NCBI RefSeq assembly: GCF_040954835.1
Contig: NC_090718.1
Coordinates: 15,329,532-15,393,531 of the forward strand
Direction: 5' to 3'
Length of the DNA: 64,000 nucleotides
Origin: Lepisosteus oculatus
Taxonomy: Eukaryota > Chordata > Actinopteri > Semionotiformes > Lepisosteidae
Position 1 is the first letter of the stretch. Each line of letters opens with the position of its first letter. A program made the translations under genes and the position numbers. Under the pieces are notes generated by a model. That model was not told the origin of the DNA and ran no database searches. It saw only the letters and a list, made by a program, of their open reading frames with translations. Positions 1 through 64,000 of this stretch are shown in pieces.

Positions 1-923
1 TCCCATCTCAGTGACTGGCCTGACTCAGCGCTTCAGATCTCTGCTCATCGAGCTGCGCCGGTGCGGCTGTGGACCAGGGGGGCCGCTCGTTCCTGGACTC
101 CTGCCGCTTGGCTCCTGTTGCTTTTGGCAGATCGCGAGGCTTGGAAGTCGACAACGCGGCCTGAACGATAACCGCCGAGACGCAAAAACACCACACAACA
201 CCCTGCCGATGCTGTGTGTACAGTAAGGCACCGAGCAAGAAAGCTGAACACTGTTCACTGCCCTTGTTCTGCAGAAGTAAGAGTAAAGAAGTAAACTCTT
301 AAAATCTAAATCGAGATAGAATCATTTACAAAACCCAACAAGCACAGAACTCTTCCCAGGCAGTCACCCAGAGCCCTTCCACTGGAGGCAGCAGCGCCTC
401 AGGATTGCCATGCTGCTCCTCGGGGATGGCGTGTTCCTATTAAAGTGGCCACACCCTGCCCACTTCCTCGGGAAAGACAAGGCGCCCGGACGCAGACGCA
501 GAGACGGCGGCTGGCACGGGCAGACGGGGACGGAGGAGGCTGGGACCTGGAAGGAGGGCCTCTGGGTGAAGTTTCCCAAACCTGTCTCCATGACAACACG
601 TCAGTCACCGTGGCGCAGCACAAACAACAACACGGGGAGACAGGGGAGCGGGGGAGGGGGAGAGGGGGGGTCGCATGTGAGAAAGCTGCTGTGAATGTGC
701 CCTTCTTTTTGTGCACTGCACAACAATGCCGGCCCCACAGCGCAGCCCTGCTCATTGTCTGCGGGGTCTGTGGGGGTTGAATGGGGCTGCGGCCCTCACC
801 CCCGCCCGCCGCCCGCCCGCGCAGGCCCTGGTGCTCTGGCACAGCGCCAGCGGCCCCCGATCTGCCCCACACGGCCACTCCTCCTCCCGGCCGCCCCCTC
901 TGCCGTGGGAAGCGTTTCGCGTG

Positions 924-954
924 CCTGGGCCTGGGCCTGGGCCTGGGCCTGGGC
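924..954. repeat. (CCTGGG)5 hexanucleotide tract
   Basis: Five uninterrupted CCTGGG units within a GC-rich part of DIXDC1 intron 5. G-runs of three on the plus strand at regular spacing could form a G-quadruplex. Confidence 0.85.
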
Positions 955-3539
955 CGCACGAACGCGCTGGCTGGACGTGGGCGGTGCGCTGACCCCTGGG
1001 ATGACATTCCCCACGGGGCACCCTGGACACGGGGTCGAGGAACAAAGAGCAGAGGAACGGCCACTCAGCCCGCAGGTTTCCAGAAGGATAAAGACTGAAG
1101 CCAACTCGGTTTCAACAAAACACGCACGGAATAGCGAGATGAAAGAAGAACTCCAGCCATTTCCACACGGCCCATCGATTCGGGGAGAGTTCATCAGGAC
1201 AGCTCCTGCGTGTAGTCACAAACCGTCGTGGGCGAAAAACAGACATTTGCATGACCTCTGCTATATCACCCACGGTCCTTATCAAAAAACACACTGGACT
1301 GTGTTAAAAGGGCTTTTGTTCGAGTTCACTTGCACAAGCACTTTCCTGACTGCAGCGTCATTGACAACTCCGTGCGACACTGAGATGATTATTTTTCCCA
1401 CAGATATAACCTCTTTTCTCCACAGCGGGTGTAAAGACTCCTGTGTGGAACAATACTTCCCACCACACTGTCCAAAAGACTAAAAGACCTCCCTCCCCTG
1501 CTTATTAGCCAGCAGCAGGACTGGCTGAAATGACGCAGACATAGAAATGACGCTGAAAAACACTGCCCATGCGGCACATGAAGTCTGCACAGAAAAGTCG
1601 GTTTCACACACGTGTCTAGAAGCTAAGGAGGGAGAGACTCCACATCGCTGCAACGTGGGCCGTTTTCAGCCTCCCTTCCTTTCTGGGCAGTTCAGAACCC
1701 TGGGCTGGCGTGAGAGCGCTGCAGAGTCTGGCTCGGAGAGCAGGGATAAAAAAAGACTCTGCACCGTATAATTAGGGCCAGGGAGAGAAACCAAACAGAA
1801 GCGCACTCTCCAGAGGAGAGCGATCAAGGCTTCCAGTCCGTGTTAAAGGAGCCGTACCGAAGTGCTCGAGGACTGCTGCCCTGCTGTGTGCGTCTCACAA
1901 CACCCACCGGGCCAGGAAAACTCTCATCTCCTCGTCACCCAGCGTCTGCAACACCGGAGGGCACACGCACGCACACACTTTACACCCTCAAACACTTACT
2001 CGCTGCAGCGCATTACCATGGGAACCTCATCACATCCCACGGCTCAGACCAGACCCGACACCAAGAGATTCGGGAGACAGACACAGAGACACAGGACAGG
2101 AGGGAAAAACGGAGGAAGCCGACACACATTCGCTGCTTTTAAAAGACTGCCCTTGCTTCTCTCCGTCGATGAACGCCACATGCTGGATGTATTCCAGACG
2201 TTAAATGTTTTTAAAGAACATCATTAAATATTAAAGACTGAGAGAGCAGTCAAAATGAGTACAGAGAGCACAAAGGATATATAGACCCATGTACACAAAG
2301 TGCTCTCCACATCACACTGAAGCCCAACAAAACTTCCCTCGATCAAAGTTAAAGGTGCCCCTAACCAGGAACTTCAGGCCACGTCTGTAAAAACCGATTT
2401 GCCCGAGAGGAGACTGATGCCAGATTCCTCCTCTCCGCCAGGCAGGAAGCGGCAGACCCAGCGATGAGCGTGTGGGCAGGGAGCGCAGATCCATTCACTC
2501 GCCTCTTACCATTTCGTCTGCTTCGCTCCCATGGTGCCGTCTGACCTCTAACCTCCCAGGAAACCTCTCTTGGCCACCCGAGTCACGGCACAGTCCCGCT
2601 CACGCCATCGCCCCCCAAAAAGACACACACCGGCAGCCGTGGGGCAGCAGAGGACTCCAGGAGGGGCTGCTAACAATCCGGCAAAACCAAAAACTGGGGA
2701 GTCCCGACGGGGCTCCTGTCGCTGCCTGGTCCCGGCAGGGCGAGGGCACGGCGCTGGAGGCTGTGGGACCGGCGCTCCAGCTGGCAGCCACATCTGGCTG
2801 AGCTTCCTGACAACTTCCCCCAGGATCCAGAGCCCAATCCGGATCACACACAAAGGCGGGACAGCACCCTCTCTCAGGACAGGGGGTGACAGGCGCTCCA
2901 GGGAGCACGGGAAAAAGATCCTGGAAGCCGTGAGCCTGCGGAGCCCGGCTCTGCTCCCAGCCCCTGTCTGCTGAGCCCCGGCTGCCCCGAGGCCAGGAGA
3001 GAGGTCGGCTCTGTGCCTCCTGCTTTCTCCGCTCAGACTCGTGCTGTCGCGCTGAGCTCCTTCTCCGTCCTACTGCTGGGAGCTGGAAGCTCCAGCCCGG
3101 CTTCTCCCTCTCCCTCCTCCCTCTCCCTGTCTGTGCAGAGATGTCAGGCATCATCCCTCCCCCTCCGCGCTCTCTCCCTCCGCGGGGGAGATGTGTTTTG
3201 GCGGAGGAGGAGGCGGGGGTTGGGGAGGGGGAGTGTCCCACTCCAGTAAGGCTGACAGATCCTGGCCTGGACAGTTTGTTCGGTGGATTTTAACACGATC
3301 ATCTCACTACAAGAGGAGGTTTATCCTCAGTGACAGAGCTCACAGAGACAGGCGATCTGTCACAAAACAAGAGCTCACTGAAAATACTCCTGCTTTATCA
3401 TCCGGGGGTTGTTCTGGTCGTTGGATTATGCAATGCTATTATGCTGTGTTCTGGTTGATTCCATTTCATCCTCTTCATGTGGATGATCCTGTACTGTCAG
3501 TATTTTACAGGCCATTGATTTTGAGTTGCATGGTTGCAT

Positions 3540-4190
3540 GGCACTCCGGTTGGCACAGCTCTACAATCCTGGCTTCAGTTCTGGACCAGGCTGCCATCTG
3601 TGCTCACGTTGGCCACCCTCATCCTTCCACTTCCAAAGAGGTGCTGGTTAGGATCACCGGTGTCTCCAAATTACGGCTGTGTGCTTATGTGTGTGTGTGT
3701 TTGCATGTGTGTGTGCATTTGCATGTGTGTTTCTGTGTGTGTTTGCACGTGTGTGTGCATTTGCATGTGTGTTTCTGTGTGTGTGTGGTTGTGTGTGTAT
3801 TTGCATGTGTGTGCGCATTTGCATGTGTGTTTCTGTGTGTGCTTGTATGTGTGTGCCTGTGTGTGTGTTTGCATGTGTGCTTGTGTGTGTTTGTGTGGGT
3901 GTGCATTTGCGCATGTGCCTGTGTGTGTTTGCATGTGTGTGCATTTGCACGTGTGCCTGTGTGTGCATGCATTTGCGTGTGTGCGTGCTTGTGTGCATGC
4001 ATGAGTGGGTGCCCTGCGATGGACTGGTGCCCCATTCAGGGTGCAGTCTGTCTGTCCTCCGGTGTCCCTGCATGGGCCCTGGGCTGCTGCAGCCCTCACC
4101 AGGAGCAGGTGACTCTCAGATACCGGAGGTCTGGAGGGACGGCTGATTTGAAGCCGCCTTGGGTAAGAGTGTTGTCTGAGTAAATGAGAA
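3540..4190 (+). repeat. Dispersed fish repeat with a TG-rich expansion
   Basis: A 350-bp imperfect TG/CA tract with interspersed TTTGCA (3670-4005) is flanked on the left by a tgtctccaaatta block and on the right by ccctgcgatggactggtgcc plus a cagggtgcag block. The same flanks, slightly changed, bracket the TG-rich tract at 38.1 kb. The right flank is a motif common in dispersed repeats of fish genomes; I cannot name the family. Long open frames here are artefacts of the repeat. Confidence 0.7.
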
Positions 4191-4618
4191 AGTCAGGACA
4201 ACAGTGGAGTGTGCCCCAGGAAGTGTGCGCCCCGGGAACGCCCAGTGCTGGACTGGCTCACAACGTGCGGCACCGATCCCAAGAGAAAGTATCAGACCCG
4301 CGGAGGACGGGAGGAGGGAATGAAGACGTCTGCCTGTGAGGGCAGCACAGAGCTGGATCAGGGATCAGCGGACCCCTGGGGAGCCTGCATTAGCGATACA
4401 GGGGCTCAGGCTCAGTCACTTTATCCTTTATGAGGATAAACTATCTCTATATACAGGGATATAATACCTATATATCTGTGGCTTATCTTAATCATATAAA
4501 GATACAATATTTAAATATCATAAGAATGATGTATATGGGTATATACTTTTTATCTGAGGAATAATATATATAGAAATATACTATCTGAGGAAGGATCTAT
4601 ATGGGGATATAATATCTA

Positions 4619-5471
4619 TAGTGAATATCAAAAGTCTACACACCCTTATTGAAATTTCAGCTTTTGTTGATGTTAAGGCTGGAGTCACATCAGACATCTT
4701 TCAGACTTTAATAAAGATCTTGTAACCAACAATATTTAAGTGAAAAACAAATGGATAATTCTTAGAAAAAATAATTAAAACAAAAAAAATGTTCAATGCC
4801 TTGGTTGCCCTGCTCTCTGATCCCCGGCCTCTCTCTCCCTGTCTGTGTGTCTCATGGAGGGCAAGCTGGGGTCTGAGAAAAAGACAAATTCCTAATGCAA
4901 GAAATTGTATAGGGCCAATAAAGTGATCTTATCTAATAATCATGTTGTGGACCATGGGATCTTATTGTTAAAAGGTACAGATTAGGAGAGGGATATAAAA
5001 GAATTTCAGAGGCATTACATACTGTACATCATGGAACACTGTGAAGACCATGATGAAGGAAATATGGACCTCAATCCTATAGAACAATCTGTGGACTGAC
5101 CTAAAGAGGGCTGTGCACAGGATTTGCCCTCAAAATGTGACTGAGCTTGAACTCTTCTGCAAAGAAGAGTGGGATAAAATTGCAAAATCCAGGTGTGCTA
5201 AGTTGATAGATACCTATCCAAACAGACTTACTTTGTGCTTCCAAGAAGTATAAGTTAAAGGGTTTGCACACTTATGCACTGGCATTGAAAGTTTTGTATT
5301 TTCAAGTATTTTTTCCTAAAAACGATCCATATTTTATTCACTTAAATATTGTTGGTTACAAGATCTTATTAAGGGTGAAAAAAGGTCTGACATGATTTGT
5401 CTGCATTTCAGCATTTACGTCAACAAAAGCTGACATTTTAATAAAGGTGCATAGACTTTTGATATCCACTG
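4619..5471 (+). mobile_element. Tc1/mariner element, internally deleted
   Basis: Terminal inverted repeats of at least 50 bp match: the left end (atatcaaaagtctacacacc) is the reverse complement of the right end, with TA on both sides. Inside, 5070-5240 reads as the C-terminal part of a Tc1-type transposase: the DLNPIE motif carrying the last catalytic acid, then LKRAVHRICPQNVTELELFC and EEWDKIAKSRCAKLIDTYPNR, with a frame change between the two. The N-terminal DNA-binding half is missing. A SINE tail (4793-4937) is inserted in the left half. The element is dead. Confidence 0.88.
4793..4937 (+). mobile_element. tRNA-derived SINE, 3' part, nested in the Tc1 element
   Basis: This stretch (ctctccctgtctgtgtgtct, then aaagacaaattcctaatgca, ending aataaagtgatcttatct) matches the 3' part of the fuller SINE at 29755-30029. 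The tRNA-like head is absent. It interrupts the Tc1 element, so it inserted later. Confidence 0.72.
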
Positions 5472-6903
5472 TATATATATCTGGGAATTATCTATATTGG
5501 TATATACATTTTATGTATCTGAGGAATTACCTATATGGGGGTATAACAATTATATATATATGTGTGTAATTATTTATATAAAGACAGTTGAACAATTTGT
5601 TGGAAAATACATGCTCTGATGCCACCCCTGGACATCATCAGTGATGTTACCTGGGGTCACTGAGTGTTTCGGGTCTTTCAAGATCAGACACCTTCACCCA
5701 GGTGACCCCAGCTTGTGTCCAGGGGGCATTGTCACCCACAGATCACTCCTCTTGATCCACAGCCATCCTGAGCCTCTTACTGCAGGTGTAATATGTGAAT
5801 GATCTATGTTTAAATGCTGTCTGTATACCTGAGGACTGATTTATATGGGTATTTACTATATATCTGAGGAATGATCTATACACATACAGTATATACTATC
5901 TGTATATCTGGGGAATGATCTACATTGGTACTGTGTATACTCTCTATACTGTATATCTGGGAATGATCAATGTAGGTATTTATTATCTATATACTGCATC
6001 TGGGGAATGATCTATATGGGTATTTACTATCTATATATGTGGGGAATGATCTATATGGGTATTTACTATCTATATATGTGGGGAATGATCTATATGGGTA
6101 TTTACTATATATCTGGGGAACGATCTATGTGTATCTGCTGTCTGTATATCTGGGGAGTTGCTGTCTGTATATCTGGGGAACGATCTATGTGCGTATTTAC
6201 TATATATCTGGGGAATGATCTATAATGGGGAAGTAAACAGTGAGTACAAGGGAGAGCCTTTTAAAGCAGTAACACATCTATCGCAGTGCCCTGCTGGGGT
6301 TTCACTGCTCCTGACCCATTCTGACAATGGAGCCTCAGAGAGGCAACACGCTGTGCAGCTTCCCCTGCGACAGGACGGAGCGCGTGCCGAGCCGACGCCC
6401 CCTCGGGGCCTGCGCGGGGCGTCAGAGCCACATCTACACACTCCGCGGCTTGTTCAGCTCGCCACACAGAACACGGCCGGGGGCGCCCCTGGCGCAGTGG
6501 GGGAGGGGCTGTGCCGTCTGCCAGCCGCTGCCCGCTGGGTCAAAGCCTGCACACCACCAGCTCCAGCGCCCGCTTGCCAGATTCCAACAACCCGCTCTGA
6601 ATTCCTCTTCCGCCAGGAGAACCGGCGGCCGGTGTGACTCTGGGCCACGGGACACCTGCAGCTTCTTTACACTCTTCCCACAGAGCTCTGCCACTCGTCT
6701 GGTTTCTCCGATCGTGCCTCCATGACGCTGCTCCGCGCTTCAGTCCCCACCCCTCACTGTGTCTCACTGCAGCACAGCCTCCACTGACACAGCGGTCAGA
6801 CCCGCCTGCCCCACTGCTCTGAGTTACTTCCCCTCAGCCTGCGGGCAGCGCCGGGGCTCCAGACAGTCAGGGAGGGAAAGGCACTGCTGGGCCAAGGGAC
6901 CCC

Positions 6904-7092
6904 CAGATTGTCACGGTGAAGGTGGGGGTACACTACCAGCCCAGGCCGGAGGTGGGGGTACCCTACCAGCCCAGGCCGGAGGACCGCCAGATTGTCACGG
7001 TGAAGGTGGGGGTACCCTACCAGCCCAGGCCGGAGGACCGCCAGATTGTCATGGTGAAGGTGGGGGTACCCTACCAGCCCAGGCCGGAGGAC
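6904..7092. repeat. 54-bp minisatellite in DIXDC1 intron 5
   Basis: Three units of 54 bp plus a partial unit, each with attgtcacggtgaaggtggg and taccagcccaggccggagga. Identity between units is nearly complete, so the array is young. It starts about 110 bp from exon 5 (7201-7320). The unit is a multiple of three and open on the plus strand, but nothing supports coding. Confidence 0.9.
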
Positions 7093-7200
7093 CCAGGATC
7101 ACTAAATTATTTTGGAATCGCCCACAGTGTGCTTTTCACATCTGACCCGGGCCGGCCCGTCAGGCCCAGGGCGGCGCGACAGAGCGGAGGGAGCTCTCAC

Positions 7201-9361
7201 CCGGACGGCAGGGCCTCGCTGTCCCCCGCCGGCGCCTCCCTCTGGCCCTCGTACTGCTGCACCAGTGCCCGCACGCTCCACGACGGGTTCTCGATCTCCT
7301 CGTCCACGCTGGAGCTCCGCCTGCGGGCACAGGGACACGCCGAGGTCAGACCGGCGCCCGGCGGAGTTTTGCACTCAGAGCGTTCAGTATCTGAGCACTG
7401 TGAAGCACTGAACTGTGTGTCGCAGATGGTTTAACAGCGGTTTCTTTTTCCCATGTCACAAGTCCAGAATCCCAGAATCCTTCAGCTCTCGCCAGGCAGG
7501 GATGGTGCCCTGCTGCAGTACAGGCCAGTGGCCACTGGAGGGCAGTCCAGTCCTTCCAGGCAGAGCTGGATCCTTCCCAGACAAGGTCCTGTTCTCAGTA
7601 GAGAACTCACTGCACAGAAAATCTCATTGGGCGATTTAATTAAAGGCTGCAAAGCCTAGATTCATTTATAAAGAATAATTAAGACAGGTTAGAGTGACTG
7701 ACTAATTACAGGGCTTGAAATTCATTTTGGAAAACGAGGTGGGAATTCCCCCTTTACATGAAGCTCATGGGGGGGTTCAGCATCTTGGAGGGGAATAATA
7801 GTAGACTAATGAGTGTATTGAAATAATTCATACACAACACGAGCTTCATAAGCTCATTGTAAATACTGTCCTACCTTGTTGTCAATCTGTCTTTCACTGC
7901 CAGCCTCCTCTCCACTGAAGGTACAAGAACATAACAGGTTGAACTATAGCGTTAACCGATTCCCGTTCGTCCGCCCATAACGAATACGAGATGTGGAACG
8001 ACACCAAATCATTCAGAAGGGCTGTCTACAGGCTGGGAAAACTCAGTCTGACAGAGAATACGTGTGGATTGATTTAGGCTAGTTCTACTTGGCAGACAGT
8101 TTGCCGATAAATGCGATAAATTATTAATGCTGGATTTGCAGGAATAACTAAAATTGTGCGGCATACCCACAATCCCATGCCGCAATTCAAGCCCTGGAAT
8201 TACGTGTTATGTGTCCATGGTTTAGGCAAGTGAAAACGTCCTCCTCAATGTTTCAGGGAGTTAATTAGGGCAGTCAGACAGTCCCATTCCAAAGCAGTAT
8301 AAGCCTATTCCAGGTCCCAGACCACAGACTGTAGTCAATAAGCCGACACCAGGTATAGAATATGTCCTGCTCCTTCCATATTTAGCTGCATTGTGACATT
8401 TCCCATGGTGGGCTGTAAGTTCAAAGTTAACAGATAAACTTCCTTTTCCTTTGCTGCCGCACAGCTGAGCTTGCAGAAGAGCCAGACCTGAGAGGCTCGC
8501 CCCCCGGCCAGCCCTGTGGCAGCTGGGATCCAGAAGGACTCGGGCGTGTGGTGCCCCTGTGCCTGGTGTCGCCCACACTGCCGAGCGGGGAAAGGAACGC
8601 TGTGGACGTCTCCCATGAGCCTGGTGGCCGGTTGCCGATGAGTCGTTAAAGCAAAGGCCAAGGTGAGACTCGTTGCTGGCCAGGGAGTTACTCCTCGCTG
8701 TGTTCTGGATTAAGATCTGGCGGAGACCCTCCTGTCACCTGGCCCCCAGCTGCTAACCAGCAAAGAAGCCCGACGGGCTGGGGAGCCTCCTCTTGCTTGT
8801 GTTATGAACCTTTGAAAATATTTTTGATTTACTAGAACCATGGTGCTCAAACTGTGGTACGCGGAGCGCCCCCCAGTGGTACGCCAGACGACCCTGGAAA
8901 TTTGTGGTGTGCACTGAAAAATTGGGATGGGTTTTCATATTTTCTATATGAAAACCCATTTTGCTACCAACAAAAACAACAGGAGAGCACATACAGTATT
9001 TCAGCTTCTGAATGAGTGTATCGAAGAGAATGTCATCGACTGGATAAAAAGCATCTGAGTTTGTACAGACGGTGCTAGAGTGATGACAAGCCGACACAGC
9101 GGTGTAGTTGCACGAATTAGAGAGGGTGCTCCAGACATGAACTGCAGCATCCACCGTGAGGCCTTGGCAGTCAAGAAAATGCCTGACGATTTAAAACCTG
9201 TTAGACTCTGAATGAATTCACATCTGCTTTGCTGGACTCAACAGGCTCACCCCTCTCACTGAAATGGTGCTTTTTTATTGTTTATTTTTAATTGTTGTTG
9301 TTCCTGTTGTCATTCTGTAGGCTTTGAGAAGCCACCTTTAAAGGCGCTATATAAAATCAAG

Positions 9362-9404
<43 letters not shown>

Positions 9405-12400
9405 TTATTATATGTGTGTGTGTGCGAGTGTGTGTTGGTCATGGAGATTTTCTGGGGTTCCTATGAGAAGATGACTTGTAGGTGGTTCTTGGATGCTTTG
9501 GTTTGATCAGGGGTGGCACTTGGTCCAAAAAGTTTGAGAACCACTGTACTAGAATATTCATCATTTGTAAATTACATTGCTTTATGTAAATAATTAGTGT
9601 TATCTTGAATTTTCTTGACCAGAATTTACTAGAATGATTATTTAAATGGTTAAAAAGGAGCAAGCGACAAAAAAGGTCAAGACCTCCGGGGGGGAGTTTG
9701 AATTCACCAGAGAGAGAAACGGACAGAGTTTGAGCAGAGAGGGATTCAGCCTGTTTTGAAAGTAATTTTATACTAACGAACAGGATTTCTATAATATATA
9801 TTTGGATTTAGTGTTTATCGAGGGATATTGAAGTTTGCCTCTTGTGTATCTGTTTTGGTGGACACCAACTGAAAGGGAAATCCTAGCAACAACAATTTAC
9901 AGATCAGTGACGACAGCGCATTGACAGATAGGGACTCTTAGATAAGTGAACTTTTGTGTTTTTTCTTTACTCATTCTAAGTTGTATTTATAACTGTAATT
10001 GTAATTACTGTTTTGTTTTGTTATAGTAAATAAATTAGTAAATATAATTCATAATAATAATTGCTTATACTTATATAGCCCTTTTCTGGACACTCCCCTC
10101 AAAGCGCTTTACAGGTAATGGGGAATCCCACTACCACCACCAGTGTGCCGCCTCCACCTGGATTATTAAATAGAATATTAAAAAAATCGCTGACTGCTTG
10201 TATTTTTCTGTGTCCTAACACCTGCAGCCCTTCCTGCGTGCTCCAGTTGCTTGACAGGCAGTTAGTCGCCCCGGGCAGCTGCAGGGACAAGCACGCTGGA
10301 GCCGGAGCAGCAGGGCCGCTGCAGTCACACGGCGTGAGGCTGGGAATCAGGGGAGGTCTCACCTCTGCCGATCCTGCCGGAACTGGAACACGCCCCGTCC
10401 CGAGTGGGACGCGTCGTGCCGAGCAGCCGCCAGCGCCGCCACGGCGTTCTGGGCCATCGCCGTGGCGGAGTGCGGCCTGTGGTTGAGCGAGGGGCCTGGC
10501 TGGCCCGGTCCCGCGCCGGCCGCTGCCCTCTGGTTCGCGGAGGCGGAGGGCTTGAAGTGGGCGGCCAGAGCCAGGATGAGCCGCATGACAGACTTGAGGT
10601 TTCCTTCCACTATGTCTGTGAGGAGGAGCAGACGGGAGAGTCAGCACAGCTGTTACAGCACAGAGCACAGCTGTTACAGCACAGAGCACAGCGTCAGACC
10701 AGCACAGAGCACAGCGTCAGACCAGCACAGCTGTTACAGCACAGAGCACAGCTGTTACAGCACAGAGCACAGCGTCAGACCAGCACAGAGCACAGCGTCA
10801 GACCAGCACAGCTGTTACAGCACAGAGCACAGCTGTTACAGCACAGAGCACAGCGTCAGACCAGCACAGAGCACAGTGTCAGACCAGCACAGCTGTTACA
10901 GCACAGAGCACAGCTGTTACAGCACAGAGCACAGTGTCAGACCAGCACAGCTGTTACAGCACAGAGCACAGCTGTTACAGCACAGAGCACAGCGTCAGAC
11001 CAGCACAGCTTGAGGTGTTTCAGCACAGAGTGAGGTGCAAAGTTCCCACAAAAGTCAGTGTTGTCCAAGCCCCGCAGCTACAGCCTGAATCCAGCCCAGA
11101 TACCGCACTGATCCTGCAGTCCCTGCACGGGCAGCTGTCTCTCGGGGCAGCGATGCTGCGACCCCAGCAGGACGGCGCTCTCACCGCGGGCGGAGGTCTG
11201 GTGCATGCGGATGCGCTTGGAGGCGACAAACTGCAGGACCTTCTCCACGTTCTCCCGCATCTCCTGGGGGTCGGCTGGGCTGTAGTGGACGCCCTCCAGG
11301 AGCTCGCCCGCTGGGGGAGGGAAGCGCACGACACTGGAGCATGAGGCAGAGCCAGGAAGACTCGGAGCGCGCGGCGCGGCGCGGCGGCGCGTGACGGGGA
11401 CTCACCCACGATCTCGACGAGGTGGGCCAGGACGACCCCGTCCCGCAGGTCCCGCCTCAGGTCCTGGACAGGCTGCAGCCCCGGCCTCCTCCTCAGCTGG
11501 GAGTTCACCCAGGACACGTACGCCTGCAGCTGTTGCTGAACCACAGAGAAACACAGCGTCCTGTTTACAGGCGCCCGCGCTGCAGCACAGGCAGGGACGC
11601 TGGATGTCCTCACATGGGATGGACGCACACATTTACAAGTAGAAAGATTGAAAGCCCACGATACAACAAGTGTGGGGGGCGCCACTCTAGACGGCGCAGT
11701 GCTCTGAGGCCCACAGGTGCAGCACTGTGGCAGACTGAGTTTGCACAGCGAATTTGAACTCCATCCATCAGGGCGCCTGTCCTGACTACCCAGATTTAAG
11801 CATAAAAGAACTAAATTAATCTGATTTTAACCTGATGTATTTGGACAACTGACTGTAATCCTTAATTTTTTTATTATGCTTATGTCTTATGTACAGTGGT
11901 GCTAGAAAGTTTGTGAACCCTTTAGGACTTTCTGACTATTTTTATGTCTTGGATGAAGATCTGATCACATTTTAGGTGACATTTATGCAGAAATTCAGAA
12001 AATCCTAAAGGGTTCACAAACTTTCTAGCACCACTGTATCTATCTCACACACCGATTAACGTTGTCTTTCTAAACTGGATGACTTACAGCTGCTACCTTG
12101 TTTTTCTCATCTTCTGCGCTCTTTCTAGTTGTCGTCTGCTCATGTGTCCTGCACCTGAAGGGCACGAGCTGCAGGGGGGGCAAACGGGCGAGGGGGCGAT
12201 CAGAGAGGAACGATGATGCCCCCGCTCCCCCAGTCCAGCGGGAGACGAGGAGATGGCCTTTCCGGCCCGGTGCGCTCCGCCTGTCCTCCTGCCTGCTGTG
12301 CTGTCAGCCGTGAAAGAGGCTTTAGCCATCAGCGCTCAGCCCTCTCTCCTTCTGACAGCGCAAATCCCTCTCTACCCAGACCGCCGCGCTGGCGCCAGGG

Positions 12401-15400
12401 CGGCACAGGAGCGCTCCCGGCCCCGGGACGGCGGGGACGCGGACTCGGGCGCGTGTCCGGTGGCGCTCACACGCACCGCGGCCCGACCAGGGCAGAGGCG
12501 AGGGGCTGGTCCTCAGCTCCGCACCCACGCGCAGTCTGCTCCAGGCGGGAGAGTGGGGACACTGCACCCCTCCGGCACGCCGCTGAGCCCTCGCACGGGC
12601 GCGAGTCCGCCCGCCTCCCGGGTCCGGCCCTGTGAGCGGGGGTCCCTGTTCTCGGCAGAGCGCCGCTGAGGCGGGACCCCTGCCAGCTGGCCAGGCGGGG
12701 GACCCCTTGACGGGGGCACGGCAGGCCCACTCAGTACTGTTACTGTTACTCATTTTCTTTTCCACCTTCTGGCATCTGTTTTACCACCATGACTGAAAGG
12801 GCCAATTCCGATTGAGCTTCCATCCTCAGAGCCGGGATGCCGCTGGTTCCTGGTGGGTGACGCAGCAGGCTGGAGCCCCTCACCCGCTCCAGGGACACAG
12901 GGAGCCAGGCGGGATGGAAGAGCTGCTCCTGTTGCTGCCATATAACCCTGCAGCTGGCCGCCCACTGGAGCCCAGCAGTGTGAGCCTGGCCAGTACCTGG
13001 AGGGGAGACTCCTGGGAGAGCTGAGGCTGCTGCTGGAAGAGGTGTCAGTGGGGCAGTAGGGGTCGCTCACCCTGCGGTCTGTGTGGGTCCTAATGCCCCA
13101 GTATAGTGATGGGGACACTGTACTGTAAACAGGCGCCGTCCTTTAGATGAGACATAAAACTGAGGTCCTGACTCTCTGAGGTCATTAACAATCCCGGGGT
13201 GTTTCTCGAGAAGAGTAGGGGTGTTACCCCAGTGTCCTGGTCAAATCTCCTCCTGGCCTTTACCCATCATGGCCTCCTAATAACCCCCGTCTCTGAACTG
13301 GCCTCATCACTCTGCTCTCCTCCCCACTGAGAGCTGGTGTGGGGGGAGAGGACTGGAGCATCATCCAGGTGGGGCTGGATTGATCAGTCCCAGTCCTGTC
13401 CTGAGCGGACTCGGATCGAGGCTGGCCCCGGGATCACAGAGTGACGCACAACCCCCTGTTGCTCCTGCTCCTCGGACAGCAGCAGTTGAGCCCGTGCCAG
13501 GCGTGCACCAGGACTCTGGGACAAAACCAGCGCCGGGCGGCGAATGTTTCCACGCTGCCTGCTCTGAGCGCACGCAGGCGTGCCGCTGAAAAGCCCGCTT
13601 GTGAGGGCTTGTGAGGGCTTGTGAGGGCTTGTGAGGCCTTCAGCGGGGCATCACAAACACCTGGAACGGGTCAAACGGCTGCTCAGCGGGAGTCGTCAGT
13701 CCCTGCGCGAACGGAGGCCGGGGTCGCTAAGCACTGAGCACGCCGACGAGGCCTACAGCTGGGAGCTGATGTAAGACGATCTGTAATCCCGTATTCAGGG
13801 CACACAAACGTTCCAGATGTTACTGCCCAGAAACCGTGGATTTATCCTGCCGGGCAGAAACCCTTCACTTCCCAGGCCAGATCACACACAGGAGACGGAC
13901 AGGGGCCAGCTGCAGGCAGGAGCCCGAGCCCCCCTCTCTTAGCGATCGAAGATCCGGGTCCTCGGACAGCCGATCTCACCCCAAGGCCTGGCAGATTCGC
14001 GCCACACGGGGACCAGGGGAGCCTCCAGGGCGGCGCTCTTGCAGAAAAGCGTGACTTCTGGTCTCGCAGCTGGGCACGGGTTGATCCACTCTCCGCGTCC
14101 TGAGCGCTGGCTTCCAGCCCCTCCCTCCGCCGGCGTCCGACGTCTCCCTCTCGCCCGGAACGGTGCAGCTGCCAGACATCCCCTCAGCGGGCCCCTGGGG
14201 GCGTTATTTCACCTGAAGCTGTCTTGGGCTTCCCGTCACTCAGACACGCCGAACACCGCCACGCTTCCCAGCCTGACTCCAGCTGAACCCTGGGAGGGCC
14301 AACTCCACCCCCCGACGCCAAGGGAGACGGCCGAGCTGGGGATGGGGGGACCCCGATAGGGGGGGTAATAATAATTATAATAATTCATAATTGCTTACAC
14401 TTATATAGCACTTTTCTGGAGACTCCACTCAAAGCTCTTTACAGGTCATGGGGATCCCCTCCACCCCCACCAGTGTGCGGCCCCACCTTGGTGATGCTCC
14501 AGTCCGCTCCCCACACACCAGCTCTCAGTGGGGAGGAGAGCAGAGTGATGAGGCCAGTTCAGAGATGGGGATTATTAGGAGGCCATGATGGGTAAAGACC
14601 AGGAGGAGATTTGACCAGGACACTGGGGTAACACCCCTACTCTTCTCGAGAAACACCCCGGGATTGTTAATGACCTCAGAGGGTCAGGACTCTGTTTTAC
14701 GTCTCATCCGAAAGGACGGTGCCTTTTTACAGTGTAGTGTCCCCGTCACTATATTGGGGCATTAGGACCCACATGGTCCACAGGGTGAGCGACCCCTGCT
14801 GACCCACTAACACCTCTTCCAGCAGCAGCCTCAGCTTTCCCAGGAGTCTCCCCTCCAGGTACTGGCCAGGCTCTCACTGCTGAGCTCCAGGGGGGCTGCC
14901 AGCTGGGAGCTGTGGGGTGATAGGGCTGCTGGCTGCCAAAGGTCACCAAATTGGAGATAGCCGCCCCGGACTCGGAAGTGACTGAGTTGGGGATGGGAGA
15001 CTCCAAGAACGGAGATGGCCAAGTTGAGGATGGGGAACCCCGCGAGTTGACTCCTCCCAGTTACCTGTGCCCCCCGGGTTAGAGTTAGGGGGAACGCTGT
15101 GCAGACTGACTCCCCTCCACAGGCCTCAGAGACTGGGGCGCAGGGGGCCAGTGTACAGAAGAGGCGCTGGGGTGCCCCTGCCGGCCCACTGAGAGGTGAG
15201 ACCGGGCCAGACGGCTCGCAGGACACCCAGGTGTGCTTCTGCCCTCACAGACCCGTGTGACCGCGGGATGACAGGCGCAGACGAAGCCCCGGCTCTGCCC
15301 ACCGGCAGCAGCGAGACAGCACCCTGCGCGCACATCCGCACTCCCTCGGTTTAAAAAGCGTCTGCTCACGCAGTTGCGTCACCTTCAAAGCCGGTTACCA

Positions 15401-15695
15401 GAGTAAGTGTGGGGGTACAAAACCACACAAAGGGGGGGGGTCCCGGTCCGTCCTGACCCTACCCCTCCTGCACGGACCCCCCCACAAAACCCACGCCCGT
15501 GACAGACCCCTCCTGCAGGCGCAGCCGGGAAACACGCGATGTGTTTTTAACGGATTTTATAGTAACGTGATCGCACCGGCGCCACTACTTCATGAACTGA
15601 GCCAGGCGGATGGTTCCGGCCAGGGAAAACGGTACCTCATTGAAACCTTCCTGAAGCACATCCAGCAGATTCCCGCGGGACAGCGACGCGATCAT
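7201..15695 (-). CDS. DIXDC1: DIXDC1 (Dixin/Ccd1), N-terminal part, 5 exons, runs off left edge
   Basis: Dixin is a cytoplasmic Wnt-pathway and actin-associated protein with an N-terminal calponin-homology (CH) domain, coiled coil and C-terminal DIX domain. Coding exons, all bounded by AG/GT, are 15695-15636, 11535-11406, 11310-11185, 10615-10363 and 7320-7201; phases chain without a break and give about 229 residues. Exon 1 encodes MIASLSRGNLLDVLQEGFNE, close to the human start. Exons 2-4 encode the CH domain (residues about 21-127; QAYVSWVNSQL, PVQDLRRDLRDGVVLAHL, KVLQFVASKRIRMHQTSA, MRLILALAAHFKP). Exon 5 has VDEEIENPSWSVRALVQQYE, a strong match to human DIXDC1. The coiled coil and DIX domain are not in view, so bases 1-7200 are read as intron 5. 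I chose this start by similarity; the frame is open further upstream. Intron 3 and intron 5 carry minisatellites. The assignment is firm; it relies on remembered human sequence. Confidence 0.95.
8838..9546 (+). mobile_element. hAT transposon relic with 8-bp target-site duplication
   Basis: TACTAGAA occurs at 8830-8837 and again at 9547-9554, a perfect 8-bp duplication as hAT elements make. The ends are inverted (ggtgctcaaactg on the left, agtttgagaaccactg on the right). At 9050-9190 the plus strand reads CTDGARVMTSRHSGVVARIR and then CSIHREALAVKKMPDDLKP, which is the transposase core of ZBED5/SCAND3-like hATs. An in-frame stop precedes it and most of the transposase is missing, so it is dead. 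A LINE 3' tail with an ATT microsatellite sits in its right part. Confidence 0.88.
9300..9402 (+). mobile_element. L2-like LINE/SINE 3' tail with (ATT)n
   Basis: The stretch aaaggcgctatataaaatca followed by an ATT run of about 13 units is the usual 3' end of L2-type non-LTR elements in fishes. It lies inside the hAT relic, so it either inserted there or was carried by it. Confidence 0.6.
10051..10164 (-). mobile_element. SINE3 family, 3' tail fragment
   Basis: The reverse complement carries the shared 3' end of the family: tgtaaagcgctttgagggga, gtccagaaaagggctatata and an ATT-rich tail. Only about 110 bp remain, next to DIXDC1 exon 4. Confidence 0.75.
10632..11015. repeat. VNTR in DIXDC1 intron 3, rich in CAGCTG E-boxes
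   Basis: Composite units made of two sub-blocks, cagctgttacagcacagagc (often doubled) and cagcgtcagaccagcacag, repeat over about 380 bp with few changes. Each first sub-block contains a CAGCTG palindrome, so about ten E-boxes are present. The array begins 17 bp upstream of the exon 4 acceptor on the sense strand. Confidence 0.9.
11894..12036. mobile_element. Palindromic Tc1/mariner-type MITE
   Basis: A 143-bp element whose ends are inverted copies (cagtggtgctagaaagtttg at both ends on opposite strands, match extending about 40 bp), flanked by TA. It has no coding capacity. Near-perfect arms suggest recent insertion. It lies in DIXDC1 intron 1. Confidence 0.92.
12928..13380 (+). mobile_element. 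SINE3 copy (5S rRNA-derived), 3'-truncated
   Basis: The head, from 12955 on, reads gagcccagcagtgtgagcct and ccagtacctggaggggagac, which aligns with the internal promoter region of 5S rRNA. The body (tgtgtgggtcctaatgcccc, gtaggggtgttaccccagtg) matches the other copies in this window. It stops at catcatccaggtggggctg, before the tail. Confidence 0.85.
14366..14933 (-). mobile_element. SINE3 copy (5S rRNA-derived), near full length
   Basis: On the minus strand it starts gccagcagccctatcacccc, continues with the 5S-like C box (ccagtacctggaggggagac), the shared body, then gtaaagagctttgagtggag, gctatataagtgtaagcaat and an ATT-rich tail. Length about 565 bp. It defines the full unit for this window together with the 62.8-kb copy. 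Confidence 0.88.
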
Positions 15696-15699
15696 CCCG

Positions 15700-16060
15700 G
15701 CGCGGTGCCCCGGGCTGCTTTCGGGAAAACGTGCGGACCCCGGGAGAGTTTGCGACGGCTGCGCCGGACACAAAGGAGAGGCTCCAAACAGCCCGTCCCC
15801 TCTCTTACTGCCCCATCTGTGCGGCGGCGCAGCCCCGCTACGCGAAACAGGATACGGGGCTGGCGCGGGGGCGCGCACCGAGCGTGCCCGGCTGCTGCTG
15901 CTGCTGCTGCTGCTGCTGCGAGGCCGAGCCCGCGTCGTCATGGCGACGCCCCGGCCGGCCGGCGCGGGCGCGCGCGCGCGCTCTCGCTCGCTCGCTGGGT
16001 CTGATTGCTGTGCGGTTTCTGAGCTGAAGGGCCACTGAAGTCATTAGGCAGGAGGGTGAA
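15700..16060 (-). promoter_or_regulatory. CpG-rich DIXDC1 promoter region
   Basis: The stretch upstream of DIXDC1 exon 1 is dense in CpG, with alternating GCGCGC and GC-box-like CCCGCC runs around 15940-15985. It has no evident TATA box. CpG density falls off beyond about 16060. This is the pattern of a CpG-island promoter; the transcription start cannot be fixed from sequence. Confidence 0.5.
15892..15918 (-). repeat. (CAG)9 trinucleotide tract in the DIXDC1 leader
   Basis: Nine pure CTG units on the plus strand, that is CAG on the DIXDC1 sense strand, lie about 200 bp upstream of the chosen start codon in a CpG-rich stretch (GCGCGCGC follows at about 15965). If the 5' UTR extends this far the tract is transcribed. 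The frame is open through it, where it would read as a serine or glutamine run, but that part has no similarity to human DIXDC1. Confidence 0.8.
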
Positions 16061-17064
16061 GGGTGGGTTTAAAAGCAGCCCAGGCTAATTTGAGAGGGAG
16101 CCATCTTCTGCATTCGCGGTTTGTTAACAGTTTCAAGATTGTTTAGACAGAATTTACCAAACACGTATCATTAAAAAAAAAAACCCCGGCTGGTACCCAA
16201 CATAATCGGATAGTAGTTCAGGCTGGCTGATGTTTTTGTATGACAGAGGCTGAAAATGAGAAGTCAGGCTCAGATAAGAAAGCAGCCCTAAAGCCCCCGA
16301 GCAGACTCTCCTGGGCTGTGCCAGGCTGCCCTCTTGTGCTGCAGAACAAGCTCACGGTTTGTCCTGAGCCCTGTCCCGGGCCGGGCCCTGTCCCACGGGC
16401 TTCTTACGGGCCTGGGGAAACGTCAGGGGGACGGAAAAGGAGCGCCGACACAGCCTGCTGACACGAGGCCTCGCTCGTGGTCTTGTGCAGCACAGATATG
16501 GCTCCCCCGCTCGCTTCCTCCTCGGGGTGCTCCTGAGGAAACGGCCCGCCCCAGGGCAGCGAGCGCGAATCCAGAGCTGAGCTGCTGTGAGCGGAGGGTC
16601 AGGAATCCTCTGCAGGACATCTGGAGACCGGCGAGCTCTGAGCTCCAGGGCTGAGTGCCGAGCCAGGCCGGGGTGTGGGATTACAGCTCCCAGGGACCCC
16701 GTCAGGCTGGCGAGTGAAGGACACGCTGTGCCCACGCTGGGCACCACTGCTCAGGCTCGAACCCATGCCGTCCGGGCCACAGGCCTCATCTGAAACCCCC
16801 CTCCCCGCTTCTTCAGCTCCCAGAACTGCCCCCCTCCCACCCTGAGACCCTGCGCGACCGTGGTGACCTCGAGCCCCAGTCCAGGCAGGAAAGCACGGGT
16901 TCGAGCCGACTTTAAAGGCTGCGCTTTGCGGGAAGCTCAGTGCCTCCAGTCCCCAGCCAGCGTGACTCCAATGGAAAAATCCAGCTGCCGACGGAAAATT
17001 TAAAAAGGAAAAACACACAGAAACTGTGACTGCTGTACGCCACACAGAGCACTGTCATCAGCAG

Positions 17065-17620
17065 AGCTCGGGGCAAACACTGCACACACTCGCACACACA
17101 AGTGCACACACACTGGCACGCACAAGTATACACACACGCACACACAAGTGCACACACATTCGCACACACAAGTGCACACACAAACACACACTCGCGCATA
17201 CACACGCACACAAGGGCACACACACACAAAAGTGCACACACACTCACACGCACACAAGTGCACACACACAAGTGCACATAACTGCTCTAACTTACTCAAA
17301 CGCACACATACTCGCACACACATAATCGCGCACACACAAGTGCACACACACTCACACATACACAGACGTGCACAGGTGCACACACCCTCATGCACATGCT
17401 CTTGCACGCACACAAACACACTCACGCACACACATACTCACACATACACGCGCGCCTGCAGAAATGTGCAAACACTCACACATGCACACGCACCGAGACA
17501 CGCGCGCTCAGCCATGTGTACACACACGTACAAACACCCACACACGCACGCAAAGATGCACACAGACACACAATCAAAAGCATGTACTGTACACATGCAT
17601 ACACACACTCTCACACACGC
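17065..17620. repeat. CA-rich cryptic simple repeat
   Basis: About 550 bp dominated by CA dinucleotides with interspersed ctcg, agtg and gca. Alternating purine-pyrimidine over this length favours Z-DNA. Open frames on either strand are artefacts (His/Thr or Cys/Val repeats). Confidence 0.9.
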
Positions 17621-17695
17621 ATGAGCTGCTCAGAATAAAACCACATCCTTCCTCCTTTCACCTAAATTCCTCCCCCCGCGCAGGTCTGACAGCAT

Positions 17696-17790
17696 CACTG
17701 CTCCACTGGAGACAGCCTGTCACCCACAGCTCCACTGGAGACAGCCTGTCACCCACTGCTCCACTGCTGACAGCCTGTCACCCACAGATC
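17696..17790. repeat. 29-bp tandem repeat, three copies
   Basis: Units of gacagcctgtcacccacagc with ctccactgga, three times with minor changes. Confidence 0.8.
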
Positions 17791-18689
17791 TCCTCGCCAG
17801 GCCACGCCTGTGTTCTCTCCTGAGCTTCACGACAGAACCCAACTCGCTCTGACACCGAGGGCGGAGCCAAAAAGCATCGCCGTCCATTATGGGGCAGCCA
17901 CCCCCCCAGTGAGCAACACACCCTGATGAGACCTGCTGACAGTGACTGCTGCTGTACAATCACAGAGGCAGGACAGCAGTGAGTCAATTCAACCACCAAC
18001 TGATCTTCCACTCGGAACGCATGTCTTCGTTTTTTAGTTTTGTGTTTTGACGCCACCTGGCGGTCAAATGCGATACCACCGCTGATTTGTTTATTGCTGT
18101 GTCAGATATGTAGACCTTTGTCAGCGAGACTTCCAGTCAACATTAAGACAACCACCAGCTCTGAACGTCCCAACGAGAAAGCAGTGAGGCTCCAGAAACT
18201 GTAACTCATCTAGATTTCACTGTGTCTAGATCATTTCTTCTGTTCTCATCCCGAAAAATGCGAATGGGCTTTTTACAAATGGAGAAGGACAGGGCGTCTC
18301 CTGAGAGCTCCTGGGCTAATCCTGGCTCAGGAGCGGCTCTCCTGAGACACAGGCGATTAGGGGACAGGTGGCTTTCACCACGGGGAGGCCTCAAGAATCA
18401 GAATGAATAAATAATCAATTAAAAATAAAGGACTCAATGACCCTGATGCACTACCATCGGTTTGAAAAATAACACATTAGATCAATTTATCATTCAAGAG
18501 GCACAAAATCTTTTGCCTCTCAAAGACCTACAGCCAAAGTAAAAAAATCCCCATTAACCAGATCTGTGCTTTGCTCCACACAATATCCACACAGCTATCC
18601 CTCTGGGGGGGAAAAAATGCATTACCTAAACGAGCTAGGTCTGTTGAGAATAAACTCTCCTACACAGCGCCAACCCCACCAGCAGACCT

Positions 18690-19240
18690 CACCCCTGAGG
18701 CCTGGCCTCTCTGCTGCTTGTCTGTACACAGAGGGGGCTGCAAGTGTGGAACAAGCTGCCCCATCATGAGGATACTTTGGCTTCATCCAAGAAACAGGCC
18801 AGATCATTTCATGTTCTTGAAAGGAACAGCAGTGAGGTGATTAAATAAAGAAGTCGCAAAGTCCCCAGCTCCTACACTGGCAGGCTGAAGGAACTGAAGC
18901 TGTTTTAGTCTGGAAGAGAGGAGGCTATGACAGCCCCTGATACAACCGTATTCAAATACCTCGAACGTCAAGCCAGCGGACCAGAGGGCCCAGGAGGAAA
19001 CTACAGGGAAGTGCATTTTAAACCGCAGACAGGGGGAGCTTCTTTACACAAAGAGCTGGCGGGAGTGTGGAACAAGCTGCCCAATCCGAGCTGTTGAACT
19101 CAATACCCTGGCTTCTTTCAAGAAATGGCTGGACGAGATCTGATCGATTAGCTGGTAACTACCAGCTAGTGGGTTTGACAGACAGAATGGCCGCCTCTCA
19201 TATGATTCACAACACTACAGACAGGCCGGCTGTTGGTGTC
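18690..19240 (+). mobile_element. Non-LTR retrotransposon 3' ORF relic (CR1/L2-like)
   Basis: Short coding traces on the plus strand in shifting frames, RLKELKLF, then TTVFKYLE, then FFTQR and VWNKLPN, resemble the C-terminal end of ORF2 in CR1/L2-type LINEs, where a VWNxLP motif closes the protein. Several stops and frame changes break it. Family assignment is tentative. Confidence 0.5.
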
Positions 19241-19439
19241 CAATAATTACAATAACAACTGTCCACTGCATTGATAAGCGTCTACCCCAGCTCCAACACT
19301 AAACCAAAGAAAAAATGCGACATGAGACCTTCACTCCTGAAGTAAACAAAGACATCTGCAATCCCCCCAAAAAAACACACTTTCCGTGTCTGTCCCACAC
19401 TGGCCGCGGCCGCGGGGCCCGTCCCCACGGGGTACTCAC

Positions 19440-19510
19440 CGAGCCCTCTGCGGGCGCGTTCGTGGTCATGGCTGGCCCCGTGCCCGGCTCGCGTTTCTGA
19501 GCGCCGGCCT
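19440..19510 (-). other. Candidate alternative 5' exon of DIXDC1
   Basis: On the minus strand a pyrimidine-rich acceptor (tgtttcttgcag) precedes 19510 and a consensus donor (GTGAGT) follows 19440. The 71-base exon holds an ATG at 19469 and encodes MTTNAPAEGS, ending in phase 0. DIXDC1 exon 1 also ends in phase 0, so this exon could splice directly to exon 2 and give a different N-terminus ahead of the same CH domain. It lies 3.8 kb upstream of exon 1. No similarity to a known protein is recognised; a chance pair of splice-like sites is possible. Confidence 0.3.
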
Positions 19511-21079
19511 CTGCAAGAAACAGCGCTTTCTGAGCGTCCTCTCTCTTCACCGCGTCCGGGTCCTGAGCTGGCGCTCAGGTGTCCAAATCCCGGATTAGTT
19601 ACTAATCTCCCTAAACTGGGATACTGTCACGTCTGGTCTCGGTTTAATAGGAGGAGCTGCGCTGTCGGTTTGATAGTCCGCATTGCCGACGTGCAGGAGA
19701 GTACCCTGCTCTACACTCGCCTTTTTGGAAACTTATACTCACATTTATCACGACTGCTAGACCAGATTTATTTGTGGATATACATGCGAGCGCACCCTGG
19801 CACACGAATCGGCGGCTTTTCTGCGTGTAACGCCGCTTCTGGGTTCAGTCCGGAAGAAAGCGGTAGTGGGTTTAATAGCGATGACTGAAATACTCGAGAG
19901 GTACAGCTACACCCGCGGCCACACGGCGGCAACTTGAACACAGGCGAGCGCCAGACCCGTAGGGAGAGAGGTTGTGCGCAGTCAGCTCCGCACAAACCCC
20001 GCAGGGATTGCGGAGTTTATAACACCGCACGATTTACTCACACATGCGGACAGGCACGCTTTCTTTCACCAGCCCTTTGGATTCTTCTTTTTAGAGCCTC
20101 GGTGGCTGTTCAAAACGTATCTTCGTTTGTTTTGTTTTTTTTCTTTTCAAAAAGGGGAAATTGTTATCCCGGCGCTGTCCTGTGGTGCAATTTTCAGCAA
20201 CGGGCGGCAGGTTTCTATGGTGACCAAGCCTGCAACACCAGGCGGCCGTGAGGAACTTGTGCAATTAAGCAGACACAGGCCGGCGAAAGAGCTCAGACAT
20301 CACCTCTGCATCGCTCTCTCCCCTGACGAAACGACGACACCGCCTTTGAAGGGCCACTGGGTCTGATGGACATAATAAGGGCGGGGGTGCGCTGTGCAAT
20401 GTGCCCTCGGTTTACAGATACTTTTTCCAGACCCAGGCCAGAGAAAAGTAGTTTCCCACCTGCGAAAAACCGAAGCAAGGGTCGATTCCTCGCCGGAAAG
20501 TGGGGCGAAAATAAGCCAAGAAGGAAAAGGAACGCTTGGACGGTTGAACCTCCTTCATGTGTGTGAGGAAGGAGCAGAGAGCGGTATGTTTGCACTGGAG
20601 ACGTTGTGTTAATTGCCTCTGCCTCGGCAACACCGTCCCCCGTCAGTCATGCCAATCCCAGCTCTTCGAATCCGAGTTTGTAAGCGGCGATACGGAGCGC
20701 GGGGGAACAAAAGACAGAGGAGGTGAGAAAGTGTCCTCGGGAAAGACCCGGCAAAGGGGTGTGAAAAGCTGAAATCTGCGCAGGACTGAGAGGTGTAAGA
20801 ACTCATCGAGGCCCGGTGGCGGCTGTGATTGAAGTAGAAGGATAACCCGGGCTTCTTTCTGGAGTAAAAGGGAGCAGATTTACTTATCCCCCTGCTGTCC
20901 GCACAGACGCAGCTCTCTCCCCGAGCCTATAAAAACAAGACCGCAGGAGTTCTTCAAGCCCTTGGACTTTACAAATCTCATCACGTACAGTACGCTACAC
21001 ATTGCGCACTAAATATATGAAGCCAGTTTTCTTATCCTCAAGTTCCCCGGTCTGTCGAGTCTTTCCTGCAACCAGTTCC

Positions 21080-21509
21080 TCACACTCCTATAGCTCTTTT
21101 CTGGACCCTCCACTCAGAGCTCTTTACAGGTCATGGGGATCCCCTCCACCCCCACCAGTGTGTACCCCCACCTGGATGATGCTCCAGTCCTCTCCCCACA
21201 CACCAGCTCTCAGTGGGGAGGAGAGCAGAGTGATGAGGCCAGTTCAGAGATGGGGATTATTAGGAAGTTAAGATGGGTAAAGACCAGGGATGGGTGCCTT
21301 TTTACAGTATAGTGTCCCCGTCACTATACTGGGGCATGAGGACCCACACAGACCACAGGGTGAGCGCCCCCTGCTGGCCCCACTGACACCTCTTCCAGCA
21401 GCAGCCTCAGCTCTCCCAGGAGTCTCCCATCCAGGTACTGGTCAGGCTCACACTGCTGAGCTCCAGTGGGGCTGCCAGCTGGGAGCTGCAGGGTGATATA
21501 GGTGCTGGC
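21080..21509 (-). mobile_element. SINE3 copy (5S rRNA-derived), internally deleted
   Basis: Both the 5S-like head (21400-21509 on the minus strand) and the 3' end (21080-21140) are present, but about 130 bp of the body around 21290 is missing compared with the full copies at 14.4 and 62.8 kb. Confidence 0.85.
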
Positions 21510-22401
21510 AAGATATATCAACATATTAATGTCCAAAGTAGCAGAGCAGACACTTTTAGGAGAAGAAAAATGTAACTCAAGGCTGTTGACATTTTATAGC
21601 ATTTTATAGTATTTTATAGCAAAGAAACACATACAAATCATTTAAAAAATAATTAAAAATTAAAGCACAGTGACATTCTTCTATTGTAATCATTCTGTTG
21701 GGTCTTTCGGCGGTGCAAAAAGACCACTGTACTCAAACACTGCCCTTCCTTTTATTAACAATTACACAAAATCCCCTGATCTATTTACACAATTTCAAAC
21801 AGAAACAATTGTAGAAGTTAAACTTTTTAACTTGAAACAGACTGACGGATATTTCTGATAAAAGACCTTGAAGCTGGTGTCTCCTCCAGTCTGGACTGGG
21901 CTCTAAATTTCTTGTCTTCCATCCCAGTGGAGCGATTTTAATGCTGTAAAGGCAACCTAGATGAGTCCTTGTTCATTTTCCAAGCACACTCAGGCACGAA
22001 ACTGTCTTTATGTTATTTTGGAATGAGCCTCACAGATACTGGGTAGTCCATGAAGCAGCACACAAGCAACACAAGCTGCCTCTCCAGAAAGACACAACCA
22101 CCAACCAAAGACTGTTTTTAACCTTGATTTGATTAGTGACAGGAAGGGAACTGACTGAACTCAACCGGCACTTTTTAGAACTTTGACTTCATGGCTGGTC
22201 GACGTGTTCCAACCCCCCACAACTCTTTGTGTAAACGACGGCCTTCTGTTCTCCGAATTACAATATGCAGCAGTATTCTATTAGGCCTTCAATGTCATGA
22301 CAGCTGACTTCTTGTTTAGTTTTAAATCTGTGTTGCAGTAATAAGAATGCGATCATGTTAAATAGGTGGGATCACCACTACGTACTGTACAAACTTCCAG
22401 C

Positions 22402-22407
22402 TTTATT
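22402..22407 (-). promoter_or_regulatory. Candidate poly(A) signal of C11orf52
   Basis: AATAAA on the minus strand, 760 bp downstream of the C11orf52 stop codon. It is the first canonical hexamer I noted on that side; a nearer variant signal could be used instead. Confidence 0.35.
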
Positions 22408-23170
22408 AAGTGGACCCAAATTTCCGGCTCACTCGGGCCTCAGCACGCCAGATGAAGCATGGGAGCCCTTTAGCTCTTGTTTCTGGCACCAGTCTCCTGC
22501 CAGTCCGGTTCTGCCCCACTGCCCCAGTCCCGCATGGACCCCCCCCGCCCCAACAGGAGGCAGTATCCTGACTCCAAGAGTCAGCATACGGCCAGCTGTT
22601 GTGTGTCCCAGAGGGGTGCGTCTCCACGTCAGCCCCCTGCCTGCGTCACGCCTGCCACCCTCTCCGTCAGGCAGGTGTCCTCAAAGCACCGCGACCCGTC
22701 TGCCGGGCCTCAGAGCGCGGCACGCGACACACTCCACTGCGCTGTACCAAGAGCGTGAGGACAGAGGGCAGAGACGCAGTCTGCCAGCAGCGAAACGGAG
22801 ATCGGCTGTCCGCTCCTGCTCGCGAGGCTGGACAAGATCCTCACCCAGCCACCCGCAATCGGACGAGCACGACGGGCCCGGTGGCCTCCCTCCGTGTCCG
22901 TGTGCTTCAGCTCACCTGCAAGGGCTGCCTGGCTCGGACCCACTCGGCGCCTCCCAAGGGCCCCTGGACTCCCCGCCCCAGCTGCAGGCCGATCGGAGGA
23001 GGACCCTGCGGGCACGAGCGCCTCTGCCCGGATCAGGGCTGCGCTCCCCTCCACCACCACCGGGGGGAGCTGGAGCAGGCGACAATCACGGCGCGGCGCA
23101 GCGGGAGCCCGGAGAGGCCTGGCCTGGCGCGCACAGCCGGGGGAAAGTGGGAGCTGGGACGGCCTGGGCG

Positions 23171-25814
23171 CTACACCAGCGTGCCCTTCCGCGGCTGGGG
23201 CCTGGGGGCGGGTCTCTTCACCGTGCCGGAGGGGATGCGGATTTCCGCGGGCTTGGCGGCAGTCCTGGCTCTGGCGCTGGCGGCCCGCGGGGGGCCGGAC
23301 GCCTTGCGGGGGGGGCCGTGGGGCGGGGGCGGGGGCGGCTGGAAGTCTATGGTGGCGTACTCCGTGCTGCTGCTCTGCCGGAGCGCCGGCGCGCTGCTCC
23401 CCCTGCTGGAGGAGGGGGGCCCCTGCAGCACCTGGATCTCGGCGTAGTGCAGCTCCTCCTGCCTCTGCCCCCCGGCCTTGCGGCGCTTGTTCACCACGGA
23501 GTAGATCGGCATCTCAGCCACCGCGTCGTACATGTGGGCTTCTTCCTGCTCGGGACAGAGGGGGGAGTCGTGCTGCGTTACAGAAGGGGCAAGTAGCCCC
23601 CAGCTCAACTCTCCACTACACACCAGAACACAGATATGGAGACTGAGGGGGTCTTGAAACACTGATAAGCAAGCAGGAAACTAAAGACAAGCAAGAACAA
23701 GTTACTGGCAGTGAGAGGAGGGCACAGGCCCACACGAACACACAGCAGAAAATCTAGGGAAAAATCACCACAATTTAAAGTCCAATCAATAATTCCATTT
23801 TTCTTGCCACTCCATTTTCAGAGAAAGCAATAAAACCTCCCAAATTTTAGGGATTATTTTTAAGAACTTGTAAGTAACCTGAAGGAGAACTGGATTCGTT
23901 CTGAGAACACGGTGTTGAGTCCTTACAAAGACTTCTAATGCCAACAGCGCCACACAGTGGCCGACTCCGTAAATGCAGAGGTACAGCTTCAGCGTGCAAT
24001 GCTGAGGCTCCTAATCTACTGACAGGACAGAAAGGACAGAAAATACCCCAGGAGCAGAGAAACAGAGAGTAATAGAGTAAATCACCAGTAATAGAGTAGT
24101 GTATCACTTCTACCACATGGATACTTTTATCCCCATAATTTGCACCCATTTATAAAGCTGGGTATTTTTCTGGAGCAATTTAGGTGGAGTACAGTTAAAG
24201 GTACAACCGCAGTGTCTCAGGGATTCGAACCCAAACCCTTCCTGTTATGAGTCAATGACCCTGAACACAGCTCCACACTGCCGCACACGAAAGCGTTGCA
24301 TTACACAAAGAAGACAAAGAAAAGGCTGTGGAAATGAAGAACCACCAGGGCGTGCAGTTCAGGAAGCCAATGGCAGATGAGGGACACTTGTTACCAAACC
24401 TGTTGTGAGAGGTCAGCCTTTCCATCTGTAAGGGAAACGGAAAATACACAAATATGACATGATTTGCACCTGTGGATAATGGCACAGATGCAGCCTGGCT
24501 TGTTGGATAAAAAGCTCATCTTCATCGTGCTCTGTCCTTGAGCACCAGTGACATCAGAGGCCACTCTACCCATCAGCACCAGTGATGTCATCAAACTCTC
24601 TGCCCTTCAGTGTCTATGTGCCACAAAGACATACCACTGGTTTAAAGCTGCTTCTACCTGGAGGAACACATGAGTGTTTGTCAAAGCTGTGCTGCTGTGT
24701 CTCCTACTCTCCAGGACAGGCCTTGCACCTGACACACCTGCAGCAGGGTGCTGCTCTGTGGGCTTCTTCACCCCCTTGCTAGGTAACTCCTCCAGGGCCC
24801 GCTGCTTCAGTCAGACCTGGGAGTGCTGAGCCTCTGGCCAGCCTTGGGCAGCGATTTCTGCAGCTCCGTCCCCAGTTAGGCACATCTTTCTTCCTGAATA
24901 CTGCAAGATGACTGTGCCACACAATTTCCTTAAAACAAAAAAAACTCACCTTTCTTTTGATCTTTTTTATTTGGAGACTTCAGCCCCCGCCTAAAATGCA
25001 ACAGAAACATATCATTGAATCAATCGGTAGTCCAGAGTTATCCAAAACAGATTGACGACGGACGATGAAATTGTTCAGCATTCACATCCGGCTGCAGGCT
25101 GTCTGGATCACCGACATGTTACAGGGACGGTAAGAGAGCTCTTCTGGTACCTGTTCTGATCGGCCCGGCCGACAGGTGGGGAGGTCCAGCCAAGAGCAGA
25201 ATATCACAGCGTCGCTGGGAAGAATGAGATTCACTGCGAGAAAGGGCTTCTTCTGCGGGCCCGTGTAACAACACCCAGCTCCCACCACCGAAACGCACAC
25301 GCGAAGGGAGCTGCTTAACTCCGTCGACTCTGTTTAACTGGGCTACTGGCCTGTAGTCACACACAGCTAGTTCACCCCCAGAGCGCCGTCGAGCATCGCC
25401 GACTTCAGGTCAGCGCTAGGAGTTACGACCACTCCCGCACCACGGAGCTTCTCGGTACTCACGAAGAAACTCAAAACGTTCGTCGCGTTTTGTTTTACAA
25501 CTACGCTTCTAATTCTCAGCCCGACGTTTTTTGTTGTTGTTGTTATTTTTACTTTACCATGTGTTTAATGTAAGTAAAAAAGATGTATCCAGGAAACCAA
25601 CACGGCTCTCGGAAACAACAGCTGTGTCAACAAGCAGCGCTGAGAGAAACACGGCGGAACAGCCCCGGTTTGTTGGTTGAAAAGGGCGACGCAGGTTTCT
25701 CACACAACACCTAGCAGGTGCCAAAACTCTCCTCCAAAAAAAAAACAGTCGGGAAAAAAGAGAGTTAAAACGTGAAACTTACTTATCCACTCCTTTGGTA
25801 ATACGGTTTCCCAT
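23171..25814 (-). CDS. C11orf52: C11orf52 orthologue, 4 exons, 157 aa
   Basis: The function of this family is unknown. Exons are 25814-25783, 24990-24950, 24425-24400 and 23545-23171; all have GT-AG borders and phases chain. The protein starts MGNRITKGVDK, so glycine 2 could be N-myristoylated, and continues with a lysine-rich segment (LKSPNKKDQKK). Exon 4 has EELHYAEIQV and SSTEYATIDF and ends RKGTLV; human C11orf52 has NLHYADIQV, NATEYATLRF and ends KNGTLV, which fixes the identity. Human protein is 123 aa; the excess here lies in a proline/alanine-rich insert. Four tyrosines sit in Yxx(V/I) contexts (YDAV, YSVV, YAEI, YATI), the last two fitting ITIM- and ITSM-like patterns. Position next to DIXDC1 and HSPB2 is as in human. 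A long open frame on the opposite strand over exon 4 is a GC-driven shadow. Confidence 0.88.
24150..24290 (-). mobile_element. tRNA-like SINE fragment in C11orf52 intron 3
   Basis: The minus strand holds gggttcgaatccc, a B-box-like sequence, preceded by gtgcggcagtgtggagctgt. This resembles the head of the SINE at 29.8-30.0 kb. No tail is visible. Low certainty. Confidence 0.4.
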
Positions 25815-26736
25815 AACAATTCATGCTTTTTAAGGTCTGACTCAAAAGAGGTCGGAGTTATTCCGTTTCCTTGTTCCCAGTTCTTGAAAGTCACGACACA
25901 TTCCCGCACAGGTGCAGCGCTCTGGCATGCTAACAGCGCCCCCCTGCGGTCAAGATAAGCACAGCACTAAAGCCGTGAAGTCTTTTTAAATACCACACCG
26001 AAATCACCCCCTGGCGACATGACATTAGTGTTTATCGAAACAGAAGGCTGTTGTTTAATGATACCCTGAAAAAAAAAAGCAAAATAAGAACCGACCACAG
26101 TGGCGTTTTTTAAATCTTCAGTTGGGTGGGAAGTTATTTTGGGAACTTGTGAATAAAAACAGCTACTTTCCCAGTTAGGTCTTGTTTTTTCTCACGAAAA
26201 GTTTTTTTTTTCTCTCTTAGGCTAATGAGTGACTTATGAACAGCCCGTTTTTCCTCAGGGTCAGAGAAGACCTCTCTCTCTCTCTCCCAGCCTGCTCAGC
26301 TGTAGGGTATGTGCACAAGGCCAAAACACTGTTATGACACGGTCAGACTACAGTAAATGTCTTGGCTGGATTCTTCCTGGTCTTTCTATATAAATCAGCT
26401 ACCCCAGCACCTAAAGGTCAAATCAAAAAGGTCGAATCAGCTTCTCTTCTTTTCCTGTCTTCGCCAGGCTGAGTTGCCTGCTTAGGGATAGTCTGCAGAG
26501 TGCACAGAATTTGGTCCAAGGAGCGCAGTTTCCACACAGCAACAATACACAGTGGTCTGAGACTTCTCCTTCCTTCTCTGTTGGCTGTTGTTCTCCTCCT
26601 CGGATGTGTTTCCACTTTGGGTGCGTTTATGTCACTGCTGGAGATATGAAAGACTAAGAGCCTTTTCCACACACTCATAAGGCACTGTCTTTTTCACACT
26701 GTGCCTTTCTCATAGTGAACTCCCTATGGGGAAGCC

Positions 26737-26780
26737 ACCATCTTGGCTCAGACCATGGTATAGCCTTGAGCCAAGATGGT
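26737..26780. other. 14-bp perfect inverted repeat
   Basis: ACCATCTTGGCTCA at 26737-26750 and its reverse complement at 26767-26780 enclose a 16-base loop. Either strand can form a stable hairpin. No element boundary or duplication is visible around it. Confidence 0.85.
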
Positions 26781-27115
26781 AGCTGAATATGGCGTAATGG
26801 CAGGGGGGTGTTGAATCAGACACACCTGGGCATTGGTAGGTATGAAGTTGTTGAAAATTCTAGTAAAAACTTGGATAATCGCCTAAATCTGCTTCCACTC
26901 ATAGTCTTCTGTGTTTAAAGATTTAAAAAATGTTAATTTTTGGCCTGCCATTGTAAAACATTCCCTTCAGCCTACAAATGTATGTGATTGATTCCAGAGC
27001 AGGAGTGTTCTTTTTTGTAATGCTGTGACCACAGTTTACACAGTACTCTGAATGAGCCCCTGCTAGTGTGGCTCAGAGGAGCACTACATTTCTGCAGGTG
27101 CACATGAGGCCAGAT

Positions 27116-27260
27116 CAGTGGACAGTGAGTCTGGTCTGATCAGTGGGCAGTGAGTCTGGTCTGATCAGTGGGCAGTGAGTCTGGTCTGATCAGTGGGCAG
27201 TGAGTCTGGTCTGATCAGTGGGCAGTGAGTCTGGTCTGATCAGTGGATAGTGATTCAGAC
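27116..27260. repeat. 25-bp minisatellite, about six units
   Basis: Units gtgagtctggtctgatcagt plus gggca repeat with almost no divergence, the last one degenerate. Each unit has a TGATCA palindrome and a GTGAGT. Confidence 0.92.
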
Positions 27261-27474
27261 CAGGAGATGAGAGGCTTTTTTCAGCAGCTGCCCAGTCATT
27301 ATTTCCACTTCACAGCTGAGTTTATTTTTTGATGGAGGGAAATACATGTCTTTAACTGGTGAAGGGTACTATAAAGATTACCCTATTAACTAGTCAAACA
27401 CATTCATGCATAACAAGTGGTTCTTCCTATTGACAAATAAGAGTTTCCTGTTGTCATTTTGTAAGAATAATAGA

Positions 27475-27480
27475 TTTATT
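27475..27480 (-). promoter_or_regulatory. Candidate poly(A) signal of HSPB2
   Basis: AATAAA on the minus strand, about 485 bp after the HSPB2 stop codon. If used, the 3' UTR includes the G-rich array at 27690-27950. Confidence 0.45.
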
Positions 27481-27689
27481 AATGTAATGCAATAATACAA
27501 CATCCGCTGCCAACTTCTCAGGCATGCTTTCCTATCCAGGACACAACACAGCCCTGAGGGCTATTACACACCCACACTGGAGTCTGCTCATCAGGAAATA
27601 AAACACACGCCTCCTTTCAAAGAACATGATGCACAGCTTGAGTGATTAGACATCCTAGAAATATCAGCAGGCTTGCCAACACCCCAGGC

Positions 27690-27952
27690 CTCCAGCAGGA
27701 CTGCAGGTTCTCCAGCCCTGCCCCAGCCACACCCAGCCTCGCATAGCCCTGCCCCAACCACACCTACCCCGCCCTACCACACCCCAACCCGGCCCCAGCC
27801 ACACCCAGCCTCGCCTAGCCCCTCCCCAACCACACTCAACCCCGCCCCAGGCACACCCAGCCTCACCTAGCCCCTCCCCAGCCCCGCCCAGCCCCGCCCA
27901 GCCCCTCCCCAGCCCCTCCCCAGCCCCGCCCAGCCCCGCCCAGCCCTGCCAG
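27690..27952 (-). repeat. G-tract minisatellite in the HSPB2 3' UTR
   Basis: On the sense (minus) strand the array is built from short units such as ggggctgggc and gaggctgggtgtggctgggg, giving dozens of G3-G4 runs separated by 1-6 bases. It starts within about 15 bases of the stop codon (TGA ending at 27965). Units nearest the gene are shortest and purest, more distant ones longer and more diverged. Confidence 0.88.
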
Positions 27953-27964
27953 TGTGGGAGGGGT

Positions 27965-30521
27965 TCACGTGCTCTTCCCCGCCTCCTTGTGCTGCTTCTC
28001 CCCGCCCTCCACTCGGACTTGGAGCTCGCGGACGGTGGGCTTGACATCCGCAGCCTTCCGGGGCGCCTCGGCGCACAGGACGCCGTCGTGGGAGAGGGTG
28101 ACCTGCACCAGGAGCGGGTCGACGCCCAGCGGCAGGATGTAGGTGCGGCTGAACTGGCGGCTGACGAAGCCGTGCTGGTCCAGCCGCTGGGCGTGTTGAC
28201 CGCTCACCTCCAGCAGGTTGTCCACGGTGCGGACCGCGATCTCGTCCGGCGTGAACTGGCACACGTCCAGCAGCACGCGGAACCAGTCGTCGCCGCTGTC
28301 CACCTGCGAGAAGCCCCGCTCCAGCTGCTTGTTGAGCCGCGGGCGGATGTAGTAGCCGTGGTACAGGGTGGGGGCCAGGACGTCCTGAGGCGACAGGCCT
28401 GGGGGCGAGAGAGAGCAGCTTCGGCAGGCCAGGCTCAACCTGGGAGCTGGGAGCTGGGAGCTGCAGGGTGACATAGCTGCTGCCATGTTGCACACTGTTT
28501 GTTGGCAATAAACAAGAAAAAATCATTCTCGTAATAAAGGATTTACAATTGAGTATGGTGTATGTGCAATTATTTGTGTAATAACAGAGTCAGGACGCTG
28601 GCAATGCGCCTCTGTAAGGCTGTGTACAATGTCTCTTCGCTTGTAGCAGATCCTTTTTCTAAACGTTCACAGACGACACTGGTCAGGGACATGTCTCTTT
28701 TACCAGAGTAAACCACCTGCCAAGCACAAAGGCTCTGATGCTATTTTGCAGGCCTGCTTCAGAGCCATTACAAAGGAAAGTCATGGTGTGCACTTAATGT
28801 ATTGATTTTAATATGTTATTTTAATACAGTCAATACATTTCTCACAAATTCCATTCCCTTTGGCACGACGAGACTTCCTCGTCCCCCGCAGAGGACGGGT
28901 TCGGAACCTGAGACCCACACTGGGGCAGATGCAAGCCCCTGTCTTTGGGGGGATGGGTCGGTCGCGGGGAGCAGGTGAGGCCCCTGTCAAGCCAGGGTTT
29001 CAATCCGGCTGACCCTGGGGTGACCAGCGCGATCCCTCAGCTTCTACTCCTCCTCTGGAGTCTGGATTCGCCGGCGAGAAACAGGCTGAACAAAGGCAGC
29101 CCTGCGTGTCTTTTGATAGGGGTGTCAATGTGCTGCCAGGCTGGCTGCTCTGTTCCCAAGACCTCCAGGGTTGTAGGAGGGCAGTTTATTTTCGGGCTGG
29201 GCCGGGGAATTCCCCTCCGCCGCCAGACGTCTGTTTTTATTTCCCTCTCAGCCTTTTACTCCTTCATGCTCCGCTGCCACAGAGCAGGAGGCCAAAACAA
29301 AGGGAAACTCTCTCCAAGAGTCTAAAGGAAGTTAGGCGAGAGACAAGCCGAAGTTCACAGCTTCTACCACCAGGGGGTGCTCTGCACACATGCCTCTTCG
29401 GCCTCTTGAGGAACGAGGCTGGTGCGGCTCATGGGAGGGCGATGTCCGTGACAGCTCTGCCTGGGCCCCCGACAGCAGGAGAGGTCAGGGGCAGGTCGAT
29501 CTGTCACTTCCCTCTCACGTCAGCACCTCGCCAGCTCCAAGGGGCAATCCGACTGAGACTCGGAGCCCGTGAGCCTGCCTGCCTGCATCCTTACCTCATC
29601 ACATGCAACTTTCAAGTAATGTCCAGTTATCTATCATGCCCACATACAGGCCTTCAATACCCTGGTACAGTTTTAAGAGCTTTTTAAGCTTTTGGCAAGA
29701 ATCTAATCCAATTTAATAGCCTCATACAAGCTACAGTCATTTAGTAAAATGTTTAAGATAAGATCACTTTTTTCACCCTATACAGTTTTTTGTATTAGGA
29801 ATTTGTCTTTTCGCATACTCCAGCTTGCTCTCCATGAGACACACAGACAGGGAGAGAAGCTTGGGGTCGGAGCACAGCCATTTATACAGCACCCCTAGAG
29901 CAGTTGGGGTTAAGGGCCTCGCTCGGGGGCCCAACGGAGTAGGATTCCTCCACTGGTCACAGGATTCGAACCAGCAACCTTCCAGCCACAGGCACAGCTC
30001 CTCAGCCACAGAGCCACCGCACTGCCCTGCTTCCGCACTTTGTGGACTTGAACCCAGACCATCAGCGACTGCAGATTTGAACCCAGAGCCCAGTGACCAC
30101 AGACCAGCGCGCTAGATCAGATCATTTGTGTTCCTTCTTCTTGTGGGTCGGTTCTTGGTGAATTTGTTTTTGCTCAGAATGGATGGAGATTTAAGTTTTG
30201 TGCAGGAACAGAAAAGGTTGTGAAGCCCCTCTGTGTGCCCAGCTGTTGTGAAGCCCCTCTGTGTGCCCAGCTGTTTAATAGCCCCTCTGTGTTCCTTCTT
30301 TCACTCTGAAGAAAAGCGTCCAGTTCCACCAGGACAGGGCGCTGTTGACTTGTGCAGTTCCATGGTTCCACCGCACACACGCCGACCCGACGCACGATCA
30401 CGAGCCCAGCACAGCGGGAGGCCTTACCTTCCCCGAAGTTCTGGTCGTAGATGCGGCAGGGAGACGCCATCTCGTACTCCACACTCATGGGGTACGCGTG
30501 AGGAACGGTGCGCTCCGACAT
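27965..30521 (-). CDS. HSPB2: HSPB2 small heat-shock protein, 2 exons, 175 aa
   Basis: HSPB2 (MKBP) is a cytosolic small heat-shock protein, muscle-enriched in mammals, that binds DMPK and HSPB3. Exons are 30521-30428 (MSERTVPHAYPMSVEYEMAS to FGEG) and 28398-27965; the intron is phase 1, and two exons is the usual HSPB2 structure. The N-terminus aligns with human MSGRSVPHAHPATAEYEFAN. Exon 2 carries LAPTLYHGYYIRPR and the alpha-crystallin domain (about residues 60-145: VCQFTPDEIAVRTVDNLLEV, HGFVSRQFSRTYILP, LSHDGVL). The C-terminal tail is lysine-rich (QVRVEGGEKQHKEAGKST) and lacks the acidic run of human HSPB2 and an IxI motif. It is head-to-head with CRYAB with 2.9 kb between start codons, wider than in mammals. 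Confidence 0.96.
28399..30427. other. HSPB2 intron 1
   Basis: Contains a tRNA-derived SINE (29755-30029) and a 28-bp tandem repeat (gtgaagcccctctgtgtgcc unit, 30220-30296). The rest (28.5-29.7 kb) is unique sequence with no exon recognised. Confidence 0.6.
29755..30029 (-). mobile_element. tRNA-derived SINE, near full length
   Basis: On the minus strand the head has an A-box-like region (gcggtggctctgtggctgag) and a B box (ggttcgaatcc) at tRNA-like spacing, then a body (atcctactccgttgggcccc) and a tail ending cctaatacaaaaaactgtat and aagtgatcttatctt. The tail matches the copy nested in the Tc1 element at 4.8 kb and a short stretch near 61640. Confidence 0.8.
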
Positions 30522-33281
30522 CCCAGCGAGCTGCGAGGGCACGGCGGCTCAGTTCCTCGCGGAAACGACTGGCAGGGTCTGCAGAGAGAGTCGGGGAGAG
30601 AGAGAGTGACTGTGTGCCTGTGTTTGCATGGGGCTGATAAAGAGGCCAGAAATAGCCCGGTCACAGACACTCCAAAGGAGACATCATAACTACAAATAAA
30701 TCCAGAGACAAATACGCCACTGGGATCTCTGATGGATCAGTTTAAAATGGCCCACAGGGACAGGCCAGTCCTGCCTGGACAGACCGGCTGGCAGGGCTCT
30801 TGTCTGCGATTCCGAGACGGGATATTACATCTCACCAAGAGCAGCCTGGGACGATTTATTTGAAGGATTAGAAATGCGTGGAATAATTTTGCACTTACTG
30901 CAGTACGTCACGACTGGGAGAAGCACTGCAGGCCACAGTGGGACCTGGCTTTGTGTGGAGCTGTGGGAACTGTGATGATGTTACCAGCCTGGTACTGTCA
31001 GCACTCTGCTGAATACGGCCCTTCGAACGACAAGGTTGCGAGTGGAATGAAAAGCTGAACCCTCCCGGTAGAGAAAGTGTAAGGAAATACATCTCCCCCC
31101 ATTCCTGGACCTAAGAATAAGCCCACAGCTCTCAGAGGATATTATATATCACCTAGCTGACCCTGCGGGGTCCGCGGGTGGAGCCCCACACTGCCGCGGA
31201 CGTCCGAGAGGACGCCGAACTCCAGCCTGTCTCCAGCCGACACCGCCTGTCTCTGCCCTGTTTACAAGACGGCTATTGAGCTCTGCCCCAGGCCTTGCCA
31301 AGTCTGGCATCGCCCTGGGGCAGGGGGGAAGTCGAGCGGCTGATTAACAGGCTGCTCTTCTGATGTTTCTCTGGGTGAGGGCGGGGGGGCGACGCCTTTT
31401 GTGCACAGCGGAGCAAAGTCACGACAGCAGCAGTTTGCCTCTGCGTGATTCATTTACATGAAAAGTTCAAAGTGAAAGCTGTGTCTTTCTCATATGCATA
31501 TGATATGAACTGTGCAATATTTCTTTATGTGTATCATACCTGTTGTGAGTATTGACCTGCCCAGGGCTGCACTCCTGTCTTCTGTGGTTCCTGTACATAT
31601 CAAGTGTGATGTCAGTGCTGGGGCCCCTCCTGGTGATGGAGTGTACTTATTTTGGGCACTACAGGGTGTCCAGGGGTCTAGGCAAGAGTTCTGTCAGGTC
31701 CAGGAAGCTCTAGGAGGCTAGTGAATGTGTACAGTATCACAGCAGCTCGTATCTTCTGAAGGAGAAGGCCTTAGAAGTGCAGGGGTGTCAGACTCAGTGA
31801 CTAAATGATGTCACCAGGTGTAGGCACGTTAACAATAGCGACAATGATCAGGTCAAATCCCACTTCTTTCATGGTTGGATGATAATTCTCTTGACTACAG
31901 CAGGTCCCAGGTGAAGGAAGTCCCGAGTGCTTTTTTGTTCATTTTGAATTCTGTTTGCCTTTCCTAGAATAATGTGGCGGGGCTCTTACAGTGATTGTGG
32001 CTCTGACTGACACACCAGGGGATGCTAACAGTCCAGCATTCTGGGAGCTGAGTGTTTGGTGATCCGTCAACAGGCCCCTGCAGGTCTCCAGAACTCCACA
32101 GAGCTCTACAGTGTTGTTATTGCTGCTCTGCTGATGGCTGCTACTGCTGTTAGCAGCTGTTGCGGGCTGAAGTGGCCTACTGTCCAGTCTACACATCCAG
32201 AGAGGTGTTAACATAAGTATTGGCCGAAATATTGTCCAAAATCTGAGCAGGGGGTTCAGAATGGAATAGAGGTGCTTAGTTCCCTTCTTCATGGGAACCA
32301 GGGACGAAACAATTTAAAGTAGCCAATCAAGCTCAAGCACGGGGGGGCATGCAGACTCCACACAGACTGATTCCCTAAAGTTGGACACAAACCCGACTCG
32401 AGATCTGTGAGGCCACAGTGCCACCCGCTAGTAGATCCTCTTACCCTCCATTGATGCCCTAATAAAAGTGCATTGTGGTTGACTGTGGTGACAGTACAGA
32501 GTAGTGAAGTACAGTACAGCTACTGTGCAGCATTAGGTGGTGCTTATCAAAGCATATCCACAGGCACGTACTCTATAGGGAAGATCAGAAATGTCTCGCA
32601 AATTTGCTGTTGTAGAATTTCTCAAGTATGAGAGGTAGCTGTGAAAAGCACTCATCACCATACTGTGAAGAACAGCTTTGATAGAGAGTTTAATACCTGC
32701 ACACATAAAGGACATCTTGAGTGGAGAAGCTGACTAAATAAATGAATGAAGGACCTGCAAAGGCTGGTGCTGTGTCCTGGAGCAGAGGCAGCCTGCGCTG
32801 GGCTGCCAGGGGTGGTTTATCCCGGGGCTTGACTCTGCACACAGGGTGCCCTGCCTGCGCCTGGGCAAACACACCCACCAGAGCCTTTGATCCGGCCTGG
32901 AGCCTCCCTGGACAAACAGGAGTCAGGGCAGGCGGGGGAGAGGGGCACCGGAGCGCGGCGGAAATAATCCCACCGGCACGCGGGGCAGCCGGAGGAAGAG
33001 AGGCCAAGCCCGAGGAGTGCGCGCCAAAAACCGAAACCCGTCTGACAGACGAGCCGGGTCCTGGCGCTGGCCGTGCAGGCACACACAGAAAACCGCGCAC
33101 CAGCACAAAAGGAGACTTTCCAGCGCTGCGCGCACGGGGGCATCAGCACTATTTAAAATCCCCCAGAACAATCGCAGGGCCGCTTGCCTGAATGAAATCG
33201 GACTGCCAGTAATCACGTAAACACACACGGACTGGCACTTGCAGGGGGAGAGGGCGAGCGGGGGAGACGGTTTACATCACC

Positions 33282-33297
33282 GTTCCAGAAAGTTCAA
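33282..33297 (+). promoter_or_regulatory. Heat-shock element of CRYAB
   Basis: gTTCcaGAAagTTCaaGAG has three perfect alternating pentamers (TTCnnGAAnnTTC) and a near fourth, the consensus for HSF1 trimers. It lies 39 bp upstream of the TATA box and about 120 bp upstream of the start codon. Confidence 0.88.
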
Positions 33298-33335
33298 GAG
33301 GAGGGTGGCAGGCTGGCACAGGCTGGTGGGGCGGC

Positions 33336-33343
33336 TATATAAG
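33336..33343 (+). promoter_or_regulatory. CRYAB TATA box
   Basis: TATATAAG, 74 bp upstream of the ATG, which puts transcription start near 33365-33370 and gives a leader of about 50 bases, similar to mammalian CRYAB. Confidence 0.85.
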
Positions 33344-33416
33344 TGAGCTGAGGGCCAGAGGCACAGCAGGAGCGGCACGGCAGCAGCAGGCACAGAGTGC
33401 GCCCAGCCCAGCCAGC

Positions 33417-35399
33417 ATGGACATCGCCATCCAGCGCCCCTGGTTTCGCCGCCCCCTCTTCTCCTCGTTGTTCCCCGTCCGGATCTTTGAGCAGAACTTC
33501 GGGGAGCACATCCCAGAGAGCGAGCTGCTCGCCCCCTTCCCCCTGATGTACTGGCCCCGGGCCTCCTTCCGCGGTGCCAGCTGGATGGACGGCGGCCTGT
33601 CAGAGGTGAGGGCCGGGCCTGTTGCGGGTTGACCGTCGACTAACCTTCCAGAGCCAAAGCTCCAGAATTCTCCAGAAGACAAAAGAGACAATCTCTGACT
33701 TTTCACAGGTTTGCTGCAGGACCTATAGCTTCTTTCCTACAGAGGAATGTTTTCAAAACTAGCTGTGAAAACCTTAATATTTTGCTAAGTCTTTACTAAA
33801 CTAAACCGTTGCACGTATGACATATTGAGACCAAGGGCTTGTGGGATATGGAGACCAAGGCTTGAAATCCTTGAGGTGGGAGAGAAAAGGCTTGGAAGGG
33901 GGTGTTTTTGTCTGTGAGAGCAGGATGGCCAGGAATGTGACAGCAGGGAAGAGCGCAGCAGATATTGAGACGTCGTATCCACAGCGTCACCAGCACTAGG
34001 ATCAAGCGCAGTGAAACAGGAGCTGCTGCTCTGCTGTGGGGGGCTGGGTGCTGGCGTTGACGTGGGCACTGAAGTCAGGGAGGAAACGGTGGGGTGTCTC
34101 TGGCTCTCTCACACATGAGTCCTGGGGCTCAGTGTCCTGACCTGCTCCGATTCCTGGGGATCCCGTGATGAGGTTCCCTCTGTGTCACGCGAGTCCCTCC
34201 CTACTGTGGCAACATTTTCTTGGTAGCATGTTAAAACTTTATTCCTCATAAAACGATCACCAGCTCAAATACCTGAGCCCTGTTAGTTTAAGACAAAAAA
34301 CCCTGTAGTTTGATGAAACACTCACTCGACAAAGAAAGTGACTCCAACAGTTCGGACATGAAACCAGTACAGCACAGATGATGTGAGCTGTTCCTTTAAG
34401 TCCGTCGGCGGGCGCGTGCACATGTTGGCCTCTGAATGTTTAGAATTGCTTCCCGCTGCCTGCAGCCAGCTCAGCCCAGCACCATGCCCTCTGTGTTCGC
34501 TGCGAGGTGTCACAATGTGACCCATGGGAGGAATCTCAGAGCGCAGTGCAAACTGCCCACTCCCCCACTCAGCTGACTCCCAGGGTCAGAGCTGCTCTTT
34601 CAGACTGCAGAGCGCTCGTCTGTAACCTTCAGCCGCCTAGAAAACCAGCCCTAAAATACCTCTTGGAATTAACCTGCTAAAGCTGGAATTGGTCACACTT
34701 AAGAGGCGCTTTGTCAGCTTGTGGCTCTAAGAGAAAGAAACAGATACCTGTATGAATCCTTCTGTTTAATAATGAGGCACACCTGATGGCTCAATGCCCT
34801 GCCCTGTGACGGGGATGCTGACCTGTGTGCATGTGAGCAGCCCAGGCTGCACAGGTGTGTTTTTGTGTGCTGACCCTGCTTCCTCCTGGCCGGCAGATGC
34901 GTCTGGACAAGGACAGGTTCGCAATCCACCTGGACGTCAAGCACTTCTCCCCCGAGGAGCTGTCCGTCAAGGTCAACGGCGACTTCATCGAGATCCGTGG
35001 GAAGCACGAGGACCGCCAGGTAGGGGAACACCCTCCCTCCCTGCCTCTCCATCCCCCTTTTCTCCTGCCTCCTCCCGGCTCCTGCCCTGTCTCCCTGGCC
35101 CTCCCCTCTCCACTCTCTCTTTCTCTGCTCCCCTCCTGCAGTCTCCCGGGGTCCAGCCTGCCCTCCAGCGTGCCTTGTGTCTTTCCCTTCGGCAGGATGA
35201 GCACGGCTATGTGTCTCGGGAGTTCCACAGGAAGTACAGGATCCCAGGAGGGGTCGAGCCGGGCTCCATCACCTCCTCGCTGTCCGCCGATGGCGTGCTG
35301 ACGATCAGCGCCACGCGCAACCTGTCCGAAGTGGCCGAGCGCACCATCCCCATCACCCGCGACGACAAGCCCGCTGGGGCTGCGCCGCAGAAGAAGTAG
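33417..35399 (+). CDS. CRYAB: CRYAB, alpha-B crystallin (HSPB5), 3 exons, 171 aa
   Basis: Alpha-B crystallin is an oligomeric ATP-independent chaperone of lens and muscle. Exons are 33417-33605, 34897-35019 and 35196-35399, all phase 0, the usual alpha-crystallin structure. Residues 1-63 are the N-terminal domain ([20 protein letters not shown]). Exons 2 and 3 form the alpha-crystallin domain ([57 protein letters not shown]). The arginine equivalent to human R120 is kept in HRKYRIP. The tail has [12 protein letters not shown] with the IPI motif that docks onto neighbouring subunits and ends in KK. Length 171 compares with 175 in human. Serines at human positions 45 and 59 are not conserved at once-obvious places. 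Regulated by the heat-shock element and TATA box just upstream. Confidence 0.98.
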
Positions 35400-36355
35400 A
35401 CTTCCTTCTCCCCCGCCCCTTCGCCCTCCCTGGCTCCTCGCCACTGCCACCCCACCACCACCGCCCCGTCTTCCTCGACCCCGGCACCCGCTGAGCCACG
35501 GGAAGTGAAGAGAGCCCCCCCCTGCATTTACAGGCAGGGGATAGGACCCCACTCATCCTCCATTACTCAGAAAGGGTGGGCTCATGGAATTCGCTGCTAC
35601 ATCAGGGCCTCTGTCCTCCTAGCTTGCTGAGTAAAATCAAACACGCTGCAGAACAGCTGAATGAGCAAGGGAAGGAGCAGACAAAGGCACACTGAGTGCA
35701 GGGCCCTGGTGCAGCTGGACCAGTCAGTCCCTTGAGGAAGGGGGAAAAGGTCCACAGAGTGACAGACGAGCCTCTGTGAAGTCAGCTACTGATCGTGCCT
35801 CAAAGACACAAAAACAGTTCAAGGAAGTAGGACAATCTTAGGGAACTTGTGCGTGTAGAAACGCCATGCCCTTAAGTGGGCAGGGTTTATGTGCAGAAGC
35901 GAGCCCCGTGACAGAGCACAGGAGCGCTCCAGAGCAGTTTGTAGCTGGAGCTGTGGGGACCATTGCCTCTCTGAGAGTGTGAACCAGATCCTGTGTTCTT
36001 GTACAGTCAGGTACCTTGTACCTGAAGGGCAGTTACACTGCAGGGGTGTTGGCAAATCCCAGTCAAGAACGCAGGTATCGGCTTCAGGAAAATCCCCGCT
36101 CCACCCAGCTCAAAGGCTGAGGCATTAGGTTTACCGCAGCAGTTGTCTGGAAAATGGTTGCTGAATTTTTTACTTACAGACTTGAAAAAGACCAAAGGAG
36201 TGACTGAATAAGTAGTCTGACTTCACAGAGGAGTTAATGACAGGTTCTCTGATAAAATTCTCTTGTTTTTGTATATACTGAAAAGCATTTAAAGTGCAAC
36301 AAAACACTATTGATTCCAAAACTCATTTGATGCATTTTTAATGCCTCCCTGTATA

Positions 36356-36361
36356 TATTAA
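36356..36361 (+). promoter_or_regulatory. Candidate poly(A) signal of CRYAB
   Basis: ATTAAA in an AT-rich stretch about 960 bp after the CRYAB stop. It is a variant hexamer; no AATAAA was noted closer. Confidence 0.25.
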
Positions 36362-36820
36362 AGCACTTTGCTGTAAGTGTAACGCACCTGCCTTCAGTGT
36401 GTTTTGACGCTGCTCACATGGCAGTGGTCAAGAGGGAAGTGGGTGTTTTCCCAGTAGAAGCCAGGCCTCTGGTTTGGACACTGGCCCAGATGCACTCTGT
36501 GATAACCACAAGGTATACACAGAGGTGTCGCAGCTGCGTGTATTGGTGACTGGGACACAGAAGGCACTTAAAACAAGGCCACTTGAGGCAGAAAACAGCC
36601 AATGAGACAAGAACATGATATCAAAACTTTTATTGTAGAATGGGCCCACAAAATCTGGAAAAGTAGAAGCAGAAAGGAAACCAGATGGGAACAACAGCAT
36701 ATCTTCCAGTGATGTAAAGAAGTGCACAACTTATCCCTTGCAGGGGCTCAGTTGTAGTCTGTTGTCCGACAGCCCTGCAGTGTCTGTGCTGTCTGCTCTT
36801 TCCTGCAGCCGGTGAGTGGG

Positions 36821-36855
36821 CTCGGCTCGGCTCGGCTCGGCTCGGCTCAGCTCAG
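36821..36855. repeat. (CTCGG)n pentanucleotide tract
   Basis: Five pure CTCGG units followed by two CTCAG variants. Confidence 0.88.
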
Positions 36856-37684
36856 CGGTCGGGCACTCCTGTGTCGGGTTCAGGTTCGTGGACAGGGAGG
36901 GGGCAGTGTTGTTTAAAAAGATCCTGCTTATTCATTTTCTATTTTGTCGTGGTCGCTGCCTAACCTTTCATTCCTGAGACCCCATATAGAGCAGCCAGAG
37001 CTCAATTAACACTTGAGTTTCTTAAATGTTCAAGAATAAATCGTTTCAACCACATGGGTGGCTCTTTCGTTCTTTTGTTGTTTATTTTTTCTGCTGTCTG
37101 CGTTTGAATCCCATGTTTTCTCCATATTGCAGCCTCAGGACAGCAGTCTTCAGTCCTGGGGCTGAAGAGACTCACAGAATGTTCTAATTTTAATTCCAGA
37201 GGAGTTGCCAATATCTTAATTTAGGCCGGTTACTTGCAGAATCACTACATGTAAACTTGTACTCAAGGTGTCTGCCTGCTGTTTATAGCTCCTTATGAAC
37301 TCTGCAGGGCAGAAATTCACCAGGACCGTAGAACCCTGAATTAAAAAATGTTTGTGCTAGAAAAACCTATATTAACCCTTTTAAACTACACATTGCAGCA
37401 GACAACACCCTTCTTATTGGAGGACACGAAAAGGAAGTCTATGCCCATCAACACTTCATGGGGGCGTGGCTACAGAGTTTCCCCAACACACACCTGTTCT
37501 GCACTGGACCTCACTGCGATTATACCACAAGGTCCCATTTCGCCACACCATCCATCCACAAGTCCACTTGCACACATGAAGAACATTGCACAACTGCTTC
37601 TCTTCACTTTATCACACTCTTAGTCCCACTTTCACATCTGCGGTTTGTCGGGATATACGGTACACTGTACTCAGCCTGCACACT

Positions 37685-39715
37685 TTACCCCCAGCAGGTG
37701 GAGCTCTGTGAGCTATTACTCTGCTGCCCTGCCTGCGTCCCTCTCTGCGCCTGCAGGTGTGGGGCTGGGTCTCTGAAGTCGTGCCGGTAGCAGGAGTCGG
37801 GGACGGGCTTTGTGTGCAGGGGATCCAGCTCAGGCTGGTGTCCCGGGAAGCAGCGGGGTTCCCTCTTTGTACCTGCAAAGCAGAGACCTGTGTCAGCATT
37901 TGAGGAACATGGCGGTGTGACTCCAGGCCTGGCAGGTCACCAGAGGGTCTTCAGATTGTCAGTCTAGCTCTTAATTGTCTGTCTAGAATAATCAGTCGGC
38001 TCATCTGACTTTTTCAGAAGACTATGAAAACCCCATAACTTGCACCCACCAGCACAGTGGGTCCTGGGTTCAACTGTGCACTGGGGCACCTTCTGTGTGG
38101 AGTTTGCACGTTCTCCCTAAAGCTGGATTACTTAGTGCCTCCAAATTGTGTCTGTGTGTGTGACTGTGTGTGTGTATGTGTATGTGTCTGTGTGGGTGAC
38201 TGTCTGTGTGACTGGGTATTCTGTGTGTACATGTCTGCGTGTGTATATGTGTCTGTGTGTGTGACTATCTGTGTGAGTGCATGTACGTGTCTGTGTGTGT
38301 GTGACTGAGAATGTGTATGAGCCCGTGTGTGTGTCTGCATGTAAGAATATCTGTGTGTGTTACTGTGTATCTATCTGTGTGTGTGGCTCTGTATCTGTCT
38401 ATGTGTGTCTGTGTGTGTGTACGTGTCTGTGTGTGTGTCTGCATTTGTGTACTTGACTGTGTGTGTGATTGTCTGTGTCTGCATGTGTGTACGTGTCTAT
38501 TTGTGTGACTGTGTATCTGTCTTTGTGTGTTTAATGTGTGTGTGAGTGACCTGAGAAGGACAGGTGCCCCTTCCCAGGCTGCAGCCCTGCCTTGTGCCCT
38601 TGCTTCATGAACACTCTGTGACCCATGCTGGGAGTTTTCTGATAGTGGATAGGTGGACACACCTCTATTCTACTGAATTTCTACAGGAAACTCTATACAC
38701 TTATGGCGTAGCCCACCCTGGGGATCTCTGGAGGCTCTGCAATTCCCCCAAAGACATTCTACAGCACCTGTTTCCCCAAGAGTCTGAGTCTCGCAGCAGG
38801 CAGCCATGACCTGATCAGCCTCAGCTGCCGAGACGAGACTCAGGGGCGCGACCAGAAGGGGTCGTTACAGGCAGGGGTCTCAGGTGCTGAAGAGAAGGGA
38901 GCAGGAACTTACCAGGATCACGCGGGGGGGGCTGTCGGCCTCGGTCATACGTGGAGGAATACGTCGTCTCAAAATAGTGAGCGAACTGCCAAAAGAGAGG
39001 AGATGTGGCTCAGCCTGAGAACCCGGGGGGAGGTACCCCCGAGAAACTCCTGTGGCGTGTGTGTTGAGTGCCAGGAATGGAGGGGGGTGGGCCTTGTGCT
39101 GTGAGGAGCACGGGGACTTCTGGGCTGCACTGTGACAGTCCTGAAAAGAACGCTTTCGCCACAGTAGGTGTGGATATTTTGAGTGGTCAGTCACACGGTT
39201 GCTCATCTCAGAGCTTTCTTCCCTCTGGAAGATTGTGAGCAAAATTCTCAACTTGGCCTGGAGGGCTGACGGTAAATCACAGGGTTGAGCCAATAGTATT
39301 CAGGTCCAGAACACTGCGTGCCTGGTATAGCTCTCTTTTTACATCTTTTTTCTTTTTACAAAACAAAGAACTTTAATGAAATGGTTTGTACGGGTGTTTA
39401 AAAACAACATTTTTCAGAAACTATCCAGGTGGCGCCCCCTGCCCCCACGGCCACACACCCTGGGGGTAAGGCCCAGACTTGGCCCACCTGGGAGGGCAGG
39501 GGCCGGCGGCGGGCCAGGGCGCGGGTGTCGCGGCGCTCCTCGGCCCAGTTGCCCACCAGGGTGGCGGGGGAGTAGGCGTCCTCGCCGGTGCCGCGGCGCC
39601 AGCCGTACTGCCGGAAGGTGGCGTCGGCGTCCCAGTCGCGCCACACCTCCCCGTGGCCCGCGGCGCGCGGTGCGCAGAGGGAGGGCGCGTCGGGCTGCTG
39701 CCATGGCGACGACAT
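37685..39715 (-). CDS. CFAP68: CFAP68 (C11orf1), ciliary protein, 3 coding exons, 162 aa
   Basis: CFAP68 is a microtubule inner protein of ciliary doublets. Exons are 39715-39488, 38985-38913 and 37872-37685, with GT-AG borders and matching phases. The conserved core GHGEVWRDWDADATFRQYGW, then TLVGNWAEERRDTR and RRPLPSQ, joins to FAHYFETTYSSTYD in exon 2 and KREPRCFPGHQPELDP in exon 3; human C11orf1 has GHGEVWTDWNN, GNWNQERYDLR, KPLPSQFGHYFETTYDTSYN and KREPHWFPGHQPELDP. Human length is 150 aa. The chosen start (MSSPWQQPDAPSL) is the first ATG after an in-frame acceptor-like AG at about 39724; the N-terminus differs from human and an upstream non-coding exon is likely. The C-terminus is divergent and serine/glutamine-rich. 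Confidence 0.93.
38030..38640 (+). repeat. Dispersed fish repeat with TG-rich expansion, in CFAP68 intron 2
   Basis: Left flank gggtcctgggttcaactgtg, ctgtgtggagtttgcacgtt and gtgcctccaaattgtgt; a 400-bp TG-rich tract (38145-38545); right flank ggacaggtgccccttcccag and gctgcagccctgccttgtgc. It parallels the repeat at 3540-4190, including the order of the flanks. Confidence 0.7.
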
Positions 39716-39939
39716 CCCGCAGCCCTCGGGAGGAGACACAGGAATCACCGGCAACAAACAGGGCATTGCTTTTTTTAAACTCTTGATTTGAGCAACAGAA
39801 GGAAATACAATACCGACAAGATCCATAACATCGGCAGGGGTACATAATACAAGCCCATGCAGTGAGAAAGTAGGGTGGGGGCGGCGAGGGCACAAGCCCT
39901 GGAACCCGAATCCGGTACAATAACGAAAGGACAGACGAT

Positions 39940-40060
39940 GAAATATTTCGAAGTCGCAAATGTGAGATATAAAGTCGTAATTCTGAGATATAAAGTCGCA
40001 ATTCTGAGTTTCTAAGTCGCGGTTCTGAGTTACTAAGTCGCAATTCTGATTTACCATAGC
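39940..40060. repeat. Short tandem repeat upstream of CFAP68
   Basis: Five to six copies of a 20-24-bp unit, aagtcgcaattctgag with small variations, lie about 230-340 bp upstream of the CFAP68 start codon. Confidence 0.82.
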
Positions 40061-41825
40061 GCGTTATTTTTACTCTCTGGCGGAAACGGGCTTCCATAGT
40101 CTTTACTGGGCAAATTCGATTAACTAAATAAGTCACTGCGGTAACTTCCCAGAAGCACACGTCAATGAACTCCCACGCTCTTCGCTGCACTTAAACGAGC
40201 AGTGTGGCGAGACGGTGCCGGCAGCGCAGTCAACCTGCTCACTCGCCTGGGAAAAAGGCCGATCCGGCTCCGAGGACAAACAACGGTTACTAACCTCAGG
40301 CTACGATAACCGACAACACCTATAACCGTCATAAATACTTAATAATATATCGACATTATGCATGACTAAATAATAGATAAATCGTACTTTCGTATGAGCT
40401 GCTATCACGGAGATCGCGACTGGGTCTCCCGCAACTCGCTCTTCCTTCTGAGTTAGTCCCACGCAGCGTCACCGCGAGTTTGCCTCTGAATTTGTCTGAT
40501 TTTCCTGTTTTCAGAAGCGAGGCGATTCTGTCCAGTTTTGCAGCTGACGAGCACACTGGAAACCCTGCAGCAGCGCCAGCGTTACTGCCGGACCGTGACG
40601 ACGAGGAGCAAGTCTGATCTCCCCCGGATTTCGTTAGTGTAGTGGGACTTTTTGCATCGTATTTTGTTACCGACGGGGCACTTCAGCATAGGTGACTCCC
40701 ATTCCCAGTGAGAAAAGCCGACAGCTCTAATTATTTCCCCAGCTGACCACGGCGCTAGCCCCGAGCGGTTAATGCACCATGACAGGGCCGCACAGCCACG
40801 CTTTCATTCATTGCCTGAACGTGAAGTCGCTACCCTACAGACTTACCGGTTTAAGTGATCCCGGCGCGGCTCAAGCGCTCTTCCTCAGCGGGATCCTCTT
40901 CCTCAGCGGGGAGACGCGCTCCTGTTGCGGCCCGTCTCCATGGACACCGGGCGCGCGGCTGCGGTTTCGCCCTGCAGCGCGACCGTGTCGAATCGTTCAC
41001 ATTTCTCAAGAAGTGCTTTTCTGGTTGAATCGGAAGTATTTATTAAGATGAGGCTGCAGTTTAGATGTATTTATTTTCTCATCGTTCAACCAACCCCCAG
41101 ATTTTTGCAAGAAGCAAAAAGGGCAGCCCAGGGCTGTTTCGGATAAGGAGCGGATGTAGTGACTTGCCCGATTTGAACAGCACGCAGACAAAAATGATTT
41201 TTTTTTTCTGAAACCCGGATCTACTGCAGCCGCTGTCGGCTTCTGCTGCTGTTTCCCAGAGCAAAACAACCCGTCTGGGTGATGAAACACAGAGAACGAA
41301 GCGCAGTATTGCAAACGTCGGAGTTTATTTGATATTATCCACTGGCCTGCTGTCGCCACGCTTGACCAACATAAGATCAAATACACAACATACTGTATCA
41401 AATATACTGTTTTCTATTCTAAAATACATGGTATACTAGTGCGGTATAATACAATACCCTATTGTACTGTATGGTATTAGAGATGATTTCTGTCATGCAG
41501 TCTGTGCTTTTGCACTTGTTACATAGGGTTAAAGCTGGAATAATGAAATGCTATACAGTATACTCACTCAGAAGTAATGGGGTACATTAAAATATAGTTT
41601 TAGGATGAGGCACAGGGCTGCCGTCAGGTTTAAGGCTTAGGTCAAGACTTCCTGTAGGGCTGGAATAATTAAGCATAACGAAACACAGACTGGAGCCCAG
41701 CGGCGGTGCTGACCACAGCCCCAACAGCAAACGAAAGGCGGAGCTCTCCGGGTTAGACAGACACCGCCAGGCAAGTTCCTCTCCCCCAGCGCTCGGGTGA
41801 CCACAGGCTGGGCCGGACCGCAGCC
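40061..41825. other. CFAP68-MIA intergenic region
   Basis: CpG content is raised at 40.2-41.0 kb, as expected for a promoter of CFAP68. A candidate AATAAA for MIA on the minus strand is at 41324-41329, about 500 bp after its stop. The rest is AT-rich unique sequence; no gene recognised. Confidence 0.5.
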
Positions 41826-43433
41826 TCAGTGGCAGTAGAAGTCCCACTTCTAGAGAGGGGAGAGGAACAGGACAGTCAGAGGGGAGCAGTAACAGGCCCT
41901 GGCTTCTTCAGAGACGCTTCTCCTCAGAAGACGGCGGAGTGTGTGTGGCGCTCGTCGTCCCCGCCAGCTCAGCTCCCAGCGCTGCGTACCTCAGAGTGGA
42001 CCCCGAGTGCTGAACTAGCGCTTACTCCACCTCCGGTCTGCACCCCAAAACCCACCACGGGCTGAATCCCCAGACCCAGTCAGTCATGCAGTGTGCCTGG
42101 ACGAGTGTGGTGGTGGACAGTGCGTCCGGTTCAAGTGGACTCACGTCTGTGTTGACCTCCACGCCTGCGGGCATCAGAACGTGCGTCTCCTCCACCGCAC
42201 TGCTGGGGAAGTGGCCCAGGCGGGCCTCCTGCTCTCCGTAGTACTCGCCCTGAACCTGCCGGGAAACGTGGAGAAGGCTGCCACCCCGTGGACAAAATGG
42301 ATATTGAACCCAGCTCTTCTTTTGGACCTGCAGTATGGACCTCTGAGATGTGAGCCTTTTTGCACTTTTTGATCATGTAACCATCCTGCTGTCGAAGCAT
42401 TGTTTTCCCTATAACTAAAGGCACTAAAACGCATCCCAGAATGACGAGATTATTTTCTTTTATTTTCAATTTTAACACAAAACACAATCCGAGGGATTTG
42501 TGGGTCTCCTTTGTCACGACTCGCAGGCACAGTGTCTGTCTGCTGCTGTTTGTCATTGTGGGATGGGGGCACTTACACTGCCGGCCCAGAAGAGATTTCC
42601 GCGGTCCTTCAGCATGGCGTAGACGTAGATGAGCTGGCCCTGGCGGATGGGGATGAAGCGACAGTCCTGGGGGTAAAAGTCTTCCAGAGCTCGGGCGATC
42701 AGGATGGGGTCTGCAGACAGGCACACAGACGGAAGGGTCAACCTTGGAGTTGATAGGTGCTGGGAGTCAGAATCAGAGGTGACAGACACTGGGAGTCACA
42801 GACTCAGAGCTGACAGAGGGCAAACAGATTTGGAATCGACAAACACAGACACAGAGCAGACAGACAGAAGGCTCAAAGACACACCATAAGGACTGGGGGG
42901 TACAGCTGTCTTGAACCTACACTCCTAATGCACTTACACCACTTTCCTAATTCCACCTGAGGGCCCCATTGCACAGCCACAGGAACATAGACTTTAATCC
43001 ACCGCACCCTGCACACACACAGATCCCAATCATTGCTGCATACACATTGCACTGTATGTGTACATTAATATACTATACAATTAATATAGAATATCACAGC
43101 CAAACACACAACCTGTGTGTCTAACACACATCCCACATCATTCAGATTCATTTTCTAGGTTTCCTCCTCATGTTCAAGTTAACTAGAAAGCCACAGAAAG
43201 ACATCAGAGAGACTTTGGTTCTGGTATAGACAATCAGGTACATGAATTGCATGTGATGGTTCAATAAACGAGTCTGTTGCCCTCTGATCGGCGGCGGGGG
43301 AGTACTCACGGCTGCACTCTTCGTCCGCACACATCTTCTTGTCGGACAGTTTGGGCATCTGCCGGCCTCCCCAGGCTGGCGCAAGGCACAGGGAGCCCAG
43401 CACCAGCAGCAAGAGAGGGAACCTTCTCGCCAT
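41826..43433 (-). CDS. MIA: MIA, secreted SH3-domain-containing protein, 4 exons, 130 aa
   Basis: MIA (melanoma inhibitory activity/CD-RAP) is a small secreted SH3-like protein of cartilage that binds fibronectin-type matrix. Exons are 43433-43310, 42710-42577, 42255-42145 and 41849-41826, borders and phases intact. Residues 1-22 are a signal peptide (RRFPLLLLVLGSLCLAPAWG). The mature part has MPKLSDKKMCADEECSHPI, PQDCRF, GQLIYVYAMLK, LFWAGSVQGEYYG, ARLGHFPSSAVEE and ends TDKWDFYCH. All four cysteines that form the two disulfides are present. It matches MIA (MPKLADRKLCADQECSHPI, VKTDKWDFYCQ) better than otoraplin, and length equals human MIA (131). In human MIA is on chromosome 19, so its place between CFAP68 and FDXACB1 is notable. 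Confidence 0.95.
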
Positions 43434-46177
43434 CTTCAGCCGCGTCTGCAGAGTGAGGACAGGAGGGGAGAGGAGGGGAGAGGAGGAGCTGGGCGGCAGG
43501 AAACGTGGCACCAGGTCAGTCCCCTTCACACGCAGCTTAGAGCAAAACACCCTGCAGAAAACAGGAAGTGGAGCTCTGAGGGAGACGGGGAAAACAAGCT
43601 CTCCTCTGTACTCAGGACCACAGAGACACCTCCGCTGACCTCCATGGCTACCTCTGCACATTCGGCCCTTGTCTCCAAACCAGGAAGCACGTCAGGCTCT
43701 GGAGCTCTCGGATGGCCAGGGGGAGGAGGCTCAGGAATTCACAGGCTCCTTTGCCTTAAGTAGTGAGCTCTGCCAAAGGCACAATAATCGTGTCCTCTTG
43801 TTTTGGCTAAGTGTGCCCACGGGTTTTGTGTTATATATTTCTGCGTGCTGCATTGGTGTTATATACTGTAATTGTGTGGCTTTGCTGTCTCTTGTCGTGT
43901 CTGGGAAGAAACTCTTCCTCTTGTTTGTGCAGCAGAGGTACACCATGTGCCCTGCTCCTGCAGAGTGGAGGCCGGTGTTCAGTATGAAATGAGCAGGCCA
44001 GGTGATGCAAACTGGGCACCAGCCTCAAAGACCTGCTTGGTTCCTGCAAGACACGGGCTGAATCCTACCAAGATCCAGGTCCGAGGTCTTAAAGACTGCT
44101 GTAGGGCACAGCAGGCCTGGGTTTTCTCCTGTGAAAGCAAGGCCTTCCTTGTGGCCAGGGCAAGGGATCGAGGCAGAGCCAGGCCCCACCCCCTCCTGTG
44201 AAAGCAGGGAACAGGGGCGTCTGTCCTGACTACAGTCCTGCTGTGCTATACCGCAGTACAAGCAGAGGGGCGTGTAGCGGCAGTGATGGTCTGGGAGAGT
44301 GTTGGAGCAGAGTGGTAGAAAGAGCACAGCAGTGCCCTTGAGAAGGAGACAGGTGGGATTTTACTAGGGCAGCAGGGAGCACGAGAGAGGAAGAGAGGTC
44401 TTCTTATTAAACACAGCTTGAACTGGTGTAGGCATCTGAAATTCCATCGAAATGCAGCCGGAATGACAGGTGTAACAGGTATGGCTAATATTAAATCAGT
44501 GTAAGAGTATGGATCATTGTTAGGTGTTAGTGAGGCCAGTAGGGGGCGCTCACCCTGCAGTCTGTGTGGGTCCTAAAGCCCCAGTATAGTGACGGGGACA
44601 CTATACTGTAAAAAGGCGCTGTCCTTTGGATGAAACAATAAAAACTAGGTCCTGACTCTCTGTGGTCAATCCCAGGGAGTTTCTCAAAAAGAGTAGGGGT
44701 GTTACCCCAGTATCCTGGCCAAATTTCCCCCTGGCCTTTCCCAATCATGGCCTCCTAATAATCCCCATCTCTGAACTGGCCTCATCACTCTGCTCTCCTC
44801 CCCACTGAGAGCTGGTGTGTGGGGAGCGGACTGGAGCATCATCCAGGTGGGGGTACACACTGGTGGGGGTGGAGGGGATCCCCATGACCTGTAAAGAGCT
44901 TTGAGTGGAGAGTCCAGAAAAGCGCTATATAAATGTAAGGAATTATTGTTTTCCCCTTCAATGATTACAGACTCAATTGGATAAATCAATTCCAATAATA
45001 AATTCGATCTGTCTCTTTAAAGGTGGCAAGCTGCTGTTCGTGAGATGGACTGCAGCGGTCAGTCACGACGCCCTGCGTTTGGTAGAGTTCGGGCGCATGA
45101 CTGATAGCAGGCAAATCAATGACAGCGAGCAGCAGGTTAGAGTGATCAATCGCGCATCGAGTAATCCAATTAAAAGTCCCGCCTTTCGCCGATTCTCCCG
45201 CATCTCATTGGCGGAAGGGAGTGTCAATTTCTATGTCCCGCCCCCGGTGTGTCGCAGTACAGTCGTCCGGCGTGGAAACACGCGTGGGCGGAACACTTTG
45301 TAAACTGTGTTTTCTAAGCGCTTTTTGTTGCACAACTTCTAAATAACCGCCCGGTCGTCTGGAAACAAAACGAATTTGTAATATAATATCTATCAACAGC
45401 AAATACATTGTCCTGTTTATACTCTAGTCGTGTATGAGTTCACCGTGTGGTTTCCTTCAGGGAGTTGTAAACCGGAGCTCCCATAGCGAATTATTTTTTT
45501 TTTTACTGACGCTCTTATGTACCTTTGATAACAGTGTTTATTTAGTGAGCTATGGTGAGCTACTGCGGTAAGAAAGAAACTATGTTAAAATCGAGTTTCT
45601 CAGGAGTGGCGTTTCATTCATTTGCAGTGGTGAAGGTGCTGTATCTGTGTCTTCTCTGCTGTTAGGAAATTCCCTCGGGAGATACAGCGAGCCCAGTTGC
45701 TCGACAGACGTGCTGGAAACTCACGGGAAGCGGAGCGGCGGAATCTACAGTCCTATCAATATCTAGATAAACCTATATTATTCTTCCAGCGTGAGTTGTC
45801 TCATTACTTGGCCTCACTTTCAACTGCGTTGGAAGAGAGGAGATTTTAATTTAGGTAATTAACGTGTTAAGTGCCTTGGCACCGGCGTGTTTCAGTATTG
45901 ATAACCACAGCGATTAGAGTGTAATTTTCTAAATTACCAACTGGATTTACCAAATGGCGCGCGTATTACTTACATTTAAGCTATTAGTTTAAATACATAA
46001 GGGTAATGTAATATAAACTAATGTTAAGCATGAATAACTTTTAACGGGGGGGTGTGAAGTGCAGTATCTGATATTCTTGGTTCTTCTCTAAAAGTGTGAC
46101 AGATCGTAGTGTGTGTCACCAGCGATGGGCTCGGTTTGTACATTATAGAGATGTAACATGTTGCTCTGTTTCTCCAG
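43434..46177. other. MIA-FDXACB1 divergent intergenic region
   Basis: Contains a SINE3 copy (44526-44949). The stretch 45.0-45.3 kb has ATTGG boxes and a CCCGCCCCC GC box within CpG-rich DNA, a plausible FDXACB1 promoter. A run of short low-complexity DNA at 45.5 kb carries nothing else. The MIA upstream side has no TATA box that I can see. Confidence 0.5.
44526..44949 (+). mobile_element. SINE3 copy, 5'-truncated
   Basis: Starts within the body (ggggcgctcaccctgcagtc) and runs through the shared segments to gtccagaaaagcgctatata and ggaattattg. The 5S-like head is missing. Confidence 0.85.
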
Positions 46178-46694
46178 GGTCGGAAACTGGCCTGTTGAAA
46201 AGTCACATTCCCTCAATGGACCCCAGTGAGTGTGGCTGTTTTATTATACCGAGCTCTCGGGGGGAGGGCACGCGTACCGCCGTGACAGGAGCAGGTCTAG
46301 CCTGGTGCAGATTCAGCCTTGACTGAACCCAGGACTTACAGCAGCGCAGCTGTTGGGTTGACCCTCCCGTACAGAGACGGCTCAAGCTTTCAAACTGTTG
46401 TCATACAGTCGAGCCTCACGATAGTCCGTGACTCTTCCTGCCTCGGGTTTTTGTCCCGTTCCTTGGAGTTGATCCTTCTTTCTATCCCCAGCCTCGTGAG
46501 GCATCAATCGATTATCGGAGCCGGTTCAACAGACTTAGCTAAGCTTAACCCAATAATGATTTTATACGTGCCACAGCGTGATTAAGTACTAACACGGTAA
46601 CCCTGAATATCTGAATATGTGCTCATGTATGTGTCCCACTCCACCCCTGTGAAAAATAACTGTGTTCACTATCGGCCAACATCACAAAGACAAG

Positions 46695-46739
<45 letters not shown>

Positions 46740-49700
46740 TTTACACAGAACTGAGGCCTGTCCGGTGTTGCCCTTGTATATTTGATTTAAATATAAGATC
46801 CAAATAAAAAAGGAATCGTCGTGGTATCGGATCCTTAAGGCACGTGGGGAACGGGCTTGTGCTCAGGAGGAGTTCTGCTCTGGAGCCTCTGTGCCTCGGT
46901 CTGAGAATGTGTGAGGAGGAGGAGCTGGTCGTCCCGCCTCTCGCCGAGGCGACCGCGTGTGGAGCTCAGCGCATGTCCGTCTCCGCAGGCAGCGCTGCGG
47001 TGCGGGACCCCCAGGACGTGCTGCTGCTCGGCGAGGGCAACTTCTCCTTCGCTGCCGCCCTGTGCCAGGCCGGCGGGGGCAGCCCCAGGGTCACCGCCAC
47101 CTGCTACCAGGCCGAGGAGGCGGTCCTGCAGCAGGAGGGCGCGGAGGAGAACATCCAGCTCCTCCGAGAGCATGGTGAGGACTGGCCCACACACACGCTT
47201 ACACGCACGCACACACACAGGCCACCTGCCTCGTCGCCCTCCGCAGTGACGTCAGCGAGTGGGACTAGACGTTGCTCCGCCCACCTCTGACGTGGCTCCA
47301 GAACAGGGGTTCCCAGCTCCGAACCCCGGGGTCTGCAGTCCGGCGGGGTGTCTGTATCTCCTTGTAGCTCTAGCTGCTGGAGGCTGTGCAGAAGGGATGA
47401 ACTGGTCAAGTAAAACCCTAATTGGATCAGTTTCACACTTCTCCCGGGGCGAAGAGCTGTTTATAGCTCCGGGAGACATAGAAAGCCTGCTGGACTCTGG
47501 ACTGGAGTTGGGAACCCATGCTCTTGATCTCTAGATGAACTGGACTCTGGCACAGAGGGACACAGGTCGCATTTACTGGCACTGGTGGCCGATATTAACA
47601 TGCAGCATTATCATTAATACCAGAATTATCGTTGTTTGATTTTACCAGATTTCATCCTGCATTTATTTAGTCTTGTGCTATAAAGGTCCTGGTGCATTGA
47701 AACAGCATTCTTTATTGTTATTCTGCATTTATGTTTTTACTCCTTTTTTTGTTTTAAAAATCGCTTAAAATCACTTTAAAGATCACTTAAAAAATAGATT
47801 TAGAAATTTGTATGGCCACCTGATTCGGGATCGCAGGTTGTGTGTTTTTCACTTCCTGGCTCCCAGCTGTAAACCCTTCAGCCGCACACAGGGGAGAGTG
47901 AGGGGGTGTGGCCAGACTCCTCTGCCCCGCCCTGCCCGCCCCCCCCTCAAGCCACCTATCCACCCATACCGGACGTTTGGTGCTGATTGGTAGAAAGGCG
48001 AGTACGGCAAATGTGCCTCTTTCCTGCTAGTGTCCGAGAATCCGCAGGGGTCGCTGTGCCTAGGCTGACTACTCACACCCTAGTCCCTGGATTCCTTTCC
48101 TCTGGGAATCTTGATCCCAGCTGTCCAGTAATGTGAGACCTAGGCTCAAACTCCTGATCATGGAGTTCGCCCTGCGCTTGGCTGAAACCCCTCCGTTCCG
48201 CTCTGGCGTTTGTGCGCATGGCTGATCGTTTGGTGTGCGCGATTGCATTGCCCAGCTCCAGCTTGAGCTGGCTTTGCCCACCAGCTGGTGTTGGTGCCAG
48301 GAAGCACAGTCGATTGCCAGCATGTGGGAGGACTGGTGCAGCACGATAGGAACCGTGGGAGGCATGGCTCAGTGAGCGCAGGGACGGGAAAGATGGGGCT
48401 CCGCGGGGGACAAGGTGGCAGCAGGGCAGCGGGGTGACTGGCAGGGGGTGTCAGCTGTTTCGTTGTGGGCACTCAGGGGCGGAGGTGCATTTCGCAGTGG
48501 ACAGCACCCGGCTGGGGGAGTGCCCGGCGCTGGCGGGGCAGCTCTTCGACCACATCATCTTCAACTTCCCCCACTGCGGCAGGAAGGCGGGCGTGAAGAG
48601 GAACCGCAGCCTGCTGGCCAAGTTCTTCCTCAGGTGAGCCCTACCGGAACCCGTGGGGCGGAGCAGAAAGGTGCAGCCACAGGGCCGGGGAGTTTGTAAG
48701 TTGTGTTCCCTTTGCCGTCAGGCTCCGCAGGATGTACATTCCTACCACTTCACCTCCAGAAGGGAAAACTGTGTTTCAGTGTCGTGTCACGGAGTTTTCT
48801 GCATTTCTGACAGTTACAGTTCCTTTCTAATTGGCGTTTCTTTGCGTTAGCTTTCAATTCAGTGAATTTTGTATATAGCGCCTTTCACAACAAGGTTGCC
48901 CCAAGGCGCTTTACAAAGTAAGTGACCTTACATGTTGTGAATACAGAACAGAAAAGACCAGAAGGCAACGGAGGAGAGGAACCAAAAACTCCTTAGTAAG
49001 GAGAAAAGAAACCTCTAGGGGTCCAAGGTCAACTGTCTGCCCAACCCCTCTGCTAACATTATACAATTAAAAAAGGAAAAACTAATTATTAATACATGGA
49101 GGTATTAATACATCCATCATGTCTTCTGTGTGTTAGTACTCCATGCAGATCTCTGTAGACCAGTAAATTCCTCTTAAACGATAGCTATATCCACAATGTC
49201 CCTCTTGGATCCAGGGCAGTGATGCAGCATCCAACTCAGATGATGCCCAGCCCAGGCGCCATCTGGACATGTGGGGAGGAGAATAGGATAGTCTGGTCAG
49301 AACAGATGTATCTGCCTGGTGGGCCAAGATAGAGATACACAATGGCATGTACAGCCTGACGGGAAGCCAATGGAAAGAGTTAAGTATGGGGGTTGTATGG
49401 TCGTACTTTCTGCTCCTGGTAACAATTCTAGCTGCTGCATTCTGAATTCGCAGTAAGGTGTTGAAAGGGTGATGGGTGCTCCAAACAGCTGTCAAACTGA
49501 GCACCCTGAAGCAGCTCTGTCTGACTGGTTGACGACAGTGTATATTCAAGCGGGACTCTTGTCCTCTCCAGCTGTGCCCAGGTGCTGAAGGACAGCGGCG
49601 AGGTCCACGTGACTCTGTGCAACGGGCAGGGGGGCACGCCCGCTGACCAGCCAATGAGAGAGTGGCACAACAGCTGGCAGGCCGTTGCCATGGCTGCGGA

Positions 49701-50891
49701 GGCGGGATTCATCCTCAGCGAGATCCGCCCCTTCGACGGCGCCAAGTACCACGGTTACAGGAGCACGGGCTACAGGTGAGGGGCTCTGCTCCGCCAGCGT
49801 GCCGCCCAGGGCCTCGTCCTGCTCCGATCTCCCGGGGGCCCTCCGCTGGTGAATCCCCATGGCCAAGCCTTGTGATGGCGGAGGTCTGCAGATCCACTCA
49901 GGCTCCTGCTGCTCCGTCGTCTGCTAGCCTCTCTGTACAACCAGCTCATTTTAACACGGGAAGGCAACGCCGTGCTGAGAACACGAGCTGTCCTTCGTTC
50001 ACGTTTCCTCTTCTCTTTTCAGGAGCCAGGACAAAACCTTCCACGCGGAGGGGGCCCTGACCCACGTCTTCACTCGCAGCCTGCCCTGCGCCCCCCCGGA
50101 GAGCGTGCAGGCCGAAGCGAGGCTGGCCAGGGGCAGCGTTGGCTTTGAGGTGCCCGAGGAGCTGAGCCACAGCTTCGGCAGGTACTGGAGTCGGGAACGG
50201 GCTGGGGGCCCCAGCTGGCCCCCGACTCCCACGCTGCGCGGGGTCTCTGCACCGCGTTTCAGAAAATAAACTTCACAAAGCATCTGAACGTTTGGATGAA
50301 AAAGTAAAATCTGTTTTCTCTAAAACCACACTGTTGCATTCAGAGTCGGTGATATTGGAATCAGGTCTTTGGTAGGTTTCCAGGTGGGTAGGAAACCATA
50401 GATCACTTGTCAAAACCTTTATGGACAGTAGTGATTGGACACTCAACATGCTGGTTCTGTTGACCTGCAAGTCTTCCTTCAATCTTTTAAATTGATCGCT
50501 ATAATGGGTATTTAACAGGGGAAGTGCTACAATCTGCACAAAGCTCCGTCCTTCGGATGAGACGTAAAACCGAGGTCCTGACTCTCTGTGGTCATTAAAA
50601 ATCCCAGGGCGTTTCTCGAAAAGAGTAGGGATGTAACCCCGGCGTCCTGGCCAAATTTCCCATTGGCCCTTATCAATTATGGCCTCCTAATACTCCCCCT
50701 CTATGAATTGGCTACATTACTCTGCTCTCCTCCGCACTGAGAGCTGGTGTGTGGTGAGCGTTCTGGCGCACTATGGCTGCCGTCGCATCATCCAGGTGGG
50801 GCTGCACACTGGTGGTGGTGGAGGGGATCCCCATGACCTGTAAAGTGCTTTGAGTGGAGTGTCCAGAAAAAGCGCTATATAAGTGTTAGCA

Positions 50892-50934
<43 letters not shown>

Positions 50935-52441
50935 GCACCCTTCACCTGTTTTCCAAGCCTCTGCTTATTTCCTGGCCTGCTGGCTCTCCAGCAGTCCTGC
51001 TCCAGGGGTGCGATAAGAGTCACCACACTAAGCTCTCTGAGGTCAACTCAAGTGCAAAGGTCCTGTGCACTTCCTTATTTGTGTTGATTTGAATGGTAAT
51101 GTGAAAAAAAAGACCTTATATGTTATATCACGTTAATCATTATATTGCTACTCTGGGCAAAGGTGAGCTGGCTCCTGCAAAGAGATGGCACAGATCTTCC
51201 CTTACAGCCATCATCCTTCATCGCAGATCCCTGTCACACTTCCCCATCCCATACGTACCGTCGCTCAGCGGGGGATCTGTATCTATCTGTTCCTCTTCCG
51301 TCAAGAGGCGCTGCCTGAGAGAGAATTCATGAGACACAAAAACGGTTCTCTTCTTCCCAGGAATGTCTTGGGCCAGAACTCCTCGCACCCCGTGCGCATC
51401 CTCCTGGATCTGCTCCTCAGGGAGCTGCGCTCTCCCTGGCCCGTGCAGAGGCTCGAGAGCGACTTCCCGGAGCTCTTCCGCGCCTGTCCGGGCCTGCTCT
51501 CCGACTGCGGGCCCGACGTCAGCCCGGCCCGGGTCTACTGGATCAGACCCACCGAGACGAGGGCGCGGGTGGACGGGGAGGAGGGGGACTCCGCGCCCAA
51601 TGGCCCCCAGGACAGCGAGACCAAGGGGTACGGCCTCCGGCCTTCCCTGCTCCTCCACGCCCGGGAAGTCTGCGGGCACAGGGAATTCCGGGCCGGCACG
51701 CTCCACGCTGTGAGCGGCCTGGTCTTTCGGAGGCTCCCTGTCTCTAAGAGCAGCCCGCCGGCCTTCCACGAGCTCCTCCTGCTGGGGGCGTTCCGAGCGG
51801 ATTCCCGGCCCTGCCAGCTGCTCCGGTGCTGCCTGGAGGCGGCCTTGGGCGCTGCTGACGGGCAGGCTGCCCCCCGAGACCCCGCAGTGCCCGCGGTCTC
51901 CTTCGAGGAGGATACGGGCGGCCCCGCGCCGCAGCTGTGGGTGAATTTCAGGGGCGTCCCCAGAGTGGGGAGGATAGCGGCACTCCCGCCAAGAGGAGAG
52001 CTGTCCCAGGACCTGCAGGTCTGCGCGGCTACTCTCAACCTGGACCTGCTGGCGTGCCAGGTGTTCTCCCTGCCCGACTGGAGGATGCTGTGGAGCGGGG
52101 ATCCCCGCTTCCTAGCGCAGTTCGCCCGGAAGGAGGTCCGGCCCTTCTCCAGCTTCTCCCTCTACCCCCCCTCCTACACGCACGACATCAGCTTCTGGGT
52201 GGAGCCGGAGAGCTTCGACGAGCTGGCGTTCCACGCGTTGGTGCGGCGGGTCTCCGGGGACGCCGTGCGGGATGTGGCTCTGGTCGACCGCTTCCGCCAC
52301 CCCCACATGGGCCACGCCAGCCTCTGCTACAGGCTGACCTACCAGTCCTGCGACCGGGCGCTGTCGTACAGCCAGGCCCTGGGCATGCAGCTGCAGCTGC
52401 GCAGGCTGCTCCCCCTGCAGCTGCAGGTCACGCTGAGATAG
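46178..52441 (+). CDS. FDXACB1: FDXACB1, BMT5-like domain fused to FDX-ACB domain, 6 exons, 598 aa
   Basis: FDXACB1 joins an N-terminal Rossmann-like DUF2431 (Bmt5/25S rRNA methyltransferase-like) domain to a PheRS-like region with the ferredoxin-fold anticodon-binding domain; its activity is not established. Coding segments are 46216-46225 (in exon 46178-46225), 46989-47174, 48477-48633, 49572-49775, 50023-50181 and 51361-52441; phases chain throughout. The first part has DVLLLGEGNFSFAAAL (SAM-binding glycine loop), FDHIIFNFPHCGRKAGVKRN, GQGGTPADQPMREWHNSW and GYRSQDKTFHVEGALTHVFT, all near-identical to human. The end has DWRMLWSGDPRF, SLYPPSYTHDISFWV and LCYRLTYQSCDRALS, the FDX-ACB core. 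Human length is 624. The tiny first coding exon (MDP) is inferred from splice signals; a start at 46974 (MSVSAG) in unspliced exon 2 is the alternative. Intron 3 carries a LINE tail. Confidence 0.93.
46701..46734. repeat. (TG)17 microsatellite in FDXACB1 intron 1
   Basis: Seventeen uninterrupted TG units. Confidence 0.95.
48855..49500 (-). mobile_element. L2-like LINE 3' end in FDXACB1 intron 3
   Basis: On the minus strand the stretch ends with gtaaagcgccttggggcaac, gttgtgaaaggcgctatata and an aattcactgaattg tail, a typical 3' end of L2-type elements in fishes. Upstream of this (49320-49450) lies gcagctagaattgtt and ttccattggcttcccgtc, also part of such 3' regions. No reverse transcriptase is present. 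The insert reaches to within about 70 bp of exon 4. Confidence 0.7.
50545..50934 (+). mobile_element. SINE3 copy with ATT tail in FDXACB1 intron 5
   Basis: 5'-truncated copy starting gctccgtccttcggatgaga and ending gctatataagtgttagcaat followed by about 13 ATT units. It keeps a segment (gcgcactatggctgccgtcg) that is deleted from the other copies here, so it belongs to an older or different subfamily. Confidence 0.88.
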
Positions 52442-55400
52442 AGGGGGGCTCCGGGGTCGCCGGGGCCCGCGGGCCTGGGGGTGACAGCCCGACACGCAGG
52501 AGCTCGGGCTCTGTGACCCCGTTTTAACCACCAGCTGCTAGGACCAAGGAGTGATCACTGACTGTCAAAGAGGCCCTTCTGAGAAACCAGCGTAGTTGAA
52601 CCAATTGACCTTTGAATGCATTTGTGAGTGATCTTGTTTCAGATACAGGGGCCGGATGCTCGCTGTGTAAAACGGCAGAGAAGAGTCTTTTAGCCACAAA
52701 TTAGGACCTGAGGATGGAAGTCATTTTCAGGCAGCAGGGAATGGACACCGTGATGCTGGCCTGATCTCCGTGTCGACCTCTCCCGCTGCAAGAGGGAGGA
52801 CTCGGCTTCAGCCCGGCCAAGCAGCGGGCACGTTTCTGCGTACATGGGTGAGCTTCGGCTGCTCTTTCTGCACCAGGCTGGTGAAGCTCGGTCGCTTTCA
52901 CTTTTTTTTTTCCAGCCGCCTTTTAGTTTCTCTTTGTGCCGGAACGAGAGGTGACCCGAACGGGGCTTGTACTGTCACGGTGACGACCTACGCTGCGCTC
53001 TGCGACGTGCTCTTCCGTCGATCTCCGGCTCCGATCCCTTGTCGCCGGGCTCCGGCGCCTCGTCTGTGGTGGAGGATCAGCCCGCAGACGGGAAGGTTTG
53101 TGTGGCCGCAGGTCCCCAGAAGAAAGTCCGTATACAGGGGCGCCTGTGGAAGGAAAGCAAAAATGACCAGAAGGAGACCCCTGCCCTTCCCTCTCTGGAG
53201 GGATGGTTCGTGTTGAAGAAGAAACTCCTCCGTGTCTCTGGATGGTGCCGACCCCTGCCCTGGTGTTGCCACAGGAGACTTTTCTCAGGGCAGCTCTTCA
53301 CAGTTTACAGTCTGGACAAGTTTCGATCCCCCGTTCCGTTACAGCTCGGAGCGAGGCTGCGGGCGGTCTCCTCTCGTCTCCCGGGCGCCACGTTCCCTCC
53401 GGGCGCGCTGCTCGGAAGGCCTCCTGGGAGCGGCATCCTGGAACGGTCCCGATCCGGGCCTGATGTCACTGCTCCCAGCTCACCCGCATCCTGCTCTGCC
53501 CTCCTGCTCCTGTGTGTCACATGGATTCCAGTCTGTGTTCATTCTCCAGGGGCCAGTGGCTGTGGCCTCCAGAGGTTTCAAGAGCAATTGACAGCTAACC
53601 TCAGGCGAAGGACCTCTGGGCCTGGAGTCAGGATGTCAGCACCTCATTTCTATTTATTTAGCAGTCACAACATTAATCTTTCCTTTACCTGTTTTGTTTA
53701 ATTAATTTGCACACCCGAAGAAGGCTCCAGAGCCAAAACTTTTTGTCTCCTCTCTTCTCTTTTCAGCCTGGAATAAACCTGTACTTGTTCCTTTGCAGCC
53801 TCTGCGTGCTGCTGCAGCTCCCTACTCGAACTGCCTGTTTAATTTCTGTACCACCTGATTCTCTGGCAGCGTGTGGACATCGCCTGCCCACCGAGAAGAC
53901 AGGCTGGTGTCTGGGGATGCTGGGTCCCAGTGTTGAGGCTTGCGGTGTTTCTAGAGAACTGGCTGCGTTTTCCAGACACGCTGGCTACAGCGGTGCTCGC
54001 CGGCAAAGCTGTTGTTCGCTCAGGTGCTGCACTGCTCGTTGGTGTGATAGCTTGTTCAGCAGGGTCACAAGCCATGAAGTAGGTACTGATGAGGTCATCT
54101 GTTGTGCGCTGTATTGATGAGTTTATCTGTTGTTTACTGTATTGTTAAATTTATCTGTTGTGCACTGTATTGTTGAGTTTATCTGTTGAGAGAGTGTCTT
54201 TATTCTCTTGAGGGGGGGCAAGTTGATTACTGTATTTTTTAGTTTCTCTGTTGTATGCTGTATTGCCAGGTTTGTAACCTCAGCTGTTGTGAGGGTTTCC
54301 AGTTCAATTATGAAGAGGAGGGCTGCTGATGGGACTGGCATTCGGTGGGTCAGGGTATGATTTTGCTCCCGATCGCTCAAAAGCACCGTGACTCTCGCGT
54401 GTGACAAGCAGGCGTCGATGACCCTGATCTGTGGTTTTGGAAGGGAAATGTTCTCAGGCTCGTTCTGTCTGAAGGGTGTGTGTGGCAGGCCTGCTTGACT
54501 GTGACACGTCTAACTTGCTGCTTCCCAGGTGTGTCAGTGACTCAGGTCTGCAAAGCGACATTGGGCTTATTGATGACATTGATAGTGTGGGTGGTTTTGG
54601 ACTGATTTCGTTTTGTTTGCGGAGGTCTGACTGAGGGAAAGGAGTAATAGAGCCATGATTCCCGTCAGCAATGGGTTCCTCAAAGCAGGAATGAAAGAGC
54701 CAAAAAAAAAAAGAGCTAATTCAGATTACAACATTACAAGTCGCTGTAATATGTCCAGCGGTGGCAATAAAGAAATGTGATCTGGACATCGGTGGCTCTT
54801 TTTAAAAGGCTGTGCCCTCATTCTGGCGTCTCCTGCTACCTGGAGTCGGGCTCACCTCGCCCGGTGGATGGTGTTCATCTGCGAGCAGTGCTGCTGCTTC
54901 ATTGCTCGGTGCCGTGTAGTCGTATCTGACGTGTTGGCAGCGGTGATGGTGGTCTCTGTCGTAGGGAAGATCTCAGCTCTCTGCTGTCGTGCCTGGGCAT
55001 GGAGTCCAAGAGTGGCACGGGGCTGAGTGGCTGCAGCCCTGGCAGAGACGCAGGGAACAGAGGTGTCAGAGGACTGGTGCGCTCCGGGCAGGGCGCGTGC
55101 TTTCTCCCCTGCGCGTCCTGAAAGTCGGTAGGAGAACGACATTGCTTTGCACAGAAGAAGAAGAGCAACCCTTACTGGGGACTGCTTTCTGCCAGTATAA
55201 TATCGATCGAGGGGATTGAAGCTGTGGAAGACCGAGTGAAAAGGTCAAGATGGTGACTGTGCACCGGAAAGGTTTTCTGTTTGCACCTGAGACCACTGTC
55301 GTAGGTGCAAACTAAAGCCTGTGATTCTTCACACCCATTCAACCAGAGAGAAGTGAGACAGATTGGCATCTCCCTGTCCTGTTTGTTTGACTTCTGACAC

Positions 55401-56549
55401 TGCCCCTTTCCCCTGTATGTTCCTTTGATATGTTAAAGTCTTGCCTACTTTTAATGTATAGAAAGGAAAGTGTCACGTCAGTCCAGGGAGCATGTCTTCC
55501 TGAGTGGTGGGGGAAAACCTTCCTCTGTGATATGCTCCCCTTCAGCTGACTGAATTAAAGATCTCTGTTTGACAGTCTCCCAGCCTGAGTGAGGACTGAG
55601 TTTTCTTTGACAAAGCCAATGTCCACAAAAGCTCTCCGGGTTCACCCGTGTTCTGTATTTGTGTGGATCAGCTGTGGTCAGCTCAGCAAAAAAAAAGAAA
55701 GCTGCAGGTTTTAATTGATGGGGAAACAAATCACTGTACATTACCTCATGCTTTATTAATTCCACACCCTGTGTCCCCATTTCCTGAATACCATGATACT
55801 ACGTTGTGTCTCACAGTATCTCGGTTTGGGGAGTCTGAACTGGCTTCATGTGTTTACTGAGGGGATTATTTTGAGATGCAGAACGTTGCTATCAGGTTAG
55901 CATTTGTCTTACTTTTTTCTTGATTCTGGGATCTAAAACGTTAGGGTTTTGATCATATAAATTGGAAACCTTAACTTCCGTTAAGTTCTGTTAAACTTTC
56001 GTAGGTCCTCTTCCTGCTCTGAGTGCTGAACTGCTTGCTTATTCCAATCATAGTCGGACACAATTGTATCACTTTATTTTAAACTCTTGGCTTTTGTAGC
56101 TTTCCTGCAGGTGTGCTGTGTGTGAGTATATCTTGACCACAGGCTGTGTCAGGCTCTGTGCAGTGGTCAGTAGTGCTTCACTGCTGATTCTGTCACTAAA
56201 GTGAGTGACCTGTTGTGCTGAAAGCTGCGCTTTTATCTCTGGGGTCAGACCGCAAGCACGCTGGCTCTGCTTTGTTGTGGCACTGGATGCACCTTTGTAT
56301 GCAAAATGTGAGAGGTTTTATTAAAAGAGAAACATGTAAAAACTGGGTTTATCAGAAATTTGCTTTTCTTTGCTGCCCTGGAGGCCCATGTGTGTGTTAC
56401 AGACCAGGATACCAGAAGTGTTACACACCCTCCCTATTCTGCACATGCAGGACGCGTCCTTTAGAGGGCGCTGCACCCAGCTCCAGTCATGGGCCAAGGT
56501 AATTCCTCTACACAGAGAAGTGAGACACTTCTATCACATCTTATCCCCT

Positions 56550-57370
56550 CTTTATTTCAGTCCTGTTCCTCTACTGTTGTCTTCAGCTTACTAAATGAGT
56601 CCTTGTCTACTGGTGTGATAGCAGTGACCTTTAAAACAGCTGCAGTTACCCCTGTGCAACAAATCTATCTCTGGACAACCTGAATAATGTTAACCCAATA
56701 TCCGGCCCACCCTTGCAAAAATATTGGAACATGCTGTTACAATTCGGTTCATAGACCATGTCATTGCAAATAACCTCTTTGAACTCTTCGGATCTGGTTT
56801 GAGACAACTACCCAGCAGAGAAACGGCTCTGTTTAAAGTCACTAATGATCTTCTTATGGCTTCTGACTCCGGTTCTCTTTCTATCCTCATTCACCTTGAC
56901 CTCACTGCTGCTTTTGACACTGTTAACCGTGACATCTTACTTTCTCAACTTGAGACCGTTTGGGAGTTTCTGACGTTACTCTTAAAGGGGACGTATAGTC
57001 CCAGGTTCTCAGTACCTATCTCAGTTATTATCTCCCTACTCCCCACCTCGCAGCCTCCATTCGTCTGACTCTGGTCTCCTGTACTGTTTGTCCCCCAATC
57101 CCCCACTCTGTGGGTGACAAGGCCTTCTCCTGCTACATCCCCAAACTCTGCAATTCTGTCCTCAAGGATATCAGAGAGTCGCCTTCCCTGAGCGCTTTCA
57201 AATCTAGAATCAAACCCTTTATTAGAGGACTTTCATGTAATCAGTTTGCTTTCCTACTCTATTCCAAACCTTTATTGTAATTGTGTAATTATGGTGTCTC
57301 CTCTTAGTGTGTGTGCAAAGCACTTAAAGAAGCCACTTTTAAAGGCTCTATGTATTATATATAATTATTA
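56550..57370 (+). mobile_element. L2-like LINE, 3' part of ORF2, degraded
   Basis: Plus-strand coding traces in order: LNESLSTGVIAVTFKTAAVT, then ILEHAV and NNLFELFGSG, ETALFKVTNDLLMASDSGSL, LIHLDLTAAFDTVNRDILLS (the reverse transcriptase A box, AAFDTV), then after a large internal deletion GDKAFSCYIPKLCNS and SPSLSAFKSRIKPFI, the C-terminal end. A tail with aaaggctctatgtattata and AT-rich sequence follows. The F/YADD-containing part is missing and the frame shifts, so it is inactive. Confidence 0.85.
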
Positions 57371-57539
57371 TATATTATTATAATTTAAGACCCTCATTAT
57401 AAACCGTATGTACAAAAGTATTGCAGGTTTTTCCAGCAATAACCACGTGCAATATTTTAATTCAGATACCTTCATCTTCTACATGATTAAAGCTTTAATA
57501 ATCAATAATGGTAATAAATAATGGTAAAACTGGAATTGC

Positions 57540-57687
57540 GTTATCGATCAATCCTGTGTAGTTTGTCCAATTGATGACGCTGTAGTATGGGCTGTACGTG
57601 TGCCCTTACTCAATATGGCCACCTGACAGTCCATTAGGGCCAACGGCTTTTGTGTGCGGCTGAAGCCGAGCTGTGCCAGTAGCAGAC
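57540..57687 (+). promoter_or_regulatory. ALG9 promoter region with YY1-like start
   Basis: The start codon lies in gacATGGCGGCaag, which fits the YY1 consensus often found at the start of housekeeping genes, and an upstream caatatggccacc is similar. No TATA box is visible. Confidence 0.45.
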
Positions 57688-60600
57688 ATGGCGGCAAGGG
57701 GTCTCCGGCAGAGAGTCAGGCGAGGAAGCAAGCAGGAGGCAAACAGCGGGAGCCCCAAAGTCGGCAGCGACCCCAGGATCAGAGACGAAATCAAAGGATC
57801 GGAGGAGAGTAAAACCTCGGAAACCAGGAATGAGTGAGTGCCGCGATCTCTCGGTCTATGGCATCTCTCTGGCAGTGTCAGCAGCTCGCATCTGCAACTC
57901 CATTTAAGCTACCCGAGCAATCCCACTTCTCCAGTCTCGATTGCGGGTTTAACATTCAGACAACGGCATCACGCCTGACTTAGAGATCGGGCTCCGTGCT
58001 TTCAGGAGGAGACGCTGAATCGTGCTGAACATCTGGAAAAGAAACGCGCACCGCTCGTTTTGGTCTCTTTTCATTCATTGCGAAGCTGCCTCTGCACAAC
58101 ACGTAGCCGCGCACCCGTGCGCTCTGGCAGCCGGGAAGAACACGTCACCCCTGCCGTGCGCGCAGAGGTGTGCAGGTGCTGGCGGTGTCGGGCTGTGAAG
58201 ATCGCGATCAGAGGGTTCCTCCCTGACCCGTGCTTCGGTTCGGTTGATTTGTCGTATGCGCAAGTGCCATGAAATGCTTATTTGCATGTGTGCCCCGATA
58301 CTAAGACGTTAAGGAATCACCAAAACATAAACACAGAAAAGCAGCAACAACAACAAGTTAATAACACCCAAAAAGTCAGACAAGCAGTGTGAGAAGAAAA
58401 AATGAGTAGCTGGTGTGTGGGGAGAGGACTGGAGCATCATCCAGGTGGGGCTGCACACTGGTGGGGGTGGAGGGGATCGCCATGACCTGTAAAGAGCTCT
58501 GAGTGGAGTGTCCAGAAAAGAGCTATAGAAGTGTGAGGAATTATTATTAATTCTTATTAGTTCAGTAATCTGACAGTTTGTGGGAAGAAACTGTCTCTGA
58601 ATCTGGAAGTCCGTGCCTTTATGCTCACTTACCAGAGGGCAGGAGGGAGAAAAGTGAGGAACTGTGACCGTCGGGGGTCCGCGCGGGCTCGTTTCCTCCC
58701 GCCACACCTGGGGAGCCAACCCGGGTCTCCGGCGGAACGCACCAGAGAGCCAGCCGGGGGAGCTAAAGGAGACCTCCCCCAGCCCAGGGCGATGACGTCG
58801 CTGTATCCGAACTAGCTCCGCTACACAAGCAGGCAGGCAGGTCTGCGTATCCTGTCCAGCTGTGCGGCGAGTGAATTAAGAGAGGGAGGTGTAGCACAGC
58901 ACACAGAAGCAGTGGTACAAGTCTGTCGAGGGGCGCTGTCAATCTGGGGCACACCAGGGTGCCGAGGGAGAACTGCGGAGATCGGTGGGCCTGTCCTCAC
59001 CCCCGAGCTGCCCCGGCCAGTGTGCGTGAGCTCCTGGGGTACTAGTGCAAGTTCCAGGCCTGTGGCAGTCGCCTCACTAGGATACAATCACAGGTCTTGT
59101 AACACTCTGTGCCTGCTGGTCCCCTGCGCCGCGTCTGTCCCTTTCACCCGTCTCTCTGTGTCTCCCCCTCCTGCAGGGGCTCCAGCAGGGCGGGGCAGGT
59201 GTGGGCGCCCGAGGGCTCCACGGCCTTCAAGTGCCTGGTCTCCGCCCGCTTCTGCGCCGCGCTGCTCAGCAACATCTCCGACTGCGACGAGACCTTCAAC
59301 TACTGGGAGCCCGTGGGTACCGCCACCCCGCCGCAGGGCTCCTGACTCCTGCTGCCTGCCCCTGGCTCTCACAGGGCGGGGCGTCCTGCCTCGGACACGC
59401 TCACGCCGGCTCACGACGGCTCGCGCCAACTCACGCCAACTCACGCCAACTCACGCCAACTCACGACGGCTCACACCAGTTCACGACGGCTCACACCAGT
59501 TCACGACGGCTCACACCAGTTCACGACAGCTCACGCCGGCTCACATCGGTTCACGCCGGCTCACGACAGCTCAGACCATCAATTTAAACTACCTAGATTC
59601 AAGTGCAGTAGAAATAAGTTCTCCTTTAGAATCTTTTATTCCCAAGGCTATTAACCTGCTTAATGTGAACAATTGATTGTATATTTTATTGCATTTATGT
59701 TTATTTTCTTTCTTTTTCATCATACATGTAATGTATTATTTGTTAATGTGTTCATGTTGTGTTAACTGTATTGTGCATTGTGTTTACCTACCTGCAAAGC
59801 AAATTTCCCATCTGGGACACTAAAAGGAAGTACAGTGCAGTAAGTCATGTGTCTCCTCCCTCCTAGACCCACTTCCTGCTGTACGGGAAGGGCATGCAGA
59901 CCTGGGAGTACTCGCCCACGTACGCCATCCGCTCCTACGCCTACCTGTGGCTCCACGCCCTCCCGGCCTGCTTCCACGCCAGGATCCTGCAGACCAACAA
60001 GGTGAGCGCCCCCTGCAGGCCCACAGGGTGAGAGGCTCATATAGACCAACAGGTGAGCGCCCCCTGCAGGCCCACAGGGTGAGAGGCCCATAAAGACCAA
60101 CAGGTGAGCGCCCCCTGCAGGCCCACAGGGTGAGAGGCCCATTAAGACCAACAGGTGAGCGCCCCCTGCAGGCCCACAGGGTGAGAGGCTCATATAGACC
60201 AACAGGTGAGCGCCCCCTGCAGGCCCACAGGGTGAGAGGCCCATTAAGACCAACAGGTGAGCGCCCCCTGCAGGCCCACAGGGTGAGAGGCTCATATAGA
60301 CCAACAGGTGAGCGCCCCCTGCAGGCCCACAGGGTGAGAGGCCCATAAAGACCAACAGGTGAGCGCCCCCTGCAGGGCAACAGGGTCAGAGGCCCATAAA
60401 GACCAACAGGTGAGCGCCCCCTGCAGGGCAACAGGGTGAGTGGCTCACAGGGCAGCAGAGAGGACACCGTGTTGCACCAGGAGCTCAGGCTCTCCCCCTT
60501 GCTGTGGCCCTCACGGTGTCTCTCGCTCTGGAGCCCAGATCCCCCTCCCAGCTGTCCCCGACGGATCCGGCGCCCCCTGCAGGTCGGGTCTCGGGAGAGG

Positions 60601-63600
60601 CCGGGCTCCGGCTCCAGAGACTCCCCCTCCCCTGCCTCCCTCTGACAGTCCGCTCTGCTCCCTTCGCAGGTCCTGGTCTTCTACTTCCTGCGCTGCCTGC
60701 TGGCCTTCGCCTGCTGCGTCTGTGAGCTCTACTTCTACAAGTCAGTGAGGACCCCCGTCACACCCCCCCACTACACCACTGAACACAGGAATGGTCACAC
60801 ACGAGCTGGTCCGGCTGGTGCCCGGCAGCGAGTCGATCCCAGCTGGGTCTTCAAGGGAACTGCAGTCCCAGTTTCTCAGACCGGTTCTCCAATCTCGGTC
60901 ACAAAATAAACCACAAATCATAAATGACGAATTTCAAATCAATCGCAAAATCTTAAGCTTTGCGAGAGCGTTGTGAGTCACCATGTTGTCGGAAAGCTCA
61001 CCACGGTCTCGCCACGGGTGAGAGTGAGTTTGTGAGAATTGTGACAAGAGGCGGCCCTTCCTGCTCACTAGTCCCTGCACTGAATGATGTGATGGGATGG
61101 ACGAGTGAATATGTACAGGTTGTGCAGCAGAAATGTTCAAACATGAGTTAACAAGTAGTATTTGTTAGCAAGCCTGTCTCGAAATCAAAAACAATATTTC
61201 AATTCAATTAAACTTTATTTGTCATTATAGGGGTGCAAAGTAAAGTGAAAAGTGTTTCTCATTAGTCTCTCGGGTGCAGTATATAAATAGATCAGAAGAC
61301 AAGACAATAGACAGTAACACAATAACAATGACAATGTAAACAACAGTATGATGCCAGTGCAAAATCGTCAAAAACTGCAAATACGCAAACGGAGAAAAGT
61401 ATACAAACAGGACAAAAACAGTGCAAAAGTAGTTCGGGGAACAGTGCAAAAATAATAGGGTTAGAGTTAATAAATAGTCCAACTCAACTAGTACAGTTTT
61501 AAGCACAATTTCAGCTTACAGTACATTGAGTTGTCATGTATGTAGTGGTGTAGGAGCACAGTCATTGTGGGTACAGGAAGAAGAGAGGAGAGATCAGAGT
61601 ATGATGGGAGGGAGTGGGGGCGTCACTAAAGAGGGCTAATAAAGTGATCTTATCTCTTCTTCTTGGGTTCTCTTGTGTCCTTTGACGTGTATTTCGCTGT
61701 TGGTCTTGAAGGCCTCCACGTTGGTCAGGCCCCTGGGCGAGCAGCTGCCCTCTGCCCTGCCCCTGCAGGCCCTCACCCTATGCCCTGTGTTCTGTGTGCC
61801 GCAGGGCCGTGTGCAAGAAGTTCGGGCTCCACGTGGGCCGCCTCATGCTGGCGTTTCTGGTGCTGAGCGCGGGGATGTTCTGCTCGGCCGCAGGTAGGGC
61901 GTGGCTGGTCTCGTCTGGGGGGAGGGTGGGGGTGGGCCGGGCCGATGCCCCCAGCGCTGAAGCTGGTCAGCCAGCCCGTGGCCAACACCCGGCACGAAAC
62001 CGAGCCCTCACAAACACGGCAGTATCTGTCGTCCTCGGGAGCTCATCCTGGTTTATTTTTTGCTCTTTGACCCGCAAAGCTTTGTGCTGCTCAGCTCCCT
62101 GAGCTAAACCCGAGTTAGCCGGTGCCCAGTGTTCAGAGTCATCACGAGATCCTGTGGGGGAGCTGTCCTGGCTCTCGCTCTCTGCCAGGACGCCCTGCTT
62201 TCAGGTCGTGTTTTTCAGAAATGTGCCGGAATCGTTGCCTCTTTCCTCTCTCTGTCTGGATGCTGAGCTGCAGGCTGACTTGTGCGCTCTTGTCTGGTCT
62301 CTGTGTCCCCAGCCTACCTGCCGAGCAGCTTCTGCATGTACTGCACCCTGGTGGCCATGACAGGCTGGTTCCAGGACCGGCCGGGGGTGGCCGTGCTGGG
62401 GGTGGCCGCCGGGGCCCTCGTGGGGTGGCCCTTCAGTGCCCTGCTGGGGTGAGTGTACCGGCCTGCACTGGCACTGTCGCTGGGGGGGCCAGACTGGGTC
62501 TCCCAAGAAGCACATGGACACACACACAGACAGGAAGCCCCCAGTCGCTGAACTTCCAGATGGTGATAAACCCCGTTGATCCGCAGTCTGACGCCCTGTC
62601 TGCTGGGTGTGGCCCCATGGAGATTTGGAGAGCGAGAGTTTTAAGGTTTGGGATGGACGTTGGGGAAACGGGGAATGAAGGGACCCTGATCTTGAGCCTG
62701 TTACCCTGCAGACGGAGTGAGAACCCCAGCTGTCTCCCCTGGCTGCTCATCACAAATTCCGTGTGGAACGTTTTAATAATAACTCCTTACTCTTATAGCG
62801 CGCTTTTCTGGACCGTCCACTCAGAGCTCTTTACAGGTCATGGGGATCCCCTCCACCCCCACCAGTGTGTACCCCCACCTGGATGATGCTCCAGTCCTCT
62901 CCCCACACACCAGCTCTCAGTGGGGAGGAGAGCAGAGTGATGAGGCCAGTTCAGAGACGGGGGTTATTAGGAGGCCATGATGGGTAAAGGCCGATGGGGA
63001 AATTTGGCCAGGACACTGGGGTAACACCCCTACTCTTTTCGAGAAACACCCCGGGATTGTTAATGACCTCAGAGAGTCAGGACCTCGGTTTTATGTCTCA
63101 TCTGAAGGACGGCGCCTGTTTACAGTATAGTGTCCCCATCACTGTACTGGGGCATTAGGACCCACACAGACCCCAGGGTGAGCGCCCCCTACTGGCCCCA
63201 CTGACACCTCTTCCAGCAGCAGCCTCAGCTCTCCCAGGAGTGACCCCTCCAGGCGCTGGCCAGGCTCACACTGCTGGGCTCCAGGGGGGCTGCCAGCTGG
63301 GAGCTGCGGGGTGATAGGGCTGCTGGCACATTCTTTCTTATTGAAGACGATCAGTTCGCCCACAGCAAAAAGTTAAAAACACTGCAGCAGTCTGGGCTTG
63401 AGCACATCAAGGGTGGCAGGCAAGAGGGGGTTGGGGGAGTCTGGAGCCCCCCTCCTGGCCGTGTGGGGTGGGCCCCGAGAGAGAGCTGCCCTCGCTGGGC
63501 TGGGCACACCGACTGGACAGAAGGAGCTCCCCCTGGCCGCGACCTTTGACCCCGGTCCCTCCTGTCCCCCCCAGGCTCCCCATCGCCTTCGACCTGCTGC

Positions 63601-63912
63601 TGCTGCGCAGGAGGTGGAGGAGCTTCCTCTCCTGGACGCTGCTGGCCCTGGCGCTGCTCCTGGTAAGGCCGCTGGACCTGCGTACAGGGCAGGAGCTCGC
63701 TGACCGGCCGGGGGGGGCGCTGTCCCGCGCTGTAGCCTTGTACCGCTGCTCCGGCGAAGCCGCCCCCTCCTCTCGTGTCAGACAGCGCGCTCTCCTCTCT
63801 GCTCAGGTCCCTGTGGTGGTGCTGGACAGTCACTGCTACGGCAAGCTGGTGATCGCCCCTCTCAACATCGTCCTCTACAACGTCTTCACCCCCCATGGGC
63901 CCGACCTATACG
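57688..63912 (+). CDS. ALG9: ALG9 alpha-1,2-mannosyltransferase, exons 1-8, runs off right edge
   Basis: ALG9 is a GT22 multi-pass ER enzyme that adds the seventh and ninth mannose from dolichol-phosphate-mannose to the lipid-linked N-glycan precursor. Exons in view: 57688-57833, 59177-59312, 59867-60001, 60670-60740, 61805-61893, 62313-62448, 63575-63662 and 63807-63912; phases chain and give about 302 residues. The N-terminus (MAARGLRQRVRRGSK) is cytosolic and basic. Exon 2 has GQVWAPEGSTAFKCLVSARF and SNISDCDETFNYWEP, the first luminal loop with acidic residues conserved in GT22. Then come THFLLYGKGMQTWEYSPTYA, ARILQTNK, hydrophobic segments VLVFYFLRCLLAFACCVCEL and LMLAFLVLSAGMF, LGLPIAFDLLLLRRRW, and NIVLYNVFTPHGPDLYG. 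The match to human ALG9 (611 aa) is very strong. Intron 3 starts with a VNTR that repeats the exon 3 donor. Confidence 0.97.
58264..58700 (-). mobile_element. Dispersed fish retroelement piece interrupted by a SINE3
   Basis: The two outer parts (58264-58405 with caaaacataaacacagaaaa, and 58560-58660 with ttcagtaatctgacagtttg, gggaagaaactgtctctgaa) belong together as one dispersed repeat of a type common in fishes; the SINE3 at 58408-58560 separates them. Class uncertain, possibly a non-LTR 3' region. Confidence 0.5.
58408..58560 (+). mobile_element. SINE3 copy, 3' part, nested insertion
   Basis: Starts agctggtgtgtggggagagg and runs to cagaaaagagctatagaagt and ggaattattattaattc. It lies inside another dispersed repeat, so it is the younger of the two. 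Confidence 0.82.
59401..59575. repeat. Minisatellite in ALG9 intron 2
   Basis: About four 10-bp units (tcacgccaac) pass into 20-bp units (tcacgacggctcacaccagt) and mixed forms, a young 10-bp-based array about 90 bp downstream of exon 2. Confidence 0.9.
59991..60445 (+). repeat. 51-bp VNTR repeating the ALG9 exon 3 splice donor
   Basis: Units of 51 bp begin with accaacaggtgagcgccccc, the sequence that spans the end of exon 3 (accaacaag|gtgagcgcc). Donor-like AG|GTGAGC recurs at 60002 (the true site), 60053, 60104, 60155, 60206, 60257, 60308, 60359 and 60410. A second CAGGGTGAG lies in each unit. Units differ by a few bases only. Confidence 0.93.
61198..61650 (-). mobile_element. Dispersed fish retroelement 3' region in ALG9 intron 4
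   Basis: Begins on the plus strand with tcaattcaattaaactttat and ttgtcattataggggtgca, followed by repeated gtgcaaa-type motifs. The minus strand therefore ends in the AATTGAATTGA tail seen in many fish retroelements. No coding trace is seen; class uncertain. A short match to the tRNA-SINE tail (aataaagtgatcttatct) lies at 61637-61655. Confidence 0.55.
62773..63327 (-). mobile_element. SINE3 copy (5S rRNA-derived), near full length, in ALG9 intron 6
   Basis: On the minus strand it starts gccagcagccctatcacccc, has the 5S-like core (gcccagcagtgtgagcctgg), the body and the end (tgtaaagagctctgagtgga, gctataagagtaaggagtta). About 555 bp, lying 250 bp upstream of exon 7. Confidence 0.88.
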
Positions 63913-64000
63913 GTGAGGGCTTTATTTCTGTTCCTGTTTTCGAGTTCTTTAGACGTTTGCCATGACGGAACTATTATAAATAACTCTACCAGCCTGCTGC

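Follow-up and report, generated by a model that had tools for sequence, protein, structure and literature searches.

A tandem array of 51-bp units lies directly behind exon 3 of ALG9 in Lepisosteus oculatus and repeats the splice donor of that exon in unit after unit, which raises the question of which donor the gene uses and whether the length of the array matters to it. We analyzed the stretch of 64,000 nucleotides that contains the array (hereafter the window). ALG9 is an essential gene. Its identification here, with the exon numbered 3, came from the first-pass annotation and is supported by a Pfam match, a structure match and the gene model. Exon 3 matched PF03901 (Alg9-like mannosyltransferase) and the ALG9 chain of PDB 9s6s, which we take to be human and which aligned up to the final residues ILQTNK of the exon (Table 1). 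When joined, the eight exons in the window encode an uninterrupted 298 amino acids that align collinearly with that chain over its residues 7-304 (E 2.5e-149); this model covers the exons within the 64 kb, and later exons lie beyond the window. Because the joined protein is collinear with ALG9, a donor at 60002 and a start of exon 4 at 60670 both fit; exon 4 by itself scored below the curated cut-off of PF03901 (15.4 versus 23.8 bits). With 298 codons open over eight exons, the gene looks intact.

Other features were noted elsewhere in the window. Open frames at 46808-47287 and 51167-52438 contain BMT5-like and FDX-ACB domains, a combination that presumably marks FDXACB1, which we take to be the upstream neighbor of ALG9. 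Another open frame, at 56694-57068, looks by eye like part of the reverse transcriptase of a non-LTR retrotransposon.

Table 1. Features of the exon 3 to exon 4 region of ALG9, in window coordinates; a slash marks the boundary at which a donor would be cut.
Feature	Positions	Strand	Basis or remark
ALG9 exon 3, 135 nt, THFLLYG...ILQTNK	59867..60001	+	PF03901 E 4.5e-13; PDB 9s6s ALG9 E 6.8e-20; gene model
Final 11 bases of exon 3, AGACCAACAAG, kin to repeat tail AGACCAACAG	59991..60001	+	One A more in exon
True exon 3 donor, AAG/GTGAGC	60002..60007	+	Generic matrix, U1 pairing, gene model
Tandem array of 51-bp units, eight full and the ninth partial; seven columns vary	60002..60443	+	TRF, repeat search, register layout
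Nine CTCF-like cores, CCTGCAGGGGGCGC, one per unit	60006..60427	-	Generic consensus and matrix
Second donor-like series, AGG/GTGAGA or AGG/GTGAGT, eight sites, mid-unit	60028..60441	+	Generic matrix
In-frame TGA, codon 10 of first intronic unit	60029..60031	+	Translation
Eight decoy donors, CAG/GTGAGC, 51-bp steps	60053..60415	+	Register layout, motif count, matrix
Tenth CTCF-like core, in intron 3 past the array; perhaps a relic unit	60570..60583	-	Motif, generic matrix
ALG9 exon 4, 71 nt, weak donor CAA/GTCAGT	60670..60740	+	Gene model; fits joined protein

The array was reported by TRF at 59991-60444 (period 51, 8.9 copies, 95% matches, 0% indels, score 801), and a separate repeat search found a spacing of 51 eight times in succession (family D1). 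It makes up 66% of the 668-nt intron 3. Read in register from 60002, the units begin with GTGAGCGCCCCCTGCAGG; these first 18 bases are invariant, and seven other columns vary, giving unit types in the order A B C A C A B D, followed by the partial unit. This order gave no significant sign of multi-unit duplication (chance 0.15 and 0.08). Aligning the two halves of the unit gave a score equaled by 5 of 500 shuffles, which is no more than suggestive of a unit that arose when a half-unit of about 25 bp was doubled. The unit had been proposed to start in the last bases of exon 3. The array does cover the exon tail and its donor, but the tail AGACCAACAAG has one A more than the repeat AGACCAACAG, making it a one-base-different relative and not an exact copy; either the exon was copied inexactly, or a single base has since been lost or gained. 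A search of the 1.2-Gb assembly, in which simple repeats and very frequent words are ignored, matched the array DNA at one place, its own. The copy number given here is that of one assembly and one array length, and the array is a candidate VNTR.

Tandem repeats are frequent in the window (67 TRF rows, some overlapping). Intron 2 of ALG9 holds a minisatellite of 10/20-bp units (GCTCACGCCA) at 59399-59573, starting 87 bases past the end of exon 2 at 59312. Another array, at 27113-27253 (25-bp unit, 5.6 copies), has a donor-like CA/GTGAGT in most units; by eye, no exon boundary was recognized there or at the array at 6950-7093.

The first-pass annotation described eight near-identical decoy donors following the true one. 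Eight copies of CAG/GTGAGC indeed stand at exact 51-bp steps (GT at 60053, 60104, 60155, 60206, 60257, 60308, 60359 and 60410), but the count was low by half, because a second donor-like series occupies eight of the nine mid-unit positions (60028, 60079, 60130, 60181, 60232, 60283, 60334 and 60436) and brings the decoys to about 16. The ninth mid-unit position, 60385, reads AGG/GTCAGA and fell under the listing threshold. The window has 12 occurrences of MAGGTGAGC, nine of them in the array, compared with a mean of 2.17 and a maximum of 7 in 100 dinucleotide shuffles. Scored with a generic 5′ splice site matrix, the true donor reached 11.05, the eight main-series decoys 11.21 and the second series 8.4-10.0; predicted pairing with the U1 5′ end gave -9.6 kcal/mol for the true donor and -11.6 kcal/mol for the main-series decoys. 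Of the eight ALG9 donors that the window contains, that of exon 3 ranked first by this matrix and third by U1 energy, where the donors of exons 5 and 6 surpassed it. The exon 4 donor scored 5.24 by the same matrix, and a further donor-like site, TCA/GTGAGG, lies four bases downstream of it (region 60738-60750). As had been stated, 51 is a multiple of three, so that the main-series decoys keep the frame, and the predicted stop was where the annotation had placed it: reading on past exon 3 gives VSAPCRPTG and then TGA as codon 10. By translation, retention of a unit would thus cause a premature stop, the TGA being included by every main-series decoy. Use of the first second-series site (60028) would add 26 nt and shift the frame.

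At each of three settings, predicted RNA accessibility favored the true donor by 0.2-1.7 kcal/mol over seven of the eight main-series decoys; the sites predicted to be more accessible were one decoy (60359 or 60410, depending on the setting) and, at two settings, 60436. The fold of the whole array had a z score of -1.72, with 4 of 100 shuffles as stable. One unit gave -1.58 and two units -2.47, and two other 51-base frames gave 0.81 and 0.39. With this fold score and an accessibility gain of 0.2-1.7 kcal/mol, RNA structure is a weak candidate for the chief protector of the true donor. No known structured RNA was matched in the 64-kb window (no Rfam match at the gathering score, no tRNA). We also considered recursive splicing, for which a ratchet site is an AG/GT preceded by a pyrimidine tract. 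At a cut-off of 9 pyrimidines in 15, chosen in this analysis, the screen listed seven CCCACAG/GGTGAG sites inside units (10 of 15 pyrimidines) and no CAACAG/GT unit boundary; a ratchet at the AG/GT unit boundaries was rejected, the array's CAACAG/GT boundaries being without a pyrimidine tract by this cut-off.

Minisatellites that copy a donor have precedents. A 1995 paper by Turri, Cuin and Porter is, by its title, about an interferon-induced transcript, said to be human 6-16/IFI6, in which a minisatellite reportedly provides several splice donors; compared by title, it shares with ALG9 the supply of several donors by tandem copies. The closest anatomy is that of the human ABCA7 intron 18 VNTR (De Roeck 2018), which the excerpted report describes as a 25-bp unit directly behind exon 18 that includes the donor (PMC5954066). 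It is polymorphic (about 12 to 427 copies) and disease-linked, and a retained unit shifts the frame and leads to a premature stop (excerpt of PMC5954066). Its consensus unit, GTGAGCCCCCCACCACTCCCTCCCC, starts with GTGAGC and continues with a C run (excerpt of PMC6857246); the ALG9 unit also starts with GTGAGC, and its C run follows after one G. In ALG9, too, the array abuts the exon, the first GT is the exon donor, the units repeat that donor, and a retained unit would bring a premature stop. ALG9 differs in its 51-bp unit, about nine copies and preserved frame, in contrast to the frame-shifting 25-bp unit of ABCA7. In the excerpted ABCA7 results, retention of one unit was about 2%, was subject to nonsense-mediated decay and was independent of VNTR length, whereas longer arrays went with more skipping of the exon that follows and with reduced expression (PMC5954066).

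Other repeats are more distant parallels. The intron 6 VNTR of hTERT, with 38-nt repeats, was reported to be required for an alternative splice form (PMC8150890); it is intronic like the ALG9 array, and donor copies are absent from the excerpted description. The longer the MIR137 VNTR, the larger was the share of transcripts with alternative splicing, but the excerpt of that report gives two alternative donors in the pre-miR-137 sequence and does not locate them within the repeats (PMC6692358). Tandem genomic duplication of AGGT can supply new splice sites and so lead to intron gain (PMC3443670, in excerpt). The full unit boundaries of ALG9 likewise read AG/GT, although the new introns described in that excerpt arose within exons, whereas the ALG9 duplication lies in an existing intron and its boundary AGs are without a clear pyrimidine tract. 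Among the literature matches listed, no ALG9 repeat array was named in titles or abstract starts. As a donor-copying minisatellite has already been published (ABCA7, and the 1995 title), the ALG9 array is a further example and not a new kind.

We consider it probable that the array is a young minisatellite at the ALG9 donor, with 60002 mainly used, the decoys minor, and any effect of length acting through exon 4 or the transcript level. A GC-rich intronic minisatellite would have arisen recently at the donor of exon 3, which it includes, in an ALG9 that is apparently functional. Most transcripts would use the first donor because it is strong in its own right and completes an exon of normal size (135 nt); a few percent may use a decoy, include the TGA and be degraded. 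Copy number would shift by slippage or unequal exchange and be mostly tolerated. Since array length in ABCA7 correlates with skipping of the next exon, exon 4 is by analogy the likeliest place for a length effect, if one is present, through its inclusion or through the transcript level and not through decoy choice; its skipping would cause a frameshift (71 nt). This reading is supported by the array and its donor copies, the open eight-exon frame collinear with ALG9, the top matrix score of the true donor among the eight, its favored predicted accessibility, the weak exon 4 donor and the ABCA7 anatomy. Against it, the roughly 2 kcal/mol better predicted U1 pairing of the decoys would offset or exceed the accessibility edge of 0.2-1.7 kcal/mol, the true donor is third of the eight by U1 energy, one decoy and at two settings 60436 are predicted to be more accessible than it, and downstream donors of equal strength can win. 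Also against it, SRSF1 activates intron-proximal, that is downstream, donors (excerpt of PMC5585400). Dominance of 60002 with a minor truncated by-product is the expected outcome, and the computed strengths alone leave it undecided.

It is rather unlikely, though worth serious consideration, that the minisatellite is neutral, with all splicing from 60002 and ALG9 indifferent to its length. Minisatellites are tolerated in introns, the window has many TRF arrays, including that in intron 2 of ALG9 (59399-59573), and ALG9 is open across the eight exons seen; yet no decoy of the main series scores below the true donor, and the analogous ABCA7 array alters splicing. We regard as improbable the idea of the first-pass annotation that the decoys compete strongly and that the number of copies determines how much of the ALG9 message is truncated. 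About 16 donor-like sites, a main series that is predicted to pair better with U1 than the true donor, and a TGA common to all in-frame main-series products fit this idea, but a strong effect would burden an essential gene. Unit retention in ABCA7, moreover, is unresponsive to length in the excerpted report (PMC5954066).

The units also carry predicted CTCF cores. The consensus core CCWSYAGRKGGCRS was found in tandem in all nine units and again at 60570; its 14 bases are invariant across the nine units, with scores of 17.1-19.0 of a maximum of 25.3 by a generic CTCF matrix. The core occurs 13 times in the window against a shuffle mean of 0.21, and ten of these lie in intron 3, nine of them as repeat copies and therefore not independent matches. 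The cores outside intron 3 are at 21364-21377, 44536-44549 and 63182-63195. Sites scoring above 12 number 28 in the window versus 1-8 in 20 Markov-simulated windows; since 18 of the 28 lie outside intron 3, the window is generally rich in CTCF-like sites. Tested as a possible relic unit, the region at 60570 scored above 500 of 500 mononucleotide shuffles, a test biased because the region was chosen for holding the 14-mer.

It is very improbable that, with a strong U1 site and a CTCF core in each unit, array length governs together how many donors compete and how strongly the polymerase is blocked just past exon 3; if true, the array would be a copy-number rheostat on ALG9 output, working through DNA-bound and RNA-bound factors at once. 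More improbable still is an array of CTCF sites as such, in which nine or ten sites of the same orientation would slow the polymerase or form a boundary and the donor copies would be passengers. The core in every unit and its invariance invite this reading, and in two cell lines the inclusion of alternative exons correlates with CTCF located up to about 1 kb downstream of them (excerpt of PMC8373115). Against it, the putative sites of the array are repeat copies and not independent matches, such sites are common across the window, and recent copying alone suffices for an invariant core; the same excerpt also cites another study whose peak CTCF enrichment lay upstream of alternative exons (PMC8373115). 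An assembly artefact, with a wrong copy number or a false array, is hardly credible, for although a single assembly was used and tandem arrays are often mis-sized in assemblies, the units differ by point variants, the assembly search reported no second copy, and clean ALG9 exons lie on both flanks.

The locus offers a natural competition experiment, in which one true donor faces about 16 decoys in two near-uniform series, and does so within a glycosylation gene that is conserved. Such a locus could show which of exon definition and donor strength is the deciding factor, and how general the ABCA7 pattern is, in which length acts on the next exon and not on decoy choice.
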